Notes: generated by a model not told the origin, from the sequence alone. A stretch of 64,000 nucleotides of DNA from Thermoplasmatota archaeon (GCA_018818785.1 JAHIRF010000005.1:248001-312000), one strand, 5' to 3'. Shown: positions 1 to 64,000, counted from the first letter of the stretch. A program made the numbers and translations.

Positions 1-1
1 T

Positions 2-163
2 TCATCCGTTCGCACTCCTCTTCTTCTCAATCTTCTTTCTGAATCTCATCCCCCACCCTTCTCTGACGATATTGGTGGAGCCGCAGCAAAAGCATTTCGC
101 AGGTTTGTCTGGCATGGCGATGTCGAGCCCGCATGCCGCACATCTGAACCTGAGGATCCTCAA
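2..163 (-). CDS. Small zinc-ribbon protein (53 aa)
   Basis: Read directly from the sequence; it is a short gene of 53 residues. It starts MRILRFRCAACGLDI, has a second pair in KCFCCGS, and ends with a very basic tail (RFRKKIEKKR). The two CxxC pairs about 17 residues apart form a classic zinc ribbon or rubredoxin-like knuckle. The start is TTG, sharing the four bases TTGA with the stop of the NifU-like gene upstream, and a GAGGAGG ribosome-binding site lies inside the end of that gene. Translational coupling is therefore likely. Role unknown; position at the end of the iron-sulfur cassette suggests metal handling or nucleic-acid binding. Confidence 0.72.
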   Translation of the reverse strand: MRILRFRCAACGLDIAMPDKPAKCFCCGSTNIVREGWGMRFRKKIEKKRSANG

Positions 164-666
164 TCTCTGTCCTCCTCATTCCTCGCCATTTTCTCTCTGC
201 GGTCTCTTATCGCATTCCTGAAAGCTATTATGGCGAGGTTGGCGCAGTGCTTGTGATCCTCCGGAAGTCCACCTAGCGAGTGTTCGAGTTCCTCTGCCCT
301 CAACTTCTCCGCCTCATCGATGGTCTTGCCAATGATCATCTTGGTCAGGCGGCTCCCGCAAGCTATCGTTGCGCCACAACCATCGGTATAGAAAGTGCAC
401 CGCGTTATGCGGTCTTTCTCCACTTTTATCCATATCTCCATGGTGTCCATGCATAGACCGTCAGCGACACCGTTCCCGTCCGCCTCGTCGATGGGACCGA
501 TGTTCGCTGGACTTCTGAACTCGGCGATGACATCCTTTGAGTAGATCGCATATTCATCCGCATCGATCGCGACCATTATGTTATCGACGAGTCTGTCGAG
601 CTCAGAAGACTCCCGGTTATTGTTCATGGTGTTTTCATCCATTCCTATTCGGTCCGTGAGGGCCAT
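160..666 (-). CDS. NifU/IscU-like iron-sulfur cluster scaffold
   Basis: About 168 residues, matching the NifU_N/IscU fold. The three scaffold cysteines are visible: C72 in GLCMDTMEIWI (with an Asp two residues later, as in IscU), C97 in TDGCGAT and C141 in HKHCANLAI. IscU-type proteins assemble [Fe-S] clusters and pass them to apo-proteins. The N-terminus runs into the NifX-like gene; internal ATGs at residue 9 (overlapping the upstream stop as ATGGATGA) or 14 are equally plausible starts, giving a 155-160 residue protein closer to family length. The Asn-Ile-Gly-Pro-Ile segment before C72 replaces the usual NxGxF motif. No IscS cysteine desulfurase is in the window. Confidence 0.85.
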   Translation of the reverse strand: MALTDRIGMDENTMNNNRESSELDRLVDNIMVAIDADEYAIYSKDVIAEFRSPANIGPIDEADGNGVADGLCMDTMEIWIKVEKDRITRCTFYTDGCGATIACGSRLTKMIIGKTIDEAEKLRAEELEHSLGGLPEDHKHCANLAIIAFRNAIRDRREKMARNEEDRD

Positions 667-1057
667 GTCCGTGATGTCCGGGTGATGTCCATGATCCCAT
701 GCGCGTCAGTTCGCCTCTCCTATACGCTTCAATCGCGGCACTGACAGTCCCAACGGGTTTCATGAAGGCAGCGATGCCACTCCCATCCAGAACCATGAAT
801 GCGTTCGGCCCCAGATTTCCAGTGATCACCACTTTTACTCCTAGGTCCACTACCTTTTGCGCTGCCTGGGTCCCAGCCCCGCTTGCGGAATCTTGGCCAG
901 GGTTTCTCACCGCCCGATGTGATCCATCTGCTTCGACAACGATGAAGTAACTGCATCGGCCGAATCGTGGATCCAGAGGCGATTCCATCGAATCGCCCGT
1001 CGCGCTCACTGCTATGCATTGACTATTCTCGTCTTTCTCAACAATTTTCGAATTCAT
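635..1057 (-). CDS. NifX/NifB-family dinitrogenase cofactor-type protein
   Basis: 140 residues from ATG (MNSKIVEKDEN). The core has the family signature: SMESPLDPRFGRCSYF followed by GVKVVITGNLGPNA and a C-terminal helix. Proteins of this family (PF02579) bind FeMo-type precursors or other metal clusters; outside nitrogen fixers they are common in archaeal redox cassettes with unknown ligand. The C-terminus is His/Gly rich (SPGHHGHGPHGPNRNG), a possible metal-binding tail. The open frame extends further upstream, but that part overlaps the zinc-ribbon gene in another frame and shows no family similarity, so the ATG four bases after that gene's stop was chosen. Confidence 0.85.
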   Translation of the reverse strand: MNSKIVEKDENSQCIAVSATGDSMESPLDPRFGRCSYFIVVEADGSHRAVRNPGQDSASGAGTQAAQKVVDLGVKVVITGNLGPNAFMVLDGSGIAAFMKPVGTVSAAIEAYRRGELTRMGSWTSPGHHGHGPHGPNRNG

Positions 1058-1061
1058 ATGA

Positions 1062-1370
1062 TCACTCACAACATTGAGTTCCTCGCATAATGGTGCCACA
1101 ACCTGGACACAGCATCCTGTTGCATGGCACACCCCTCGTCGTGTGGGGCACTCTCTTCCCGCACTTCGGGCACACGCACGTGGGCGACCCGAACGCGGAA
1201 CAGTCATCACTCGAGGGTTCTTGGTCCTCTGTCATTCCTTCCCCTCCAGAATCTCTGAGGGCCCACCCGTCTCGGATTACCAAGATTGCATCCACACCGA
1301 CATGGTCTGCCCCTGGGCCCGAATCCTGGGTCACCGTATTGGCGATATTCTCGATTGTATCCTGCACCAC
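1062..1370 (-). CDS. NifX-associated small zinc-ribbon protein
   Basis: 102 residues from GTG, preceded by an AGGAGAGG ribosome-binding site. The C-terminal half carries CVCPKCGKRVPH then a GVPCNRMLCPGCG segment, a cysteine pattern recurrent in small proteins encoded next to NifX-like and Mrp-like genes in anaerobes. The N-terminal half (ENIANTVTQDSGPGADHVG and onward) has no recognised domain. It lies between the Mrp ATPase (22 bases after its stop) and the NifX-like gene (4 bases before its start), so it is very likely cotranscribed with them. Function unknown; cluster or metal binding is the obvious inference. Confidence 0.75.
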   Translation of the reverse strand: MVQDTIENIANTVTQDSGPGADHVGVDAILVIRDGWALRDSGGEGMTEDQEPSSDDCSAFGSPTCVCPKCGKRVPHTTRGVPCNRMLCPGCGTIMRGTQCCE

Positions 1371-1392
1371 GTCCTCTGTTGCCTCTCCTCAT

Positions 1393-2235
1393 CTAGTTCA
1401 CCTCTTCCTCAACCAACTCGATAATCCTGTCAGTGATTGGTTCGAAGGCCTTCGATATGCCATTCGAGCCGCCCGCAAATGGTTTGCCATCATCACCGCT
1501 CCTGGCGATCTCGGGATCAATGGGGAGCTTTCCAAGTATCGGTATGGACATATCTCTTACCGCTCTCTCGACTCCGCCGTCCTCGAACAGTTTTATCTCC
1601 TTTCCACAATGCGTGCATTGCAGGCCATACATGTTTTCAACAAGTCCCAGTGTTCTCAGTCCGACTGCCTTCGCGAAATTGATGGACTTCCTGACGCTTA
1701 GGAGGGCGACATCCTGAGGTGTTGTCACTATGATTGTTCCGTCAGGGGATGGGACGAGCTGGGCTACGCTCAATGGCTCGTCTCCAGTGCCTGGAGGCAG
1801 GTCGACGATCAGATAGTCCAGTTCGCCCCAGGACACCTCTTCGAGGAACTGCTTTATTGCGCCCATCTTCACAGGCCCTCGCCAGATCACCGGTGAGTCT
1901 GTGTCCTTGAGCAAGAATGCGATTGAAACGACCTTGATCGATGAGCCGAACATGGCTGGCACGATCTTCCCGTTCTCGTCGATGTTCAATGGCAGGTTCG
2001 GCAATCCCAACATCTTGGGCACGCTTGGGCCATGCATGTCCGCGTCAAGCAAGCCGACCTTCCTTCCCTTCTTAGCCAGCCCTGCCGCGAGGTTCACGGC
2101 AACGGTGGATTTTCCAACGCCGCCCTTACCGCTCATCACTATGATCTTGTGCTTGACCCCCCTGAGGTTCTCCTCGGCGCTGTTGCCGGATTTCTCCTTG
2201 GAGGATGCCGCCTGCTTCCCAGTGAATGCGTTCAT
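1393..2235 (-). CDS. Mrp/NBP35-type P-loop ATPase, Fe-S cluster carrier
   Basis: 280 residues. Deviant Walker A VMSGKGGVGKST near residue 36, switch DADMHGPSVPKML, PPGTGDEPLS and the C-terminal CxxC in LQCTHCGKEI identify the ApbC/Mrp branch of the MinD superfamily, which binds and transfers [4Fe-4S] clusters as a homodimer. The N-terminal ferredoxin-like cysteines of eukaryotic Nbp35 are absent, as in most archaeal Mrp proteins. The ATG used here has a GGTGA ribosome-binding site; an upstream ATG at 2265 overlaps the DsrE stop but lacks one. Neighbouring NifU- and NifX-like genes support a cofactor-assembly role. Confidence 0.9.
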   Translation of the reverse strand: MNAFTGKQAASSKEKSGNSAEENLRGVKHKIIVMSGKGGVGKSTVAVNLAAGLAKKGRKVGLLDADMHGPSVPKMLGLPNLPLNIDENGKIVPAMFGSSIKVVSIAFLLKDTDSPVIWRGPVKMGAIKQFLEEVSWGELDYLIVDLPPGTGDEPLSVAQLVPSPDGTIIVTTPQDVALLSVRKSINFAKAVGLRTLGLVENMYGLQCTHCGKEIKLFEDGGVERAVRDMSIPILGKLPIDPEIARSGDDGKPFAGGSNGISKAFEPITDRIIELVEEEVN

Positions 2236-2258
2236 TCTTTCACCACTCTCCGTATGAT

Positions 2259-2645
2259 CTAGCATGTGAACACGCGGTCTGCGTCAGCAGCCTCAGCTGC
2301 AAAATCCATGAGATTGATGAACTCGACCCCTTCGATGAACGCTTTCTTGTCTATGCCCCTTGATTCCAGGCAAGGAATGCAGACCTGGACTTTGCCACCG
2401 CTCTTCACGAACGCGTCGATCATCTGCTTCACAGGTGCCATGCCCTCTACCGACTTCAGCTTCTCCGCAAAACCCTTCTGGACAAGCTTGACCCCGCTCC
2501 CGGTCAAGAACACCTTCGTCTTGATGCCAAGCGCGGATGATGCGCCTGCGCAAGCGAAGGCCATGGTCGCTCTTTCGACGTCCTCGTCTCCATGCGTTCC
2601 GACAACTATGAACGACTTCTTGCTGTAATCCTTAGTCTCTGACAT
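2259..2645 (-). CDS. DsrE/DsrF-like sulfur-relay family protein
   Basis: 128 residues with the DsrE-like fold: KSFIVVGTHGDEDVERATMAF, then KTKVFLTGSGV, and the conserved cysteine motif QVCIPCLESRG. Members handle persulfide sulfur or act as peroxiredoxin-like small proteins. A final VFTC places another cysteine at the C-terminus, reminiscent of DsrC-type tails, but the fold is not DsrC. The stop overlaps the upstream in-frame ATG of the Mrp gene. The gene sits downstream of DUF1847 after a 74-base gap with an inverted repeat. A role in sulfur transfer to the Fe-S assembly genes is inferred only from context. Confidence 0.82.
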   Translation of the reverse strand: MSETKDYSKKSFIVVGTHGDEDVERATMAFACAGASSALGIKTKVFLTGSGVKLVQKGFAEKLKSVEGMAPVKQMIDAFVKSGGKVQVCIPCLESRGIDKKAFIEGVEFINLMDFAAEAADADRVFTC

Positions 2646-2690
2646 TCTGATACCTATGTGATACTAGCGGCATCAGGGTCAAGTCGAGAA

Positions 2691-2708
2691 CGGCGAACAA
2701 GTTCGCCG
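2691..2708. promoter_or_regulatory. Perfect 8-bp-arm inverted repeat between DUF1847 and dsrE-like genes
   Basis: CGGCGAAC-AA-GTTCGCCG, arms identical except for the two central bases. As RNA it can form a 7-bp stem with a four-base loop. It lies 12-29 bases after the DUF1847 coding end (stop at 2720), so it may be a terminator, an RNA-processing hairpin that separates the two halves of the cassette, or an operator. No T-run follows on the minus strand. Confidence 0.45.
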
Positions 2709-2719
2709 CCCGCCAAATA

Positions 2720-3322
2720 TCAGTCTTCAGAAAGGCCGAATCTGTTCTCCTTGTAGTACGCACTGTATATGGCCCCGATGGGGTTGTGCGCGAGCACCCG
2801 GTCCTTCACTATGAGCGTCGTCACAGGTGCTTTCGAGTGCTTCGTGAAGAGTATGTCGTGACCGATGCACAGACCGATAGCGATGTTCATTTCAGTGCCA
2901 ACCTCTGCGAGGCACATGGCCTGTCCGATCGGATCGCAGACTGCTTCATTAGCATCATCTCCATGCATCTTGACGACTCCAAGGTCCGCCTTGTCTATTC
3001 CGCAGACCTTGCAGCATACTGAATGGACTTCGAAGTCGTTCTTTTGGAGGATGTCAGTGATGGTCCTTGCCTCCGATGAAAGGCCGACACAGAACGCCAC
3101 CCCGAGCTTCTTCATCCCCATCTCCTTTGCGTAGAGAATCAGTTCTTCGAGCCTCGTCAACTTCATGTAGTGCTCGGCCTCGATCTTGCCTGAGACGAGC
3201 ATGGATTCGAGGTCGAACCCCTCGTACTCTCTCTTGGCCTTCTCCGCCAAGCCGAAGCAGTCTTTACCCTCGTAGCAGTCCTTCTTGTCGCAGTGCGCGC
3301 AATCCGTTCGCATCTTCCTCAC
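2720..3322 (-). CDS. DUF1847 cysteine-rich metal-binding protein
   Basis: 200 residues. The N-terminus MRKMRTDCAHCDKKDCYEGK has the clustered cysteines (CxxCxxxxCxxGKDC) typical of DUF1847, and further cysteines recur at VAFCVG, VCCKVCGID, EAVCDP, QAMCLAEVGT and LCIGHDIL. Family members are found almost only in anaerobes and are annotated as metal-binding; no reaction is known. The spacing of 20 bases from the HTH_10 gene upstream indicates one operon with the DUF134 and HTH_10 regulators. A second in-frame ATG four codons in is an equally good start. Confidence 0.85.
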   Translation of the reverse strand: MRKMRTDCAHCDKKDCYEGKDCFGLAEKAKREYEGFDLESMLVSGKIEAEHYMKLTRLEELILYAKEMGMKKLGVAFCVGLSSEARTITDILQKNDFEVHSVCCKVCGIDKADLGVVKMHGDDANEAVCDPIGQAMCLAEVGTEMNIAIGLCIGHDILFTKHSKAPVTTLIVKDRVLAHNPIGAIYSAYYKENRFGLSED

Positions 3323-3342
3323 CGTCCCTTTTCGCAGCAGTA

Positions 3343-3978
3343 TCAGCAGATCTCTCTAATATGGCTCGCAACGAGCTTCCTCTGGGCTCTTCGCAAGATG
3401 ACATCGAGAGTCGCCTTTGATATCTCCAGCTTCTTCGCGAGCTTATCGAGCGTGATCTTCCTCGGAATCTCGAAGTACCCGAACTGGAACGCGATCTGGA
3501 GCACTTTCTCTTGAGCCACGGTCAGTTCGGAGACCGTTCTCATGACCGATACTTTTTCCACCTCGACCGTGCAACCTAAATTCTTGACCTTGGCCACAAG
3601 GTCTGTCAGGACCGCTGCGTTCGGAGCTATCACATTCCATTGCATCACGCCGTTCTCGCGGTTGGATGCGGAATCTAGGAAACATCCCGAATCGGCCATC
3701 AGCCTGCAGGCTGCACAAGTCTGGAGCTCAACGGTCCCAATGTGTCGGCCGGGTCCTGCGCTGGTGAGCTGCACGTTGCAGTTCGGTTCGATTGCGCGGA
3801 TCTTCTCGGCGAGTTCCTCCTGGGTGATCCCAGGATCCGCATCTATCTGGAGCAGACTCTGTCCCCCGGTTCCGTTCTTCGGTATGCATCTGAGTATCTT
3901 CACTGAGAGATCGCAACTGCTCGCCAGGCACCCTATCCAGTTGCCTGGTATCTTGATAAGGAGCGATGCGGATCTCAA
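3343..3978 (-). CDS. HTH_10 (bacterio-opsin-activator type) regulator
   Basis: 211 residues. The last 55 residues (LTVAQEKVLQIAFQFGYFEI, then a DKLAKKLEISKATLDVILRR helix-turn-helix) match the HTH_10 domain that ends archaeal Bat-like regulators. The N-terminal 140 residues contain a cysteine pair TCAACRLM and a further Cys in DSGCFL, a plausible redox or metal-sensing segment that I do not recognise as a named domain. Start is TTG, sharing TTGA with the stop of the DUF134 gene and preceded by GGTGAT. Likely controls the cassette it sits in, though its DNA site cannot be told from sequence. Confidence 0.82.
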   Translation of the reverse strand: MRSASLLIKIPGNWIGCLASSCDLSVKILRCIPKNGTGGQSLLQIDADPGITQEELAEKIRAIEPNCNVQLTSAGPGRHIGTVELQTCAACRLMADSGCFLDSASNRENGVMQWNVIAPNAAVLTDLVAKVKNLGCTVEVEKVSVMRTVSELTVAQEKVLQIAFQFGYFEIPRKITLDKLAKKLEISKATLDVILRRAQRKLVASHIREIC

Positions 3979-4337
3979 GCCCGATCACCCGTTTCCTTTC
4001 CTCGCCTCGATCGATTCCGACCATGGTCCTTTCGCGCGTCCGGGTCGATTGTGTGAGGGACATTTCTCGCGATCTTCAATGCTGCGCCATCGATCAACGA
4101 TTTTGCGGACTTGTGTCTAGCGCTCGACAATATCCGATTGAAAGTCGGTTGCGATACGTCCATCTTCTCTGCGGATTGTCCTTGTGAAAATCCTTCTAGG
4201 TCTGATAATCTGAGTGCTTCGAGCTCGTCCAGTTCCATCTCTATGATCGACAGTTCGCTCAAAGGAGTCCCCTGGGGTTTGAAAATCTTATGGTTCGGAT
4301 CCAGGCAGATCTTTCTGCATCTTTTCGGTCTAGGCAC
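3975..4337 (-). CDS. DUF134 (UPF0251) DNA-binding regulator
   Basis: 120 residues, beginning PRPKRCRKI and containing FKPQGTPLSELSIIEMELDE, EALRLSDLEGFSQ and the helix-turn-helix SAEKMDVSQPTFNRILSSAR, which together define DUF134. These small regulators are usually next to redox or metal cofactor genes. Start is GTG. There is no ribosome-binding site: a TTAAAG box lies about 30 bases upstream, so the transcript is probably leaderless. A perfect palindrome sits between the box and the start codon (separate entry), which suggests self-repression of the operon. The basic tail (RKDHGRNRSRRGKETG) is longer than in many relatives. Confidence 0.85.
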   Translation of the reverse strand: MPRPKRCRKICLDPNHKIFKPQGTPLSELSIIEMELDELEALRLSDLEGFSQGQSAEKMDVSQPTFNRILSSARHKSAKSLIDGAALKIARNVPHTIDPDARKDHGRNRSRRGKETGDRA

Positions 4338-4339
4338 GG

Positions 4340-4359
4340 TTATGAATAATAATTCATAA
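4340..4359. promoter_or_regulatory. Perfect palindromic operator upstream of the DUF134 operon
   Basis: TTATGAAT-AATA-ATTCATAA, two identical 8-bp arms with a four-base spacer, ending three bases before the GTG start of the DUF134 gene and lying just downstream of a TTAAAG box on the minus strand. A protein bound here would block transcription start, so it is a good candidate operator for DUF134 or HTH_10 autoregulation of the whole 0-4.3 kb cassette. Confidence 0.6.
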
Positions 4360-4427
4360 CTACTTTAAGATTTCCCCCGAATGGCGATTGCCTGATATCA
4401 TTCGACGTCAAATCGGGATAATGGATG

Positions 4428-4500
4428 TGGGCCCAACCGGATTTGAACCGGTGATCTACGCCGTGTAAGGGCGTTGTCATAACCGCTAGACCATGGGCCC
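4428..4500 (-). tRNA. tRNA-Val (anticodon UAC)
   Basis: 73 nt on the minus strand. The acceptor stem GGGCCCA pairs with TGGGCCC and the discriminator is A. The anticodon stem ACGCC/GGCGT encloses CTTACAC, giving anticodon TAC; the T arm is ACCGG-TTCAAAT-CCGGT. CCA is not encoded (the next bases are CAT). No intron. It lies between the DUF134 operon and iorB. Confidence 0.95.
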
Positions 4501-4554
4501 GTTGGGGCGGACCAGTTTATGCCCTACCTGTTCTTAAAACATTCTCAGGGCGGT

Positions 4555-5136
4555 TCATCGCTTCGCAGCATCGAAACCCATGGCGAATGCCTGGAGGTTC
4601 TCCTGTAGTCTCCTTGGAATGTTCATCTCGAGCGCCTTCTCGAAATGCTCCCTCGAGATTCCTGTCACTCCTGTCCCGACTAGCGCTCCTATCATGACTA
4701 CGTTCGAGGACATCGGCACGCCGGCCTTCTTTGCGACCTCCCCCGAGTCGATCATGAAAACACGAGCCGAGGTCTCTTCCATCTTCTTCTTGATCTCATC
4801 GAGACCAGGATACCTCATCTTCTGCGTGGACACGCTTAGGGGCACGACCCTCTCGGTGGAGCTGATGACCACGGTCTTCTTGGACGACTTGCAGACCGCT
4901 CTCTCGGTCTCGAGGAGTTCAAGCGAGAGTATTACATCCGCGTTGCCGTCGGTTATCAATGGACTTGAGTGGTCACCGATCCTCGCAGTGCAGACGACGG
5001 ACCCGCCTCTCTGGGCCATGCCGTGCGTCTCGCTCATTATCACGCCTTTGCCCGCTAGTATCGCTGCATCGCCGATTATCTTGGATGCGGTGATTATCCC
5101 CTGGCCACCCACACCTACGAGATAGATATCGACCAT
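4555..5136 (-). CDS. iorB: Indolepyruvate:ferredoxin oxidoreductase, beta subunit
   Basis: 193 residues. DIYLVGVGGQGIITASKIIG is the diagnostic start of the gamma-type domain of 2-oxoacid:ferredoxin oxidoreductases; SETHGMAQRGGSV and SSNVVMIGALVG follow. With IorA it oxidatively decarboxylates aryl pyruvates (from Trp, Phe, Tyr) to aryl acyl-CoA, reducing ferredoxin, or runs the reverse carboxylation. The ATG overlaps the iorA stop by one base (TGATG), so the two are coupled. The open frame extends upstream inside iorA but that part belongs to the ferredoxin region read in another frame. Confidence 0.95.
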   Translation of the reverse strand: MVDIYLVGVGGQGIITASKIIGDAAILAGKGVIMSETHGMAQRGGSVVCTARIGDHSSPLITDGNADVILSLELLETERAVCKSSKKTVVISSTERVVPLSVSTQKMRYPGLDEIKKKMEETSARVFMIDSGEVAKKAGVPMSSNVVMIGALVGTGVTGISREHFEKALEMNIPRRLQENLQAFAMGFDAAKR

Positions 5137-7010
5137 CACTGCACCTCCTTGATCGCCTTGTATGGGCAGACCTCGGCACATACTCCGCAACCCGCGCATT
5201 GAGCCTCGTCTATGGTCTGCACCTTGTCGACGCTCGATATCGCTGGGCACTGGAACTTCGTGACACAGGTCCTGCACTTCTTGCAGTCGGCCTGGTCGAT
5301 GAAGTGCTTCTTGATGATGGCCCCTTTCTCGTCCCTCTTTGCGATGAGGGCGCACTCTCTTCTGGCGATTATGACGGTGATGCTATCCTGAGCGAGCGCC
5401 TCCTTGATGGTCTCGGTCATCAAAGAGACACCATACGAATCGACGGTCCTTATCCACTTCACTCCACATCCTTTCACGACATCCTCTATCGGCAAGGATA
5501 TCGCATCGGGGTTTAACGGGTCTTTGCCGCTACCTGGGTGAGGTTGATGTCCGGTCATCGCGGTCGTGCGGTTGTCGAGGATCATCAACAGGAACTTGTG
5601 TCTTTGGTGGACCGCATTCACAAGTCCTGGTATACCGGAATGGAAGAATGTGGAATCGCCGATGAATGAGATGACGGGCAGGTCGTTTACCTTCGCAAGA
5701 CCTCCTGCAGTGCCAACGCTTGAACCCATGCATACAAGGAAGTCCGCAGTGCTGTACGGCGGTGCGACGCCCAATGTGTAGCAGCCGATATCCGATGCGA
5801 AGATCGCCTTCTTGTTAGTGGCCTTGTTGACCGCGAAGTATGTCGCGCTGTGTGGGCACCCTGCACACAGTACTGGCGGGCGCTTTGGCAGATCTTCAGG
5901 GAGTTCGCATTTCTTTCGGTCTCCCGCGCTTCCAAGACCGAATGCATTTCTCAAACCTTTCGCCACGATATCCTGATCTAACTCGTGCGCTCTCGGGAAC
6001 ACTCCATCGAGCTTCCCTACCACCTTGGTCTTCACCCCATCTCTCTGGATGATAGCCCTTATCGCAGTCTCCAGAATCGGTTCGAGCTCCTCTACCACAG
6101 TGACGATCTCGTGAGACTTCAGGAATTCTGTAACTTTTCTGACAGGCAGCGGATTGGAGAATCCCAGCTTCAGTAGGTCGACTGACAGGGAAAGGTTGAC
6201 TGCTGCATCCGAAGCGTAGTTCGCGGCGACGGATGATGCTATCATACCGTGCTTCTCGGAACCGCCGTTTATTCTGATGGATTTGTTGAACTCCGAAACC
6301 TCAGCGATCTCTTGAGCCTTCTTGAGTTGCTCGAGCAACACCAGGTGCCTGACCCGAGCGACTGCAGGGACCGTCACGAATCTCGTGGGATCCTTGACGA
6401 ACTCCTTCTTCTTTGGACCTTGGATGATCTCTCCCACATTGACAGGCCCGCGCACATGCGACACGCGCGTAGTTGTGCGTAGCATGACCGGTTGCTCAAG
6501 CTTTTCAGAGATTTCGAAAGCCTTCTTCGTCATCTCGTAGCATTCCTGAGGTGACGCAGGCTCGAAGAGTGGGAACCCTCCGAGAAGTGAATAGTACCTG
6601 TTGTCCTGCTCGTTCTGACTGGAGTGACATGACGGATCATCCGCGGTGACGAGCACGAAGCCGCCTCTAGTGCCTGTGTATGCGAAAGTCATCAGAGGGT
6701 CGGCAGCGACGTTGACTCCCACATGTTTCATGCTGACGATTGCTCTCACGCCCGAGGCCGCCGCGCCCATGGCGATCTCGGCTGCGACTTTCTCGTTGAC
6801 CGAATATTCGAAGTATATGCCCGCATCCTTGGCTACACGCGCGAGCGTGTCGCCTATCTCGGACGCTGGCGTGCCTGGATATGTAGTGGCGACTGATATC
6901 CCCGCTTCCAAGGCCCCCCTCGCGATCGCCTCATTCCCGAGAAGAAGGATCTTGGATCCCGGTTCGGCTGACAGAACCTTGTCCATGGTGTCCCTGTTAA
7001 CGATTTCCAA
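5136..7010 (-). CDS. iorA: Indolepyruvate:ferredoxin oxidoreductase, alpha subunit
   Basis: 624 residues, normal length. Order: pyrimidine-binding domain (TTYPGTPASEI, NEKVAAEIAMG) to about residue 200; middle domain; TPP-binding domain with ICSAGCPHSAT-like CAGCPHSATYF, the GDSTFFHSGIPGLVNA metal-binding motif and LDNRTTAMTGHQPHPG; and a C-terminal ferredoxin with two clusters (CKKCRTCVTKFQCP and CAGCGVCAEVCP). One of the first-cluster spacings is longer than usual, as is typical of IorA. Start is uncertain: TTG at 7010 or the ATG nine codons later. It likely uses aromatic 2-oxoacids from the aminotransferases elsewhere in the window. Confidence 0.96.
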   Translation of the reverse strand: MEIVNRDTMDKVLSAEPGSKILLLGNEAIARGALEAGISVATTYPGTPASEIGDTLARVAKDAGIYFEYSVNEKVAAEIAMGAAASGVRAIVSMKHVGVNVAADPLMTFAYTGTRGGFVLVTADDPSCHSSQNEQDNRYYSLLGGFPLFEPASPQECYEMTKKAFEISEKLEQPVMLRTTTRVSHVRGPVNVGEIIQGPKKKEFVKDPTRFVTVPAVARVRHLVLLEQLKKAQEIAEVSEFNKSIRINGGSEKHGMIASSVAANYASDAAVNLSLSVDLLKLGFSNPLPVRKVTEFLKSHEIVTVVEELEPILETAIRAIIQRDGVKTKVVGKLDGVFPRAHELDQDIVAKGLRNAFGLGSAGDRKKCELPEDLPKRPPVLCAGCPHSATYFAVNKATNKKAIFASDIGCYTLGVAPPYSTADFLVCMGSSVGTAGGLAKVNDLPVISFIGDSTFFHSGIPGLVNAVHQRHKFLLMILDNRTTAMTGHQPHPGSGKDPLNPDAISLPIEDVVKGCGVKWIRTVDSYGVSLMTETIKEALAQDSITVIIARRECALIAKRDEKGAIIKKHFIDQADCKKCRTCVTKFQCPAISSVDKVQTIDEAQCAGCGVCAEVCPYKAIKEVQ

Positions 7011-7160
7011 AGGAAATACCTTTTCGAGTGACCATTATCGTGCATTCAACTGATTCGGCGACCGAGACATAGGATGTCTCGGCACCTAGAAATAGGGACA
7101 TCGCAGATTCTCCCTTGTCTGCGATTCTAGCGATCTTCGATTACTCCAGGGGACATCTAC

Positions 7161-8798
7161 ATGGATCATGGTGCCAGGGACAGCAGCCTTAACAGTGGAC
7201 AGGGATTTTACGGAAGCAACTACAGGGGAACGCAACATCGGGTGGCCAAGTCTAAGAAGGTCGATCATCAGAGGCCAATGAACCGCAGATTTGTACAGAA
7301 ACGATTCGTTGTGGCATTCGTATCTCTCGGAATTGTCGCATCGATGGCCCTTCTCGCCCTGAACGGTATTCACATTCCCTCATTCGGCAAGGCACCTTCT
7401 GTGCCTGACTCTGACGAACCGGTGTATTCTTTCGACTGGCCAGTCGACTACCTCAACGGCACCGTGACACCGATTGTCACTATCCATTCCGATTTCTCGA
7501 CCTATGATGGGACTGATGTAGCTGTCCAAGGAAATGTGACGGCAGCCCCTGACGAATATGACAATGGCTGCTTCTTCATACAGGATTCTACTGGTGGGCT
7601 CATGGTGCAGACAGGAGGTTCGGGATTCACATTCAACCTCAACAGAGGCGATTATGTGAGGCTGTATGGAACCGTAGCAGAGACCGTCCAGGGCATGCAC
7701 ATGATACAGGACGCTCAGAGCTATTGGTTGATGGGTACAGGCAGCACCGTCGAGACGGAGCACATGTACAATTCCTCGCTCGTGGCTGCGTCGGACCAGG
7801 GAAGGCTCATCAAGATGAACGGGTACCTGACCAATTTCATCTACGACAACACCTCCCATACCACTCCTGATTGGGAGAAGATTTCCTGCACATCTACCCT
7901 ATGGATGTACGGCCGTTACTTCACCGTGCAGGCGACTAACATCACCCTCTCGGACTATGCAGGGTTCGCGATGGTCACCGGTGTGATGTTCTACGATGGC
8001 GGATCCTATGCTCTATCCCCACGGTCAGTTTCTGATATCGAGCAGGGAAACGGTCCTCTGAATTCTCCATATCCCGATGGTGACATCAGTGATTGGACAT
8101 CATCCGAGACTGCCATACTCGATTCGGATGGCGATTCCAATAGCCCTGGAAACGAGATTGTATGCCTCTATGTATCTTGGGATGCAGATTTCTTCTATGT
8201 GGCATTGGATTACATCATCAACACCGGCTATGCGGCCATCGTTTATGTCGATGCAATTCCGAATTTTGGAGCCGATAATGTATCGACCCTTCCCTCATGG
8301 CCTAGACACCTTGCATTCATGGACGGTGATTTCGACGCGGATCTCATGATATGCAGATATGAGGATTCCACGGTCGGAATATGGCGGATCTTAAGCAATG
8401 CCGCTGTGATTGATATCGCTATTTCCTGCATGCCTACCGCCTCTGGTGCCGCTGATGGAAGCGGTGCCACAATCGAAGTCGGCATCCCATGGAACATCCT
8501 CACCGGACAAGATCCTGGCAGAGTGCTACCTGGCAACATCATTAGAATGGGGGCGGTGATCACTGGTGGGGACAACACCAATGTGTGGGACTGCGCACCT
8601 GATTCCCTGCTCTATACCATGTGGTATGATTGGGCCAAGATGTACAATTTCTACGATTTCTGCATCGATTGCGATCTTGACGGTTACCCTGATGATTACA
8701 GCTCGGGATTCGCGATACCTGAGTTCTCCATACTGATAGTCGTACCGATGATGGTCGCTGTCATGTTGGTCGTCCGCGCTAGAAGGAAGAAGACCTAG
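7161..8798 (+). CDS. Cell-surface protein with OB-like and DOMON/CBM9-like domains and IPEFS C-terminal anchor
   Basis: Up to 545 residues. A membrane segment (VVAFVSLGIVASMALLALNG) follows basic residues; the ATG at 7278 with GAGG before it gives a better signal anchor than the ATG at 7161. Next comes a beta-rich region (DVAVQGNVTAAPDEYDNGCF, FIQDSTGGLMVQTG) like the OB-type bind-outer-fold of secreted nucleases, and then DGDISDW followed by VSWDADFFYVALDY, which resembles DOMON/CBM9-type ligand-binding domains. The end is FAIPEFSILIVVPMMVAVML then RARRKK: a motif, hydrophobic stretch and basic tail as in PEF-CTERM/archaeosortase substrates. Ligand unknown. No archaeosortase gene is visible here. 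Confidence 0.75.
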   Translation: MDHGARDSSLNSGQGFYGSNYRGTQHRVAKSKKVDHQRPMNRRFVQKRFVVAFVSLGIVASMALLALNGIHIPSFGKAPSVPDSDEPVYSFDWPVDYLNGTVTPIVTIHSDFSTYDGTDVAVQGNVTAAPDEYDNGCFFIQDSTGGLMVQTGGSGFTFNLNRGDYVRLYGTVAETVQGMHMIQDAQSYWLMGTGSTVETEHMYNSSLVAASDQGRLIKMNGYLTNFIYDNTSHTTPDWEKISCTSTLWMYGRYFTVQATNITLSDYAGFAMVTGVMFYDGGSYALSPRSVSDIEQGNGPLNSPYPDGDISDWTSSETAILDSDGDSNSPGNEIVCLYVSWDADFFYVALDYIINTGYAAIVYVDAIPNFGADNVSTLPSWPRHLAFMDGDFDADLMICRYEDSTVGIWRILSNAAVIDIAISCMPTASGAADGSGATIEVGIPWNILTGQDPGRVLPGNIIRMGAVITGGDNTNVWDCAPDSLLYTMWYDWAKMYNFYDFCIDCDLDGYPDDYSSGFAIPEFSILIVVPMMVAVMLVVRARRKKT

Positions 8799-8831
8799 AT
8801 TTGAAATAGTAATGGCCTGATTGAGAATACG

Positions 8832-10094
8832 TTGACTGGAAGGACGATTGCGGAGAAAATCATCGGCAAGTCGGCGGGCTATCCCGAAGCGAGGGAAGGA
8901 CAGATACTCGAAGCTTCTCCAGATTTGGTCATGTCCCACGAGAACACGTTCCTAGTGAACAAGTCCTTCTCGGAACTCGGCAAGGAGCGCCCTTGGGACC
9001 CTGAGAAGATAGTCATAGTCCTCGACCATCGAACACCAGCGAACACGACACAGACCGCGACGGTGCACTCGAAGATCCGAGGGATTGTGAAAGACTTCGG
9101 GATCAGCAAATTCTTCGATGCCGGGGAAGGGATATGTCATCAGCTTCTTGTGGAGAAGAGACTCGCACGTCCTGGCCAATTGATACTTGGCACGGACTCT
9201 CACACTATCACGGCGGGTGCGATCGGAGCTTTCGCCACGGGGATAGGCGCCACTGAGATGGCGGGCGTCTGGGCGACGGGCCGCGTATGGCTGAAGGTTC
9301 CACGGTCAATAATGATCAACATGTTCGGCACGATGCCGAAAGGAGTCTTCGCCAAAGATATCTCATTGTATCTCGCGGGAATAATGGGGCCATCAGGAGC
9401 GGAGTACAAGTGCATGGAGTTCACAGGAGAACTCATACCTTCTATGTCCATCTCAGGCAGGATGGTTCTCTGCAACATGTGCATGGAAATGGGCGCGGAG
9501 GGCGCGGTGATGCCGTGTGACGATGTCACTCGGGCATGGTACCAGGGTCACACGGATAGCGAGTTCGCTACGTTTTCTTCGGATGAGAATGCACGTTACG
9601 ACAATTGGATCGACATCGAAGTCGATGGCCTCACGCCGATGGTGTCCGGTCCTCACAAGGTGGAGGCCGTCAAGTCCGTGGAGAAGATGGAGGGCATAGT
9701 GATCGACCAGGCATTCATAGGTACTTGCACCAATGGACGACTCGAAGACCTCGAGGCGGCCGCGATGATCCTGAAAGGCCAGAAGGTCTCACCCAACTGC
9801 AGGTTGATAGTCGCTCCGGCTTCGAGGGATATCCTGACGGAAGCCGCTGACAGAGGATATGTGCAGAGCATACTGAAAGCGGGCGGAACTATTCTACCAC
9901 CTGGATGCGGACCATGTCTCGGATCTCACGGTGGAGTCCTCGGTCCGAAAGAGGTGTGCATATCATCGGGCAACAGGAACTTTCCAGGTCGGATGGGGTC
10001 CGATATTGCCGAGATATACCTCGCCAGTCCAGCTACCGTGGCTGCGAGCGCGATCGTCGGGAGGATAACCGATCCAAGGAACGTGATGCTATGA
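8832..10094 (+). CDS. leuC: 3-isopropylmalate / homoaconitate-type dehydratase, large subunit
   Basis: 420 residues, typical for the archaeal short LeuC/HacA. Family motifs: VLDHRTPANTTQTA, LGTDSHTITAGAIGAFATG, the three [4Fe-4S] ligands in GTCTNGR and PPGCGPCLGSHGG, and SSGNRNFPGRMG near the end. The enzyme isomerises a hydroxy-acid by dehydration and rehydration in leucine synthesis, or the homologous chain-elongation step for coenzyme B-like or lysine pathways. Sequence alone does not separate these. TTG start; the small subunit overlaps its stop by ATGA. Confidence 0.92.
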   Translation: MTGRTIAEKIIGKSAGYPEAREGQILEASPDLVMSHENTFLVNKSFSELGKERPWDPEKIVIVLDHRTPANTTQTATVHSKIRGIVKDFGISKFFDAGEGICHQLLVEKRLARPGQLILGTDSHTITAGAIGAFATGIGATEMAGVWATGRVWLKVPRSIMINMFGTMPKGVFAKDISLYLAGIMGPSGAEYKCMEFTGELIPSMSISGRMVLCNMCMEMGAEGAVMPCDDVTRAWYQGHTDSEFATFSSDENARYDNWIDIEVDGLTPMVSGPHKVEAVKSVEKMEGIVIDQAFIGTCTNGRLEDLEAAAMILKGQKVSPNCRLIVAPASRDILTEAADRGYVQSILKAGGTILPPGCGPCLGSHGGVLGPKEVCISSGNRNFPGRMGSDIAEIYLASPATVAASAIVGRITDPRNVML

Positions 10095-10594
10095 ATGTAA
10101 ATGGTAGAATATGGCTGTTCGGTGATGATGTGAACACCGACCTGATAATCCCTGGCCGATATCTGGATAATTACGATCCTTCCCATCTTGCTGCGCACGC
10201 GATGGAGGGTGCCAACAAGGAGTTCGCATCGAAAGTGTCTCCTGGAGATATCGTCATAGCGGGCCGCAATTTCGGATGCGGTTCGAGCAGGGAGCAAGCG
10301 GTGACCGCCTTGAAACAATCGGGCGTGTCAGCAGTGATCGCGAGGTCATTCGCGAGGATTTTTTACAGGAACGCGATCAACCTCGGCCTTTACGTGCTAG
10401 AATGTGATGATGCAGATAGCGTATTCTCGGACGGTGAGACTGCTATGTTGGACATCGATGCTCACACGATGTGTTCAGATGACGGGTCTCGACGCGTGAA
10501 CCTCACAGAGATCCCGAACCACGCCAAGAAGATCATCGACTCCGGGGGACTCATACCTCATCTGAAGTCGCAGATCGGCAAGAGGGATCATTGA
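10091..10594 (+). CDS. leuD: 3-isopropylmalate / homoaconitate-type dehydratase, small subunit
   Basis: 167 residues from the ATG that overlaps the leuC stop (ATGA). Contains DDVNTDLIIPGRYLDNYDP, NFGCGSSREQA and ARIFYRNAINLGL, the swivelling-domain signature. The substrate-recognition loop after IPGRYL reads DNYD. Archaeal isopropylmalate and homoaconitate enzymes usually have YLRT, YLVM or similar here, so specificity cannot be assigned. Earlier start codons exist in frame but lie inside leuC. Forms a heterodimer with the large subunit in the cytoplasm. Confidence 0.92.
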   Translation: MNVNGRIWLFGDDVNTDLIIPGRYLDNYDPSHLAAHAMEGANKEFASKVSPGDIVIAGRNFGCGSSREQAVTALKQSGVSAVIARSFARIFYRNAINLGLYVLECDDADSVFSDGETAMLDIDAHTMCSDDGSRRVNLTEIPNHAKKIIDSGGLIPHLKSQIGKRDH

Positions 10595-10656
10595 CGATTA
10601 AAACGAACCAGAACGGTGGAATCATATTCCTCATTTAGCCCGATATCCTTATCGCA

Positions 10657-10761
10657 ATGGCAGATTTCGTGGTCGAGGACGCTTTCGGATATCTCGGACT
10701 AGCTATACTGTTATTCATAATCGTCTATGTGATCTTGCGCCTTCTGACGCATCGGCACTGA
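10657..10761 (+). CDS. Candidate 34-residue single-pass membrane microprotein
   Basis: ATG to TGA gives a 34-residue peptide: an acidic start (MADFVVEDAF), a single hydrophobic helix (YLGLAILLFIIVYVILRLL) and a basic THRH end, the usual charge arrangement of a small inner-membrane protein. A TATA-like stretch lies just upstream and there is no ribosome-binding site, so a leaderless transcript is possible. It fills the gap between leuD and tRNA-Arg. No homolog is recognised; it could be a chance frame, but a clean 20-residue hydrophobic run flanked by opposite charges is unlikely by accident. Confidence 0.45.
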   Translation: MADFVVEDAFGYLGLAILLFIIVYVILRLLTHRH

Positions 10762-10811
10762 CACTCCCGCCCTGCAAAGGCTATTATATGCTAGACTAAT
10801 CACTGCATTGC

Positions 10812-10888
10812 GGGCCCGTGGGGTAGTTAGGATATCCTTCTGGCCTTCGAAGCCGGTGACGTGGGTTCAAATCCCACCGGGCCCGCCA
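10812..10888 (+). tRNA. tRNA-Arg (anticodon UCG), CCA encoded
   Basis: Acceptor stem GGGCCCG pairs with CGGGCCC, discriminator G, then an encoded CCA (10886-10888). Anticodon stem CTGGC/GCCGG encloses CTTCGAA, giving anticodon TCG. T arm GTGGG-TTCAAAT-CCCAC. No intron. A GC-rich possible hairpin (arms CGGGGG and CCCCCG, about 10928-10968) follows it. Confidence 0.95.
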
Positions 10889-11106
10889 TTAAACATAGCC
10901 AGTAAAATCTTCTCGGAGTTCAATTCCGGGGGTTTTTGCACTCGGACCTTTTGTAGGCCCCCCGAAAGCACGCAGTATTTCGTTATCCATAGAATTCAGA
11001 TTTGATTCTCAATGCTAGTATCTTGAGGTTGCTGAACAACAATGTATGGATAAGATTTATCTGCAACCATGGCTCTGTGACCCTTGTGTTTGAGGGTGGA
11101 TGATGA

Positions 11107-11772
11107 GTGGATGCTGAATGGCGTGGTCAGGTAGGATTTCTCCGCGGGACTAGGGCTGCAATTATTCTGACACCTGTAGCAATGATTCTATGCTTCCTAT
11201 CCACAACAATGCCTTGGTACAAGATTTCGTACTACAACGAAATCTCCATAGGCGATTCTACCCACATAGTCTCTAGGAGTTACACTTTCTACTGGGATTA
11301 TTACCATATCGATAGATTGGGTTCTATCGCCTACGAATCCACGCCAGTCGGCAGTCTAATGCATATCATGACGATTCTCATCCTTGTCTGGATGGTATTT
11401 AGCGTAGTCTACATCGCATCATGCGTTCTTGGTGCTCGAGCATTGATTCGAGGGATCATCGTTCAAGCCTGCTCCATTATTCCTGTCATATGCTATGCCG
11501 CTGGAATCGCTTCAGCGATTGCCGACTTACGGTATGATTTATACAATTTCTTCGTACCGCCCGACTTTTTCGGCTCGATATCTTTCCATCCCTATGATGG
11601 AAGCTCTCGTCACTGGGGGCCGATGTTGGGATGGTTTGTATTGGCCATTGCCTGCGTGATTCAAGTTGCAGTCATAACTAGACGAAACGCTCCCTTGATT
11701 GCAGCGATTCTCAATCAGAGGCGCATGCGAAAATATAATGTCCAGACTGGTGCTGAGAACGAAGGAGAATGA
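11107..11772 (+). CDS. Unknown four-helix membrane protein (221 aa)
   Basis: No family recognised. Hydrophobic segments at about residues 18-36, 85-107, 115-137 and 172-192, with a tyrosine-rich loop (YKISYYNEISIG then RSYTFYWDYYHID) between the first two that should face outside, and a basic cytoplasmic tail (LNQRRMRKYN). The GTG start follows GGATGATGA. Located at the start of a stretch of species-specific-looking membrane proteins, and followed 38 bases later by intergenic repeat copy A. It could be a small transport or sensing component; nothing in the sequence decides. Confidence 0.6.
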   Translation: MDAEWRGQVGFLRGTRAAIILTPVAMILCFLSTTMPWYKISYYNEISIGDSTHIVSRSYTFYWDYYHIDRLGSIAYESTPVGSLMHIMTILILVWMVFSVVYIASCVLGARALIRGIIVQACSIIPVICYAAGIASAIADLRYDLYNFFVPPDFFGSISFHPYDGSSRHWGPMLGWFVLAIACVIQVAVITRRNAPLIAAILNQRRMRKYNVQTGAENEGE

Positions 11773-11810
11773 TTCTGCGACACCCGCCAGGTTCACAATC
11801 ACTGAGAAAG

Positions 11811-11936
11811 GGTCATAGGGGCGGAAGAAAGAGAAAGGGGGTTGTGCCGAGTGAATCATCCCCCTCGATTGAACCTCCGCATCTGACTAATGGCATAGAA
11901 TGATGGCGATACCCCGCGGGTCCGCTAACATCCATA
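11811..11936. repeat. Intergenic repeat, copy A (about 126 bp)
   Basis: Aligns with 12751-12876 over about 126 bp. Row-by-row comparison shows near-identical blocks (GGTCATAGGG, CGGAAGAAA, GATTGAACCTC, ATGGCGATACCC, CCGCTA) separated by a diverged part around 11841-11860. Both copies lie on the same strand, each downstream of a membrane-protein gene, exactly 940 bp apart. No shared open frame explains it. Confidence 0.65.
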
Positions 11937-12115
11937 GCTAGTGATCAAGTCTCGCTTCTCATTCAGGTTTTCTTGCGTTTGGGTGTGCTATATCTTCAGA
12001 GTTCGACTCGAATCCGAAAGGCGGATGGTTTCTTCGAAGTTTGTGCCAACCTTTGATAACCGTATCATAAAGGACATACACCTAGGACCTTGGTCATGGA
12101 CAGAGAGGCACAAAG

Positions 12116-12487
12116 GTGCTGAGCGAGACTGTCAGAGACATAGACACTCTCGATGAGAAAGACCAAGGAAGTGAGGACATGAGGAAGGAGTTCGAGAGCG
12201 AGTTGGCCAGAGACATATCTGGACAGAAGAAGGAGCGGAAGATGTTGGGCAAGGCATGGATCACGCTGGCGCTAGGCGCGATCCTCATGGCTGGCAGCAC
12301 GTTGACCGTCGCGGCGCAATGGACTGGCGGCGAGAATGGCGCTGGCGTCGTTAACGGGGACCAAGATCAGATACGAGACCCAGAGTTGAACCCCGATTGC
12401 ACCTGCGATTGCGATGGGATTTGTGACAACGACGCTGACGGAGACGGGATCTGCGACAACAAAGAGGATTGCTCTTGCCAGAGCTGA
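12116..12487 (+). CDS. Single-pass protein with Ca-binding, Cys-rich exterior tail
   Basis: 123 residues. A charged N-terminal half (EFESELARDISGQKKERKM) is followed by one membrane helix (AWITLALGAILMAGSTLTVA) and an exterior tail that ends CTCDCDGICDNDADGDGICD then NKEDCSCQS. The DxDxDG-type repeats with paired cysteines resemble thrombospondin type-3 or EF-hand-like calcium loops. The GTG start has a GAGAGG box eight bases upstream. Likely a surface-exposed calcium-binding protein of unknown role. Position inside the accessory membrane-protein stretch suggests strain-level variation. Confidence 0.65.
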   Translation: MLSETVRDIDTLDEKDQGSEDMRKEFESELARDISGQKKERKMLGKAWITLALGAILMAGSTLTVAAQWTGGENGAGVVNGDQDQIRDPELNPDCTCDCDGICDNDADGDGICDNKEDCSCQS

Positions 12488-13035
12488 TCGCGCATCGTCT
12501 GATTCAGCCCCTCAAACTTGAGCGGGAAACCCTTTGTATGCCTGTCGGTCGAGTCATGGCCCGGCAGGCGACCACTTTTCATAGACTCTGAACCATCGCT
12601 CGCTCTTGGAGGATTGGGCAAGCGTCAATCACGCCTACTATGCATATACGAATCCCGCATAGACGGGTGAATCAAGGAAGTTTGCTCGCTCTGCGGAGGA
12701 GAGGTCACGAGTCAAGATTTCGCTAGATCAACCGGTTTCTTCTCGGAGGTGGTCATAGGGCCGGAAGAAATGGAATGGGTTCATGTTGAGTGCAAGACTT
12801 GCCCTTGATTGAACCTCTGCGCCGGACTGCTAGCATGCTGAAATGGCGATACCCACATGGCCCGCTACTAGACATGGTATGCAAATAGAATGATCGACCG
12901 ATGAGGACAGCTAAGACATCCCTTTCGTCCTAGTCTTCTTGAGTCGAACCACTCAATGATATCGCCCTCCCAAAGAGCGCGCAATCCTCATAGTAATATC
13001 CATATTGATGTAGTGGGATCGGGGATTCGGAGGAT
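12488..13035. other. Non-coding stretch holding repeat copy B
   Basis: No convincing gene in 548 bases. It contains repeat copy B (12751-12876). Around 12600-12655 a short frame reads LEDWASVNHAYYAYTNPA before a stop, with no start or length to support it; it could be a remnant of a lost gene. The rest shows only short frames. Confidence 0.5.
12751..12876. repeat. Intergenic repeat, copy B (about 126 bp)
   Basis: Partner of 11811-11936, same orientation, roughly two thirds identical overall with long conserved blocks. Begins GGTCATAGGGCCGGAAGAAA. It lies downstream of the gene at 12116-12487 and upstream of that at 13036. Could be a structured RNA, a relic of a small mobile element, or duplicated 3' flanking DNA. 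Confidence 0.65.
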
Positions 13036-13680
13036 ATGGAGTTGAATTCTCAAGATCCCGATGGTACTCAAAGCACCCCCGTGAGATATGGGCGTATGGT
13101 GGAGGTTCCAGAATCAGAGCTACGGCAGCTTCGATCAGTGCCGAAACCACGACCAAAGCGAACGAAAACAATACTCACTCTCTTGATCGTCATTGTCGCG
13201 GTCGTGGCCGTGACCGCCGTAGCATACGTATATGTTCTGCCCACTGATGGAAACACTCCAGAGGAAGTATTTCTGGCAATAATCGATGCGATAAATGATG
13301 ACGATGATGAGATGCTGATCGGATGCTCGGTCGCGTGCTTCGCAGATGACACCGTGAAGGAGAATGCGCTTACGGAGTTGGAGATCGAACTCTGGCCGTT
13401 CACAGCTTGGTCCGCCATTCTTCAATCCTACGAATTATTGTCCGGTGACGAATCGCCGTACTTGCAGCAGACGCTCAGCGAGCTCGTTGACTATAATGAG
13501 AGGACATATTCTGTAGAGGTCCTGGACTACTGCATAATCATCGCGCAATATACAGCCTCCATCGATGGCCAATCATTCGATGAGGAGCAGCCATTACCAT
13601 TCGTGAAGATAGATGCAAACTGGTATCTGGGATTGATTCCGATTCCAGAAGGCGAAGGGACGGTGACGCTTTCAGAATGA
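13036..13680 (+). CDS. Single-pass exported protein, NTF2/DUF4878-like exterior domain
   Basis: 214 residues. A basic, proline-rich cytoplasmic start (PKPRPKRTK) precedes one helix (ILTLLIVIVAVVAVTAVAYV). The outside part begins NTPEEVFLAIIDAINDDDDE, a pattern seen at the start of DUF4878/NTF2-like lipoprotein domains, and continues to PFVKIDANWYLGL, where that fold normally ends. Two cysteines (IGCSVACF) could form a disulfide. The assignment to the NTF2-like group is tentative. Function unknown; it belongs to the accessory surface-protein stretch. Confidence 0.6.
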   Translation: MELNSQDPDGTQSTPVRYGRMVEVPESELRQLRSVPKPRPKRTKTILTLLIVIVAVVAVTAVAYVYVLPTDGNTPEEVFLAIIDAINDDDDEMLIGCSVACFADDTVKENALTELEIELWPFTAWSAILQSYELLSGDESPYLQQTLSELVDYNERTYSVEVLDYCIIIAQYTASIDGQSFDEEQPLPFVKIDANWYLGLIPIPEGEGTVTLSE

Positions 13681-13943
13681 GTTGTTGATCGAATCAGCGG
13701 ACATACTCCACGATCATCAACTTCGTCTGAGATGCCTTTCAGCGAACCATGACCTGAGGGGCTCCTGGAGCACCCATCTCCTTGCTCGAAGTCTGTTCAC
13801 TCGGCGTCATACTCTGAGGGTAATGCGCTAACCTGGTCATCTGATTTTCCCGTGCCGATTTTTTAGAGCTAACTCTGATGGAATGATTGATATTCTGCCT
13901 CTATGATTGAGTACAAGTGTAACATGGGTCTGGATGGGACTAA

Positions 13944-15119
13944 ATGGACGATGAGCCACATTTGCCAACGCGCCAAATGAGAGCGGATATGATATTGAGA
14001 ATCTACATCGCCTCGATAGCTGCGATAGGCGGCATCACTGCATTCTCATCTTCCGTGTTAGCGTACCCAGCGAATATGCCTCAGGAGACATCGGTGTTCA
14101 TATTTCAGATATTGATCGTGCTCGCAATCATTTTCCCGATCAACCTTCTTCTCTATTCGGCATTGCTACGTGTTCTATCTCTTACAGTTGGCGACTCCAT
14201 CGGAAGACTTCCAGGCCGCGCGCGGCAATTCGCATGGTCAATCGTCCTGACCGTGCTGATTTCCAGCTCCCTAGTTGCATTGGTCTACACCTGGTTGTCG
14301 ATATCCTGGTATGACCTGTACGGACCGGCTGACGATGGATTGCGAATATTCTATGCGCTGATCGCCTCTGCAATGATCTTCATAGCCTACCTCGTGCCGA
14401 CCCATTTCCTCGTCGGTCTCAAAAAGAGGATCAACGTGATTATAGCTGGAGTCATTGCGCTCATTAACCCGATATTGTGGTACTTGATGGATACGGACGC
14501 ATTGGACTGGGGAACATTGATAAGTTACTCATTCCTGGCAATATTCCTAGATATTCTATTGATAGCATTCCTGGTAATCTGGCATGAGCAGAGATACCTC
14601 TCTGATCCTTCACGAGCGGAATATTCACCGCGGATCATATTCCGGGCCTCGATTTCATACTTCGGCGTTCTAGCGGTCGTACTCATCCTGATGTTTGCGA
14701 TGTTGATCAACGATGATGATGAGCACTATTCTTCAACTCCAACGACTCAGCTAACAAGAGCGCTTCTGGATACAGAAGATGGATGGAAATTCACGCTCTC
14801 TGCAGTATCTATTGATACGCGTTGGACGGAAATAGATATTCTGATATCTGATGGAACATACAGCGATGACTGGACCAACATCAGCACAAAAGATCTAGAT
14901 GATGGTTCATTCACTACCAAGAACTACGGGGCCGCCTCATTGAACACTCTCACAGTGTTCATGAACATGACCGATATTTCGGGCAACGGATATGTGAACC
15001 AGGGCGATTACTTCGCCCTGACAGCGAACGCATTTGCCAATACAACTACCTACACGGTGATTTTGATATACGCTCCGACGGCCAGCGAGATGGCCCGTAT
15101 GACGTTCAGTGGCCCCTGA
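13944..15119 (+). CDS. Polytopic membrane protein with archaeal pilin-like exterior domain
   Basis: 391 residues. About six or seven membrane helices fill residues 15-260 (for example ILIVLAIIFPINLLLYSALL and SYFGVLAVVLILMFAMLI). The C-terminal 120 residues are exterior and beta-rich: DGWKFTLSAVSIDTRW, LTVFMNMTDISGNGYVNQGD, YTVILIYAPT. The GNGYVNQGDYF pattern resembles the conserved loop of archaeal type IV pilin and archaellin-like domains. I know no named family with this fusion. It could present a pilin-like domain on the outer face of the membrane. Expression signals are weak. Confidence 0.6.
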   Translation: MDDEPHLPTRQMRADMILRIYIASIAAIGGITAFSSSVLAYPANMPQETSVFIFQILIVLAIIFPINLLLYSALLRVLSLTVGDSIGRLPGRARQFAWSIVLTVLISSSLVALVYTWLSISWYDLYGPADDGLRIFYALIASAMIFIAYLVPTHFLVGLKKRINVIIAGVIALINPILWYLMDTDALDWGTLISYSFLAIFLDILLIAFLVIWHEQRYLSDPSRAEYSPRIIFRASISYFGVLAVVLILMFAMLINDDDEHYSSTPTTQLTRALLDTEDGWKFTLSAVSIDTRWTEIDILISDGTYSDDWTNISTKDLDDGSFTTKNYGAASLNTLTVFMNMTDISGNGYVNQGDYFALTANAFANTTTYTVILIYAPTASEMARMTFSGP

Positions 15120-15630
15120 TGCGGTCCGGACTCCCAGTTCAGGTCCTCTGAAAAGACTCGTGTTCGACCATGGTGAAACGGTCGTTTCTTCTTGACAACT
15201 GTGAGAATTCTTCAACCAACTAATGTCCTACTTCGCCTTCGCACGATTCGTTGCTTCATGGCAGATCGAGCTGATATGTCGATACCTGCATCAAGTGTTG
15301 TCAACGATGATTCTTGGGGCTTGTAAGATTCCGCACGTTAAGGTCCAGAGCCGCCTACGACTTCACGAGTCTTCGCTCGGGACGTGTTCATCCGCATGGC
15401 TGTGTCAGTGGTGGTTGAGCATCATGCCGTGGTGGTAGGAGTCCCGCTCTATGGGTACTCAGCCGGTGCGAATGCGTGGCAATCTCTCCAACTGAGTGCC
15501 TATGATCTCGCTTATGCATTGATGATGAAAAAGGATGAAAAGAGGCCGGCTCTTCTCTCTGAAATATCTCCGCTGATAACCGTTGCATCGATAGTCCGTA
15601 TCCTTTCAATCACCGCCAGTATCTGAATGA
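15120..15630. other. Gap without a convincing gene
   Basis: About 510 bases between the pilin-like membrane protein and the end of the ABC permease. Two short plus-strand frames (15223-15438 and 15384-15626) lack ribosome-binding sites and family similarity. They overlap each other and may be decayed coding sequence. Confidence 0.5.
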
Positions 15631-16389
15631 CTAGGCGAGTTCTTTTTCGCGGAACAGGTACGCGCCGAGGATCAGGAATGTGATTGTCAGAACGATTATT
15701 ACTAGGACTGAGTCAAAGAAGCCGGTGGCCTGTCCGTAATGGCTGATGCTTCCATAGTCCACCCATTCGAAGCCTATGCTTCTCAGATAGTGTCTGATGG
15801 ACGCTTTCTGTATCACGCCGGGGAGCGATCCTATGAACGCTTCCCATATGAATGCATAGAAAAGACCGAAGAATACCGGCTTCTTGAAAAGAACACCCAT
15901 AGATAGGAACAGCGCAGAATACACAACCGAACCAATGATGACGAGGCTTGTGAACGCGAGGTATATGCTCAGGCTATCGGAGTCAATCCCCTTCTGAGCG
16001 AAGAACGCAACGAACCCTGCGGTAGTGATGATGATCATGGATATTGCGACCGCTATCACCAATGGCACGTAATAGCCAGCATACGAGTATGCGCGGTCGA
16101 GCGGTGCAGTAGCCACATGCGTGATGCTCTTGTCGTCTATCTCGTCGCGAATCAGTGACGAACCATAGATCATCGCCATGACCGGCATGAAGAACAGAAG
16201 TATGAGTGTGTCCAGGAGATTCACCCCTTCGTCCAGGGGCTCAACGTCCTGTGTGCCCGCATATCCCATCACGGCCGCGACGAACACCGCGACCAGCGTG
16301 GTGATCACTGCTTTTCGACTGAACAGCAGCTTCCTGATGGAGTACCGCGTTATCGCGATTATCCCGGTGAATGCTCTGTCAAGATCCAT
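15631..16389 (-). CDS. ABC-2 type exporter permease
   Basis: 252 residues with six helices. KAVITTLVAVFVAAVMGYAG, the cytoplasmic segment SSLIRDEIDDKSITHVATAP (typical of ABC-2 permeases near the coupling helix) and a final VLTITFLILGAYLFREKELA. Starts two bases after the stop of its ATPase, with which it forms a transporter. Last gene of a four-gene operon (ATPase-permease-ATPase-permease). Substrate unknown. Confidence 0.85.
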   Translation of the reverse strand: MDLDRAFTGIIAITRYSIRKLLFSRKAVITTLVAVFVAAVMGYAGTQDVEPLDEGVNLLDTLILLFFMPVMAMIYGSSLIRDEIDDKSITHVATAPLDRAYSYAGYYVPLVIAVAISMIIITTAGFVAFFAQKGIDSDSLSIYLAFTSLVIIGSVVYSALFLSMGVLFKKPVFFGLFYAFIWEAFIGSLPGVIQKASIRHYLRSIGFEWVDYGSISHYGQATGFFDSVLVIIVLTITFLILGAYLFREKELA

Positions 16390-16391
16390 AT

Positions 16392-17342
16392 CTATCTCCC
16401 CACCAGGTATCTGAATATGGCTTCCAGGTTATCGTCCAGGCTGTACATTGTGCGGACGGCGCAGCCAGACTGTTGGATTAGTTCGGGAAGCCTGTTGAAG
16501 AAGTCGTCTGGTCTCAAGACCTGGACGGTTATGCTGTTCCGGTCATCGCCGTATGCGACGGATACGGTGTATCCCTCGCCCAACAGGATCTTTGCCAGAG
16601 ACTCTATCCCTTCGCCTTCAACGATTATGTTGTGTGGATGCTTGTCGATCAAGTCCCTTATCTCATAGATATCTCCAGTTGCAACTGCTCGACCTTTGTA
16701 GATCAATACCACATCGTGGGTCATCCTCTCTATCTCGAACAGGACATGGGAACTGACCACCACACTGTGACCATGGTCCTTGTTGAGGCTCTTTATGAGG
16801 TCGATCAACTCTTTCCTCACGAGAGGGTCGGTGCCGCTCAACGGCTCGTCCAGGATCAGCAGGTCTGGGTCGTGTATCAGAGCCCCAGCGATCTTCATCC
16901 TCTGCTTCATACCTCTACTGTATCCGCCAGTCTTCCTATCCAACGCGCGCCTCATCCCCACGAGGTCGGACACCTCTATCGTTCTCTTCGAGAGCGTGTC
17001 GTCCTTCATGCCATGAAGCCCGCCTATCAGTCGCAGGTACTCTCGCCCTGTTGCCTCTGTCGGGAGCGATTCGTAATCCGGGCAGAATCCTATGGACGAA
17101 TGCAGGGGAGCGTTCCTCCAGGGTTTCTCGCCCAGCACGGTTATGTCTCCAGCATTTGGTCTTATGAGTCCGAGCGCAAGCTTGAACAGAGTGCTCTTTC
17201 CTGAACCGTTTGGTCCAACTATGCCGGTGATCCCCGGGCGGATCCTGAGGTTGAAATTGTTCACCCCTATCACCTCGCCGTACCACTTGCTGAGCGCGAC
17301 CGTTTCGATGACAGTATCAGATTCAGATGCACGCCCGGTCAT
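16392..17342 (-). CDS. ABC transporter ATPase (ABC-2 exporter)
   Basis: 316 residues from the ATG that shares ATGA with the upstream permease stop. Walker A GPNGSGKST, signature YSRGMKQRMKIAGAL, Walker B LLILDEPLSGTDP, and H-loop VVSSHVLFEIERM. A C-terminal domain of about 90 residues follows, as in exporters of the CcmA/DrrA type. The longer open frame upstream lies inside the neighbouring permease and is not used. Pairs with the permease directly downstream. Confidence 0.92.
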   Translation of the reverse strand: MTGRASESDTVIETVALSKWYGEVIGVNNFNLRIRPGITGIVGPNGSGKSTLFKLALGLIRPNAGDITVLGEKPWRNAPLHSSIGFCPDYESLPTEATGREYLRLIGGLHGMKDDTLSKRTIEVSDLVGMRRALDRKTGGYSRGMKQRMKIAGALIHDPDLLILDEPLSGTDPLVRKELIDLIKSLNKDHGHSVVVSSHVLFEIERMTHDVVLIYKGRAVATGDIYEIRDLIDKHPHNIIVEGEGIESLAKILLGEGYTVSVAYGDDRNSITVQVLRPDDFFNRLPELIQQSGCAVRTMYSLDDNLEAIFRYLVGR

Positions 17343-18160
17343 TTTCCGATCACCTGCCTCTGTATCTTCATCCACACGATCACCGAAGGCACTACGATGA
17401 ACATTGCGATGAATGCCGCAAGACCCGCTCCTGGGATTTCCGTCGGTATGCCAAATCCGAATATCCAGTCGATTGCATAGGAGAGTGATTCCACGGGACT
17501 TATCACGCCCCATGCAGGGTCGAAATCAGAGAATATCCCCGAGACCAGGGTCAGGGCGAAGAACGACATGAATGTCCCGACGGCTGCGTAGCTCTTGCGT
17601 TTGGTGAACGAAGAGATCATGAGACCGTACGGTACGAAGAACACGGTGACCAGGGTTCCCGCAACGGCCGTCCGTCCGAGTATGCCCGCGCTGTGCCAGT
17701 AGTCATCCCCCGTTTGAGTGGCTATTGAAACGATGCCTACCAGGACGGGCGGGATGGCGCACAGAATGCCCATGACTATCAATGCCGCCCCGGTCTTGCC
17801 GATGAGATAGTCCCTGACCTTGATCGCCCTGGAGAAATAGAGCACGAAGGAGCTGTTTGCGAAGTCTCCCGATATCAGGTCGGATGTGAGAACAGCTGCG
17901 AGCAGCATGGCGAACACTGCGAGGATCCCGTCTCCCATGTAGCCGCTCATGACGTCCCCCTCCAGTCCCTCATGGGGGGAAAATACGGTCGTGAGTATCT
18001 GCGAGACGTGGACTAGGAAGAAACCGAGGGCGAGGAGTATTATTACACCGACGGATTTGATCTTGTGGTTCAAGATACTTCTCGCGATCACGTAGAACCT
18101 GGCGTTCTGAGCGGCCCTCTGTCCCTTCCAAGGACGGTATTCGATCGGGTTAATTCCCAC
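17339..18160 (-). CDS. ABC-2 type exporter permease
   Basis: 273 residues from a GTG overlapping the upstream ATPase stop by 11 bases. Six helices, including SVGVIILLALGFFLVHVSQI, AVFAMLLAAVLTSDLISGDF and AALIVMGILCAIPPVLVGIV. LISGDFANSSFVLYFSRAIK is the usual cytoplasmic motif of NatB/ABC-2 permeases. Partner of the ATPase at 18150-19151. The upstream extension of the frame has no hydrophobic or family content. Confidence 0.85.
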   Translation of the reverse strand: MGINPIEYRPWKGQRAAQNARFYVIARSILNHKIKSVGVIILLALGFFLVHVSQILTTVFSPHEGLEGDVMSGYMGDGILAVFAMLLAAVLTSDLISGDFANSSFVLYFSRAIKVRDYLIGKTGAALIVMGILCAIPPVLVGIVSIATQTGDDYWHSAGILGRTAVAGTLVTVFFVPYGLMISSFTKRKSYAAVGTFMSFFALTLVSGIFSDFDPAWGVISPVESLSYAIDWIFGFGIPTEIPGAGLAAFIAMFIVVPSVIVWMKIQRQVIGK

Positions 18161-19151
18161 CCGCGCCACCTCCCTTGAACGAGCTGAGGAACACATCCTC
18201 CAGACTCAACTTGTCCGGATGGAATCTTCTGATCTGTACGCCGTTCTCGTGAGCGAGCTTGAATACCCTCTTCCCATCCGAACACCCTCGTACGGTGAAT
18301 GCAATCTGGTTCCAACCCTCCTCTTTTCTGTCCATGATTTCACAGACCTGCGCGAGCGCATCGATGAATCTGGTCATGGCTTGTTCGCCTCCGCGCACGG
18401 TCAGTTTCTGAAGGTCTTCTTCACCGGCCATGAGGACCTCCATCTTCCCTTGTCGAACGAGCTTGCCGTTGCTGATTATGACCGCGTATTCGCAGACCAG
18501 TTCGACCTCTTGTAGGATATGCGACGATACGATGACCGTCTTCTCGGATGCCCCTATCTTCTTGATCAGGTCGAGCATCTCCTCCCTTCCGTTCGGGTCC
18601 ATGCCGCTCGTCGGCTCGTCGAGGAACAAGAGAGATGGGTCGTGGATCACCGCCTGCGCCAGTTTGATCCTCTGCTTCATCCCGGTCGAGTATGATTTGA
18701 TGAGCCTGTACCTCTCCTCACCGATGCCGACGAAATCCAACACTTCATGGGTCCGCTGGATGGCATCCTTTGAGGACATGCCGGAGATCTTGCCCATGTA
18801 GGACACGAGCTCGACGGAACTCATGTTCGGGATGAGGCAGTCGTGCTCTGGCATGTAGCCTATGTCGTCCCTTATCTGCAGATACTGCAGCTGTGAATCG
18901 AGACCACTGACGGAGATTCTTCCCTTATCGAGAGAAACGAGTCCCAAAGAAGCTTTGATGAAGGTGCTTTTCCCAGCGCCGTTCGGTCCTAGCAAGCCGA
19001 TTATACCTCTGGGAATTTCTACTGTGAAATCATCTAGTGCAACGACGGGACCAAATCGAACGGTCACTCCCATCGCCGAGAGATGGGGTGAACTGCTCGT
19101 TTTGTTATCCTCTGATTGGTGGACCACTTCCCCGATCATCAGCAAGTGCAT
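18150..19151 (-). CDS. ABC transporter ATPase (ABC-2 exporter)
   Basis: 333 residues. Walker A GPNGAGKST, signature YSTGMKQRIKLAQAV, Walker B LLFLDEPTSGMDPNGREE, H-loop VSSHILQEVE, and a C-terminal regulatory region ending in DKLSLEDVFLSSF. First gene of the exporter operon; a TTAAATGCTTATATC stretch just upstream is a likely promoter. The start may be the ATG at 19151 or the one four codons in. The two ATPase-permease pairs in one operon may form two exporters or one hetero-oligomer. Confidence 0.92.
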   Translation of the reverse strand: MHLLMIGEVVHQSEDNKTSSSPHLSAMGVTVRFGPVVALDDFTVEIPRGIIGLLGPNGAGKSTFIKASLGLVSLDKGRISVSGLDSQLQYLQIRDDIGYMPEHDCLIPNMSSVELVSYMGKISGMSSKDAIQRTHEVLDFVGIGEERYRLIKSYSTGMKQRIKLAQAVIHDPSLLFLDEPTSGMDPNGREEMLDLIKKIGASEKTVIVSSHILQEVELVCEYAVIISNGKLVRQGKMEVLMAGEEDLQKLTVRGGEQAMTRFIDALAQVCEIMDRKEEGWNQIAFTVRGCSDGKRVFKLAHENGVQIRRFHPDKLSLEDVFLSSFKGGGAGGN

Positions 19152-19196
19152 GGGCTGGTAGATATAAGCATTTAAGCAAGGATTGCGGAGGTCTTT

Positions 19197-20165
19197 TCAG
19201 GACAGCTCGATCGTTCCGATGACTCTGAGCTTCCCGCCTTCTAGATGTGCGACGACTCCCCTCGACCCCGGTTTGAATACGAGATCCTTCTGCAGCGTAA
19301 GTGTGAGTGTCGGGGATCTCCAGTCTTCACATTCAGTTGATACATCGTCCACCCTGGCTGGCGAGAACTGCATCCAGTGGCCGACATGGACCACCATCCC
19401 GCTCTTGAGTTGCGAGGGCCAGTACTTCACTATTCGGCACTTACCCTTGAGCGACGATCTGCACACAAGCTCGTCGTCGGTCGAAAGCACCATACCCCTG
19501 TCGAGATCCGCCGCGGAGACACCCTTCAGCGCCAGACCGACCCGGTCTCCTCTGACCGCCCAGTCATAGTCGTCATCGTGTTTCTGTATCGACCTGACGA
19601 TGGCCTGCTTATCTGTCGGCAGGACTTTCATCGAGTCGTGTTTCCTCATGTGTCCATCAGCGACTCGCCCTAGAACGACCGTTCCCACACCTTTGACGTC
19701 GAAGTAGTGGTCGATCGGGACGGAACCTTTGGATGTACCGGTCGGTTCAGACCCATCGAGTTCCTCCGCTTCTTCGAGCAAGAGCTCTCTTATCTTCACA
19801 GGGTCATCTTCGATTACAGAGTACTGCTCCAGCGCAGTGCCCTTGATGAATGGGGCGAACTGCTCCTTCGTGATGTAGTTGCGTGGGAGTATCCAGCCCT
19901 TCCCAACGCCTGCGCAGTCAAGCATGATGACGCATTCGCCGAATACATGGTCGATCTTGTCCACGACCAATACGGCGCAGTCCGCCATCGAGACGACATG
20001 GAACAAGGACGATAGACGGTCGGGGTACTTGGTCGGCTCCACGCAGGTGAGCGTGGTCTCCCCTTTCTTGACATCATAGAATGTCATGTCCGACTCTGTC
20101 GATTTCTTGCCTATCCCCTTGGAGAATTCAGGGGAGCCAAGAACGGCTACCGTAAGATTGCTCAT
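19197..20165 (-). CDS. EF-Tu/SelB-like translation-factor homolog lacking GTPase motifs
   Basis: 322 residues. Residues from about 145 carry EF-Tu/SelB domain II (VPIDHYFDVKGVGTVVLGRV, KVLPTDKQAIVRSIQKHDDD, DRVGLALKGVSAADLDRGMV), then a domain III-like barrel. The N-terminal region keeps the shape of the G domain (LSSLFHVVSMADCAVLVVDK) but the P-loop position reads GSPEFSKGIGKKSTES and no NKxD is seen, so GTP binding is probably lost. Such proteins occur in several archaeal lineages as EF1A/SelB paralogs of unknown function. Confident as to family, not role. Confidence 0.8.
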   Translation of the reverse strand: MSNLTVAVLGSPEFSKGIGKKSTESDMTFYDVKKGETTLTCVEPTKYPDRLSSLFHVVSMADCAVLVVDKIDHVFGECVIMLDCAGVGKGWILPRNYITKEQFAPFIKGTALEQYSVIEDDPVKIRELLLEEAEELDGSEPTGTSKGSVPIDHYFDVKGVGTVVLGRVADGHMRKHDSMKVLPTDKQAIVRSIQKHDDDYDWAVRGDRVGLALKGVSAADLDRGMVLSTDDELVCRSSLKGKCRIVKYWPSQLKSGMVVHVGHWMQFSPARVDDVSTECEDWRSPTLTLTLQKDLVFKPGSRGVVAHLEGGKLRVIGTIELS

Positions 20166-20264
20166 CTGGTTCCGTGTAGGGTGCCCTGATAATCAATTTT
20201 TCGACGCAACCGATAGGCAATATACTCGAATACGCGATTTGGGTAATGTAGCGGTGGTGTCAAG

Positions 20265-21305
20265 ATGGATGAGAAAGGATTCGCCAGATTCTGCAAGATC
20301 AGCAAGCGGTTGCGAAGACATCTGGATGATAAGGGCATAGCGGACAATATTGCGGTGGTCAAGGAGTTCGAATCGTTCCTGAGGAAGAATCGCAAGCGAA
20401 GGAGCACGGGCACCGCTACCGAGGCAGATGTCGAGGCGTATTCCGAGCATCTCATCAAGTCCGGGAAGAACACATGGGACACATACATATCGTTGCTGAG
20501 ATACGCCCGTTTCTTGGATGCCAGGAAAGTTGAATTGTCGATACTCAATCGCTTGGATGGGGTGAATGTCCTCCCCGATCTCTCCAACACTCTCAAGAAG
20601 AGGGTCGGAGCCAGAAGACAAGCGGAAATCCTAGGTGGGTTGGAGTTCCCATCGCTCGGAAGCTCGAATACAAGCTGGCCCGTGATAACGAAGCAATTCA
20701 TGGAACGTCTGGAAGGAAATCTCACTCAGAAGCGTTGCAGGAGCCTTCTGCTGACTGGACCGCACGCCGGCCCGCCAGAGGATTACAAGCATGAGCGAGA
20801 GTTGTTCTTGAAATCGAATGATCTCGACGACTTCTTAAGGAAGAGACATAGACGATCGATCAAGACTCTAGAGACTCACATGAAGGAGAAGACTCTCTTC
20901 TACACTCAAGAGATAGACAGGGACGTGCTGGAGTTCGTCAAAGGGAATCAGGAGATAATGGGCGGAGTGAGGGCCGGCGATGTCATCTATGAAACCAAGA
21001 TTCCGTACATGACCCGTGAATACCTCGCAGAACGCGACACGAAGATGAAGCGGTATTACGGCTGTCATTGTCCATGGGCGCGCGAATCGATCCTATCGGG
21101 CGTCAATATCCCATCCGATTTCTGTTACTGCAGCGCAGGATATCACAAGCGTCCATGGGATGTGGTGTTCGGTCAGCCAGTCTGGGTCGACGTGGAACAA
21201 TCGATCCTTGAGGGCGATCCAATATGCAGATTCTCGATCCGCATTCCAAAAGAGTATTCGAAACCCCCGGCGAAAATGAAACGCCGCCGAGGGGCAAATC
21301 GATGA
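20265..21305 (+). CDS. V4R/DUF6144-like protein with recombinase-like N-terminal region
   Basis: 346 residues. The N-terminal 100 residues (ATEADVEAYSEHLIKSGKNT, LRYARFLDARKVELS) resemble the SAM-like N-terminal domain of tyrosine recombinases, but there is no catalytic domain. The C-terminal third contains MKRYYGCHCPWARESI, FCYCSAGYHKRPWD and FGQPVWVDVEQSILEGDPIC: four cysteines in the arrangement seen in V4R or 2-amino-thiazoline hydrolase-like domains (DUF6144 is my best match). These bind small hydrophobic molecules or metal. The name is tentative. A basic KMKRRRGANR end is present. Confidence 0.6.
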   Translation: MDEKGFARFCKISKRLRRHLDDKGIADNIAVVKEFESFLRKNRKRRSTGTATEADVEAYSEHLIKSGKNTWDTYISLLRYARFLDARKVELSILNRLDGVNVLPDLSNTLKKRVGARRQAEILGGLEFPSLGSSNTSWPVITKQFMERLEGNLTQKRCRSLLLTGPHAGPPEDYKHERELFLKSNDLDDFLRKRHRRSIKTLETHMKEKTLFYTQEIDRDVLEFVKGNQEIMGGVRAGDVIYETKIPYMTREYLAERDTKMKRYYGCHCPWARESILSGVNIPSDFCYCSAGYHKRPWDVVFGQPVWVDVEQSILEGDPICRFSIRIPKEYSKPPAKMKRRRGANR

Positions 21306-21339
21306 ACATCCAGGTGGATCCCTGACGATCATGTCGTGA

Positions 21340-21660
21340 TCATCGATATTTCGAGTATCTGTCCAGGAGGTCGAGGATGTCGTCCGTGACGCGCGCGGGA
21401 TACGAGCCAGCGTTCTCCTGATCAATGACGTATTCTCTGGCAGCTGCGATGGAAATACGGGACCCTTTCGCTATTACGGATGCGACTACTGTGGATGCGA
21501 TCGCCTCGTCGATTTCGTGGGCGGTCATGATATCTCTTATCGCGTATCTGAACGTCGAGACCCTGTTCAGGTTCAACATCGGAATCCTTTCGCTATCCGG
21601 ATTCGGTCGCTTTCTCACATAGCTGCTCTTCCGTCCCTTGTACTTCCTGCGATACGCCAA
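21340..21660 (-). CDS. Unknown basic protein (106 aa)
   Basis: Starts TTG (MAYRRKYKGRKSSYVRKRPN) after a GGAGAGG ribosome-binding site. A TTTAAG box lies about 50 bases upstream. The N-terminal 30 residues are strongly basic and likely disordered; the rest (TFRYAIRDIMTAHEIDEAIA, ARVTDDILDLLDRYSKYR) is helical. The leader holds the 10-base repeat GGAGAGGTAT twice, on either side of an imperfect palindrome (GTATGaatatcCATAC). Possibly nucleic-acid binding. No family recognised. Confidence 0.65.
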   Translation of the reverse strand: MAYRRKYKGRKSSYVRKRPNPDSERIPMLNLNRVSTFRYAIRDIMTAHEIDEAIASTVVASVIAKGSRISIAAAREYVIDQENAGSYPARVTDDILDLLDRYSKYR

Positions 21661-21723
21661 TAATACCTCTCCGTATGAATATCCATACCTCTCCTTGCTA
21701 CTTAAATATTGACTGGGTTTGGT

Positions 21724-23790
21724 TCACGGGTGTATCAGTAGCTTAGTTTTTGTTCGATACGAGACAAGTCCAATCTTCTTGAGGTCACTCATGAATCTCA
21801 AAGCATGCTCATGCGAGGTCGGTCCGAATTCAGCCGAGACGATGTCCATTATCTCTTGCAGGCTCCTCTTTCCATCGATGAGATTCACCATGTCGTAGGT
21901 CTTCCTTGAGAAGTCGTGGTCGTCTTTTTCGACATCACGATGCCATTGGAAATCGTCGCCGAGTTCATCCGACATATAATCTGGATCGATCGTGCCTTTG
22001 AACAGTCTCTTGGGTATGATGACTCTGGCTTCGGCTTCCGCCTTCGTCTCCTTCAATGCCTTCGGAATCATCACATTCTTGTCGGCTGAGATCGTATCGA
22101 TGATGTGTTCGAGCCTCAGACTCTCTCTCTCGCCATGCGCCTCGATGTCGTTCACCTGCTCGTCGACGAAATCGCGCAAGGATTCGGAACCGCAGAGTCT
22201 GCTCACGGACCTTATTGCGCTTGCTTCCCGGGATGTGATCCGTCGAATGCACATCCGATGATGTCTGATGAGTCTTGCCAGCTCTTCCCCGGCCTTCTTT
22301 GTCTGCTTCGGCTCCTCGATTTTCGCGAATAGCTCACCCGACGCGTTGCGCACACGGTCCGTTACTCTCTTCACACCTTCAGTGCAGGTGTCTGCAGCCA
22401 ACTCCATCGCCGTGCGCTCGCCAGCATTGGCCACTGTGAGCACGGACAGTGCAGCGACGAATCCGACTCTTCTCAGACTGTCCTCGCTCACCTTGTCCAT
22501 CGTGTCCATGCTGGTGTGATAGAACTTGTCCGGCCATTGTGTCACGCTCACACATGGAACGCCGGTCGTCGATTCGCCGAATTCGGAATGGTCGCTCCCT
22601 CCGGTATATGGAGTGCGTGCATATCTGAAATTGCTGATCATTCCGAGCTTGACTCTGTCGTCATACGCATCATTCGCCCGCCTCATCGCGGAGAAGACGA
22701 GGTCGTTCAGATATGACGGTATCGAATCCGGTGTACAATCCAGACAGAGAGTGGATCCGCACAACTCTTGGTTCTCGCCCACCATGTCCAGGTTAATCCC
22801 TGCTAGCAGCCTTTCGCGGATCTCTGGATGTGTAGATAGGAGCGCCACGGAACCAACCGTCTCGGGCAACCACATGAATCGGATGGTCCTCACGGGCCGT
22901 TTCATCTTCCCTGACCTGATGAGCGACATGAGGGTGCGTGCGATCTCCATGAGCAACCCGCAACCTGATGCGTTATCGTTCGCTCCGGGCTTCGGATGAC
23001 AGAGATGTGAGACCAGGAGTATCTCTTCGTCGGGTTTCTCGGATCCCTTTATCGATGCTGTAAGGATCTCGTACTTTCCGGGCATCAGTTTCGCATCTAC
23101 TTCCGCATGCATTCTCACGTTCTTGCCCGATCGGAGATACTTGCGCAACTCGTTCCCCTGGCGTTTGCTGATCGAGAATCCGAACCTGATCTTGTTCTTG
23201 TTGGTTGCATTCGGCCAGATGCCTTGGTACGCATGCGCATCTGGGATGTCTACATTCTCTCTGAATTTGGAGAACTCGTAGGTTAGGCTATCTGTAATCA
23301 CACCAGCTGCCCCTCTCTTCACTACAGCATGTTCGTGCACCAGCTTCGCCCTGCCCGTCGCGAGGACAATCTTATCCTTCACCTGCTTTCCTTTGTAGTC
23401 CTTGTTCGACGTGCCCGCACCCACATCTATCAATCTCGCGGTGACTCCGCCTTCGGGGGTTCGGCTGCTATATGTATGGAGTGATTGTGGAATGTCCCGG
23501 AACCTGGCGATGATCCTCTCCTCAGGCTCGACGAGCCTGAGTTCCGCATCGTTCACAGACCATCCCAAAGTCGTCCCGTGTGTCCAATATTTGCGCTTGC
23601 CATCTGCGACGAATCGCTCGACCGAGATATCATCCAGGCCGATTCTGGTGAGCTCGTCCTTGACGTATTCCACCGCGTCGTGATACATCACGGATGCCTG
23701 AATCCTGTGGAATGTCGTCAATCTCTCGACGAAGGCTTTTGCGCTCACACCTGACAGCTCTGCCTTCAGAATTCTATCCGTTTCCATCAT
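21724..23790 (-). CDS. M28 metallopeptidase with PA insert and C-terminal PqqD-like domain
   Basis: 688 residues. N-terminal M28-type helper region with a PA-like insert (KQVKDKIVLATGRAKLVHEH). The catalytic core shows the two-zinc ligands: SHLCHPKPGANDNASGCG (His and Asp), WLPETVGS (Glu), GINLDMVGENQ (Asp) and FYHTSMDTMDKV (His). About 160 helical residues follow, then a winged-helix PqqD-like end (YDMVNLIDGKRSLQEIMDIV). It cleaves or trims peptides in the cytoplasm; no signal peptide is present. The PqqD-like tail, a leader-peptide recognition fold, is unusual on a peptidase and hints at a specific peptide substrate. Confidence 0.85.
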   Translation of the reverse strand: MMETDRILKAELSGVSAKAFVERLTTFHRIQASVMYHDAVEYVKDELTRIGLDDISVERFVADGKRKYWTHGTTLGWSVNDAELRLVEPEERIIARFRDIPQSLHTYSSRTPEGGVTARLIDVGAGTSNKDYKGKQVKDKIVLATGRAKLVHEHAVVKRGAAGVITDSLTYEFSKFRENVDIPDAHAYQGIWPNATNKNKIRFGFSISKRQGNELRKYLRSGKNVRMHAEVDAKLMPGKYEILTASIKGSEKPDEEILLVSHLCHPKPGANDNASGCGLLMEIARTLMSLIRSGKMKRPVRTIRFMWLPETVGSVALLSTHPEIRERLLAGINLDMVGENQELCGSTLCLDCTPDSIPSYLNDLVFSAMRRANDAYDDRVKLGMISNFRYARTPYTGGSDHSEFGESTTGVPCVSVTQWPDKFYHTSMDTMDKVSEDSLRRVGFVAALSVLTVANAGERTAMELAADTCTEGVKRVTDRVRNASGELFAKIEEPKQTKKAGEELARLIRHHRMCIRRITSREASAIRSVSRLCGSESLRDFVDEQVNDIEAHGERESLRLEHIIDTISADKNVMIPKALKETKAEAEARVIIPKRLFKGTIDPDYMSDELGDDFQWHRDVEKDDHDFSRKTYDMVNLIDGKRSLQEIMDIVSAEFGPTSHEHALRFMSDLKKIGLVSYRTKTKLLIHP

Positions 23791-23920
23791 CAGATCAAAT
23801 CATGCGAAGAACTCTTGCGCATATGAACATTTCCTGGAAGGGGTAATCTCTGCAAGGGCGCATATGACATTCTCGGCTCGTATCCGCATTGACAGGGCAT
23901 AAATATCCGGGACACCATCA

Positions 23921-24850
23921 ATGGTTTCGCAAGGGGTGGGTGATCAGAAGGCCCTTGCTTGGAGGAACGATTTGATCCACATACTCTGCGTGGATGATGA
24001 GAAGCATTTCCTTAGCATAGAGAAATCCTTTCTTGAACGGAGAGGAGGACTTTCAGTAGATGTTGCATCCACGGTTCCAGAAGCACTTGAGATGATGATG
24101 ATCAAGAAGTATGATGTCATCATCTCCGACTACCGATTACCAGGCCAGAACGGGATCGATCTGCTCAAGCACCTCCGCAGCTCTAACAACGGTATACCGT
24201 TCATAATGCTCACAGGCCGGGGGGAGGATGAGGTGGCGGTCACCGCACTGACGGAGGGCGCCAATTTCTATGTGGAGAAGAATAGCGATCCGCGATCACT
24301 CTTTGCGGAACTCATCAATATGGTCCGAATGTTGGTCGAGAGCGTGCGTGCCAAGAGCGAGACGAAGGCGACCGCTGAGATTCGGAATAGGCTCTATGCC
24401 ATAGCCGCGAATGCCATCCTCGTCATCAATCGTGAGGGAGTGATAGTTGACTGCAACCATAGAACAAATGATGTCCTTGGATACAGTCGCGAGGAAATCC
24501 TGGGCAAGAACTTCTCGGAACTCATCGTGAACGATGAACTAGTCAATGGTGCGAATATCATGACGGCTCTGTCTGTGAATGAGATTGTGATGAACCATAT
24601 GTTGAGACTCATGCGAAAGGACAACCGCGTCATACCTGTCGCCGCTAGTTCAGCGGCATTACGGGACGACGAGTTCGGGAATCTGAGTGGCGCTGTGTGC
24701 GTCATCAGCGATCTGTCAGACCATCAGAAATTGCAGGGCCAATTGACATCCGCGGAACTTAGATGCAGAGAGCTCGAGGGTGTCGTAAGGGAGTTGTTCG
24801 AGGACGAGGACCCTGAGCAGAAATTCAAAAATGTTCAGAAAGCATCATGA
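23921..24850 (+). CDS. Response regulator with REC and PAS domains
   Basis: 309 residues. REC: HILCVDDEKHFLSIEK, phospho-acceptor Asp in VIISDYRLPG, Thr in FIMLTGRGEDE, Lys in FYVEKNSD. A PAS domain follows (RLYAIAANAILVINREGVIV, VLGYSREEILGKNFSELIV) and a short C-terminal coiled helix (RCRELEGVVRELFEDEDP). There is no kinase or DNA-binding output domain, as in many archaeal regulators that act through a partner kinase. An ATAAATAT box lies about 20 bases upstream, so the mRNA is nearly leaderless; the start could be a few codons later. Confidence 0.88.
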   Translation: MVSQGVGDQKALAWRNDLIHILCVDDEKHFLSIEKSFLERRGGLSVDVASTVPEALEMMMIKKYDVIISDYRLPGQNGIDLLKHLRSSNNGIPFIMLTGRGEDEVAVTALTEGANFYVEKNSDPRSLFAELINMVRMLVESVRAKSETKATAEIRNRLYAIAANAILVINREGVIVDCNHRTNDVLGYSREEILGKNFSELIVNDELVNGANIMTALSVNEIVMNHMLRLMRKDNRVIPVAASSAALRDDEFGNLSGAVCVISDLSDHQKLQGQLTSAELRCRELEGVVRELFEDEDPEQKFKNVQKAS

Positions 24851-24898
24851 TTTTCAGGTCACAGTGATCCACGAGTTATCACAGTCATGCAAATATAG

Positions 24899-26086
24899 AT
24901 GATTCCACTGCAACATCATTTATCTGGAATCCGGATGATACGGGACCCAATGTCCCGCAAGATTCTTGCAGCAGTGATAATCGTGATCATGTTCTTCGCA
25001 CTGTTAGTCGTTATCTCACTGATTCAGTCAACAGATGATGGTGCCGATGCTACACTGACTCGGGAAGAGACTATTCCAGATGATGCAGTGAAGGGAACTC
25101 CAGGTGATGATCTCTATCCGCCGATATTGAATTCTGACGAGTGGGAAACGCCCGTGCCTATGGACGGGCCGATCAACACTGCAGGCGCTGAAGATTCTCC
25201 TTTCATCACTCCCGACGGTGGAAGGTTCTTCTTCTTTTTCACGCCCGATGTATCCGTGCCTGTCGAGAAACAACTCTATGATGGGGTGACGGGCATATGG
25301 TGGTCCCAGCTCTCTGGTGGCGTTTGGACTGAGCCTGTGAGGATATTGCTCAACGACGACGTTGCCTTGGATGGTTGTGCGTTTGTTCAGGGCAATGTCC
25401 TTTGGTTCGCATCCGTCCGGGTAGGGAACATCGGCGAGATCGATATCTACTCCGCCAGTTACGTGAATGGCGTATGGACTGACATTGAGAATGCTGGGAC
25501 AGTGCTGAACCAGGAACTCGACATCGGTGAGTTCCATATCACCGCAGATGGTAGCATGATCTATTACGGTGGCCCAGGGGAAACGGGCAGCGACCTTGAC
25601 ATCTGGTGCGCACACAAATCCGGTGATAGTTGGGTCTCTCCTGCGAGAGTGCCCAACGTCAACAGCGACGGCAACGAGAATATGCCGTTCATATCTGCCA
25701 ATGGTGAAGAGCTATGGTTCACCGGAGATAGCCGCGAGTATCCAGGCCCTGCAGTGTTCCGTTCTCTGTGGAACGGATCGGGATGGGATGCGCCTGAAGA
25801 AATCGTCACAAGATTCGCTGGTGAGCCGACCCTGGACGAAGATGGTAACCTGTACTTCATTCATCACTATTTCGACTCTGCCATGAATATGATCGAGGCC
25901 GACGTGTATGTCGCATACAAGAAGCAACCCGTGAGCTCTTTCAGTGTCAACGATGATTGTTCGGACGATTTCGAGGATTCAGGCACATGCTCCGAGGAAT
26001 CATTCGATTCATTCTCGCCCTTGGCAGATGTCGAGTGGTCTATCAATGATGCTTTCAAAGGGAGGACTGTGGATGAATTGTCCTAA
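24899..26086 (+). CDS. Membrane-anchored beta-propeller (PD40/TolB-like) surface protein
   Basis: 395 residues. One N-terminal helix (ILAAVIIVIMFFALLVVISL) anchors the protein; an ATG at MSRKILA is the more likely start. The exterior part has repeated blades of the PD40/WD40-like type: DSPFITPDGGRFFFFFTPD, DIYSASYVNGVWTDIENA, EFHITADGSMIYYGGPG, MPFISANGEELWFTGDS, EPTLDEDGNLYFIHHY. The end is acidic with two cysteines. Ligand unknown. The next gene's start overlaps its last codons. Confidence 0.78.
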   Translation: MIPLQHHLSGIRMIRDPMSRKILAAVIIVIMFFALLVVISLIQSTDDGADATLTREETIPDDAVKGTPGDDLYPPILNSDEWETPVPMDGPINTAGAEDSPFITPDGGRFFFFFTPDVSVPVEKQLYDGVTGIWWSQLSGGVWTEPVRILLNDDVALDGCAFVQGNVLWFASVRVGNIGEIDIYSASYVNGVWTDIENAGTVLNQELDIGEFHITADGSMIYYGGPGETGSDLDIWCAHKSGDSWVSPARVPNVNSDGNENMPFISANGEELWFTGDSREYPGPAVFRSLWNGSGWDAPEEIVTRFAGEPTLDEDGNLYFIHHYFDSAMNMIEADVYVAYKKQPVSSFSVNDDCSDDFEDSGTCSEESFDSFSPLADVEWSINDAFKGRTVDELS

Positions 26087-26282
26087 ATGTGGTGAAAAGA
26101 TGGAGCATGGTTATGTCACAGCGGGATGCACATCTGCGGGTGCTATGACTCGACTGGAGTGGTACGATCGAAGACCCGAGGTTCCTTTGATTGGATCGAT
26201 CCCGCTGACAAAATACCTGCCATTAGGCAACGCGGAAGGTCATAGGTGCAAGAGCTGTAGACTGGTAATCGCATCTTGTTGA
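26073..26282 (+). CDS. Small zinc-ribbon protein (DUF6487-like, 69 aa)
   Basis: ATG preceded by a GGGAGG box; overlaps the end of the beta-propeller gene by 14 bases. MNCPKCGEKMEHGYVTAGCT at the start and GHRCKSCRLVIASC at the end form a four-cysteine ribbon split by a 45-residue middle part (ITRLEW-like MTRLEWYDRRPEVPLI). The layout fits the DUF6487/PF20097 group of small proteins. Function unknown. A strong hairpin lies 38 bases after its stop. Confidence 0.75.
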   Translation: MNCPKCGEKMEHGYVTAGCTSAGAMTRLEWYDRRPEVPLIGSIPLTKYLPLGNAEGHRCKSCRLVIASC

Positions 26283-26320
26283 TATCGGACCGTCATCGGT
26301 CTTTGATAGAAATGAAAGGC

Positions 26321-26345
26321 GGAACCCCGGTGATTCCGGGGTTCC
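26321..26345. terminator. Strong hairpin between convergent genes
   Basis: GGAACCCCGG-TGATT-CCGGGGTTCC: a perfect 10-bp GC-rich stem with a five-base loop in the 87-base gap between the zinc-ribbon gene (ends 26282) and the aminotransferase gene (ends 26370). It fits a two-way transcription end or 3' stability element. No clear U-run. Confidence 0.6.
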
Positions 26346-26369
26346 TGGATTTTGATGGTGTTTGTCTGC

Positions 26370-27713
26370 TTATTCTGCCCTATTCTTGTTGACGATCTTG
26401 ATGCACTCTTCGAGTATCTCAAGACCCTTGGCGAGCAGTTCCTCGGGCACGTTCAGAGGAGGTATGTATCTCACGACGGACTTTCCGCACGGGAGCAGCA
26501 TTAGACCCTTCTTGAACGCCAGTTCGGTGATCTTGTCTCTGCTCGCAGCTGCGTGCTTCTTGGTCTTCCTGTCCTGTACGAACTCGTGGGCGAGCATCAT
26601 TCCGACACCTCTCGTGTCACCGATGATCTCGTACTTCTCCTGCATCTCGACGAGCCTCTTCTTCGTCTCTGCACCGAGCTTGGCCGCGCGGTCCAGGAGC
26701 TTCTCCTCCTCGATCACCTTGAGTGCCGCCAGACCTGCTGCGTGTGACAACGATGCTCCTCCGAATGTGTTGGAGTGTCTTCCGTACCTGTCGAAGTTCA
26801 ACTTTGCGTCGACGATCGTCGCACCGAGTGGGAGACCGCCTCCGAGTGACTTCGCGCTGCAGATGATGTCAGGCGCGACATCGAAGTGTTCAGCCGCCCA
26901 CATCTTGCCGGTCCTTCCTATTCCGGACTGGACCTCATCGTCGATGAACAGGCACTTGTACTTCCGCGTCAGCTTGAAGACGCCCTGCACGAACTCCTTC
27001 GGCGGGACGACGTATCCGCCCTCACCCTGGATGACCTCCATGCTGATTGCAGCGAGGTCGTTCGGCGGGATCTGGTTCTCGAAGTACACATCCTCGATCG
27101 CGCTGACGCAATGCATGTTGCAGCTCGGGTACTGGAGGTTGTAGAGACACCTGTAACAGTATGCGTACGGGACATGGTAGACTCCGGGCATCAGCGTCGC
27201 GGTGTATCCCTCTCTCTGGACCCACTTGCTGGCGGTCATCGACATCGCACCGGTGGTCCTGCCGTGGAAAGCGCCCATGAAGTCCATGAGCACCTGCTTG
27301 CCAGTCGCGCGCTTCGCTATCTTGATCGCGGCTTCGAACGACTCGGCACCGGTGTTGGAGAAGAAGACCATCTTCTTGTTACCGCCAGGAGCGGACTTCG
27401 CAAGCCTCTCGGCCATCTCATTCTGCAGTTTGCAGTAGAAGTCAGTACCCGCGACATGCGTGTACTTGTCGACCTGATCCTTGACCGCCTGGACGACCTT
27501 CGGATGCCTCGCACCGACGTTCAGAACGCCGACACCAGCATAGAAATCGATGTACTTGTTGCCATCAATGTCCTCTATGACGGTTCCCTCAGCCTTCTTG
27601 AATACCAGCGGCCAGGACTTTGTGGCCTTCACAATCCACTCATCGTCCTTGGCGACTGCCTTCTTAGCCTCCGGTCCCGGGGGCTCTACTATGATATTCG
27701 GTACTTTTTCCAT
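26370..27713 (-). CDS. Class III PLP aminotransferase (4-aminobutyrate/acetylornithine-like)
   Basis: 447 residues. PLP lysine K288 in CSAKSLGGGLPLGA, the CLFIDDEVQSGIGRTGK motif, and FHGRTTGAMSMTASK. The Cys-rich insert YCYRCLYNLQYPSCNMHC (residues 186-202) is a mark of an archaeal subgroup that includes GABA-type aminotransferases and broad amino-acid racemases. So the substrate could be GABA, another omega-amino acid or an amino acid to be racemised. Stands alone, divergent from rpoK. Confidence 0.92.
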   Translation of the reverse strand: MEKVPNIIVEPPGPEAKKAVAKDDEWIVKATKSWPLVFKKAEGTVIEDIDGNKYIDFYAGVGVLNVGARHPKVVQAVKDQVDKYTHVAGTDFYCKLQNEMAERLAKSAPGGNKKMVFFSNTGAESFEAAIKIAKRATGKQVLMDFMGAFHGRTTGAMSMTASKWVQREGYTATLMPGVYHVPYAYCYRCLYNLQYPSCNMHCVSAIEDVYFENQIPPNDLAAISMEVIQGEGGYVVPPKEFVQGVFKLTRKYKCLFIDDEVQSGIGRTGKMWAAEHFDVAPDIICSAKSLGGGLPLGATIVDAKLNFDRYGRHSNTFGGASLSHAAGLAALKVIEEEKLLDRAAKLGAETKKRLVEMQEKYEIIGDTRGVGMMLAHEFVQDRKTKKHAAASRDKITELAFKKGLMLLPCGKSVVRYIPPLNVPEELLAKGLEILEECIKIVNKNRAE

Positions 27714-27955
27714 GAGAATAACTCTCCCTTATTTTTTTACGTAAGCACACGCCTGATAAATCGATTATGGTAATACACAACTATTCGGGGTCAAAAATTT
27801 CCGATTTCGGACCTGTGAATACGAAAACCGGATGAATTCGAAGAATCCGACCGGATATGGGCGATTTCGGGGATTTCTTCTTTGCCAACCATGCGCTCAT
27901 TAGCACACTAAAACAGGTGCGATGAACTCCCACACATCGCAGAGCACCCAAAACG

Positions 27956-27963
27956 TATATAAA
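27956..27963 (+). promoter_or_regulatory. TATA box of the rpoK-rps2 operon
   Basis: TATATAAA, with AAAACG before it and AGGGG after it. Transcription would start about 25 bases downstream, near 27985, leaving a short leader with a GAGG box before the TTG start of rpoK. The 240 bases between it and the aminotransferase are otherwise without a gene and contain the word GATTTCGG twice. Confidence 0.65.
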
Positions 27964-28004
27964 GGGGTCACATTTTAGGGGTTATCTCCGTAGAGGCTGC
28001 AGAT

Positions 28005-28181
28005 TTGAGGTTCACCAGATTCGAGAGGGCGAGGATTATCGGCGCTAGAGCTCTCCAGATAAGCATGGGCGCGCCTGTGTTGATGGACGTCGGCGACGAT
28101 AGTATCATAGATCCGATCGAGATAGCTATCCGCGAATACGATATGAAAGTCATCCCAATGACTGTCAAGAGAGAAGACTGA
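28005..28181 (+). CDS. rpoK: DNA-directed RNA polymerase subunit K
   Basis: 58 residues. [20 protein letters not shown] and GAPVLMDV are the diagnostic RpoK/Rpb6 core; the protein stabilises the polymerase clamp. The start is TTG with GAGG seven bases before, consistent with the TATA box about 45 bases upstream. Rps2 follows after nine bases. In many archaea rpoK and rps2 share an operon with rpoN, rps9, rpl13 and enolase; here only rpoK and rps2, followed by a MEMO gene, are together. Confidence 0.93.
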
Positions 28182-28190
28182 GGTATAACG

Positions 28191-28832
28191 ATGGATGAGG
28201 CAGTAGCAGAAACAACGACGACGATTGAACCGCAGGGACAACAACTGCTCATACCAGAGGAGGTCTACCTCACTTCCGGCGTTCATATCGGGACCCAGCA
28301 GAAGAGCGCCGACATGAAGGAATTCATTTTCAAGATCAGGACCGATGGTCTTTATGTTCTTGACATCAAGAAGACGGACGAGCGCATACGCGTCGCCTCG
28401 AACTTCCTTGCAAAGTACGATCCATCGAAGATCCTCTTGGTTTCTGCAAGACAGTATGGACAGAAACCCGCCAAGGTGTTCGCCAAGATCGTTGGAACGT
28501 CCGTGGTCGCAGGCAGGTTCGTCCCTGGCTCGTTGACCAACCCGATACTTCCGAACTTCCTTGAGCCAGAAGTCATATTCGTCACAGACCCCGCGGCAGA
28601 TGAGCAGGCCCTCAGGGAGGCGCTCAGTGTGGGCATCCCGATCGTAGGAATCTGCGATGCCAACAACGAGACTAGAAACGTCGACCTGGTCATCCCGTCG
28701 AACAACAAGGGCAGAAGGGCATTGGCGACGATCTATTGGCTCCTAGCGAGAGAGATCCTGAAGGCCCGCGGAGTCGTCAAGACTGACGAAGACTTCAAGA
28801 GCACTGTCGAGGAATTCGAGGCGTCCCTCTAG
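28191..28832 (+). CDS. rps2: 30S ribosomal protein uS2
   Basis: 213 residues, normal for archaeal uS2. [39 protein letters not shown] and [20 protein letters not shown] are conserved core segments; [19 protein letters not shown] is the characteristic C-terminal part. An acidic N-terminal extension ([14 protein letters not shown]) precedes the core. GAGG lies seven bases before the ATG, so it is translated from the rpoK transcript. Confidence 0.96.
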
Positions 28833-28915
28833 CGGGGCCCTCTACCTTTCCTATCGGTTTTCAGCAAAACTATTACAACACCGAGACGGTATCACACCTT
28901 CGGGGTTTGTTGGTG

Positions 28916-29731
28916 GTGAGGCATCCTGCCGTTGCTGGACAGTTTTACGAGAGTGATGAGCGCTTGCTCATCAAACAGATCGAATCGTGCTATCTGGACA
29001 ATCTAGGACCTGGAAGGCTACCTGAATTGAGAAACGGTCCCAGACGGATCAAGGGTGGAATAGCACCACATGCTGGATACATGTTCTCGGGGATGATCGC
29101 CGCACACCTTTATGGAAGGATTGCACAAGACGGTCTTCCGGAGACCTTCATCATATTGGGCCCCAATCACACGGGCAGGGGCACGGGCATGGCGATCACG
29201 ACAGAGGATTTCGAGACGCCTCTAGGCACTGTCAGCGTTGATCCGGTGCTGGCAAAGGCGATCAGGAAGGACCTGATAGATGTCGATCCAGAGGCCCATT
29301 ATTTCGAACATTCGATCGAGGTGCAGCTGCCGTTCCTGCAGCATCTGTCGAAGAACATCAAGATCGTCCCCATCTGTATGGGTTTCCAGGACTACGAAGC
29401 CTCGAAGACGGTCGGGGAGATAATAAGGGACTCCGCGAAGGGGAGGGATATCGTCGTCATAGCATCCACCGATTTCTCACATTATGTCACGAAGGGCACC
29501 GCCAAGGTGAAGGATTCGAAGGCCCTCGATGCTATCATGTCGATGGAGCCGAAGAAACTGTACGATGTCATCAGAGACGAGAACATCTCGATGTGCGGCT
29601 ACGGCCCAGTCATGGCAATGATGGTCGCCTCAGAAGCCCATAAGGGCAAGGTCTTGAAGTATGCGACCTCTGGCGACGTCCGTCCGATGAAGGACGTGGT
29701 CGGATACGCGTCGGCGATCTTCGAAAAGTAA
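28916..29731 (+). CDS. MEMO1 family protein (AmmeMemoRadiSam B-type)
   Basis: 271 residues. VRHPAVAGQFYESDERLL is the family start; GGIAPHAGYMFSG, LGPNHTGRGTGMAI, SIEVQLPFLQHL and STDFSHYV follow, with the histidines and aspartate of a putative dioxygenase-like metal site. MEMO proteins are conserved in archaea, often next to rps2, enolase and mevalonate kinase; the reaction is not established. GTG at 28916 fits the family N-terminus; a TTG 9 bases earlier is possible. It is 83 bases after rps2 and may share its operon. Confidence 0.9.
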   Translation: MRHPAVAGQFYESDERLLIKQIESCYLDNLGPGRLPELRNGPRRIKGGIAPHAGYMFSGMIAAHLYGRIAQDGLPETFIILGPNHTGRGTGMAITTEDFETPLGTVSVDPVLAKAIRKDLIDVDPEAHYFEHSIEVQLPFLQHLSKNIKIVPICMGFQDYEASKTVGEIIRDSAKGRDIVVIASTDFSHYVTKGTAKVKDSKALDAIMSMEPKKLYDVIRDENISMCGYGPVMAMMVASEAHKGKVLKYATSGDVRPMKDVVGYASAIFEK

Positions 29732-29761
29732 CATTAGGCTGCATGGATATCCGAGGGTCCT

Positions 29762-30301
29762 ATGTTCAGACCGAAGATAACATCCGCTGCGATATTTCTG
29801 ATGTTCGCGTTGACTTCGGTCTGGCTCTTGCTCGTCATCGTCGCACCTATGCTCGTCCCGAACAATACTCTGACCGATTTGTCGGGACGGGTGGGATTCC
29901 ACGATAACGAAGCCCTGTTCTCGCAGCTCGACCCGATCCCTCATGCAGTCTATTGGATCGGGGACGGAGAGTGCCACCAGCTGGCCGACAGAAGCTATTT
30001 CATAAACGGGAACCAGATGCCATTCTGCGCAAGGGACCTTGGATTATTCATCGGTCTAGCAATAGGCTCAGGCATTGTGACCTTCTACAGATACAAGATC
30101 CATCCCGCCCTAGTCTTGATAGGTCTGGTCCCGCTCGCGTTGGACGGCGGCGTGCAGTTGTTGACGGATTACGAATCCAACAACACGCTCAGGATGATAA
30201 CCGGGTTCATCGCAGGTCTGGTCTTGGCGTTGCTCCTGGCGCACTTCATGTTCGCATTGCAGGAAGATCCGTCTCACGAAGAGAGCAAGCCTTCGCAGTG
30301 A
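29762..30301 (+). CDS. DUF2085 membrane protein
   Basis: 179 residues. An N-terminal helix, an exterior loop ending GDGECHQLADRSYFINGNQM, then PFCARDLGLFIGLAIGSGI and two more helices (HPALVLIGLVPLALDGGVQL and ITGFIAGLVLALLLAHFMF). CHQ...RS and CARDLGLF are the conserved motifs of DUF2085. The Cys/His residues could bind a metal. Function unknown; the gene precedes the row of zinc-ribbon membrane proteins. Confidence 0.82.
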   Translation: MFRPKITSAAIFLMFALTSVWLLLVIVAPMLVPNNTLTDLSGRVGFHDNEALFSQLDPIPHAVYWIGDGECHQLADRSYFINGNQMPFCARDLGLFIGLAIGSGIVTFYRYKIHPALVLIGLVPLALDGGVQLLTDYESNNTLRMITGFIAGLVLALLLAHFMFALQEDPSHEESKPSQ

Positions 30302-30396
30302 GGCGCGGAACTCCATGTGGAAACATGATATAGTGTGGATTCGATAATGGCGCAGTTCGGCGAAGCCGACAATCGCTGGATCATTTGGTGAACATC

Positions 30397-30933
30397 ATGG
30401 AAAGACCTCCGGGAGTTGACCCGTTCATGAGACCATCTCCTCCGCCGGTGCAGACGCCTTCGAACCGTAATTGTGTCACTTGCGGTCGCGCGATCGATTG
30501 GCAGTCGAACGTATGCCCATACTGCGGCCACGACTATAGGGTGGCGATGGGTCCACCGCCCAAGCCAAGGACTTCGAAGCCAATAGTGGCAGGAGTCATC
30601 ATCCTGCTGGCCGGTCTCTTTGCATTGGGCCAGGGCATGTTCCTCATGATGGCCGATAACGCCTACATGGAGGGCATAGACCTGACCGCTTTCGAAGATG
30701 AAGGCTATTCTGTCGACGAGATCAGGGACCTCCTGACTGCTTGTGGCGCGATAGACATATTGTTCGGCGTGATAGCGATCATCGGCGGCGCGATCGCCTT
30801 CACACGCAAGCATTACATGTTGGCTATGATAGGAGCGGTATTCGCGATCCTCGGATTCGGGTTCGTAATAGGTTCCATCTTCGGTCTTATAGGCATAATA
30901 TTGCTCGTGATGTCGAAGCAGGAATTCGAATGA
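30397..30933 (+). CDS. Zinc-ribbon/4-TM protein, tandem paralog 1
   Basis: 178 residues from ATG with GGTGA five bases before. A proline-rich start (PFMRPSPPPVQTP) precedes a zinc ribbon NCVTCGRAIDWQSNVCPYCG then HDYRVAMG, and four helices (IVAGVIILLAGLFALGQGMF and three more) end in VMSKQEFE. The ribbon and the tail are shared with the next gene (NVCPYCGHD-F/Y-RVAM; SK-x-EF). First of four consecutive genes with this plan. The ribbon faces the cytoplasm and may bind a partner or nucleic acid. Function unknown. Confidence 0.8.
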   Translation: MERPPGVDPFMRPSPPPVQTPSNRNCVTCGRAIDWQSNVCPYCGHDYRVAMGPPPKPRTSKPIVAGVIILLAGLFALGQGMFLMMADNAYMEGIDLTAFEDEGYSVDEIRDLLTACGAIDILFGVIAIIGGAIAFTRKHYMLAMIGAVFAILGFGFVIGSIFGLIGIILLVMSKQEFE

Positions 30934-31046
30934 TTCGAATGTCTGGATGATCTTGTTTATCAGCAGACTGGCAGATATCTGTTCCGAAAGACAATAAAAT
31001 CATAGAAACTGTTTTATAATTTCCTTTACCATTTCATCGCTGGTCG

Positions 31047-31063
31047 GGTGGGATGCACCCACC
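31047..31063 (+). promoter_or_regulatory. Leader hairpin before zinc-ribbon paralog 2
   Basis: GGTGGG-ATGCA-CCCACC at the predicted 5' end of the transcript: a TTTATAA box lies about 30 bases upstream and a very strong AGGAGGT ribosome-binding site about 10 bases downstream. It may protect the 5' end or control translation. Confidence 0.4.
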
Positions 31064-31086
31064 AATCCTGTTTAGGAGGTAAAAAC

Positions 31087-31539
31087 TTGACATCAGCACC
31101 TGTTGGTAATCCCTCTAGGAACTGTGTTTCCTGCGGTCGTTCGATCTCTTGGGACGCGAATGTGTGCCCATATTGTGGCCACGATTTCAGGGTGGCAATG
31201 GCTGGACCTGCAGCTATGCAGAAGAAGGACTCGTCGATGCCGCTCATCGCTGGAGTGCTGTTGATAATCTGCAGCCTGGGTTACATCGTAATGGGTGGAT
31301 GGATGATGGCCGCCGGGACCTCTCTAATGGGGTTCACCGAAGACATTGGCGGAGGCGCGGTCGCAGCGTGCGGCGGTCTGGTACTCGTCCTTGGCATATT
31401 GGTGCTCTTGGGCGGGGTGTTCGCGATCAAGAAGACGCACTTCGGCCTCGCATTGGTCGCGTCGATACTCTCGCTCGGAACCGGCCTTGGTATCGTCGCC
31501 CTGATATTGGTCATCATTTCGAAGGACGAGTTCACGTAG
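31087..31539 (+). CDS. Zinc-ribbon/4-TM protein, tandem paralog 2
   Basis: 150 residues from TTG, chosen because AGGAGGT stands six bases upstream. Zinc ribbon NCVSCGRSISWDANVCPYCG and HDFRVAMAG, then four helices (LIAGVLLIICSLGYIVMGGW through LGTGLGIVALILVIISK). It is the closest relative of paralog 1: the ribbon, the spacing to the first helix and the end (SKDEFT) all match. Likely arose by tandem duplication. Confidence 0.82.
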   Translation: MTSAPVGNPSRNCVSCGRSISWDANVCPYCGHDFRVAMAGPAAMQKKDSSMPLIAGVLLIICSLGYIVMGGWMMAAGTSLMGFTEDIGGGAVAACGGLVLVLGILVLLGGVFAIKKTHFGLALVASILSLGTGLGIVALILVIISKDEFT

Positions 31540-31664
31540 GCCCCACGTTCCAAACCTCTTCAACAAACCACTCCACTCATTTTCCAAGAGATCAGCGTTA
31601 GAAAGCTATTTTAATCGTAAAATCTCTTTAAGCATCAGAAGTCATTGAGTCTGGAGGCAATCAG

Positions 31665-32207
31665 TTGGATGACCTGAGTGGGGATATTGACAGACCATGT
31701 ATTGTATGTGGTCGACCAAAGGCATCAAATTTCAGGTATTGTCCGCACTGCGGTGATCCGATGGATTCATCATATGGTGCGGATCAATCGCAGACGAGTT
31801 ATCTCAGAATCGGTGGTGCGCTGGTCGTCATCTCATCAATATTGACACTCGTTTTCGTCATCTTCTACCGATCATACTATGAGGTCGATTACTCGCGGTA
31901 TATCCCGGAAACATACCAATCCTTGCTGAACGTTTTGTTATTCATGCACGTCGTCTCCGGGGGTGCAGGAATCCTGGGCGGCACCCTTGCTCTGCTGAAA
32001 ACGAGATACCGCTTGTCTCTGGTTCTCTGTCTAGCAAGCTCACTCGGATTGGCCTTCATGTTGTCGCTCGCAGGATCGGCACTGGTCGCCATATCCAAGA
32101 ACGATTTCAGTGAGGCGAGATTGAAGAAGAATGTCGATTGGCTGGACAACGGACCTGCATCTGGAGACCAACTCGAACACAGCATCATGGCGCGCAGGGG
32201 TGGATGA
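31665..32207 (+). CDS. Zinc-ribbon/4-TM protein, tandem paralog 3
   Basis: 180 residues from TTG with GGAGG nine bases upstream; a CTTTAAG box is about 35 bases before. Ribbon CIVCGRPKASNFRYCPHCGD, then helices YLRIGGALVVISSILTLVFV and so on to SLGLAFMLSLAGSALVAISK, again with the SK-N-DF end seen in the others (SKNDFS), followed by a longer polar tail. A tyrosine-rich loop (RSYYEVDYSRYIPETY) lies between helices 1 and 2. Confidence 0.78.
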   Translation: MDDLSGDIDRPCIVCGRPKASNFRYCPHCGDPMDSSYGADQSQTSYLRIGGALVVISSILTLVFVIFYRSYYEVDYSRYIPETYQSLLNVLLFMHVVSGGAGILGGTLALLKTRYRLSLVLCLASSLGLAFMLSLAGSALVAISKNDFSEARLKKNVDWLDNGPASGDQLEHSIMARRGG

Positions 32208-32208
32208 G

Positions 32209-32715
32209 ATGCAGTCATCGATCTCCAAAGAACCACAACACTGCATTGATTGTGACCTGGAGGTGCCCGACGGTTCCAGGTTCTGCCCGCATTGCGGCTT
32301 CAATCTCAGAGTCCTCACTGAAGAGCTCACGACTCAGAACAGGGATGATGACCTGCTCATAATCTCAGGGATCCTCCTCATACTGATAGGAATATCAACG
32401 GCTGTGAGCTCAGCCCTCATGGTCTATCACTATGTCCAGGTATATGATGAGGTCAGCGGTCTAATCGCCCTCCTGTTGATGCAGCTAATGGTGCTCATCC
32501 TCATCGGCGGCATCACAGCCGCAGGCGGGACTCGTGCGATGACTGGTAACAACTTCTCCTTCGTGATCGTATGCAGTATCCTCGCCCTGTCGAGCCACTT
32601 TGCATTGTCATTGGTTTCATACTATGACTACAGTTCATTCGGCTCCTATGGCGTAATAATCGGTCTGGCCGCTCTCATATTCATAGTGTCCATCCGGGAT
32701 AGATTCGTGAGTTGA
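32209..32715 (+). CDS. Zinc-ribbon/4-TM protein, tandem paralog 4
   Basis: 168 residues from the ATG two bases after the stop of paralog 3; a GTG nine bases earlier is an alternative start. Ribbon CIDCDLEVPDGSRFCPHCGF, then four helices (LLIISGILLILIGISTAVSS and on), ending VIIGLAALIFIVSIRDRF. The most diverged of the four; the SKxEF ending is replaced by SIRDRF. Overlapping or near-overlapping genes show it is cotranscribed with paralog 3. Confidence 0.76.
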   Translation: MQSSISKEPQHCIDCDLEVPDGSRFCPHCGFNLRVLTEELTTQNRDDDLLIISGILLILIGISTAVSSALMVYHYVQVYDEVSGLIALLLMQLMVLILIGGITAAGGTRAMTGNNFSFVIVCSILALSSHFALSLVSYYDYSSFGSYGVIIGLAALIFIVSIRDRFVS

Positions 32716-32743
32716 GGTTCTCTGTGCCAGCCACACGACCCAT

Positions 32744-33682
32744 TCAGATCCTCTTTATCATGCCTAGCTCAGGCTCGTAGACATCGCCCTTGTCGAGCAG
32801 GTTCGCGACGATCTCTTCTAGGCGTACCTTGTCGATCTTCTTCGACTTCGCTGCCTCGACCAGCTTGTCCCATTGCGCCCCTTTGCCACCGGTGTTCAGG
32901 CTGTCGATGAGTGCGAGTACGGTGCCATCCTCGTCCACGCCGACCTTGACATCGCTCATCTCGTCCTCGCCGGAGACCTGCTCCTTCTTGGCGGCTGCTG
33001 GCCGTGGCTTCTGCTTCGGGGTCACACGCGGCGGCTCGCTCTCCTCAGCATGGTTCGACCACTTGTCTGGAAGGACCGACCTGAGCGCTTCCCGCACAGA
33101 GTTCCTGAATCTTTCGAGATCGATATCCTTGTAGTACTCGACCGCCCTGACGACTCCATCGGCAAGGTTCTCCGGATATCCGAGCTTCATGAGTTCGCCG
33201 ACGCTCGGTTCCGCCATCTGCATCGCGTCCCTGACAGCGTCGATCCTGACCAGCGTGCTCTTTGCCGCCTCGAGGATCCAATAATCCCTCATCTCGGCGT
33301 CGACCTCGACGACGTTCTCGGGCCTGATGCTGAGGTACTTCACACCTTCCTCCGGTGAATACGCCCTGCTCTTCCCGACGACGGCCGCGAACGCAGGTGG
33401 CGACATCTTCGACAGGGACCTCGCAGCGGTCGGTTGATACTCACCGGCTGATATGTAGAAAGTACCTGTCGGGTCCGTCACCCTCGCCCTGTACCTCGAC
33501 TTCCCGTCCCCACCGACGTCTTCTATGTCTGTGGCCACGCCGACGATCATCATCCTGTTGACCTTCGCGCCGAGTGGGGTGATTATGTACGACGCGGGCT
33601 TCTCGCCCTCGCCCGTGTATTCCAATGTGGATGAGTTGTACTCCTCGGCGAATACCCGCCACGCGACCTCGCGTGCGTTCAT
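32744..33682 (-). CDS. RPA-associated protein (COG3390 family)
   Basis: 312 residues from an ATG sharing ATGA with the rpa stop. It has an N-terminal OB fold (MMIVGVATDIEDVGGDGKSR, RYRARVTDPTGTFYISAGEY) and a C-terminal winged-helix-like end (KLVEAAKSKKIDKVRLEEIV, LLDKGDVYEPELGMIKRI), joined by an Ala/Lys/Pro-rich linker. This family is nearly always next to archaeal RPA and forms a complex with it on single-stranded DNA. The longer frame upstream lies within rpa and is not used. Confidence 0.9.
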   Translation of the reverse strand: MNAREVAWRVFAEEYNSSTLEYTGEGEKPASYIITPLGAKVNRMMIVGVATDIEDVGGDGKSRYRARVTDPTGTFYISAGEYQPTAARSLSKMSPPAFAAVVGKSRAYSPEEGVKYLSIRPENVVEVDAEMRDYWILEAAKSTLVRIDAVRDAMQMAEPSVGELMKLGYPENLADGVVRAVEYYKDIDLERFRNSVREALRSVLPDKWSNHAEESEPPRVTPKQKPRPAAAKKEQVSGEDEMSDVKVGVDEDGTVLALIDSLNTGGKGAQWDKLVEAAKSKKIDKVRLEEIVANLLDKGDVYEPELGMIKRI

Positions 33683-34998
33683 CTGTTCTCCTCCAGGTCG
33701 ATAAGGAGTTTCTCGACTTCCTGTTTGACATCGTCGAACCCGAACCTGGCGTCCCTGACAATCATCGATAGGCCGTAGTCGTCGGATGTCACGTTCCCGG
33801 AGAGGGTGACGACCTTCAGCATCAGACGCTCCTCGATGATGTCCTTGACGACATCGAAGTTCATGGCCTGCTTCGCCTTCTCCATGGATTCGTCCAGGGT
33901 CGTGTCGGCCAGGCTCTCCGTGAGCTCGCGCCCTATGACCACGCTCACCGCTCCACTGCCATCGTCCACTATTGCCTTGATCCTCAGGTCCGGCACACCG
34001 TCCACGCGTCCGTGCACCTTGCACATGCTCTTCTGGAGCGCGCGCTTGCATTCCGGGCATCTCATGATGAGTCCGGAACCGTCCCGCACCTCTATCAGGG
34101 CGCCCTTGATCGTCACATCGGCCGCCCCTCCCTTGGAGACTATGTCTGATATCATGGACATCCCGGTCTTCTGAAGCTCCTCGATCGTCGGGAACTTCTC
34201 CTTCACCTTGGTGACCTCTGCGCGGTCGTCGAAGTTGAGCTGTGGGATGCCCCTCCATCCCTTCACAGTTCCTTTCGATATCCTGAGTATGTCCCCCTGC
34301 TTCACTTTGAAATCGGACCATGCGGTGAACTGCACCTTGCCAGTCTCATCAGCGATCACGCCGGAGAAGATCTTCTTCGGCTCGCCCTTCACCATGACGT
34401 CCCGATCCTCGACCGAGAGCACGCGCCCCTTGGTCTGCACATAGCCCATGCCCTCTCTGAGGTCATTTATGGTAACGATCTTCGGAGGACCGTCGGCGAC
34501 CTGTATCTCCCCGATCGTGGACTCGTCCTCCTTTTTGATGGTCACCCTGTTGCCGAAATTGATCTGCACCCGTCCCTGGTACTCCCTCGAGTACGCACCC
34601 TTGACGGAGATGACCTCCCCCTTCGACAGCTGCAGCCCCTCGGTCTCCCAGGCGGTGTATGGGAGGGTCGTGGACTCGTCACCTACGAATCCGTAGATGA
34701 TCCTCTTCTTCTCCCCCTTCGAAGTGATCTCCTTGTCATTCGCCGAGAGCACCTTCGCGACGAAATCGACGTTCGGCTCGTTGGGTCTTATCTCAGCCAA
34801 CTTCCTCTGAAAACCCACGGAGAAGTCCTTCATCTCGCCACCGTATCTCTTCACGATGGTCTCCTTGGCTTTAGGTATGCTGAGCCTGTAGACGTCGACG
34901 TATTTCTTCAGCTCTTCAGCGATCTCATCCTCAGACAACTTATCCCCGAGCGCCCTGGCGATCTCTTGTACGTGGGGCGCTAAATTCTCTATCTGCAT
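33679..34998 (-). CDS. rpa: Replication protein A, multi-OB-fold ssDNA-binding protein
   Basis: 439 residues. Three OB folds can be seen (about residues 70-165 with VDFVAKVLSANDKEI, 180-270 with VQTKGRVLSVEDRDVMV, 290-400 with AADVTIKGALIEVRDGSGLI), the last carrying a zinc finger RCPECKRALQKSMCKVHGRV. It binds single-stranded DNA in replication and repair. The ATG at 34998 was chosen; the frame continues upstream for 24 codons with no family similarity. The TATA-like ATTTATATG upstream (around 35075) serves this gene. Coupled by ATGA to the RPA-associated gene. Confidence 0.93.
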   Translation of the reverse strand: MQIENLAPHVQEIARALGDKLSEDEIAEELKKYVDVYRLSIPKAKETIVKRYGGEMKDFSVGFQRKLAEIRPNEPNVDFVAKVLSANDKEITSKGEKKRIIYGFVGDESTTLPYTAWETEGLQLSKGEVISVKGAYSREYQGRVQINFGNRVTIKKEDESTIGEIQVADGPPKIVTINDLREGMGYVQTKGRVLSVEDRDVMVKGEPKKIFSGVIADETGKVQFTAWSDFKVKQGDILRISKGTVKGWRGIPQLNFDDRAEVTKVKEKFPTIEELQKTGMSMISDIVSKGGAADVTIKGALIEVRDGSGLIMRCPECKRALQKSMCKVHGRVDGVPDLRIKAIVDDGSGAVSVVIGRELTESLADTTLDESMEKAKQAMNFDVVKDIIEERLMLKVVTLSGNVTSDDYGLSMIVRDARFGFDDVKQEVEKLLIDLEENR

Positions 34999-35176
34999 TA
35001 TAAATCCCCCAATGTTGTGGAGCAGCCGTTTCGTCCTCTGCTGCTGAGTATGGGAGTGTGGATTGGTCATATAAATGGGTCTGTCAGAGGTACGCGAAAG
35101 TAGGGGTCAGTACGCACTAAAACGAGCAAAGGTTATTGAAACGGAGGGGTATCTCGGTTCGGTCGGGGGTACAAGC

Positions 35177-36421
35177 TTGAGGTTCAGGAAGGGGAGATTG
35201 GCAGCCTGTGTGTTGATCGGACTTGTGATCATGATGCCCGTCAGCGTCTTGGGCTCTCCGCCATCGGACGATGATGGCGTCAAGGAATGGACGATGCTCG
35301 TGTTCTGGTGTGCGGACAACAACCTGGAGTTCTGCACCGATTTCGCGATGGATGCGTGGGAGAGGGCGCTGACGTGCAATGACGAGGTGAACGTTGTCGC
35401 CATGGTCGACATCCTCTCCGTCGAAGGCACCTGGATTTACGAAGTCGAGGGCGGGGATTCGAAAGTGGTCATGGAATATCCCGAACTGAACACGTCGGAC
35501 CCAGCCGTGCTGAAGATGTTCGTGGAATATGGAATGGACTTGTATCCATCCGAGAAGACCATATTGGTCGTGCAGGACCACGGCTTCGGATGGCGCGGGA
35601 TGTGCAAGGACGAGACCAACGGTAGCTCGTTGATGTCGGTGGACGGCCTCGCGAACGCGCTGGTCGAGGTAAAGGATGCCAGAGACGGCAAAGGCGTCGA
35701 CCTCCTGGCGTTCGATGCGTGCAGCATGTCGACGATAGAAGTGGCTTACGAGTTCAGGAACGCGGTCTCGTACCTGGTGTCATCGCAGACCGTGGTGCCA
35801 TACGACGGCCTTCCGTACATGATGACTGTGAGTGACATGGTAGCGAATCCAGAGATGTCACCAGAGGAACTCGCAGCGGACATCGTGCAGGACTATGTGG
35901 AATATTACAGTGACAAATGGAACTACGAGCACATCTACTCATACAACCAGGACTTTTCCACCGTGGCCGCTTTGAGCATGTCGCACATGCAAGAGGTCGG
36001 GGACGCGTTCATCGACTTCTCGGAAGTGCTCGCATCCGAGATGGACAAACACCTGAGTCATGTGATGTCCGCTCGCATGGATGCAACGATCGGCAATTGG
36101 GCGAATATTGGCGGATGGGAGTGGCAACCGGACCTCGGTGTGTTCATGGAGGACCTCGTGGGCGTTATAAGCCCTGAGCTGGATGCCACGATAGAGGACT
36201 TCTTCGGAGCGCTCGACGCCGCGATAGTGCTCGAGGCGCACAGCGATAGGTACGACGGCAGGGTGCACGGTCTGAACGTGTACTTCCCACCGTCCCAGTC
36301 GATGTACGATTCGTGTGCCTATTGGTGGGCGAAGATGTTCGTCTACCACGAGAGCAACCTGGACATCGTCTCGGAATCCCGATGGTACGAGTGCCTGATG
36401 AAATACTACGGCACGATCTGA
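35177..36421 (+). CDS. Secreted clostripain-like (C11) cysteine protease
   Basis: 414 residues from TTG. This start gives a signal peptide (RFRKGRLAACVLIGLVIMMP ending VSVLGS) and has a GGGGG box before it; an ATG at 35075 would sit on the shared TATA-like element. The C11 catalytic pair is visible: His in LVVQDHGFGWRGM and Cys in LLAFDACSMSTIEVAYEF. WTMLVFWCADNNLE is the family start. The enzyme is expected outside the cell and may cleave after basic residues, with self-processing as in clostripain. Role in protein scavenging is an inference. Confidence 0.87.
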   Translation: MRFRKGRLAACVLIGLVIMMPVSVLGSPPSDDDGVKEWTMLVFWCADNNLEFCTDFAMDAWERALTCNDEVNVVAMVDILSVEGTWIYEVEGGDSKVVMEYPELNTSDPAVLKMFVEYGMDLYPSEKTILVVQDHGFGWRGMCKDETNGSSLMSVDGLANALVEVKDARDGKGVDLLAFDACSMSTIEVAYEFRNAVSYLVSSQTVVPYDGLPYMMTVSDMVANPEMSPEELAADIVQDYVEYYSDKWNYEHIYSYNQDFSTVAALSMSHMQEVGDAFIDFSEVLASEMDKHLSHVMSARMDATIGNWANIGGWEWQPDLGVFMEDLVGVISPELDATIEDFFGALDAAIVLEAHSDRYDGRVHGLNVYFPPSQSMYDSCAYWWAKMFVYHESNLDIVSESRWYECLMKYYGTI

Positions 36422-36429
36422 CCGTGAAG

Positions 36430-37329
36430 TCATACGACGGTCTTAGTCTGATCCGGCGAGAGGGCGCCTAGCCGCTCGGCTCGCCAGGCGATCAGGGTGA
36501 TACGTTCCCTGCTAATCAGCTGGTTCAGGCCGCCATATCTCTCCATGAGCGCATCCATTGCCCCTTCATGCACATCGTCCGGGACATCCCATTGGTCCGA
36601 GAAGGTCCTGGTCTCGTAGTTGTCGATCATTGTCTGCACATCGACAGGATGGATGTGTCGAGTGAGTGTTTCATCTCTGTCGGGCTTGATGATCTCGGGA
36701 AGATCCCTCTCCATGACGCCCGCATGGTGTATCTCGTGGCCGAGGTCTCTGCAGACATCCAGATAGAACCTTCTGAATTCCTCGACCTCTGAGTCTTCCT
36801 TGTAGAATCCTACGGAGAGCAATTCTCCTCTGGTGACTCTTGCGATCTCAGAGATCGCGCACCGCCAATCCGCGATCAGGTGCATCACATGGACACTCAT
36901 GGTGTGCTCGAAGGCCTTGTCCTGGAACGGGAGCGCGCAGATGTCTCCCAGGATGACATTCTCGGTCCCCTTCGCCCTCGCTTTCGCCAACATCCGCCTG
37001 GATATGTCCACTCCCGTGATATCGAATCCTATGCGCTGCAGCGGTTCGGCGAACCTGCCCGTGCCAATGCCTGCATCCAGATATCGCCCGCCCGTGGTCA
37101 GCCTCTCGCTCAGATTCCGGATGATCAGATCCATGACCTCGGTTGGATATGCTCGCGTATCATCGAATCTGTCCGCGATGTTGTCAAAGGACCTGCCCGT
37201 CACTTTCAACCCGGGCGGGTGAATCGCCCTGTCTATAGTTCTAATCACCGATTCCTCTCGGTCGGGCTGATTCCCTCGTATCGTCAGCTGATTCGAATTT
37301 GGTTCGATTGCCTCATCCTGGCATGGCAT
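36430..37329 (-). CDS. SAM-dependent methyltransferase (class I)
   Basis: 299 residues. Motif I GGRYLDAGIGTGRFAEPL, then FDITGVDISRRMLAKARAKG (acidic ribose contact) and NVILGDICALPFQDKAFEHT are typical of the Methyltransf_11 group. A C-terminal helical part (DALMERYGGLNQLISRERIT) replaces a recognisable substrate domain. An N-terminal extension of about 45 residues may be shorter in reality (ATG-like starts near VIRTIDRAI). Substrate unknown. Convergent with the protease. Confidence 0.83.
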   Translation of the reverse strand: MPCQDEAIEPNSNQLTIRGNQPDREESVIRTIDRAIHPPGLKVTGRSFDNIADRFDDTRAYPTEVMDLIIRNLSERLTTGGRYLDAGIGTGRFAEPLQRIGFDITGVDISRRMLAKARAKGTENVILGDICALPFQDKAFEHTMSVHVMHLIADWRCAISEIARVTRGELLSVGFYKEDSEVEEFRRFYLDVCRDLGHEIHHAGVMERDLPEIIKPDRDETLTRHIHPVDVQTMIDNYETRTFSDQWDVPDDVHEGAMDALMERYGGLNQLISRERITLIAWRAERLGALSPDQTKTVV

Positions 37330-37461
37330 GATTTGGCAATATCAAAAAGACGAAATCGGTTATTCTTCGCGGCGTGATGTATCGATTAGCTGGCAAAGCG
37401 ACCAATACAATAATTAGATATCAGCGCAATATGGCATCCGGAGGATCATCGGGGGTGTTCA

Positions 37462-37866
37462 ATGGCTACAGAATTTGAGCTGAGTGTGACTGGGTCGACA
37501 AGGAATATGTTGGATGCAATTGGTGTTCTCGCGGACAAACTGATCAATCTTGACACGATCGCCACCGCGAAGGTAGACGACAGATATGTGATCCGGTTCC
37601 TCACCGGATGCGAGGAGGAATGCAGGACAACGTTCATGAAGGCGGACCTGCCGTTCACAGAGAGGAAGGTCCTGGTTCTAGACGTCCACGACCGCCCTGG
37701 ACAATGGTTGAGAGCGGCACGGTGCCTGATGGATCAGGGCATTGAACTTGAGGAGAGCTATCTGCTCACGAAGACCAATGGCAAGCTCCGTTTCGTCTTC
37801 GGAGTGAGTGATTACCAACGCGCGAAGGCCATTGCCAGTCAGATGACGGATTGCTCCACTGATTGA
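37462..37866 (+). CDS. Tandem ACT-like domain protein
   Basis: 134 residues: two beta-alpha-beta halves, the second clearly ACT-like (RKVLVLDVHDRPGQWLRAAR, LEESYLLTKTNGKLRFVFGV). The first half (STRNMLDAIGVLADKLINLD) is related but more diverged. Small ACT proteins bind amino acids or other small effectors. It stands 33 bases before cooT and reads in the same direction, so it may sense a metabolite for the CODH/ACS genes. That link is positional only. Confidence 0.75.
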   Translation: MATEFELSVTGSTRNMLDAIGVLADKLINLDTIATAKVDDRYVIRFLTGCEEECRTTFMKADLPFTERKVLVLDVHDRPGQWLRAARCLMDQGIELEESYLLTKTNGKLRFVFGVSDYQRAKAIASQMTDCSTD

Positions 37867-37899
37867 GCACTCCAAGTTCCTTCGAACCAGGGTGATATC

Positions 37900-38097
37900 A
37901 TGTGTGAGTCTGCAGTGTATCTTATGAAAGGCTCGGAGAAATCGTTGATCAAGGCCGAAACCTCGAAGATACTTATCGAGGACGGCATGGTGGTCTGCAT
38001 CGGGGCGTTCGGCGAGAAGATAGAGGTGGAGAACGCAGAGCTCTCCGAGATCAACCTGATGAAGCACGAGATCATACTGCGCCCCAAGAAGGGATGA
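37900..38097 (+). CDS. cooT: CooT-family nickel-binding protein
   Basis: 65 residues. MCESAVYLMKGSEKSLIKAE then VVCIGAFGEKIEVENAELSE and KHEIILRPKKG match CooT, a small homodimeric Ni(II)-binding protein where the N-terminal Cys (position 2) is the metal ligand. It takes part in nickel delivery to carbon monoxide dehydrogenase. The stop overlaps the cooC start by ATGA, supporting this role. Confidence 0.87.
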   Translation: MCESAVYLMKGSEKSLIKAETSKILIEDGMVVCIGAFGEKIEVENAELSEINLMKHEIILRPKKG

Positions 38098-38900
38098 GTC
38101 GGGGTCCCATGAAAGTGGCCGTAGTAGGCAAGGGTGGGGTCGGCAAGACCACAGTGGCCGGCTCAATGGCTAGGATCTGGGCCAGGGGTGGACTGCGAGT
38201 CTTGGCGGTCGATGCCGATCCAGCGGCACACCTCCATTCGGTTCTGGGTATAGCGCGTTCTGAGATGCCGCATCCGATTTCCGAGGAGCTTGATCTGATA
38301 GAGGAGCGGACCGGGGCAAGGCCCGGGACATCTCAAGGGCCTTTCTTCAAGCTCAATCCTAGGGTAGAGGATATCCCGGACAGGTATTCCAAGCTAGGAT
38401 CCGACGGAGTATCACTGCTCGTCACCGGGACCATAAAGGCTGCTGGCAGCGGCTGTTTCTGTCCCGAAAATGCCATCTTACGCAGCCTTCTCGAACACAT
38501 AATACTCGAGCGTGGTGACGCAGTGGTGGTCGACATGGAAGCCGGCCTGGAACAGTTCGGGCGCGCAACATGTCGTGGGGTTGACATGCTTCTTATCGTG
38601 ATAGAGCCAGGATCGAGGTCCATGGAGACGGCCGCCAGGATGGCCGAGCTCTCGCACGAGATGGGTGTCAAGAACATGTCCGTCGTCGCCAACCGTGTCA
38701 GGGGCAAGGAGGAAGCCGATGCTGTGGCAGAGCTCCTCGCCTCGCATTCGTTGAAGCTGGATTACGTTCTGCCATACTCCGAAGCGGTCGCCAAGGCCGA
38801 CATGCTCGGCATATCGCCATTGGACCACGGAGACGACAACGAGTGGCTCTCCTCCGTCCGACGATTATCGAACGGAATGCTAGGTTCAGACCGAATCTAG
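38094..38900 (+). CDS. cooC: CooC-type nickel-insertion ATPase (CODH accessory)
   Basis: 268 residues. Deviant Walker A VAVVGKGGVGKTT, DADPAAHLHSVLG, and the CxC motif in GSGCFCPENAILR (C121, C123) that binds nickel at the dimer interface. It matures the Ni-Fe-S active site of CODH using ATP. It overlaps cooT and precedes the CODH/ACS gene. A second ATG five codons in is a possible start. Distinct from the other CooC-like protein at 45699-46451. Confidence 0.92.
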   Translation: MSRGPMKVAVVGKGGVGKTTVAGSMARIWARGGLRVLAVDADPAAHLHSVLGIARSEMPHPISEELDLIEERTGARPGTSQGPFFKLNPRVEDIPDRYSKLGSDGVSLLVTGTIKAAGSGCFCPENAILRSLLEHIILERGDAVVVDMEAGLEQFGRATCRGVDMLLIVIEPGSRSMETAARMAELSHEMGVKNMSVVANRVRGKEEADAVAELLASHSLKLDYVLPYSEAVAKADMLGISPLDHGDDNEWLSSVRRLSNGMLGSDRI

Positions 38901-39009
38901 GAGCGGTCATCTCTGATACGCCCCAACAATCTAGACTTGAATAACATCGGCAACAGCCGTCCTTTTCCGGTGATGACAACGTATTAGTAGCATCATATTC
39001 ATTCGTCAG

Positions 39010-39195
39010 ATGTCGAGTGCAGACTTGATGGCATCGGGGAGCCAGATGTCTGTTTGCGTGGGGATTAAGGTGAACGGGAGACTCGGAGACTGTACAAGTG
39101 ACAGCTGTCCCGTCAGCCGGGCAGCGAACTATGAATCATTTGCGAAGCAGCAGCTGTCGATGAATCTTCGCAATTCGTTCGAAGATATCTCATGA
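39010..39195 (+). CDS. Possible 61-residue protein upstream of CODH/ACS
   Basis: ATG right at the expected start of a leaderless transcript (TATA-like CGTATTAGT about 25 bases upstream). The product has three cysteines (SVCVGIKVNGRLGDCTSDSC). No family is recognised and codon choice is unremarkable. It could be a small metal-binding protein, a leader peptide or chance. Confidence 0.3.
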   Translation: MSSADLMASGSQMSVCVGIKVNGRLGDCTSDSCPVSRAANYESFAKQQLSMNLRNSFEDIS

Positions 39196-39223
39196 GACCA
39201 TTCGATTGCCGATCATCCCATTC

Positions 39224-39250
39224 CTACCCTGCGGGGATCACCAGGGGTAG
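39224..39250 (+). promoter_or_regulatory. Hairpin overlapping the CODH/ACS ribosome-binding site
   Basis: CTACCCTG and CAGGGGTAG, separated by ten bases, pair with one bulged G and end six bases before the ATG of the CODH/ACS gene. The GGGG that would serve as ribosome-binding site lies in the 3' arm, so folding would hide it. Possible translational control. Confidence 0.42.
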
Positions 39251-39256
39251 TCTGAG

Positions 39257-42200
39257 ATGGAGAAGGAGATAGGGTCCAGCAACAAGGGTGGCGCGAGTGC
39301 AAAATCATCATCGAAGTGGTCGTGCGACTGCTGGGATGAGAGTTGTCGGACCATGTTCACCGACGTTCACGATGAGGGTGTATGCACGGTCTTTGACCGT
39401 GTATCCGACCAGGGAGCGCAGTGCAGGTTCGGTTCGCTCGGACTCTGTTGCAGGATATGTCTGGAGGGCCCGTGCCGGATAAACCCTATGGGGAAGGAAC
39501 CGACGTCCGGGATATGCGGGGCTAAGGATTACACGATAGTCGCGCGAAACTTGGATAGGATGATCGTCGGGGGAACCGCATCCCATTCATGTCATGGGAA
39601 AGAGATATCCCATGTGCTCCTGGAGGTATCCGAGGGGAAGATCACTGATTACAGGGTCACCGATGAATCGAAGCTTGAAAAGGTGGCAGCGCGTCTTGGG
39701 ATCGATAAGCAAGGCAAGGGGATGCAGGCGATGGCCCGCGAGGTCGCCCTGGCTGCGATGGAGGATTATTCGAGATATTCTGCAGAGCCTCTCACTTTCC
39801 TGAGGACGACGGTGACCAAGTCCCGCATGGGGAACTGGGACTTCAATGCGGTGCTGCCTTCGAACATCAATACCACCATATCCGATCTGATGCACAGGAC
39901 GGCCATGGGGGTCGATGCCGACCCGGTTCCTCTCCTGTTCGGCGGAGTGAAGTGTGCTCTGGCGGACTACGCAGGCGCTCAGATATCGTCCGACCTGAGC
40001 GACATTCTGTTCGGCACGCCCAAGATCGTGCTCAGTGAAGTGAACCTCAATGTGCTCGAGAAGGATGCGGTCAATGTCGCTGTCCATGGTCACAACCCGC
40101 TCCTGAGCGACATAATGGTGGATGTGGCGCGAGAGATGACGGATGTCGCCAAGAGTGTAGGGGCGTCGCGCTTCAACATCGTGGGGGTGTGCTGCACAGG
40201 GAACGAGATACTCATGCGAAAGGGTGTGCCGATCGCTTCGAATGTGCTCTCCCAGGAACTGGTCGTCCTCTCCGGCATGCTGGATGCCATGGTCCTCGAC
40301 TACCAGTGCTTCATGCCGTCTCTCTCGTCTCTCACGAGATGCACCCACACCCGGTTGATATCCACCGAGGAGGTCGCGAGACTGGTGGGTGACACACACA
40401 TAGAGCTGACTCCGGGGCGTGCGCGAACCTCAGCGAAGGAGATACTCACGATAGCCGCGGAGGCTTTCAAGCATCGCACCGGAACGAGGACTTTGCCTGC
40501 CGCGAAGCCTCAGCGTGTAGTTGCCGGTTTCAGCCTCGAGCAGATGAGACAATTGTTCGCGACCAAGAATCCAGAGGACCCGTTTCAGCACTTGGTCGAC
40601 GGCATAATGCACGGCAGCATCCGGGGCATCGCGCTCTTCGCCGGCTGCAAGAGCACGAAGGCAAAGGATGACCGTGATGTGCTCACGATCGCCAAGGAGC
40701 TTCTGAAGCGGGATGTCCTCGTGATGGCGACTGGCTGCAACGCGATCGAGCTGGCCAAGGCAGGATTCATGGATCCAGACAAGGTCGGCGAGCTGGTCGG
40801 AGAGGGTCTTCAATCGTTCCTTTCAGAGCTAGCGAAGGCTGCTGATGTGAAAGGCGGGCTCCCGTGTGTATGGCATATCGGATCCTGCGTGGACAACCCG
40901 CGCTTCTCCAACCTGGCGACCGAGGTCGCCAACCGGCTGGACGTGGACATCGACAGGATCCCCTTCGTGGTGGCCGCCCCCGAGGCGATGCATGAGAAGG
41001 CCGTTTCTATAGGCACATGGGCGGTCACGATGGGCTTCCCCGTTCATGTGGGCACGATCAATTACATCTATGGCAGCACGCTCGTGACTGAAGTGTTGGA
41101 GAACACTGCGCGCGATGTCTTCGGAGGATATTTCATCTTCGAGAAGGACCCGCTCGAGGCCGCGAAGAGGATGTACTCCGCGATAGAGTACCGCCGTTGG
41201 AAACTCGATCTGTCGGATGCCGAGGTCGAGCGCGCGACCCATCTCGATGCGAAGAAGGGGACCGTCAAGAAGGAGGAGCTGTTCAAGATGGCGATCGAGG
41301 GATCGATAATCGCCACCGGCTACGCCGACCTGGTCCTGAGCCACGCGCTTCGGAAGCATGGTCCAGACAAGTTGGTGGAGTTCCCCGAGACTGGTTACCA
41401 GCTGCCGAGCATCTTCGCATGGCTTGGCAAGAACTGCAACCGTCTGGGCGACCTACCTCAGCTCCTCGGAGAGGCGAGGAGGAAGATCGTCGAGGAGCCC
41501 ACGTATGAAGCGGCTGTGGCTTCAGGCGAGGCCACGATGATAGCCGCCGAGATCGTGGAGGCTCTGAAGTACATAGACAACCCCGCGCCATACGAAGGCA
41601 CACCGTATTGCGGGTTCGTGCCAGACAGGATACTGCGACAGCTCGGGATAGCGTTCGTGGACGACACCATACCTGGAGCTGCGGTGTTCGTGGGACGGGC
41701 CAGCGACCCGAAGAAACTCTCGGCGATGATCCGTGATTGCCAGAACAAAGGCATGTTGATCGTCGCGAGCTATGACATCATCAAGCAGCTCAAGGACGAG
41801 AACATCTCCATGGGTCTCGACAGGATGCTCTACCCGGTGGGCGAGTTCACACAGATCATACACGGACTCAACTTCGCCATCAGGGCAGCGCTCTCATTCG
41901 GAGGCATCCAGAAGGGCGACAGGGAGGGACTCTCCAACTACCTGTCGAAGCGCCCCAAGGTGTTCGTTCTTCAGCTGGGGCCGCTCGACTTCATCAAGGT
42001 GGCAGCAGAGTTCGCTGTCCTGTTCAACGGGTCGCCGACCATAACGGACCAGGATGTGGAGCCGATCCCTGACAAGTATGTGGTGCAGAAGAACCTCGAT
42101 GAGATGATATCGACAGCGATAGAGGTGAGGGGCTGCAAGATCAAGCTCGGCGCCATGGATCTTCCCGTGCCTTATGGACCCGCCTTCGAAGGTGAGACCA

Positions 42201-43396
42201 TCAGGAGGCCGGACATGCATATCGAGGCCGGCGGCCCATCCAAGACTCTCGCATTCGAACTCCTCAGGATGCGCACATCGGAGGAGATAACCGACGGGAA
42301 CGTGACTCTGATCGGGAAGGACATCGACGAGATGGAGGAAGGCTCGTCGACCAACCTGGGGATATTCGTCAGCGTGTACGGCAAGAACATGCAGAAGGAT
42401 TTCGAATCCGTGCTGGAGCGCAGGATACACCAATTCGCCAACTTCGCGGAAGGGTTGTGGCACACGGGCCAGAGGAACCTCCTATGGGTCAGGATGAGCA
42501 AGACCTCGGTCAAGGCAGGGTTGAGGCTCAAGCACATCGGGGACATACTGGTCACGAAGCTCAAGCAGGAGTTCGGTGCCATCGTTTCGAAGATAGAGGT
42601 CACGATCGTCACAGACGAGGATGAGCTCAGGAAGCATCTCGACGAGGCGAAGATGGTCTATGCCGAGAGGGATGCCAGGATCGCCGACTTGGTGGACGAG
42701 AATGTCGACATATTCTACACCTGTACCTTGTGCCAGAGTTTCGCGCCCGGGCATGTATGCATCATCACGCCCGAGAGGCTGGGACTCTGTGGCGCCATCA
42801 ACTGGTTGGATGCGAAAGCGTCCTATCAGATAGCGCCGACCGGGCCGAACAGCCCGGTATCCAAGAAGGAGACCATAGACGAGGTCAAGGGCCAATGGAC
42901 GGGCGTGAACGAAGCGGTCAAGGAGAAGACCCAGGGCAAGCTGCAGCAGTTCAGCGCATACACCATGGTCGAGGACCCCATGACCTCATGCGGTTGTTTC
43001 GAATGCATAGTCGCGGTCTCGCCGGACCTCCAGGGGGTCGTGGTCGTGAACAGGGAACATGCTGGCATGACCCCGGTGGGCATGACCTTCTCGACGCTCG
43101 CAGGGTCCGTCGGAGGAGGGATACAGACGCCGGGGTTCATTGGCGTGGGCAGGAAATACCTCACCAGCAAGAAGTTCATCTCGGCAGACGGTGGTTTCAT
43201 CAGGATCGTCTGGATGCCCAAGAACCTCAAGGAGGCCATGAAGGACGAGCTGAAGAAACGGGCAGAGGAGATCGGGGTGCCCGACTTCCTGGATAAGATC
43301 GCGGACGAGAGCGTCGCGAGGACGCCTGACGAGCTGACTAGCTGGCTGGTCGAGGTGAACCATCCTGTCATGGGGATGTCACCGATGATCAAGTGA
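39257..43396 (+). CDS. Fused bacterial-type CO dehydrogenase / acetyl-CoA synthase (CooS/AcsA-AcsB)
   Basis: 1379 residues in one frame. Residues 1-650 are a bacterial-type CODH: B/D-cluster cysteines between C56 and C87 (LCCRICLEGPCRINP), C-cluster ligands in VHGHNP (about 278), GVCCTGNE (about 311), DYQCFMP (about 349), FAGCKSTK, ATGCNA and IGSCVDN. From about residue 665 it continues as a full AcsB, including the N-terminal CODH-binding domain that archaeal CdhC lacks (ATGYADLVLSHALRKHGPDK). A-cluster ligands C1156, C1159, C1168, C1178, C1245 and C1247 are all present. It reduces CO2 to CO and joins CO, methyl and CoA to acetyl-CoA, or the reverse. The fusion of the two subunits is unusual (see findings). 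Confidence 0.95.
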   Translation: MEKEIGSSNKGGASAKSSSKWSCDCWDESCRTMFTDVHDEGVCTVFDRVSDQGAQCRFGSLGLCCRICLEGPCRINPMGKEPTSGICGAKDYTIVARNLDRMIVGGTASHSCHGKEISHVLLEVSEGKITDYRVTDESKLEKVAARLGIDKQGKGMQAMAREVALAAMEDYSRYSAEPLTFLRTTVTKSRMGNWDFNAVLPSNINTTISDLMHRTAMGVDADPVPLLFGGVKCALADYAGAQISSDLSDILFGTPKIVLSEVNLNVLEKDAVNVAVHGHNPLLSDIMVDVAREMTDVAKSVGASRFNIVGVCCTGNEILMRKGVPIASNVLSQELVVLSGMLDAMVLDYQCFMPSLSSLTRCTHTRLISTEEVARLVGDTHIELTPGRARTSAKEILTIAAEAFKHRTGTRTLPAAKPQRVVAGFSLEQMRQLFATKNPEDPFQHLVDGIMHGSIRGIALFAGCKSTKAKDDRDVLTIAKELLKRDVLVMATGCNAIELAKAGFMDPDKVGELVGEGLQSFLSELAKAADVKGGLPCVWHIGSCVDNPRFSNLATEVANRLDVDIDRIPFVVAAPEAMHEKAVSIGTWAVTMGFPVHVGTINYIYGSTLVTEVLENTARDVFGGYFIFEKDPLEAAKRMYSAIEYRRWKLDLSDAEVERATHLDAKKGTVKKEELFKMAIEGSIIATGYADLVLSHALRKHGPDKLVEFPETGYQLPSIFAWLGKNCNRLGDLPQLLGEARRKIVEEPTYEAAVASGEATMIAAEIVEALKYIDNPAPYEGTPYCGFVPDRILRQLGIAFVDDTIPGAAVFVGRASDPKKLSAMIRDCQNKGMLIVASYDIIKQLKDENISMGLDRMLYPVGEFTQIIHGLNFAIRAALSFGGIQKGDREGLSNYLSKRPKVFVLQLGPLDFIKVAAEFAVLFNGSPTITDQDVEPIPDKYVVQKNLDEMISTAIEVRGCKIKLGAMDLPVPYGPAFEGETIRRPDMHIEAGGPSKTLAFELLRMRTSEEITDGNVTLIGKDIDEMEEGSSTNLGIFVSVYGKNMQKDFESVLERRIHQFANFAEGLWHTGQRNLLWVRMSKTSVKAGLRLKHIGDILVTKLKQEFGAIVSKIEVTIVTDEDELRKHLDEAKMVYAERDARIADLVDENVDIFYTCTLCQSFAPGHVCIITPERLGLCGAINWLDAKASYQIAPTGPNSPVSKKETIDEVKGQWTGVNEAVKEKTQGKLQQFSAYTMVEDPMTSCGCFECIVAVSPDLQGVVVVNREHAGMTPVGMTFSTLAGSVGGGIQTPGFIGVGRKYLTSKKFISADGGFIRIVWMPKNLKEAMKDELKKRAEEIGVPDFLDKIADESVARTPDELTSWLVEVNHPVMGMSPMIK

Positions 43397-43416
43397 TGTG
43401 TGTGGGGGATCGACAC

Positions 43417-44370
43417 ATGGGGTTTGAAGGAGCGAAAGAGAGTTTTTCGGGCCGGATCAAGGAGGTCGTCATAGGTGCTACAGACGAGCATGGCGGTAGC
43501 AGGAGCAGGCGGCTCACGGTGGGTGGATCGAACGGTCTTCCGTTCCATTCATTCGAGAGCGAGATGCCGCATAAGCCACTGATAGCCATGGACATTGTCG
43601 ATACGTTGCGCATGGTCTCCGACACGCAGCTGAAGTCCATGGGCGATGTCGTGAAGGACCCCGTGGAGTGGGCCAAGCGCTGTGAGAAGGAATGGGGCGC
43701 GGACATCTGTGTGCTGAAGCTGCAGTCGGCGAACCCCGAGGAGGAGAACCGTTCGGTCGAGGAGTGCGAGTCCCTCTTCAAGGAAGTCCTGAAGGCGGTG
43801 TCCCTTCCGCTCTTCGTATACGGGTGCGGGTTCGAGGAGAAGGATGCCAAGCTGATGGAGGCGATCTCGAACGCTGGCAAGGGCGAGCGCCTGTTCATCG
43901 GTCTGGCGGAGGAGAAGGCATACAAGTCCCTGACGGCTGCGGCCATGGCGAACGGCCATGGTCTGGTGGCCTTCTCGAACCTCGATATCAACCTCGCGAA
44001 ACAGATCAACATATTGCTGATGGATTTCGGCATGAAGCCCGAGAACATCCTCATGGACCCGCTCATGGCACCGCTCGGCATGGGTCTGGAATACTCATAC
44101 TCCGTCATCGAGCGCCTGCGAATAGGCGCCCTGATGGGTGACCCGGTCCTCCAGATGCCGATGATCTGCGATTGCTCATGTGCGTGGACCGTGCCAGAGG
44201 TGCTCGAGGAGGACGATGGCAAGGGGACGCAGGTGGAGCGAGGCGTCAATTGGGAGGTCATCACCGCCGAGGCCGCTCTGATGGCGGGAGCGGCCCTCGT
44301 CATAACCAGGCATCCAGAATCCGTCAAGCATATCAGGGCGACGATCGACGATCTCTACGGGGGTGTGTGA
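43417..44370 (+). CDS. acsD: Corrinoid iron-sulfur protein, small (delta) subunit
   Basis: 317 residues from the ATG with GGGGGAT seven bases before; earlier starts overlap the CODH/ACS stop. EMPHKPLIAMDIVDTLRMVS, KPENILMDPLMAPLGMGLEY and a TIM-barrel pattern identify AcsD/CdhD. With AcsC it carries the methyl group on cobalt to the A-cluster of acetyl-CoA synthase. It shows the short bacterial form without the long N-terminal part of archaeal CdhD. Immediately followed by acsC with no gap. Confidence 0.93.
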   Translation: MGFEGAKESFSGRIKEVVIGATDEHGGSRSRRLTVGGSNGLPFHSFESEMPHKPLIAMDIVDTLRMVSDTQLKSMGDVVKDPVEWAKRCEKEWGADICVLKLQSANPEEENRSVEECESLFKEVLKAVSLPLFVYGCGFEEKDAKLMEAISNAGKGERLFIGLAEEKAYKSLTAAAMANGHGLVAFSNLDINLAKQINILLMDFGMKPENILMDPLMAPLGMGLEYSYSVIERLRIGALMGDPVLQMPMICDCSCAWTVPEVLEEDDGKGTQVERGVNWEVITAEAALMAGAALVITRHPESVKHIRATIDDLYGGV

Positions 44371-45696
44371 ATGCCCACCGCGATGGAGATATACAAGCTT
44401 CTCCCGAAGAAGAACTGCGGAGAGTGCAAGTTCCCCACATGTCTGGCGTTCGCGATGCAGCTCGCGAACCAGAAGGTCGCCCTCGAAGCCTGTCCGTATG
44501 TCAGTCCCGAGGCGAAGGCCGCGCTCGAGGAGAGCGGCGCCCCGCCCATCAGGCTCATGACGTTCGGCACTGGTGACATGGCAGTCAAGGTCGGCGACGA
44601 GACCCAGCTGTTCAGGCACGACAAGACGTTCTACAACCCCACGGTGATAGGTCTCATAGCCGACGATTCCTCAGGGTCACAAGGGATCAAGGACGGGGTC
44701 GCACTTGTGAAGTCGCTGTCCTTCGAGAGAGTCGGACAGAACATACGTGTCAACTCGATCGCGATCAGGCATTCGACCGGGGACCCGAAAGAATTCCTGG
44801 AAGGTGTGAAGCACGCATCATCGGAGGGATTGCCGATGGTCCTGATGACCGAAGACCCGGGGCTGATGGGAGAGACGTCTGTCGCATGGCCCAAGAGGCC
44901 GTTGCTCTACAGGGCCACACCGGCCAACTTCGATGCGATGATCGAGGTGGCCAAGCGGTCTTCGTGCCCGCTCGTGATCGGGGGAGCAGCCACGCTTGAC
45001 GAGCTCTCGCAGCTGTCAGAGCGGGCGAAGAAGGCGGGAGTCACGGACCTCGTCCTCGAACCGGTTCAGGGCACGTGCGCCCAGCTCCTCGAGAGCATGA
45101 CAGTCGTGCGAAGGGCCGCTGTCAAGAAACATTTCCGCCCCTTGGGATATCCGACAATATCTGTGCTGGGGTCGTCTGATCTGGACAAGGGCAGGGCGAC
45201 GATCGGCGTGGCGAAGTACTCGTCCATCGTGCTCATGGACGAGCTGTCCAGAGGGTTCGTCTTCCCCCTCATGGTCCTCAGGCAGAACATCTTCACCGAC
45301 CCGCAGGTCCCCATCCAGGTGAAGCCCGGATTGTACAAGGTGGGAGAGCCGAACGAGAAGTCTCCCGTCATGTTCACGACCAACTTCTCCTTGACATACT
45401 TCACCGTGCGCGCAGACATCGAGAAGAGCAAGATGCCCGCCTGGCTTCTGGTGATAGACACCGAGGGTCAGTCCGTCATGACCGCGTTCGCGGCAGGGAA
45501 GCTCACGCCGGAGTCGGTCACGGAGGCGATAGAGAAGGAGAAGGTCAAGGATGTCAGCAAGAGGAACGAGATCGTGATCCCCGGGATGGTGAGCAGGATG
45601 AGCGGCAAGCTCAACGAGCTCTCGGGGATGAAGGTGATTGTCGGCTCGCGGGAGTCCTCAGGCATACCCAAGATGATCAAGTCATTCAGCGGATAG
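44371..45696 (+). CDS. acsC: Corrinoid iron-sulfur protein, large (gamma) subunit
   Basis: 441 residues. The N-terminal [4Fe-4S] domain has C16, C19, C24 and C41 (KKNCGECKFPTCLAFAMQ). A TIM barrel (TVIGLIADDSSGSQGI, PLVIGGAATLDELSQL) follows and then the C-terminal corrinoid-binding domain (WLLVIDTEGQSVMTAFAAGK, VIPGMVSRMSGKLNELSG). The iron-sulfur cluster re-reduces Co(II) to Co(I). Starts directly at the acsD stop, so it is translationally coupled. Length is normal. Confidence 0.95.
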   Translation: MPTAMEIYKLLPKKNCGECKFPTCLAFAMQLANQKVALEACPYVSPEAKAALEESGAPPIRLMTFGTGDMAVKVGDETQLFRHDKTFYNPTVIGLIADDSSGSQGIKDGVALVKSLSFERVGQNIRVNSIAIRHSTGDPKEFLEGVKHASSEGLPMVLMTEDPGLMGETSVAWPKRPLLYRATPANFDAMIEVAKRSSCPLVIGGAATLDELSQLSERAKKAGVTDLVLEPVQGTCAQLLESMTVVRRAAVKKHFRPLGYPTISVLGSSDLDKGRATIGVAKYSSIVLMDELSRGFVFPLMVLRQNIFTDPQVPIQVKPGLYKVGEPNEKSPVMFTTNFSLTYFTVRADIEKSKMPAWLLVIDTEGQSVMTAFAAGKLTPESVTEAIEKEKVKDVSKRNEIVIPGMVSRMSGKLNELSGMKVIVGSRESSGIPKMIKSFSG

Positions 45697-45698
45697 GC

Positions 45699-46451
45699 TC
45701 AGCGTCCCACCCGTTCAGATTCGACGGCCCTGCCGACATCGGAGAACGCGGGGTCGCTCGCTGGCATGTCCATGAGCGATTCAGTGTCCTTCGCGTGAGC
45801 GCACAGCCATGCCGACCCCCTCACGCTGTACACAGCATCGAACCTGTCACTCGAATATGACGACAGATCTTGTCCCTGGCCCAGCTGATCGACCACCAGG
45901 ACCGTCCTGGAGATGTTCAGGGCCATCTCCTCTGCGAGGTCCGCGATCCTGTTCGCGGCCGACAGCGACGATCTTGTCGTGTCGCAGAGGACGAACAGCA
46001 CCTCTGTGGACCGTGTGGTTCTCCTGCTGAGGTGTTCCATCCCTGCCTCGTTGTCTATCACGACATGATCGTATCTCTCCGAGATCGAATCGATGAGGTT
46101 GCGTAGCATGTTGTTTATGAAACAGTAACATCCGGGTCCTTCGGGTCTGCCCATCGTGAGCAGGTCGAAACCGTCTCCCTCCCTGAGCGCCAGCCTGACC
46201 TGGTAGTCTATGTATTCCTGTTTCGACATGCTGGGTGGCGGCTCCTCGCCGTAGGATGCCAGCTCCTCTCTTATGTCTCCTAGGGTCCTTCCAGGTCCTT
46301 GTCCGAGCTTCGCGCCGAGGTTGTGATTCGAGTCGGCATCCACCGCGAGCACGACCTTCCCTGTCTTCCTGTTTAGATGCCTTATCGCCATCGCGCAGAA
46401 CGTGGTCTTGCCAACTCCTCCCTTCCCGGCCACGGCTATCGTGTAGGTCAT
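45699..46451 (-). CDS. CooC-like nickel ATPase (second copy, AcsF-type)
   Basis: 250 residues. Walker A VAGKGGVGKTTF, DADSNHNLGAKLGQ, and a CxC motif in EGPGCYCFINNMLRNL. The sequence differs from the CooC at 38094 and carries a SRRTTRSTEVLFVLCDTTR segment. It is likely the ATPase that loads nickel into the acetyl-CoA synthase A-cluster (AcsF-type), but it could serve CODH. The ATG shares ATGA with the RACo stop. A longer frame upstream lies within RACo. Convergent with acsC, two bases apart. Confidence 0.88.
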   Translation of the reverse strand: MTYTIAVAGKGGVGKTTFCAMAIRHLNRKTGKVVLAVDADSNHNLGAKLGQGPGRTLGDIREELASYGEEPPPSMSKQEYIDYQVRLALREGDGFDLLTMGRPEGPGCYCFINNMLRNLIDSISERYDHVVIDNEAGMEHLSRRTTRSTEVLFVLCDTTRSSLSAANRIADLAEEMALNISRTVLVVDQLGQGQDLSSYSSDRFDAVYSVRGSAWLCAHAKDTESLMDMPASDPAFSDVGRAVESERVGR

Positions 46452-48358
46452 GCGACATCCCGCCAGTCGTTGGCATGGTTCGCACTGGGGAATCTTCCAA
46501 GATCCGTATGGGGGATGAACAGAGATGCGGAGAACTCCTCGTAGAATTCGTTGTCCACACTGAGTTCGAGATATGTCATCTTGTTCAGTATCTTCGATGT
46601 CTCCCGTCTCGCATCCTTCGATACCAGCGCCAGCTTCGCCCCTCCCAGAGCTCCGTTGCCTATGAACCTGTACTTCTTCCTGGGAACATCCGGGAACATC
46701 CCCAGAGTCACGGCCCTGGTCATGTCCAGATGGAAGCCGAACCCTCCAGCGATGACTATGCTCGACAGGCTCCCCAGATCCTTCCCGGTCTTCCGCAACA
46801 ATACGGAGCACGCGCCGTAGATGGCCGCCTTCGTCCTCAGGATGTTCTGCAGGTCCGCATCCGTTATCACGAGGTCCGAGGTGGCTCCTTCATGGAGACG
46901 CTCCTTCCTCTCTATGACATATTCCAGGCCTTCTTCACCGGTTCTCACCCTGTCACTGTCCCTTTCCTGTATCCTGGCCTTGCGGTCTATCACGCCTCTC
47001 GCATACATCTCCGCCATCAGGTCGACCAGGCCTGACCCGCAGACACCGATCGGGGCCCGGTCTCCTATCACATGATATTTCGCAGCGAGATCATCGTCTA
47101 TCCTGAGCCTGTCTATCGCGCCGTCCATCGCCCTCACGCCGCAGGTGACCTCTCCCCCTTCGAACGCTGGTCCGGCCGAGCAAGAGCATGAGACCATCCA
47201 ATCCCTGCATCCGAGGACCACCTCTCCGTTGGTGCCCACATCGATCAGGAGATGAGTCCTCTTCGATCTGTGCATCTCACTGGCCAACACATCCGCGATG
47301 ACGTCCCCTCCTACATACCCTGCTCTGGAGGGGAAGGTGAAGACCGAACCCGCTCCGTTCATCATCAATCCGAGGTCTTTGGCCTTCATCGGGGGAATGT
47401 GGTGAGTCACCGGGACGTACGGCTCCAGTCGGACATTGTCCGTCGATAGTCCGAGGAAGAACTGCGTCATCACGGTATTGCCCGCAATCGATGCAGCCAC
47501 GATGTCCTGTCGTGAGAGGCGCTCGCCGTCCATCTCATTCCGTTCCTCCATGACTCTGCTTATGCACGAGTTCACCGTCTCTCTCGCCAATGACGTGAGT
47601 TCATCCAGTCCGTTTTCCTCACCGAACATCATTCTGGCAATCACATCATCGCCATGTGTCATCTGTCTGTTGAAGTCTGAAGCCGTCCCCAGAACCTCTC
47701 CTGTGTCGAGGTCGATGAGGTCGACGACGACCGTGGTCGTCCCTATGTCGACCGCGATCCCGACCGCACTCCCCCTTGTGTCCCCTGGCTCCACTCTGAT
47801 TATCTCCACGGGCCCCGCCAGATCGGACCGGGTCGCAGTGACCTTCCATCTCCCGTCCCTCAACGCGGACGGCAGGTCTCTGAGACCTTCGAGCGAGATC
47901 TCGGGCCGTGCATCGTCCATCGCACGCATCATCCTCTCTCGGTCCGCCAGGTTATCGGAGAGCGTCGCAGGATTCATCTCCAGGAAGCGTTTGGTCACCC
48001 AGGGGGTCGTCCGCTCAGGCATCTTCTGTACCGATTTCGTCACTATCTGGTGCTTTCCGAGCCTGTACCTCGGCAGCACATGGACGATCAGATCCCCTTC
48101 TATTCTGGAAGTGCATGCGAGTGCGATGCCTTCTCGAACCTCTTCTTCTGTCAGATGTTCGGACCCTTCGGTGATGGTCTTTCCGTCTATCTTCACCTTG
48201 CAGCGTCCGCACTTGCCGCTCCCACCGCATACCGCATCGATCGGTATGCATGCCAGTCTGCCTGCCTCCAGCACTGTCGTTCCCCTATCGACGGTAACCT
48301 GCTTTCCATCCGGTCGGAACACCACCCTCAGATTGTTCCGCCCTTCGTCAGCTGTCAT
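46448..48358 (-). CDS. Reductive activator of corrinoid iron-sulfur protein (RACo)
   Basis: 636 residues. N-terminal [2Fe-2S] ferredoxin with C44, C50, C53 and C82 (DAVCGGSGKCGRCKV). A linker, then an ASKHA ATP-binding domain of the DUF4445 type (VGIAVDIGTTTVVVDLIDLD, HLLIDVGTNGEVVLG, IVIAGGFGFHLDMTRAVTLG). It uses ATP to drive reduction of inactive Co(II) corrinoid protein. It is coupled to the CooC-like gene and divergent from acsE. Length and domains match bacterial RACo (AcsV). Confidence 0.93.
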   Translation of the reverse strand: MTADEGRNNLRVVFRPDGKQVTVDRGTTVLEAGRLACIPIDAVCGGSGKCGRCKVKIDGKTITEGSEHLTEEEVREGIALACTSRIEGDLIVHVLPRYRLGKHQIVTKSVQKMPERTTPWVTKRFLEMNPATLSDNLADRERMMRAMDDARPEISLEGLRDLPSALRDGRWKVTATRSDLAGPVEIIRVEPGDTRGSAVGIAVDIGTTTVVVDLIDLDTGEVLGTASDFNRQMTHGDDVIARMMFGEENGLDELTSLARETVNSCISRVMEERNEMDGERLSRQDIVAASIAGNTVMTQFFLGLSTDNVRLEPYVPVTHHIPPMKAKDLGLMMNGAGSVFTFPSRAGYVGGDVIADVLASEMHRSKRTHLLIDVGTNGEVVLGCRDWMVSCSCSAGPAFEGGEVTCGVRAMDGAIDRLRIDDDLAAKYHVIGDRAPIGVCGSGLVDLMAEMYARGVIDRKARIQERDSDRVRTGEEGLEYVIERKERLHEGATSDLVITDADLQNILRTKAAIYGACSVLLRKTGKDLGSLSSIVIAGGFGFHLDMTRAVTLGMFPDVPRKKYRFIGNGALGGAKLALVSKDARRETSKILNKMTYLELSVDNEFYEEFSASLFIPHTDLGRFPSANHANDWRDVA

Positions 48359-48499
48359 GCTGGACCGGCCGGCACAGTAACCACTTGCGCCTCTAATAAC
48401 TATTATGCACGGTATGCGGAAGCCTACGATGTGCCGTATGATGCGAACATTTCATAAGTCCTGAATGAGTACGTTTCCTCCGGAGAAAGGGGGTTCGGC

Positions 48500-49276
48500 T
48501 TGATAGTCGTGGGTGAGAGGATCAACGGACAATTTCCTCTGGTTTCGAAAGCGATAGATGCCAGGGACGAGAAGACGATTCAGGGCATGGCGTTGGAACA
48601 GATATCTGCAGGAGCGGACGTCCTCGACGTGAACACTGGTCCGGGGAGGGATGACGGTCCTGAAGCCATGGCCTGGCTCGTCAAGACCATCCAGGACGCG
48701 GTCGATATACGGCTTGCGATCGATTCTCCGGGGTTGAAGGTTCAGCAGGCAGGCTTGACGGCGTGCAAGCGCACGCCTCTGATCAACTCCACGACTGCCG
48801 AGGAGAAGCGCATGGAGAAGTTCTTCCCATTGGCTCTCGAACACAATGCAGAGATCGTCTGCCTGACGATAAACGAGAAAGGCATTCCCAATTCTGTGGA
48901 TGGACGGACGGAGACTGCGATGCTCCTGCTCACAAATGCCATGGACAAAGGGATCCCACCAGAGAACCTGTATCTGGACCCGGTCGTGCTGCCGATCACA
49001 GCCGCTCAGGATCAGTGCCCCGTCGTCTGCGACGCCATCACTGCGTTCAGGGCACTCAACACTCCTCCTCCAAAGACAATAGTCGGGCTGAGCAATGTAT
49101 CAAGCGGCGCGGAGGAGCGCAACCTGCTGAACAGGACATATCTCGGCATGCTCCTCGGTCGCGGTCTGGACGCTGCGATCGTTGACCCGCTCGACCTCGA
49201 GTTGGTCAAGGAGCTCAAGGCCGCCGAGGTCCTGTTGAACCACAAGCTGTACGCCCATTCGTTCCTGAGGGCATGA
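48500..49276 (+). CDS. acsE: Methyltetrahydrofolate:corrinoid protein methyltransferase
   Basis: 258 residues, normal for AcsE/MeTr. IVVGERINGQFPLVSKAI, GADVLDVNTGPGRDDGPEAM, RLAIDSPGLKVQQAGL and IVGLSNVSSGAEERNLLNRT are pterin-binding TIM barrel motifs. It moves the methyl group from methyl-tetrahydrofolate (or methyl-tetrahydromethanopterin, to be shown) to the Co(I) of AcsCD. Archaeal CODH/ACS complexes usually lack this enzyme. TTG start with AAGGGGG upstream. Divergent from RACo; the following gene overlaps by ATGA. Confidence 0.93.
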   Translation: MIVVGERINGQFPLVSKAIDARDEKTIQGMALEQISAGADVLDVNTGPGRDDGPEAMAWLVKTIQDAVDIRLAIDSPGLKVQQAGLTACKRTPLINSTTAEEKRMEKFFPLALEHNAEIVCLTINEKGIPNSVDGRTETAMLLLTNAMDKGIPPENLYLDPVVLPITAAQDQCPVVCDAITAFRALNTPPPKTIVGLSNVSSGAEERNLLNRTYLGMLLGRGLDAAIVDPLDLELVKELKAAEVLLNHKLYAHSFLRA

Positions 49277-49929
49277 GGTGGACCGTGATGATCGGGGGCA
49301 GGGACAGCCATGACGATGCTCTTCGGGTCGGATGGGACAGTCTGAAAGAGTGCGGCATCAGCGAGTTCTCCCCTGCTGGAGCGACGGTGGACACAGACGC
49401 TTCTCAGCTGAGACTGAAGGTGATGGATCGCATCTGCACGATCGACCTCAGCTCGGAGAGGATGAGCTACGAAGATGGTGAACGGGAAGAGGTCAGCGCC
49501 TACCTCCGGATACTGATCCTTCATTATCTAGTGGGTGCGAGGGACAAGTCTCCATCGGGTGCCATGGTCTCATTCAGGGAGTTCGAGGGCGGTGCGCTCT
49601 ACTACTCCGCATTCAAGAAGAGGACGATCGATGTTCTGACTGGCACATTCGGTGATGACGCCGATAGCCTTCGGAGAGCTGGCGAAAGGTTGGGGGCGAC
49701 CACACTCATGAGTGGGTCCGTATCGTTCCGTGTGATGTTCTTCCCAAAGCTCCCGGTCGACGTGTTGTTTTGGCTGGGTGACGAGGAGGTACCATCATCC
49801 GCGAACATACTCTTCGACGAGACCGCGGGGAAGATGATCGCGACCGAAGACCTGTCCGCACTCGCAGGCGTCCTATGTATCCGATTGATCAAATCGTCGT
49901 CCAAGGCCGAGCCTGTCGGATCGAAATAG
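49273..49929 (+). CDS. DUF3786 protein, CODH/ACS-linked
   Basis: 218 residues. AYLRILILHYLVGARDKSPS, VSFREFEGGALYYSAFKKRT, FFPKLPVDVLFWLGDEEVPS and ANILFDET match DUF3786, a family of unknown reaction that often lies near corrinoid or acetyl-CoA pathway genes in anaerobes. The start shares ATGA with the acsE stop, so it is made together with AcsE. A role in corrinoid protein handling or methyl transfer is inferred. Confidence 0.82.
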   Translation: MRWTVMIGGRDSHDDALRVGWDSLKECGISEFSPAGATVDTDASQLRLKVMDRICTIDLSSERMSYEDGEREEVSAYLRILILHYLVGARDKSPSGAMVSFREFEGGALYYSAFKKRTIDVLTGTFGDDADSLRRAGERLGATTLMSGSVSFRVMFFPKLPVDVLFWLGDEEVPSSANILFDETAGKMIATEDLSALAGVLCIRLIKSSSKAEPVGSK

Positions 49930-49962
49930 ATGAGCAGAAGCCCTGGGATGACCAGATGACAC

Positions 49963-50574
49963 TCACTGCGTGAAAGTCTCGCCCTTCTCGTACTTCTCCC
50001 TGAGGTGCTTGAGGACGATCTCCCTGTCCCTCCTCAGGTGGCTCTCGTACCAGATCTTGATGACATCCGCGAGTATCTCGTGGTACTTCTTCTCGTCGAA
50101 CTTGGTGATCGGTATGTCCATGAGCACGTAGTTGCTGAAGATCCTCTTCCATCCAGCGTACTTGTAGTAATGTTCCCCCTCGCAATATTCGAAGGTGAGC
50201 CTGAAATTGGTCTGGCTATCGACGCTGTAGAACCATGCCTTGAGCGAGTCGCCTACCCTGCCCTGGGTGCGGTCCGTGAGGGCGACGTTCTCGACGCCAC
50301 TGAAATTGAAGTCCTGCTTCAGATCCCACTGTTCGGGATACACGACGAAGTGGGCGAAATTAGATGGCTCGGGCGACATCGTGTAGTGCACGTTGATCTT
50401 GTTGAACCTGATCCAGATCCTGAAAAGATCCTGTAGTAGGTTCCTGTTGATCTCTATCTTCTGTGTGTTCTGCTCGACCTGGTTGTCTGTGATCTGAAGC
50501 GTCTTCTTCTCGAGCTCCTCGTCGAGCGTTGCGAACCAATCAGCTTCTTTCTCTTCGGCCTTGGCCATGCGCAT
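49963..50574 (-). CDS. Unknown soluble protein (203 aa)
   Basis: No family recognised. A helical, charged N-terminus (KAEEKEADWFATLDEELEKK and a possible coiled coil to residue 50) precedes a beta-rich core with many aromatic residues (EPSNFAHFVVYPEQWDLKQD, TNFRLTFEYCEGEHYYKYAG) and a helical end (ADVIKIWYESHLRRDREIVL). MAKAEEK at the third codon is a likely start. Not obviously part of the CODH/ACS cluster because it reads the other way. Confidence 0.7.
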   Translation of the reverse strand: MRMAKAEEKEADWFATLDEELEKKTLQITDNQVEQNTQKIEINRNLLQDLFRIWIRFNKINVHYTMSPEPSNFAHFVVYPEQWDLKQDFNFSGVENVALTDRTQGRVGDSLKAWFYSVDSQTNFRLTFEYCEGEHYYKYAGWKRIFSNYVLMDIPITKFDEKKYHEILADVIKIWYESHLRRDREIVLKHLREKYEKGETFTQ

Positions 50575-50740
50575 CCCTTTGAATGGTCATGATATTACAT
50601 GAATATAAGACTTTGGTATTTATTCATAACGACGATTATTTTTCTGGCTACCCCTGATTTGCCGTTCGGAAGGGTCTCCAAGCAAATGTGCCTACACAGC
50701 AACGTAGAAGTAACCAAATCTTGTTCCCGGAAGAGGTACC

Positions 50741-51250
50741 ATGGGCTTCTGGGATTCACTCATCGATTGGCTGAATCAGTATCAGGCAGATCCTGCCACC
50801 TACCTGTTCCTGTTCTTCCTCTTCTGCGTCGCCGCGGCAATAATTCTCCCGATACCAGTGGAGATACTGCTCGTCGTGCCAGGCGTCCCATTCGTGTACA
50901 AGGCGATCGTGATGGGCCTCGGGAAAGGCGTGGGCGCCTTCGCCGTATTCCACATAGGTGGGGAGATAGAGCAGGTCGTCAGGAGATTCTCCAAATGGCG
51001 CTGGTTCAAGTGGCTCTTGGACAAGAGCGAGATATTCGTCCGTAGGTACGGCTATGGTGCGATGTACGTCATCATGTCCGTGCCAGGCATGGTAGACACC
51101 ATACCTCTCTACATATTCTCGATCCTGAACAAAGAGGGCGAGCTCATGACGCGCAAAGGCTTCGTCATCGTCAACGTATTGGCGGGGGTGACCCGGGCGG
51201 TGTTGATCTACACGTTGTTCCATGTGTTTGACATAGAGTTGTTCGGCTGA
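50741..51250 (+). CDS. DedA/VTT-like membrane protein
   Basis: 169 residues with helices at about 20-45, 55-75, 110-125 and 140-160. ILPIPVEILLVVPGVPFVYK, GLGKGVGAFAVFHIGGEIEQ and YGAMYVIMSVPGMVDTIP fit the VTT (SNARE-associated/DedA) core, though the usual full length is greater. These proteins move lipids across membranes or affect membrane homeostasis. AAGAGG lies before the ATG. The assignment is moderately sure. Confidence 0.68.
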   Translation: MGFWDSLIDWLNQYQADPATYLFLFFLFCVAAAIILPIPVEILLVVPGVPFVYKAIVMGLGKGVGAFAVFHIGGEIEQVVRRFSKWRWFKWLLDKSEIFVRRYGYGAMYVIMSVPGMVDTIPLYIFSILNKEGELMTRKGFVIVNVLAGVTRAVLIYTLFHVFDIELFG

Positions 51251-51286
51251 TGATCCGTATCACAATCTCGCTCAGTGTCTGGATGA

Positions 51287-52039
51287 TCACGTGATCTTCT
51301 GCACGGACTTCAGCAGCACGAGGTTGTCTTCCATCTCGAGTTCGAAGAGCTTCTGCGGCACGGTCGTCATCCGCATCTTGGGGATGCTCAGATAGTGCCT
51401 GATCCTGTCTCCCGTGCGGTCGGTCCTGATCTCCATGACTCCATCGAAATCGTGGGCCATCATGCTGAACAGTTCCTCCCGGATGCCCATCGGGAACGTA
51501 TGGATGACCACGGTCTCGAACGCCCTGAGGTCGGCGAACGCCCTCCTACCCCATCGCATGATCTCTATCGGAGTCCTGCCGGTCAGAGTGCCAGGCACGC
51601 TCTCGCAGACTGCCCTCAGACCTTTCAGGTTCGGCAACCGTTCCACGGCCGACGCGAGGCCGTCCTGGAGCATGCGCTCGTCGTCGACCTCGGTGACGGT
51701 GATGATCTTATTCTGTATCTCCTGATCGACACCCATGGCAGATGTGCGCTTGTGCAAAGAATAACAATCGAGTATGATGAGCTGATCGTTCGCTACGGAC
51801 TCCAGCACATCGAACCCCTGCTGCTTCATGCTCCTTATGAGGCTGGCAGGTGGTCGCGACAGACAACAGTAGATGGCGGGGAAACCATGTTTCACGCCCT
51901 CGGCTATGAACTGCTGTAGAATGCATTCCGTGAAGTTGGACGGTTCCGCCCTGATGGCGACCGTCGAATTGGTCGGTATCCCGCCCTGCAGCACTGTGTC
52001 CAATCCATGGACGCCGCATGGCACCCTTGCGATTATCAT
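51287..52039 (-). CDS. KaiC/RAD55-like protein with lost Walker A motif
   Basis: 250 residues. VPCGVHGLDTVLQGGIPTNS is the KaiC start, and the Rossmann-type core continues (FPAIYCCLSRPPASLIRSMK, ILDCYSLHK, RAFADLRAFETVVIHTFPMG). The place of the P-loop reads IRAEPSNFTECILQ, without GxxGxGKT, so ATP binding is probably lost. The end has SIPKMRMTTVPQKLFELEME as in other archaeal KaiC-like proteins. Likely a regulatory or scaffold relative. The stop lies in the palindrome GATCACGTGATC. Confidence 0.75.
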   Translation of the reverse strand: MIIARVPCGVHGLDTVLQGGIPTNSTVAIRAEPSNFTECILQQFIAEGVKHGFPAIYCCLSRPPASLIRSMKQQGFDVLESVANDQLIILDCYSLHKRTSAMGVDQEIQNKIITVTEVDDERMLQDGLASAVERLPNLKGLRAVCESVPGTLTGRTPIEIMRWGRRAFADLRAFETVVIHTFPMGIREELFSMMAHDFDGVMEIRTDRTGDRIRHYLSIPKMRMTTVPQKLFELEMEDNLVLLKSVQKIT

Positions 52040-52096
52040 CTTCCTCCACCGTGTGATGGCCGCCGTGGGTATTTGCCGTTTGCTGCAACTTCGCGG

Positions 52097-53032
52097 TCAT
52101 CTGCTTGGCGGAGACTCTATCACGGTTTCAGGCTCGTCCTTGTGCGCGAACCTGATGAGCAGGACCGCTACTATGACGAGGGCGATGCCTGCGATCTGGA
52201 TCCCGTTGATCGCTTCGTTGATGATGATGACTGCGAGGATGACGCCTGCGACCGGCTCTATCCCCGCGATTATGCTCGCTTTGCTGGCCTGGATGTGCCC
52301 GAGGGCCATCATGGCTATGACGAACGCGATCGTGCCAGGCACCAGCCCTATGATTAGGATGTACAGCCAAGCATCCGTGCTGAGCGATGTCTCCATCAGG
52401 GCGAACGGATTGACTATGATGATCAGGGCCGGTAGCATCAGGATGGACATGTACAATGCAACCGTGTTGGACGAGTACTTCACCATGAACTTCTTCGCCC
52501 AGAGATAGTAGACCGCCGCGGCGACGGCAGTGAACAAGCCGAGCCCGATCCCCCAGATGTTCAGTCGCATGTTGTCGAGGTCGTATGCTCCCGCGATGAG
52601 GATCGCTCCGATGAATGTCAGTGGGAGTGCGATCGCCTTGATGGCCGTCATCTTCTCCCCGAGGAGGAACACCGAGGCGATTGTGACCATGCTAGGGTAG
52701 GTGTACAGGAGTACGACTGCGGTCGCGACCGAGGTCAGGTCTATCGCGTTGTACCACGCGAGAGAGAAGAGTGCACCGGTGATGGTGGCGAACACGAGCA
52801 GGGCCGGCAGGTCTCGCGCGCTCACCCTGAACGCCTTTTTGTCGAATACCGCGAGGATGACCATCAGCACGATGGTACCTGACAGGGCTGCGAACACGGC
52901 TACTTCGTTCGCAGTCGCCCCTTTGTCGTCGATGGCGATCTTCGTCAATGTGCCCGATGTGCCCCACAGCACTGCCGCTGCTGCCATCATCCCATATGCC
53001 ATGTTCTTGGTAATCTTCACCAATGCGGGCAC
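52097..53032 (-). CDS. EamA/DMT-family transporter
   Basis: 311 residues with ten helices in two EamA repeats: AYGMMAAAAVLWGTSGTLTK at the start and NIWGIGLGLFTAVAAAVYYL for the second. SVATAVVLLYTYPSMVTIAS and AGIEPVAGVILAVIIINEAI are the conserved ends of the repeats. Exports or takes up small metabolites, often amino acids. Alone on the minus strand. Confidence 0.88.
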   Translation of the reverse strand: MPALVKITKNMAYGMMAAAAVLWGTSGTLTKIAIDDKGATANEVAVFAALSGTIVLMVILAVFDKKAFRVSARDLPALLVFATITGALFSLAWYNAIDLTSVATAVVLLYTYPSMVTIASVFLLGEKMTAIKAIALPLTFIGAILIAGAYDLDNMRLNIWGIGLGLFTAVAAAVYYLWAKKFMVKYSSNTVALYMSILMLPALIIIVNPFALMETSLSTDAWLYILIIGLVPGTIAFVIAMMALGHIQASKASIIAGIEPVAGVILAVIIINEAINGIQIAGIALVIVAVLLIRFAHKDEPETVIESPPSR

Positions 53033-53230
53033 CTTTGATGGGGGTATGGCAGTTCCCCTGATGAACCTAACCCAGAGCCCTTATGAATGTGAGGCTGTAA
53101 GGCAACAGTGTTATATTATATCACGGCGTTTATGGGTACCGCGCAGGATTGAAGATCTTTTGGGGGAGACGCATGGCGAACACCTCGATTCTGGTTCGTG
53201 GTGCCAGCTCTGGAGCTAATCGATTATCCG

Positions 53231-54475
53231 TCATTCTGCGGCATGCAACTTCTTGCCGCCACTGTTCTTTCCCAGTATCAGCAGTAACGGTACCGCGACC
53301 AATGCCATGATGGCTCCGTAGGTGAACGTGGCGGATGGTCCGTAACTGTCCCAGAGGAGCCCTGCTATTATTCCTCCTGGGAGCATGACGAGCCCCACTG
53401 CCGTATGGAACGCTCCGAGTGCGGAGCCTCTGAGTTCTCGGGGGACGAAGTCCACCACATATGCTTTGAGCACGCCCTCAGACGATCCTTTGTAGAATCC
53501 GAACAGCGAGAAGCCAAGGACGAGCAGTAGCAGAGAGTGCGCTGAGGCCATTACCATCGATGTGACGGCGAATAGCAGGAACGACATGGCGATGACCGGT
53601 CTTCTCCCGATCCTGTCCGATAGACTACCAGATGGTATGGCCACAAGGACGAAGACTATGTTGAAGAGGACATAGAGGAGGATCGCCGTGACACCTGACA
53701 GCCCTGCGTCGATAGCTTGCAGGATGAAGAAAGCGTAGCTGATCTCGCCGATGTAGAAGACCATTACGACGATGATTATCGACCAGAAATCCTTGTTCAA
53801 GGTCCGCATCTCAGCGACGAACCTGCGTCTCCTGGTAGGTTTGGTGCTTTCCTTCTCCTTGACGAACAGTGCGACGATGACGGCGGCGAACGCGGGTATC
53901 GTCGCGAATATGAATATGAGCCTGTACGCGGCCAGCTCCTCCATGCTGGATGCATAAGCCAGTATGATCAGCGCGAGGATCGGGCCTATCACTGCGCCCG
54001 TCGAATCCATCGCCTTGTGGAACCCGAATGCCTTGCCCATCTTATCCGTCGCTGTCGAATCCGCTATGAGTGCATCCCTTGGCGCGCTCCTGATCCCCTT
54101 CCCTATGCGCTCGGTGATCCTGATGCCCAGGACCTGCCATGGCAGGGTGGCGAATATCAACCCTGGTTTCACCGCCGAGCTTGCCCCGTATCCTCCCAGT
54201 ATGAACGGCTTGCGCCGATTGAATTTGTCAGAATACCATCCCGAGACGACCTTGATCAGGGATGCGGTGGTCTCAGCAGCTCCTTCTATCAGTCCGATGA
54301 CGAGACCCGTAGCCCCTATGGCCGTCAGGAACATCGGAAGAATCGGGATGATCATCTCGCTGCTCATGTCCGTGAGCAGGCTCACGATCCCGAGGATCAT
54401 CACGTTCGTGCTGACGCCCGTGAGCAGCCGTTTCTTGGTCTTGCTGCCTCGGTCACCTTCACCCTCGACGGTCAT
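53231..54475 (-). CDS. Major facilitator superfamily transporter
   Basis: 414 residues, about twelve helices. LTDMSSEMIIPILPMFLTAI, EGAAETTASLIKVVSGWYSD and the loop SDKFNRRKPFILGGYG match MFS drug/metabolite exporters; ERIGKGIRSAPRDALIADST is a motif of one MFS subgroup common in anaerobes. The second half repeats the loop as GSLSDRIGRRPVIAM. Substrate unknown. Confidence 0.9.
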   Translation of the reverse strand: MTVEGEGDRGSKTKKRLLTGVSTNVMILGIVSLLTDMSSEMIIPILPMFLTAIGATGLVIGLIEGAAETTASLIKVVSGWYSDKFNRRKPFILGGYGASSAVKPGLIFATLPWQVLGIRITERIGKGIRSAPRDALIADSTATDKMGKAFGFHKAMDSTGAVIGPILALIILAYASSMEELAAYRLIFIFATIPAFAAVIVALFVKEKESTKPTRRRRFVAEMRTLNKDFWSIIIVVMVFYIGEISYAFFILQAIDAGLSGVTAILLYVLFNIVFVLVAIPSGSLSDRIGRRPVIAMSFLLFAVTSMVMASAHSLLLLVLGFSLFGFYKGSSEGVLKAYVVDFVPRELRGSALGAFHTAVGLVMLPGGIIAGLLWDSYGPSATFTYGAIMALVAVPLLLILGKNSGGKKLHAAE

Positions 54476-54528
54476 GGTCTCGCCCTCTTCTCAGTCGGTG
54501 GGGGTTGAGTGGCTCACGAGATATTAGG

Positions 54529-54723
54529 TTATAGCCCTGGTACGAACGCCATGATCTCGGCCGCATTCTCAACGGGATGATATTGCATGGGCAGGATGCC
54601 CTCTCCGTCGTGGATGAGGACGATGCTCTTATCGGTGCGTTCAACGGATTCGGGATGCCGCTGCTCGGAAGCGATATTCTGAGGTGGTGAGGAAATAGCC
54701 AGTACTCGATTCTGGGATGCCAT
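54529..54723 (-). CDS. Unknown small protein (64 aa) divergent from purP
   Basis: ATG with a strong GGTGATGA box directly before it. The product (MASQNRVLAISSPPQNIASE to IMAFVPGL) has a polar first half and a second half of beta type (KSIVLIHDGEGILPMQYHPV). It shares an intergenic TTTAAATC region with purP. No family recognised. The combination of promoter, ribosome-binding site and plausible composition supports a real gene. Confidence 0.55.
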   Translation of the reverse strand: MASQNRVLAISSPPQNIASEQRHPESVERTDKSIVLIHDGEGILPMQYHPVENAAEIMAFVPGL

Positions 54724-54758
54724 TCATCACCTGGTTGATAAGTCCATAAATGACAAGC

Positions 54759-54766
54759 TTTAAATC
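54759..54766 (+). promoter_or_regulatory. TATA-like box of purP
   Basis: TTTAAATC centred about 26 bases before the ATG at 54789. Transcription would start at or within a few bases of that ATG, so purP mRNA is probably leaderless. The box is near-symmetric and may also serve the small divergent gene. Confidence 0.55.
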
Positions 54767-54788
54767 AAACAATAGAATATGTGCGGCA

Positions 54789-55859
54789 ATGGTTCCAAGG
54801 GAACGCATCCAGAAGATACTCGAGAGCTACGATAGAAACAAGCTCACAATAGCGACAGCGTGCTCTCACACATCGCTTCAGATTTTCGACGGTGCCCGCA
54901 AAGAGGGCCTGAAGACTCTGGGCATAACCGTCGGTCAGAACACCAAGTTCTACGATGCCTTCCCCAAGGGCAAACCAGACGAGTTCTTCAAGGTCAAGTC
55001 ATACCTCGACCTTCTGGACATGAAAGACGAACTGTTGGCCAGGAACGTCATCATAGTCCCCCACGGCTCGTTCGTCGAGTACATGACTCCCAGGAACTTC
55101 GAAGAGCTCGAGGTCCCCACATTCGGAAACAGGCGTGTGCTCGAGTGGGAGAGCAACCGTGAGATGGAGCGCGAATGGCTCACATCCGCCGGCATCGAGA
55201 TGCCGAACAGGATCGAGGACCCGAAGATGATAGACAGACCCGTCCTCGTGAAGTACGACGGTGCGAAGGGTGGCAGGGGCTTCTTCATCGCGAAGGATTA
55301 TCCGGACTTCAAGCTCGGCATAGATCACACGCAGCGCTTCACGATACAGGAATATATCCTCGGCACCAGGTACTACATCCACTACTTCTACTCGCCCATC
55401 AGGTCGGAGGGGTACAAGCTCAAGAAAGGGATACTTGAGATGCTCAGCGTCGACCGGAGGGACGAATCGAACGTCGATGAGATGTACAAGCTCGGCGCGC
55501 AAGAGGAGCTGAAGAAGCTGGGTTTCTATCCGTCGTTCGTCGTCACTGGCAACATCCCGGTGGTGGTGCGCGAATCGCTTCTGCCAAAACTCCTGGATAT
55601 GGGCGAGAGGATCATCGAGCGCTCGATCGAATTGTTCGGCGGCATGATAGGGCCGTTCTGCATCGAGAGTATCGTCACCGACGACCTGAATATCAAGGTG
55701 TTCGAGATATCGTCCAGGATCGTCGCGGGAACGAACCCGTTCATATCAGGGTCGCCATACGCGGACCTGATCGAACCTGGCCTGTCGACCGGACGCCGTA
55801 TCGCCCAGGAGCTGAAGTTGGCCAACGAGAAGGACATGCTCATGGAGGTGCTGTCTTGA
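54789..55859 (+). CDS. purP: Formate-dependent AICAR formyltransferase ligase PurP
   Basis: 356 residues. IATACSHTSLQIFDGARKEG, NVIIVPHGSFVEYM, LVKYDGAKGGRGFFIAKDY and FCIESIVTDDLNIKVFEISS match PurP, the ATP-grasp enzyme that makes FAICAR from AICAR, formate and ATP in archaeal purine synthesis. The ATG fits a leaderless message from the TATA box; the frame extends 13 codons upstream but without support. Followed by nep1 with a TTGA overlap. Confidence 0.95.
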   Translation: MVPRERIQKILESYDRNKLTIATACSHTSLQIFDGARKEGLKTLGITVGQNTKFYDAFPKGKPDEFFKVKSYLDLLDMKDELLARNVIIVPHGSFVEYMTPRNFEELEVPTFGNRRVLEWESNREMEREWLTSAGIEMPNRIEDPKMIDRPVLVKYDGAKGGRGFFIAKDYPDFKLGIDHTQRFTIQEYILGTRYYIHYFYSPIRSEGYKLKKGILEMLSVDRRDESNVDEMYKLGAQEELKKLGFYPSFVVTGNIPVVVRESLLPKLLDMGERIIERSIELFGGMIGPFCIESIVTDDLNIKVFEISSRIVAGTNPFISGSPYADLIEPGLSTGRRIAQELKLANEKDMLMEVLS

Positions 55860-56659
55860 ACCGACAATTCTTCTTCATAATCGCGGATTCCGAACTTGAA
55901 CTGATTCCAGAGGAGCTGTTGAACGAGCGATGCATATTGAACAACGCGCGAGCGCGTGGTAAGGCCCCCGAGAAGATACTCCTCGACGCCTCTCATCACC
56001 ACCCAGCGTTCACCAAGCTGAGGGATTCTGACCGGCGCGGAAGGCCAGACATCATACATTTCTACCTCATGCTGTGCCTCGACTCAGACCTATCCGCTCA
56101 GGGCAGGCTCAGGACATTCGTGCACACGAGGAACGACGATGTCATCGCCATCAACCCGGAGACGAGGCTTCCGCCGAGCTTCCCGAGGTTCGTCGGGCTC
56201 ATCGAGACGGTCTTCGAGAAGCAGATAGTCCCATCGACCGAGAACCCGCTCCTGGAACTGAGGCAGAAAGTCCCTCTCGTGACGTTGGTGCAGGCGCTCA
56301 AGCCAGACACCGTGATAGTCATGGACTCCGATGGCGAGAAGGTCGAGATGCTTCCCGAGAAGTTCGCCAATATCGAGGGCGAGCGTGTGGTCGTCATCGT
56401 CGGAGGTTTCTCGAAGGGGACATTCCGTTCCGACCTTTCGAAACTGAAGCATATCAGATATTCTCTCGGCGACAGGATGATGAAGGTCTGGACGGTCACT
56501 GCGAAGGTGCTCTGCGCGATAGACCTGTCGGAGAAGATGACTGGCATGTTCGAGAAGAAGCCGGAGCCGAAGACCGCCGCAAAGGAGAAGGCGAAGCCGA
56601 AACCTAAGCCTAAGAAAGCTTCAAGACCTCGTCCCGCTCCGAAGAAGAAAGCGGCATAG
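55856..56659 (+). CDS. nep1: Nep1/Emg1-type rRNA pseudouridine N1-methyltransferase
   Basis: 267 residues. LIPEELLNERCILNNARARG, LLDASHHHPAF, RRGRPDIIHFYLML, HTRNDDVIAINPETRLPPSF and VVIVGGFSKGTFRSDLSKL are Nep1 motifs of the SPOUT fold; it methylates a pseudouridine in 16S rRNA during small-subunit assembly. The last 35 residues are Lys/Pro/Ala rich (KPKPKPKKASRPRPAPKKK), an RNA-binding type tail not part of the core. Start TTG, sharing TTGA with the purP stop. Its 3' end overlaps the opposite gene by 50 bases. Confidence 0.92.
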   Translation: MNRQFFFIIADSELELIPEELLNERCILNNARARGKAPEKILLDASHHHPAFTKLRDSDRRGRPDIIHFYLMLCLDSDLSAQGRLRTFVHTRNDDVIAINPETRLPPSFPRFVGLIETVFEKQIVPSTENPLLELRQKVPLVTLVQALKPDTVIVMDSDGEKVEMLPEKFANIEGERVVVIVGGFSKGTFRSDLSKLKHIRYSLGDRMMKVWTVTAKVLCAIDLSEKMTGMFEKKPEPKTAAKEKAKPKPKPKKASRPRPAPKKKAA

Positions 56660-57626
56660 AGACCCCGTCCCTTATGGCCACGGACCGGTCCTTTCCGCGG
56701 ACGACCTTGCCGATTATCGCAGCGTCTATCTTCCTTCTCTTGAGCGCTCGCACGAAGCCGATGGCATCGTCCTCTGAGAGTGTGGCGAGGAGCGCGCCGG
56801 AGCCCAACAATCCCAACGGGTCGATCCCGTAGTGCGCGCATATCTTCCGTGTCTCATCCTTGATCGGCACCTCGTCGATCCAGAGTTCGACCGATTTACC
56901 AGAGGCTTCCGCGAGTTCGTTCATGCCCATCGCGACACCGCCCTCCGTCGGATCATGCATCGCGTGCACATGATATTCCAGTGCTAGCGACGCCTCTCGT
57001 GCGATGGACAGGCCAGGATCTGTCAAGAACCTGGAGGCGCGGTCCACGGTCTTCTTGCCGAGCACATCCACGAGTTCGGCCCTCCTCTCCCTCGCGATCA
57101 ATGCAGTGCCCTCGATCCCCGCACCCTTCGTGAGCACGATTAAGTCTCCGACCTTCGCTCCCGAAGTCAATATCGGCTTCCGGCCGATCAGCACTCCGTG
57201 CATGTCCCCGACGACTATCGGATGATCTATCCCTGGAGTCACTTCCGTGTGCCCCCCGGTGACTGCCACTCCGAGCTCTTTTGCAGCGGACGAGATCTGC
57301 TTGAATATGTCTTCGACTAGTCTCTCGTCGGATCCGTCAGGCAACAGTATGGTCGCCTGGAACCAACAGGGCTTCGCGCCTCTTGTCGCCACGTCGTTCG
57401 CGTTGACGTGCACGGCGTACCATCCTATCATGTCCGAGGCGTATGTCACAGGGTCCGTCTTGAGTACCAGTGTCTGTCCACCGATTCTGACGAGTGCAGC
57501 ATCCTCGCCTAGCTTCGGGCCGAGGATCACTCTGGGGTCACGAGCTCCGGTGTGCTTGAGCATCTTCTTCAGGACCGATGATGGAAGCTTACCAGTTCGC
57601 AGAGACATCAATCGTTCGAAAGCCAT
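56610..57626 (-). CDS. AIR synthase/HypE-like enzyme (PurM superfamily)
   Basis: 338 residues from ATG (MAFERLMSLRTGKLP). DPRVILGPKLGEDAALVRIG, LVLKTDPVTYASDMIGWYAV, VAVTGGHTEVTPG and VHAMHDPTEGGVAMGMNELA are characteristic of the PurM/HypE fold. Related enzymes make purine or thiamine precursors or mature hydrogenases. The C-terminal HypE cysteine (PRIC) is not present, so this is likely one of the uncharacterised archaeal HypE-like proteins. A frame running further upstream to 57758 lacks family similarity. It overlaps nep1 by 50 bases tail to tail. Confidence 0.88.
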   Translation of the reverse strand: MAFERLMSLRTGKLPSSVLKKMLKHTGARDPRVILGPKLGEDAALVRIGGQTLVLKTDPVTYASDMIGWYAVHVNANDVATRGAKPCWFQATILLPDGSDERLVEDIFKQISSAAKELGVAVTGGHTEVTPGIDHPIVVGDMHGVLIGRKPILTSGAKVGDLIVLTKGAGIEGTALIARERRAELVDVLGKKTVDRASRFLTDPGLSIAREASLALEYHVHAMHDPTEGGVAMGMNELAEASGKSVELWIDEVPIKDETRKICAHYGIDPLGLLGSGALLATLSEDDAIGFVRALKRRKIDAAIIGKVVRGKDRSVAIRDGVSMPLSSSERDEVLKLS

Positions 57627-57696
57627 AGCGACATAATAGTGTTTTGCGTGGTTTCGACATCCGTCCGGCAAGTTGACGAAACCTGAACACCAATGC

Positions 57697-57704
57697 TTTA
57701 TATC
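57697..57704 (+). promoter_or_regulatory. TATA box of the class I aminotransferase
   Basis: TTTATATC, about 37 bases before the ATG at 57738. A start point near 57728 would leave a leader of about ten bases. Confidence 0.55.
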
Positions 57705-57737
57705 GGTGGGGTTCCTGACACCTTTCGGGCGAGTACA

Positions 57738-58889
57738 ATGATCGCAGAACGCATACAACGCGTGAAAGAGTCAGGCACGATGAAGATGAAGGAGTTGGCC
57801 GGCCAGAAGAAGGCCGAGGGCAAGAAGATCATCTCCTTCACAGTCGGAGAGCCGGATTTCGACACGCCAAAACACATAGTGGAGGCAGCGAAGAAGGCAT
57901 TGGACGAAGGCCAGACCAGATACCTCAACGGTCCTGGACTGCCTGCGCTCAGGGAGGCGATTGCCAAGAGGAGCAAGGCAGACAACGGTATCCCGTGCGA
58001 CTCCTCTAATGTCATGGTCGCGCCTACGAAGATGGCCATGTTCGAGACGATCATGGCTACCATCAACCCGGGAGATGAGATGATAATGCCTGACCCGGCA
58101 TGGGTGTCCTATGAGCCGGCCTGTGCACTTGCGGGCGGGAAAGCGGTCCCGGTGACGACCAAGGAGGAGACCGAATGGAGGATGCTCCCCGAGGCTGTCG
58201 CTGAGATGATCACTCCGAAGACGAAGATGATACTGCTCAACTCACCATCGAACCCATGCGGATCCATCGCGACCAAGGAGGACATCAAGGGGATCGCGGA
58301 CCTTGCCAAGGACCACGACCTCGTCGTGCTGTCCGATGAGGTCTATGAGAACATCGTGTTCGACGGGCACAAGCACTACTCCATCGCGGCTGAGCCAGGG
58401 ATGTTCGACCGCACGGTGACGATAAGCGGATTCTCGAAGACCTACGCCATGACCGGTTGGAGGCTGGGCTGGTTGGTCGCGCCGAAGCCGTTGTTCAAAG
58501 CCATAAACAAGGTCCAGCAGCACTCGATCACGCACGCAACGACCTTCGCCCAGTACGGCGGCCTCGCGGGGCTGACGGAATCGCAGGACTGCGTGAAGGC
58601 GATGGTCAAGGAGTTCAGCGAGCGCAGGGACCTCATAATGAAGCTCATCAAGGAGATACCCCAGCTGCACTGCGACACTCCCAAGGGCGCATTCTATGTG
58701 TTCCCAAGATACGAGGGGGACATGGACTCCATGGAGATGGCGATGTACCTCATGGACAAGGCAGAGGTCGCGGTCACGGGCGGAGAGGCGTTCGGTGCGG
58801 CGGGCAAGCAGCACCTGAGGATCTCATACGCCACGGGCAAGAAGAACATCGAGGACGGCATGGAGCGCATCAAGAAAGCGTTGGCTTGA
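57738..58889 (+). CDS. Class I PLP aminotransferase (aspartate/aromatic type)
   Basis: 383 residues. ISFTVGEPDFDTPKHIVEAA, LLNSPSNPCG (N172), VVLSDEVYENIVFDG (D200) and PLP lysine K234 in ISGFSKTYAMTGWR define fold-type I aspartate/aromatic aminotransferases; HLRISYATGKKNIEDG has the C-terminal substrate Arg. It moves amino groups between amino acids and 2-oxoglutarate. It could supply aryl pyruvates to IorAB. The ATG lies just downstream of the predicted transcript start. Confidence 0.95.
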   Translation: MIAERIQRVKESGTMKMKELAGQKKAEGKKIISFTVGEPDFDTPKHIVEAAKKALDEGQTRYLNGPGLPALREAIAKRSKADNGIPCDSSNVMVAPTKMAMFETIMATINPGDEMIMPDPAWVSYEPACALAGGKAVPVTTKEETEWRMLPEAVAEMITPKTKMILLNSPSNPCGSIATKEDIKGIADLAKDHDLVVLSDEVYENIVFDGHKHYSIAAEPGMFDRTVTISGFSKTYAMTGWRLGWLVAPKPLFKAINKVQQHSITHATTFAQYGGLAGLTESQDCVKAMVKEFSERRDLIMKLIKEIPQLHCDTPKGAFYVFPRYEGDMDSMEMAMYLMDKAEVAVTGGEAFGAAGKQHLRISYATGKKNIEDGMERIKKALA

Positions 58890-58909
58890 TCCCGAACCGA
58901 CCAAACTCC

Positions 58910-59488
58910 TTATCTCAACTTTCTTGGCTGTTTCTTGTCTTTGCCTTTGACCACTTTCTTCCGGACGACCTTCGGCTTCCCGGCTATCATATCCTTGGCC
59001 GGGTACTTGTCGAGGTCCATCCGTTTCATGATCATATGAGGCTTGAACCCCATCTGACCCCAGGCTGCCCTTGCCTCGAAGTTCGCGGCGGCGACGCTCA
59101 GGTTAGCCGTCCTGACCTTGTTCTGGTAGAACCATTTGAGACAGACCTTGAGCATCTCCCTCGTGATGCCCTTCTTGCGCAGCTCCGGCCTCACGTACGC
59201 GTCGGAGATGTTGCCCAGGGTCTTCTCCTTGAAGATGGGTGCGTTCGGTGATAGCATACCTAGCATGAAACCCACGATCTCATCGTCCTGCTCCGCAACC
59301 ACCAGTTTCGTGCTCTTCTCGGAGAACTTCTTCGATACGTACTTGGACCATTTATCGCGGCCGTCGCTGGCTGGAAGGAAGTGGATCGAGAGGTCGGAAT
59401 GATGGGCGACTAGATCCTCCCATAGGTCCACGACCTGATCGAGGTCCTCCTTGCGAGCTTCGCGTATCTCTATCCTTGTCCGAGCCAC
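58910..59488 (-). CDS. GNAT-family N-acetyltransferase
   Basis: 192 residues from GTG preceded by GGTGGG. RIEIREARKEDLDQVVDLWE at the start, then VAEQDDEIVGFMLGML and the acetyl-CoA loop YVRPELRKKGITREMLKVCL, then ANFEARAAWGQMGFKPH. A basic tail (VVRKKVVKGKDKKQPRKLR) follows. Substrate unknown; the basic tail suggests a protein or nucleic-acid partner. A longer form from TTG at 59530 is possible. Directly downstream of serA. Confidence 0.85.
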   Translation of the reverse strand: MARTRIEIREARKEDLDQVVDLWEDLVAHHSDLSIHFLPASDGRDKWSKYVSKKFSEKSTKLVVAEQDDEIVGFMLGMLSPNAPIFKEKTLGNISDAYVRPELRKKGITREMLKVCLKWFYQNKVRTANLSVAAANFEARAAWGQMGFKPHMIMKRMDLDKYPAKDMIAGKPKVVRKKVVKGKDKKQPRKLR

Positions 59489-59535
59489 ATTCCCACCTAC
59501 CGCCCCTGGCTCTTCTGCGATGTGATTCAATCCTC

Positions 59536-61104
59536 TTAAAGCCTGATGTAGGTGGCAGAGGTCAGGTCAGGGATCGCCTTGACCTTCTCGAGCACTTCTG
59601 GCGACACGGACTCGTCTATCTCGAGGATCATCATCGCGGGTCCCCTGGTCTCCTGTCTAGCGACTTCCATGCTCGCGATGTTGACGTCGTTGTCCCCGAG
59701 CACGGTGCCCACCTTGCCGATCATACCTGGCTTGTCCATGTGCGATATGAGCAGTAGGTTCCCTTCAGGCACGATGTCCACTTTGCTGCCATCGATCTCC
59801 ACCAGTCTGGGACCCTTGTCCGCGATGAGCGACCCAGCCACGGAGGTCGTATGACTGTTCGTGTGCATCGTGACCCTTATGAGGTTCTTGAACGAGCCTG
59901 CATCATCCGAGGTCGATGTGACGATCTCTATACCCCTCGTCTTCGCGAAGTTCAGCGCGTTGATGTAGTTGACATTGAACTCTTCGGAGACGGGGCTAAG
60001 CAGTCCGGTGACGACGGAAGCGGCGATGATCTTAGTGTCCTTCTGTGCCAGCTCCCCCCTGCACGATATCTCCACTTTGCCGGTCCCGCACTTGCCCAAC
60101 TGGCATATGAACGTGCCCAACGCCTCGGCCAGGGGCATGTACGGCACTATCTCCGGGTCGAGCTTGGCCGGGAGGTTGACCGCGTTCTTGATGACATTGT
60201 CCTCCAGGTACGCGATGACCTGCTCTGCGATCTCAGAGCCCACATCCTCCTGGGCTTCCTTCGTGGTGGCTCCGAGGTGTGGTGTGAGCACTACGTTGTT
60301 CAGCGTGAGCAGTTTCGAGCCCTTCGGTGGCTCCTCGGAATAGACGTCCAGCGCGGCACCGCCTATCCTCCCTTCGGCGAGTATCTCGTAGAGTGCGTCC
60401 TCGTTCACGACGCCTCCTCTCGCGCAGTTGATGAGCATGGCGCTCTTCTTCATGTGGGACAGCTCGGTCTTTCCGAGCAGGTCCTTCGTCTGCGGCGTCA
60501 GAGGCGTGTGGAGCGATATGAAGTCCGATTCCTCGAGGAGCCGGTCCAATGTGACGAGTCTCACATGCAGCTTGACGCCGACCTCTGGGGATACGAGCGG
60601 GTCGTACGCGATGGTCTTCATGCCCAGGGCGCCCGCGCGTCTGGCCACTTCAGCGCCGACTCTCCCGAGCCCGATTATTCCGAGCGTCTTGCCAGAGACC
60701 TGCAGCCCTTTCAGCTCCTTCCTCTTCCACTCTCCCTTCTTCATAGAGGCATCGGCTTCCGCAATCTTCCTCGCGAGAGCGAATATGAATCCGATGGTGA
60801 GTTCCGCGGTCGATATGACGTTCCCCGATGGCGCGATCATGACGAGTATCCCACCCTCGGTCGCCGCTGGCACATCGACGTTGTCGATGCCTATGCCCGC
60901 CCTTCCGATGACCTTCAATTTGGATGCCTTGATGATCTTCTTCGTCACCTTGGTCGCGCTTCTGACCAGGATCACATCGTAATCCTTGATGATCTTGATT
61001 AGTTCGTCCTCTTTCAGGCCGGTCTTCACGTCTACCTTGTAGCCTTTGGCCTTCAGCATATCCACGCCGCTCTTTGAAATCTCGTCTGCGACGAGTACTC
61101 TCAT
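59536..61104 (-). CDS. serA: D-3-phosphoglycerate dehydrogenase
   Basis: 522 residues. N-terminal catalytic and NAD domains (RSATKVTKKIIKASKLKVIG, LGIIGLGRVGAEVARRAGAL, ISLHTPLTPQT, INCARGGVVNEDAL, VLTPHLGATTKEAQ), an intervening domain (VVTGLLSPVSEEFNVNYINA) and a C-terminal ACT domain (LLISHMDKPGMIGKVGTVLG). It starts serine synthesis from 3-phosphoglycerate; the ACT domain may bind serine. The ATG at 61104 follows GGTGTG; twelve codons upstream in frame are not needed. Confidence 0.96.
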   Translation of the reverse strand: MRVLVADEISKSGVDMLKAKGYKVDVKTGLKEDELIKIIKDYDVILVRSATKVTKKIIKASKLKVIGRAGIGIDNVDVPAATEGGILVMIAPSGNVISTAELTIGFIFALARKIAEADASMKKGEWKRKELKGLQVSGKTLGIIGLGRVGAEVARRAGALGMKTIAYDPLVSPEVGVKLHVRLVTLDRLLEESDFISLHTPLTPQTKDLLGKTELSHMKKSAMLINCARGGVVNEDALYEILAEGRIGGAALDVYSEEPPKGSKLLTLNNVVLTPHLGATTKEAQEDVGSEIAEQVIAYLEDNVIKNAVNLPAKLDPEIVPYMPLAEALGTFICQLGKCGTGKVEISCRGELAQKDTKIIAASVVTGLLSPVSEEFNVNYINALNFAKTRGIEIVTSTSDDAGSFKNLIRVTMHTNSHTTSVAGSLIADKGPRLVEIDGSKVDIVPEGNLLLISHMDKPGMIGKVGTVLGDNDVNIASMEVARQETRGPAMMILEIDESVSPEVLEKVKAIPDLTSATYIRL

Positions 61105-61172
61105 CTTGCACACCTTCTTTTTGCCAATCCTTCTCGGCAAAACGGGAACCGAGCCTCCCAGATATCAATGTG

Positions 61173-61193
61173 TTGGACGTTGCTAACGTTCAA
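61173..61193. promoter_or_regulatory. Inverted repeat upstream of the serA promoter
   Basis: TTGGACGTT-GCT-AACGTTCAA: nine-base arms matching at eight positions plus one G-T pair, about 70 bases upstream of serA and just before a TTGATATC promoter-like element on the minus strand. Position suggests an activator or repressor site for serine synthesis, or a short hairpin. Confidence 0.45.
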
Positions 61194-61345
61194 GTGTTCC
61201 TTTTTGTGCTATGAGTGTTCATGTCGTGTCGAACCGTGGACGATGGACGACGTGATTCGAATGCCAGCATCTGATGCACCCGCTTCTGCGCATTCTCTGC
61301 ATAATCACTATATATCCACGGAATGTTGTTCAGGGACGAAGTCGA

Positions 61346-61813
61346 ATGCATACAATAAAGCGTCGAGCCTCGATCAATTGTAAGCTCGGTGACGCTTTCG
61401 AATACGTCGCAGACTGGAAGAATTTCGCCAACTACATACCGATGTTCGTCAAGATCGAGCCGACCAGCTTAGTACATTATGGTCCTGGGACCTCACTCGA
61501 TATGACCATGATGCTGGGTACGAAAGTCGTCATGACGACCACGTTGGACGTCGTCGACTTCTTGAAGAACAGGCATATCGTCATGAAGTCCCATCGGGGA
61601 ATAAGGACCAAGACGAAATGGGAGTTCAAGGACATAGGCGGGAAGATACTGACAACACTCGACTTCGAATACGAGCTTCCGCCAGGGTTGACTCTCCGAG
61701 AAGGCGAGTTGAACATGTTGGCGAAGGACCTGGAAGATTCTTGGGCGAAGAGTCTGGAGATGCTGAAATGGATCCTAGAATCGATGCCGCCCAGCGCTGA
61801 TGACGACTATTGA
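61346..61813 (+). CDS. SRPBCC/START-like protein
   Basis: 155 residues. HTIKRRASINCKLGDAFEYV, ADWKNFANYIPMFVKIEP, FLKNRHIVMKSHRGIRTK and a long C-terminal helix (NMLAKDLEDSWAKSLEMLKW) give the helix-grip fold of polyketide cyclase/dehydrase-like proteins. They bind hydrophobic ligands. The ATG is about 33 bases after a TATATA box, so the leader is very short; the frame upstream of it is not used. Ends two bases before the convergent Trm112-like gene. Confidence 0.85.
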   Translation: MHTIKRRASINCKLGDAFEYVADWKNFANYIPMFVKIEPTSLVHYGPGTSLDMTMMLGTKVVMTTTLDVVDFLKNRHIVMKSHRGIRTKTKWEFKDIGGKILTTLDFEYELPPGLTLREGELNMLAKDLEDSWAKSLEMLKWILESMPPSADDDY

Positions 61814-61815
61814 AC

Positions 61816-62004
61816 TCATGTGCCCGGCGGAAGCATGTTCGGTATGCCGTCCTCGATCGGGTAATCGATCTTGCACTTGGCGCATCTGATGCTCCCCGCG
61901 AGCACTTCCTTGGCATCCTCCTTGTCTATCTTGAGCTCGAGCGGATGGTGCTTGCAGACGGGGCATGCGAGTATGTCCATGAGGTTCTTCTTCATACCTG
62001 ACAC
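61816..62004 (-). CDS. Trm112-like zinc-ribbon protein (62 aa)
   Basis: MKKNLMDILACPVCKHHPLE then GSIRCAKCKIDYPIEDGIP and NMLPP: the CPxC and CxxC pairs with the IEDGIPNML end are diagnostic of Trm112/YcaR-type proteins. In archaea and eukaryotes Trm112 activates several methyltransferases acting on tRNA, rRNA and release factor. Starts at MSG or three codons later at MKK. Confidence 0.9.
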   Translation of the reverse strand: MSGMKKNLMDILACPVCKHHPLELKIDKEDAKEVLAGSIRCAKCKIDYPIEDGIPNMLPPGT

Positions 62005-62037
62005 CAGGGACTGTATGGTGAAGCGGTAATAAGTCTT

Positions 62038-62047
62038 TCACGGAGAC
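62038..62047 (+). repeat. Left probable target-site duplication
   Basis: TCACGGAGAC, one base outside the left inverted repeat of the tnpB element. Matches TCACGGGGAC at 63421-63430 in nine of ten positions. Confidence 0.55.
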
Positions 62048-62048
62048 G

Positions 62049-62071
62049 GTTCTGTCAATTTTCGGGTGGTG
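62049..62071 (+). repeat. Left terminal inverted repeat of the tnpB element
   Basis: Begins GTTCTGTCAAT and ends TCGGGTGGTG. It matches the reverse complement of 63398-63420 at all but two middle bases (TT versus AA). Confidence 0.75.
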
Positions 62072-62175
62072 TTGTCGATGGTGCCTTTCTCGATGACATG
62101 AATATCTCGTCGATTGCATGAGTAGCATGCATGTAACCAAGCGGTGAATATGCCCCTGGCCAGATACCGTATTCG

Positions 62176-63393
62176 ATGCTCCACAGAGCGGTAGTGTTCC
62201 ACATTCATGGCGAGCTACCATTTGAGGCTACGATGCTCATGGAGGATTTCCGCCTGGCAGTCAACTCTGCGATCAGAGCGGGCCTAAATGCGAAGGTCAC
62301 CTCCAGGAATGCCCTGGCGAAGCTTGCGTACAAGGACTTCAGGAAAGAGCATCCGAACATGTATGCCCAGCATCTGGTATCCTCGTTCGAGGTCGCGGGT
62401 TCGGTGCTGAAGAACCTGCGAAGGCGTTGGGGGAAGGGCCCGACCCATCGCATTCCATATGTGCGTCGACTGATGATGAAGGCGGAGAACCAGGCATACA
62501 AGCTCGATCGAGAGAATGGCGTGATCGACCTTCCTATACGGGCAGGATGTCATGTGAAGCTGAGGCTCGTCCTGAGCGATTACCATCGCATCTATCTGAA
62601 CGACAGAACTCTCTCTCTTGGTTCACTGACCCTACTTCCAGACAGAGTCATAATAGCCTTCAGGAAGAGCCTGCCTGAATCATACATTCCAGAGACGGCC
62701 CTGTCTCTGGATACCAATGAACGATCCTTGGACGGCGTGTTACTGAGCGAAGATGAGTGCCTGCCAGTCCAGGCCGCGTATCCCGATGTCCCGATAATCC
62801 AGGCACGGCATCATGACCAGCGCAGGAGCCTCCAGAAGAAGAAGGCGCACGACCGGCGGACATCGAGGCGGTTGTGTCGCAGAGAGGGGAAGAGAGAGCG
62901 TCATCGGATCGAGTATCGCATGCACCAGGTGGCCAATGCGGTCCTCGGCTTCGCGGAGGAGCATAAATCGACGATTGTGCTCGAGGATCTGAGTTGGATG
63001 ACAGCGCGTAAGCGCGGCAAATCGCTCAACAGGCGGTTGAACTCATGGCCTCGGAGGAAGCTTCACGACTTCATCGAGTACAAGGCAGCCTGGAAAGGCG
63101 TGCCAGTCATCAAGGTGGACCCATACAACAGCAGCAGGAGGTGCCCAATATGTAGGAGATTGAATCATTCCCGAATGGGCGCCGATTTCGAGTGTGAGTG
63201 CGGTTGGTGTGCCGACAGGCATGTCAACGCTGGCATAAACCTGCTGCAGACAGCCTTCCCAGAAGGGATGGCAGGGGGCTTACGGTTCAGCCCCGGCGCG
63301 TTCCAGCATGACGTGGTGATGACCCTCTACGACCCAGAGATGGGCGCACGGTTGGAGCCGAATGGGACGAGTCGATCGGTGGTTCAGTCATGA
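62176..63393 (+). CDS. tnpB: TnpB-type RNA-guided nuclease homolog (IS200/IS605 OrfB)
   Basis: 405 residues. RuvC-I Asp D179 in ALSLDTNERSLDG, RuvC-II Glu E270 in IVLEDLSWM, and the zinc finger with C323/C326 (RRCPICRRLNH) and C340/C342/C345 (FECECGWC). RuvC-III reads CADRHVNAGINLL: the position that is Asp in the usual RDxNA motif is His349, so nuclease activity is in doubt unless D347 takes over. N-terminal helical and wedge regions appear complete, so it is not a truncated relic. A guide RNA, if made, would overlap the 3' end and the right repeat. Confidence 0.92.
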   Translation: MLHRAVVFHIHGELPFEATMLMEDFRLAVNSAIRAGLNAKVTSRNALAKLAYKDFRKEHPNMYAQHLVSSFEVAGSVLKNLRRRWGKGPTHRIPYVRRLMMKAENQAYKLDRENGVIDLPIRAGCHVKLRLVLSDYHRIYLNDRTLSLGSLTLLPDRVIIAFRKSLPESYIPETALSLDTNERSLDGVLLSEDECLPVQAAYPDVPIIQARHHDQRRSLQKKKAHDRRTSRRLCRREGKRERHRIEYRMHQVANAVLGFAEEHKSTIVLEDLSWMTARKRGKSLNRRLNSWPRRKLHDFIEYKAAWKGVPVIKVDPYNSSRRCPICRRLNHSRMGADFECECGWCADRHVNAGINLLQTAFPEGMAGGLRFSPGAFQHDVVMTLYDPEMGARLEPNGTSRSVVQS

Positions 63394-63397
63394 TGAC

Positions 63398-63420
63398 CAC
63401 CACCCGATTATTGACAGAAC
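63398..63420 (-). repeat. Right terminal inverted repeat of the tnpB element
   Basis: Begins CACCACCCGA and ends TTGACAGAAC; reverse complement of the left repeat at 21 of 23 bases. It starts four bases after the tnpB stop. Just before it, GGTGGT (63379-63384) and ACCACC (63396-63401) can form a hairpin overlapping the stop. Confidence 0.75.
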
Positions 63421-63430
63421 TCACGGGGAC
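63421..63430 (+). repeat. Right probable target-site duplication
   Basis: TCACGGGGAC directly after the right inverted repeat; matches 62038-62047 at nine of ten positions. It runs into the palindrome GGGACTGTCCC. Confidence 0.55.
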
Positions 63431-63475
63431 TGTCCCTGCCAAGCATTAATAACGCGGTATGGGGATTTGGCGCGC

Positions 63476-64000
63476 ATGCGCATAGGTGTGATTGGCGTCG
63501 GTTCGATGGGCCAGAACCATGCGAGGATACTGGCCGACATGGGTCTTCTGGCTGGCGTTTCTGATATCTCGCCAGAGGCGGCGAAGAAGGTCGGCGACCG
63601 GTATTCGGTCCCTTACATGACCAAACACTCCGACCTCCTCAAAGAAGATATTGATGCGGTCATCATCGTGACGCCCACGACCACCCACAAGAAGGTGGCG
63701 TCGTGCGCCTTGCGCGCGGGCAAGCATGTGCTTCTCGAGAAGCCGATGACCGGCTCGTCGAAGGACCTCGTGGAATTGAACCGCCAGGCATCGCGTTCGA
63801 AGCTGGTCCTTGCGGGTGGATTCGTCGAGAGGCACAATCCTGTCGTATCGTTCGCCAGGAACAGCCTTCAGAAGGGCGATTTCGGCACGCTCATCACGGC
63901 CGCTACCAGACGCGTGTCCTCGCTCCCGAGCAGGATAAGGGACATCGGCGTGGTCATGGACCTGGGCATACACGACATGGATGTCGTGCAGCACGTGGTC
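63476..64000 (+). CDS. Gfo/Idh/MocA-family oxidoreductase (partial, cut by window end)
   Basis: 175 residues visible, open at the right edge. MRIGVIGVGSMGQNHARILA is the NAD(P) Rossmann start; VIIVTPTTTHKKVASCALRA then HVLLEKPMTGSSKDLVELNR contains the EKP motif that marks the family, and AGGFVERHNPVVSFARNSL begins the second domain. These enzymes oxidise or reduce sugars, inositol or sugar-nucleotides. The substrate cannot be told from the N-terminal part. Confidence 0.9.
   Translation, partial: MRIGVIGVGSMGQNHARILADMGLLAGVSDISPEAAKKVGDRYSVPYMTKHSDLLKEDIDAVIIVTPTTTHKKVASCALRAGKHVLLEKPMTGSSKDLVELNRQASRSKLVLAGGFVERHNPVVSFARNSLQKGDFGTLITAATRRVSSLPSRIRDIGVVMDLGIHDMDVVQHVV

Follow-up and report, generated by a model that had tools for sequence, protein, structure and literature searches.

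A single-chain CO dehydrogenase/acetyl-CoA synthase encoded in archaea of the class Thermoplasmata

A stretch of 64,000 nucleotides from a Thermoplasmatota archaeon (GCA_018818785.1, JAHIRF010000005.1:248001-312000; hereafter, the window) carries a gene in which a CO dehydrogenase (CODH) and a bacterial-type acetyl-CoA synthase (ACS; AcsB) are joined in one continuous frame. Very probably, the only CODH/ACS of the host is this product, a functional single-chain enzyme encoded in a bacterial-type gene cluster and derived either from one fusion with a later split or from two fusions. The coordinates of the relevant features are given in Table 1.

The fused gene and its two halves

The frame comprises 1379 residues plus a stop codon, with zero internal stops, and matches both family profiles in the expected order. 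The anaerobic CODH catalytic-subunit profile TIGR01702 was matched over its full length by residues 27–651 (663 bits against a cutoff of 478), and the AcsB profile NF040764 was matched at positions 1–705 of 705 by residues 680–1378 (964 bits against a cutoff of 800). The Pfam domains along the chain were Prismane (63–632), CODH_A_N (694–773), CdhC (969–1123), and ACS_CODH_B_C (1135–1378). The nearest solved structures were CODH-II/AcsA for residues 24–659 and the AcsB proteins of Carboxydothermus hydrogenoformans and Moorella thermoacetica for residues 672–1378. A chance open reading frame was ruled out by the profile scores.

In the case of the CODH half, the D/B-cluster cysteines (Cys56, 64, 65, 68, 73, and 87), the C-cluster ligands (His279 and Cys313, 351, 464, 494, and 544), and the acid–base residues His110 and Lys581 are all present, at positions that we take to correspond to those of C. 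hydrogenoformans CODH-II, from which the numbering was transferred. These residues are retained in nearly all fused proteins, and the A-cluster cysteines of the AcsB half (Cys1156, 1159, 1168, 1178, 1245, and 1247) are invariant across seven of them. The AcsB half includes the A1 N-terminal domain (CODH_A_N), which is absent from methanogen CdhC. The original prediction had described an uninterrupted frame with two complete halves, six A-cluster cysteines, a charged linker near residue 650, and an AcsB of bacterial type with its CODH-binding N-terminal domain, and every one of these points was recovered; the linker is the junction listed in Table 1. The D-cluster is of type II, with the spacing Cys-(X)7-CysCys, following the definition in PMC6344411.

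Three additional cysteines (Cys23, 25, and 30; window 39323–39346) precede the CODH core in only some genera of the family. They resemble the Cys motif at the N-terminus of structural groups E-3/F-2 described in PMC6344411.

Table 1. Coordinates of the fused gene, its parts, neighbouring genes, and related loci with a reduced CODH half.
Feature	Position	Strand	Basis and remarks
Fused acsA-acsB gene, single-chain CODH/ACS, 1379 aa	39257..43396	+	Open frame, Pfam and profile matches, recurrence in relatives
CODH half, residues 1–655	39257..41221	+	Type II D-cluster, B-/C-cluster ligands, acid–base His110/Lys581; fold match to CODH-II (Z 59, 617 residues aligned)
Junction, 26 residues; charged, ordered in model, more variable than any other segment	41201..41278	+	RRW648 (last CODH helix) to LFK675 (first AcsB helix)
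AcsB half: CODH-binding A1, A2, and A3 with six A-cluster cysteines	41279..43393	+	Profiles, cysteines; A1 fold match (Z 38) to residues 19–324 of C. hydrogenoformans AcsB
Small conserved ORF, 134 aa, just upstream of CooC	37462..37866	+	55–72% identical in relatives
CooC-type nickel-insertion ATPase	38094..38900	+	phmmer 1.8e-40 to CooC 3kje
AcsD, corrinoid iron–sulfur protein small subunit	43393..44370	+	GTG start, 4-nt overlap with fusion stop; profile match
AcsC, corrinoid iron–sulfur protein large subunit	44371..45696	+	Pfam and profile match
Second CooC/AcsF-like ATPase, start approximate	45699..46457	-	Same place in relatives
AcsV/RACo-type corrinoid reductive activator	46448..48358	-	Pfam and profile match
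AcsE, methyltetrahydrofolate:corrinoid protein methyltransferase	48500..49276	+	1e-67 to Moorella AcsE 2e7f; Pterin_bind
DUF3786 protein	49273..49929	+	Pfam; 4-nt overlap with acsE
Stub-ACS loci	L021:781-3846, L134-L138, L139, L141-L144		N-terminal CODH-like extension

Host, gene neighbourhood, and pathway

The host, on which the original prediction was silent, belongs to the archaeal class Thermoplasmata and carries a bacterial-type CODH/ACS. A chloroflexot (Dehalococcoidia) host was also considered and rejected on account of the named relatives, which are Thermoplasmata/Euryarchaeota MAGs, and of the archaeal eL32. Its genome is 94.5% complete, encodes the archaeal ribosomal protein eL32, and contains the fusion as its sole Prismane-family CODH and sole CdhC-family ACS. 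With CooC, AcsD, AcsC, AcsV, and AcsE, the bacterial-type cluster around the fused gene is complete. Its gene order is kept throughout the family, and the AcsD/AcsC/CooC2/AcsV/AcsE block was also found in two other fused loci (L039 and L051) and in an unfused archaeal locus (L063). The genome further encodes the formate–tetrahydrofolate ligase (Fhs) of the tetrahydrofolate (H4F) branch, and McrA was not found in it. The gene set represents a Wood–Ljungdahl carbonyl branch of bacterial type, combined with a methyl branch that uses tetrahydrofolate. PMC11264602 reports acsA-E and an H4F branch, with no MCR, for Ca. Gimiplasmatales/COMBO-56-21, an order of Thermoplasmata that has these features in common with the host.

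The small ORF upstream of CooC gave zero family matches in Pfam and profile searches; by eye it is ACT-like, and it is possibly regulatory. Elsewhere in the window, a gene for a TnpB-type RNA-guided endonuclease lies at 62176–63393 (NCBIfam NF040570 below the cut-off, TIGR01766 above).

Recurrence and distribution of the fusion

The complete fusion in a single frame was found in 21 of the 400 Thermoplasmata genomes sampled, counting genomes with the full query span and an open frame of at least 1362 residues. These genomes span five families (f1, to which the window belongs, f16, f20, f30, and f32) and include four single-contig assemblies (G005, G007, G034, and G044). In three more f1 genomes (G001, G002, and G013), the fusion is interrupted by contig ends or a frame break. 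The junction varies by family in sequence and length, yet it is open in all fused genomes, and it is the least conserved segment of the protein when the window is compared with its family. In the same comparison, codon position 3 carries most of the differences in the CODH and AcsB halves alike; thus, both halves are under purifying selection. In two single metagenome-assembled genomes (MAGs), a frame change breaks the fusion (L035:5911-10207, UBA9653; L045:5815-9904, fen_3), which may be a sequencing error or a real mutation.

The distribution was also evaluated by a GTDB scan, in which the best 80 of 229 relatives were examined. Within these 80, the named relatives are MAGs labelled Thermoplasmata or 'Euryarchaeota' archaeon, and all fused loci are archaeal. 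No fusion was found in the bacteria among them; every bacterial locus with both genes has acsA and acsB as separate, adjacent frames. L063 is archaeal yet unfused. The fusion is no one-off, as it occurs in at least five Thermoplasmata families. It is rare overall but lineage-wide in this group.

An AcsA–AcsB fusion was not described in the literature searched, outside of which lay Adam et al. 2018 and Supplementary Table 1 of PMC6344411; according to the latter paper, that table lists Ni-CODH fusions. The main text of PMC11264602 does not mention a fusion for the acsA-E genes of Ca. Gimiplasmatales. This covalent, lineage-specific CODH/ACS is apparently undescribed, and an earlier description may exist.

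Predicted structure and proposed reaction

The AlphaFold2 model of residues 26–1000 (pTM 0.87) showed a confident two-domain arrangement with an ordered junction (pLDDT blocks 81–94), and fold comparison of the model matched its CODH part to CODH-II and its A1 domain to AcsB (Table 1). The link from the CODH C-terminus to A1 measures 26 residues in the window and about 18 in f20 and f30. Because the chain is continuous, A1 of AcsB cannot leave CODH, and only A3 can swing to the corrinoid protein. The model fits an A1 domain docked in cis with A3 as the only mobile part, a geometry in which a tunnel would connect the two halves. The covalent link would fix both the stoichiometry and the tunnel entrance, as originally proposed.

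In the proposed reaction, the C-cluster of the CODH half would interconvert CO2 and CO, and CO would travel inside the protein, through a tunnel, to the A-cluster in the AcsB half. There, CO, a methyl group from AcsCD, and CoA would be combined into acetyl-CoA, or the reverse reaction would take place. AcsCD would receive its methyl group through AcsE from methyl-tetrahydrofolate and be re-activated by AcsV. Two fused chains presumably dimerise via the CODH half. The flux may be acetogenic or acetate-oxidising, and the gene content is compatible with either.

Alternative explanations

Bacterial acsA and acsB lie next to each other at a short distance, such that one indel could fuse them, and an assembly error or a chimaera might have joined two neighbouring genes in the window. 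However, the same open junction recurs in 21 genomes that were assembled independently, at identities as low as about 52–58% and in all four single-contig assemblies, and the codons at the junction vary without stops. An artefact of this kind can practically be dismissed, and the sequences confirm the fusion as real and inherited in the lineage. The fused gene might also yield free AcsB, and perhaps free CODH, through initiation at Met678 or cleavage at the junction, in which case the usual two-chain complex would do the work. The window does contain an in-frame ATG at 41288 (Met678) with GGAGG 11 nt upstream, and a variable junction is consistent with an exposed loop. However, this Shine–Dalgarno-like motif is missing in other members of the window's family, and f16-type fusions as well as some from f20 have Lys in place of Met678; the internal initiation site is therefore not a conserved feature. 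With the frame open in all five families and the junction ordered in the model, the production of free subunits is unlikely.

It might further be argued that the CODH half is a pseudo-enzyme that serves as a scaffold while the ACS takes CO from elsewhere. A precedent exists in a relative of the window (G300, described below), in which this half has kept its full length and lost its B-, D-, and several C-cluster ligands. By contrast, the CODH half of the window has each ligand and acid–base residue and is under purifying selection, and a second CODH is absent from the genome, which leaves a non-catalytic scaffold very improbable here. The preferred explanation is still the functional single-chain enzyme.

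Comparison with known CODH/ACS systems

The fused protein shares its protein families, ligands, A1/A2/A3 layout, and accessory genes with the AcsA and AcsB subunits of the α2β2 complexes of M. thermoacetica and C. hydrogenoformans. It differs from the bacterial complex in being one chain rather than two, in its archaeal host, and in its sequence, which is about 45–50% identical to bacterial loci; in place of two separate subunits, a continuous frame was found in 21 genomes. The methanogen ACDS (CdhA and CdhC) has the same chemistry, but its chains are separate, whereas those of the window are joined. The CdhA profile TIGR00314 gave 56.6 bits against a cutoff of 781, and a methanogen-type ACDS was ruled out by profile and domain layout. 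According to cryo-EM of the Methanosarcina thermophila enzyme, methanogen CdhC lacks A1 and a domain of CODH takes its role, and the ACS of methanogens has been proposed to depart from CODH for methylation; in Moorella, ACS is bound by N- and C-terminal extensions of CODH (PMC11474084). Detachment in the manner of ACDS would not be fully possible in a covalent chain.

Origin of the fusion

The closest proteins on the trees are the unfused L063, f15, and f19, in which acsA and acsB occupy two separate, neighbouring frames and of which L063 has the same gene order as the window. In the ACS tree, rooted on bacteria, L063 and then f15/f19 diverge before a clade with all fused proteins (node 87/72, unstarred), a topology that favours a single origin of the fusion. 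In the concatenated CODH and ACS tree, the unfused f15/f19 cluster with the f16-type fusions (98/96), and a single fused clade is compatible with this tree (AU p 0.121). There was therefore either one fusion with a later split in f15/f19 or two fusions. The best explanation is that a bacterial-type CODH/ACS entered the lineage and that its genes were fused within or near Thermoplasmata.

Decay of the CODH half in relatives

Among relatives, the CODH half forms a series: intact, full length without clusters, a ligand-free stub of ~275 residues, and none. The ACS genes in the decayed states branch from within the clade that the fused proteins form on the ACS tree. The full-length fusion of G300 (L119:1228-5340) has a CODH half 35% identical to that of the window, which lacks the B-/D-cluster cysteines, His279, Cys313, Cys351, and Lys581; one base in the locus is ambiguous, and part of another CODH lies on a second contig of that genome.

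ACS frames of 987–1036 residues were found in genus g33 of f20 (six loci), in f33 (one), and in genus g59 of f6 (four), each with 250–330 additional N-terminal residues and none of the CODH ligand set. In profile–profile comparison, the g33 extension matched CODH with a probability of 95.6 and an E value of 1.1e-8, in a colinear alignment to the C-terminus of CODH, and the g59 extension matched with a probability of 84.5. The AlphaFold2 model of the g33 extension is confident (pLDDT 87, pTM 0.87) and was aligned to CODH by VIA-align (Z 20.2, rmsd 2.8), with the 233 aligned residues spread over positions 77–636 of CODH-II; thus, the extension looks like a CODH without an internal stretch. A Foldseek search with the g33 stub gave zero matches below E 0.001.

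Stand-alone ACS was found in f29 and in some f20 and f6 genomes, several of which have a distant CODH (~40%) elsewhere. In G155 (L131; single contig, 99% complete), the ACS stands alone, and a CODH match was not found in the genome at E 1e-60. A second Thermoplasmata CODH clade, ~40% identical (L145-L152, L154, L155, and L159), has Ser at the aligned second D-cluster Cys and often occurs in genomes with stand-alone or stubbed ACS.

For the lineages with a stub, the sequence in which these states branch on the tree supports a loss that followed the fusion, and the same course may apply to those without one. As related genomes can retain ACS after their CODH half has decayed, the link is not essential. 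Taken together, we lean slightly towards a distinct CODH/ACS architecture in which ACS never leaves CODH: after fusion in Thermoplasmata, the CODH half would have become dispensable and been converted step by step into a metal-free structural domain of ACS, while an unrelated CODH took its place or was lost.

Implications

CODH/ACS ranks among the most ancient enzymes of carbon fixation, and a natural covalent chain bears directly on the question of whether ACS must detach from CODH for methyl transfer; if the fused chain works, full detachment would be needless in the bacterial-type enzyme. Expression of CODH/ACS is hampered in practice by unequal subunits and by incomplete assembly, and the fused chain offers a single-gene expression target. 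The decay series illustrates what persists of CODH once only a non-catalytic role remains. If the proposed stepwise loss is correct, these archaea would provide naturally occurring intermediate forms in which the tethering and the catalytic roles of CODH are uncoupled.
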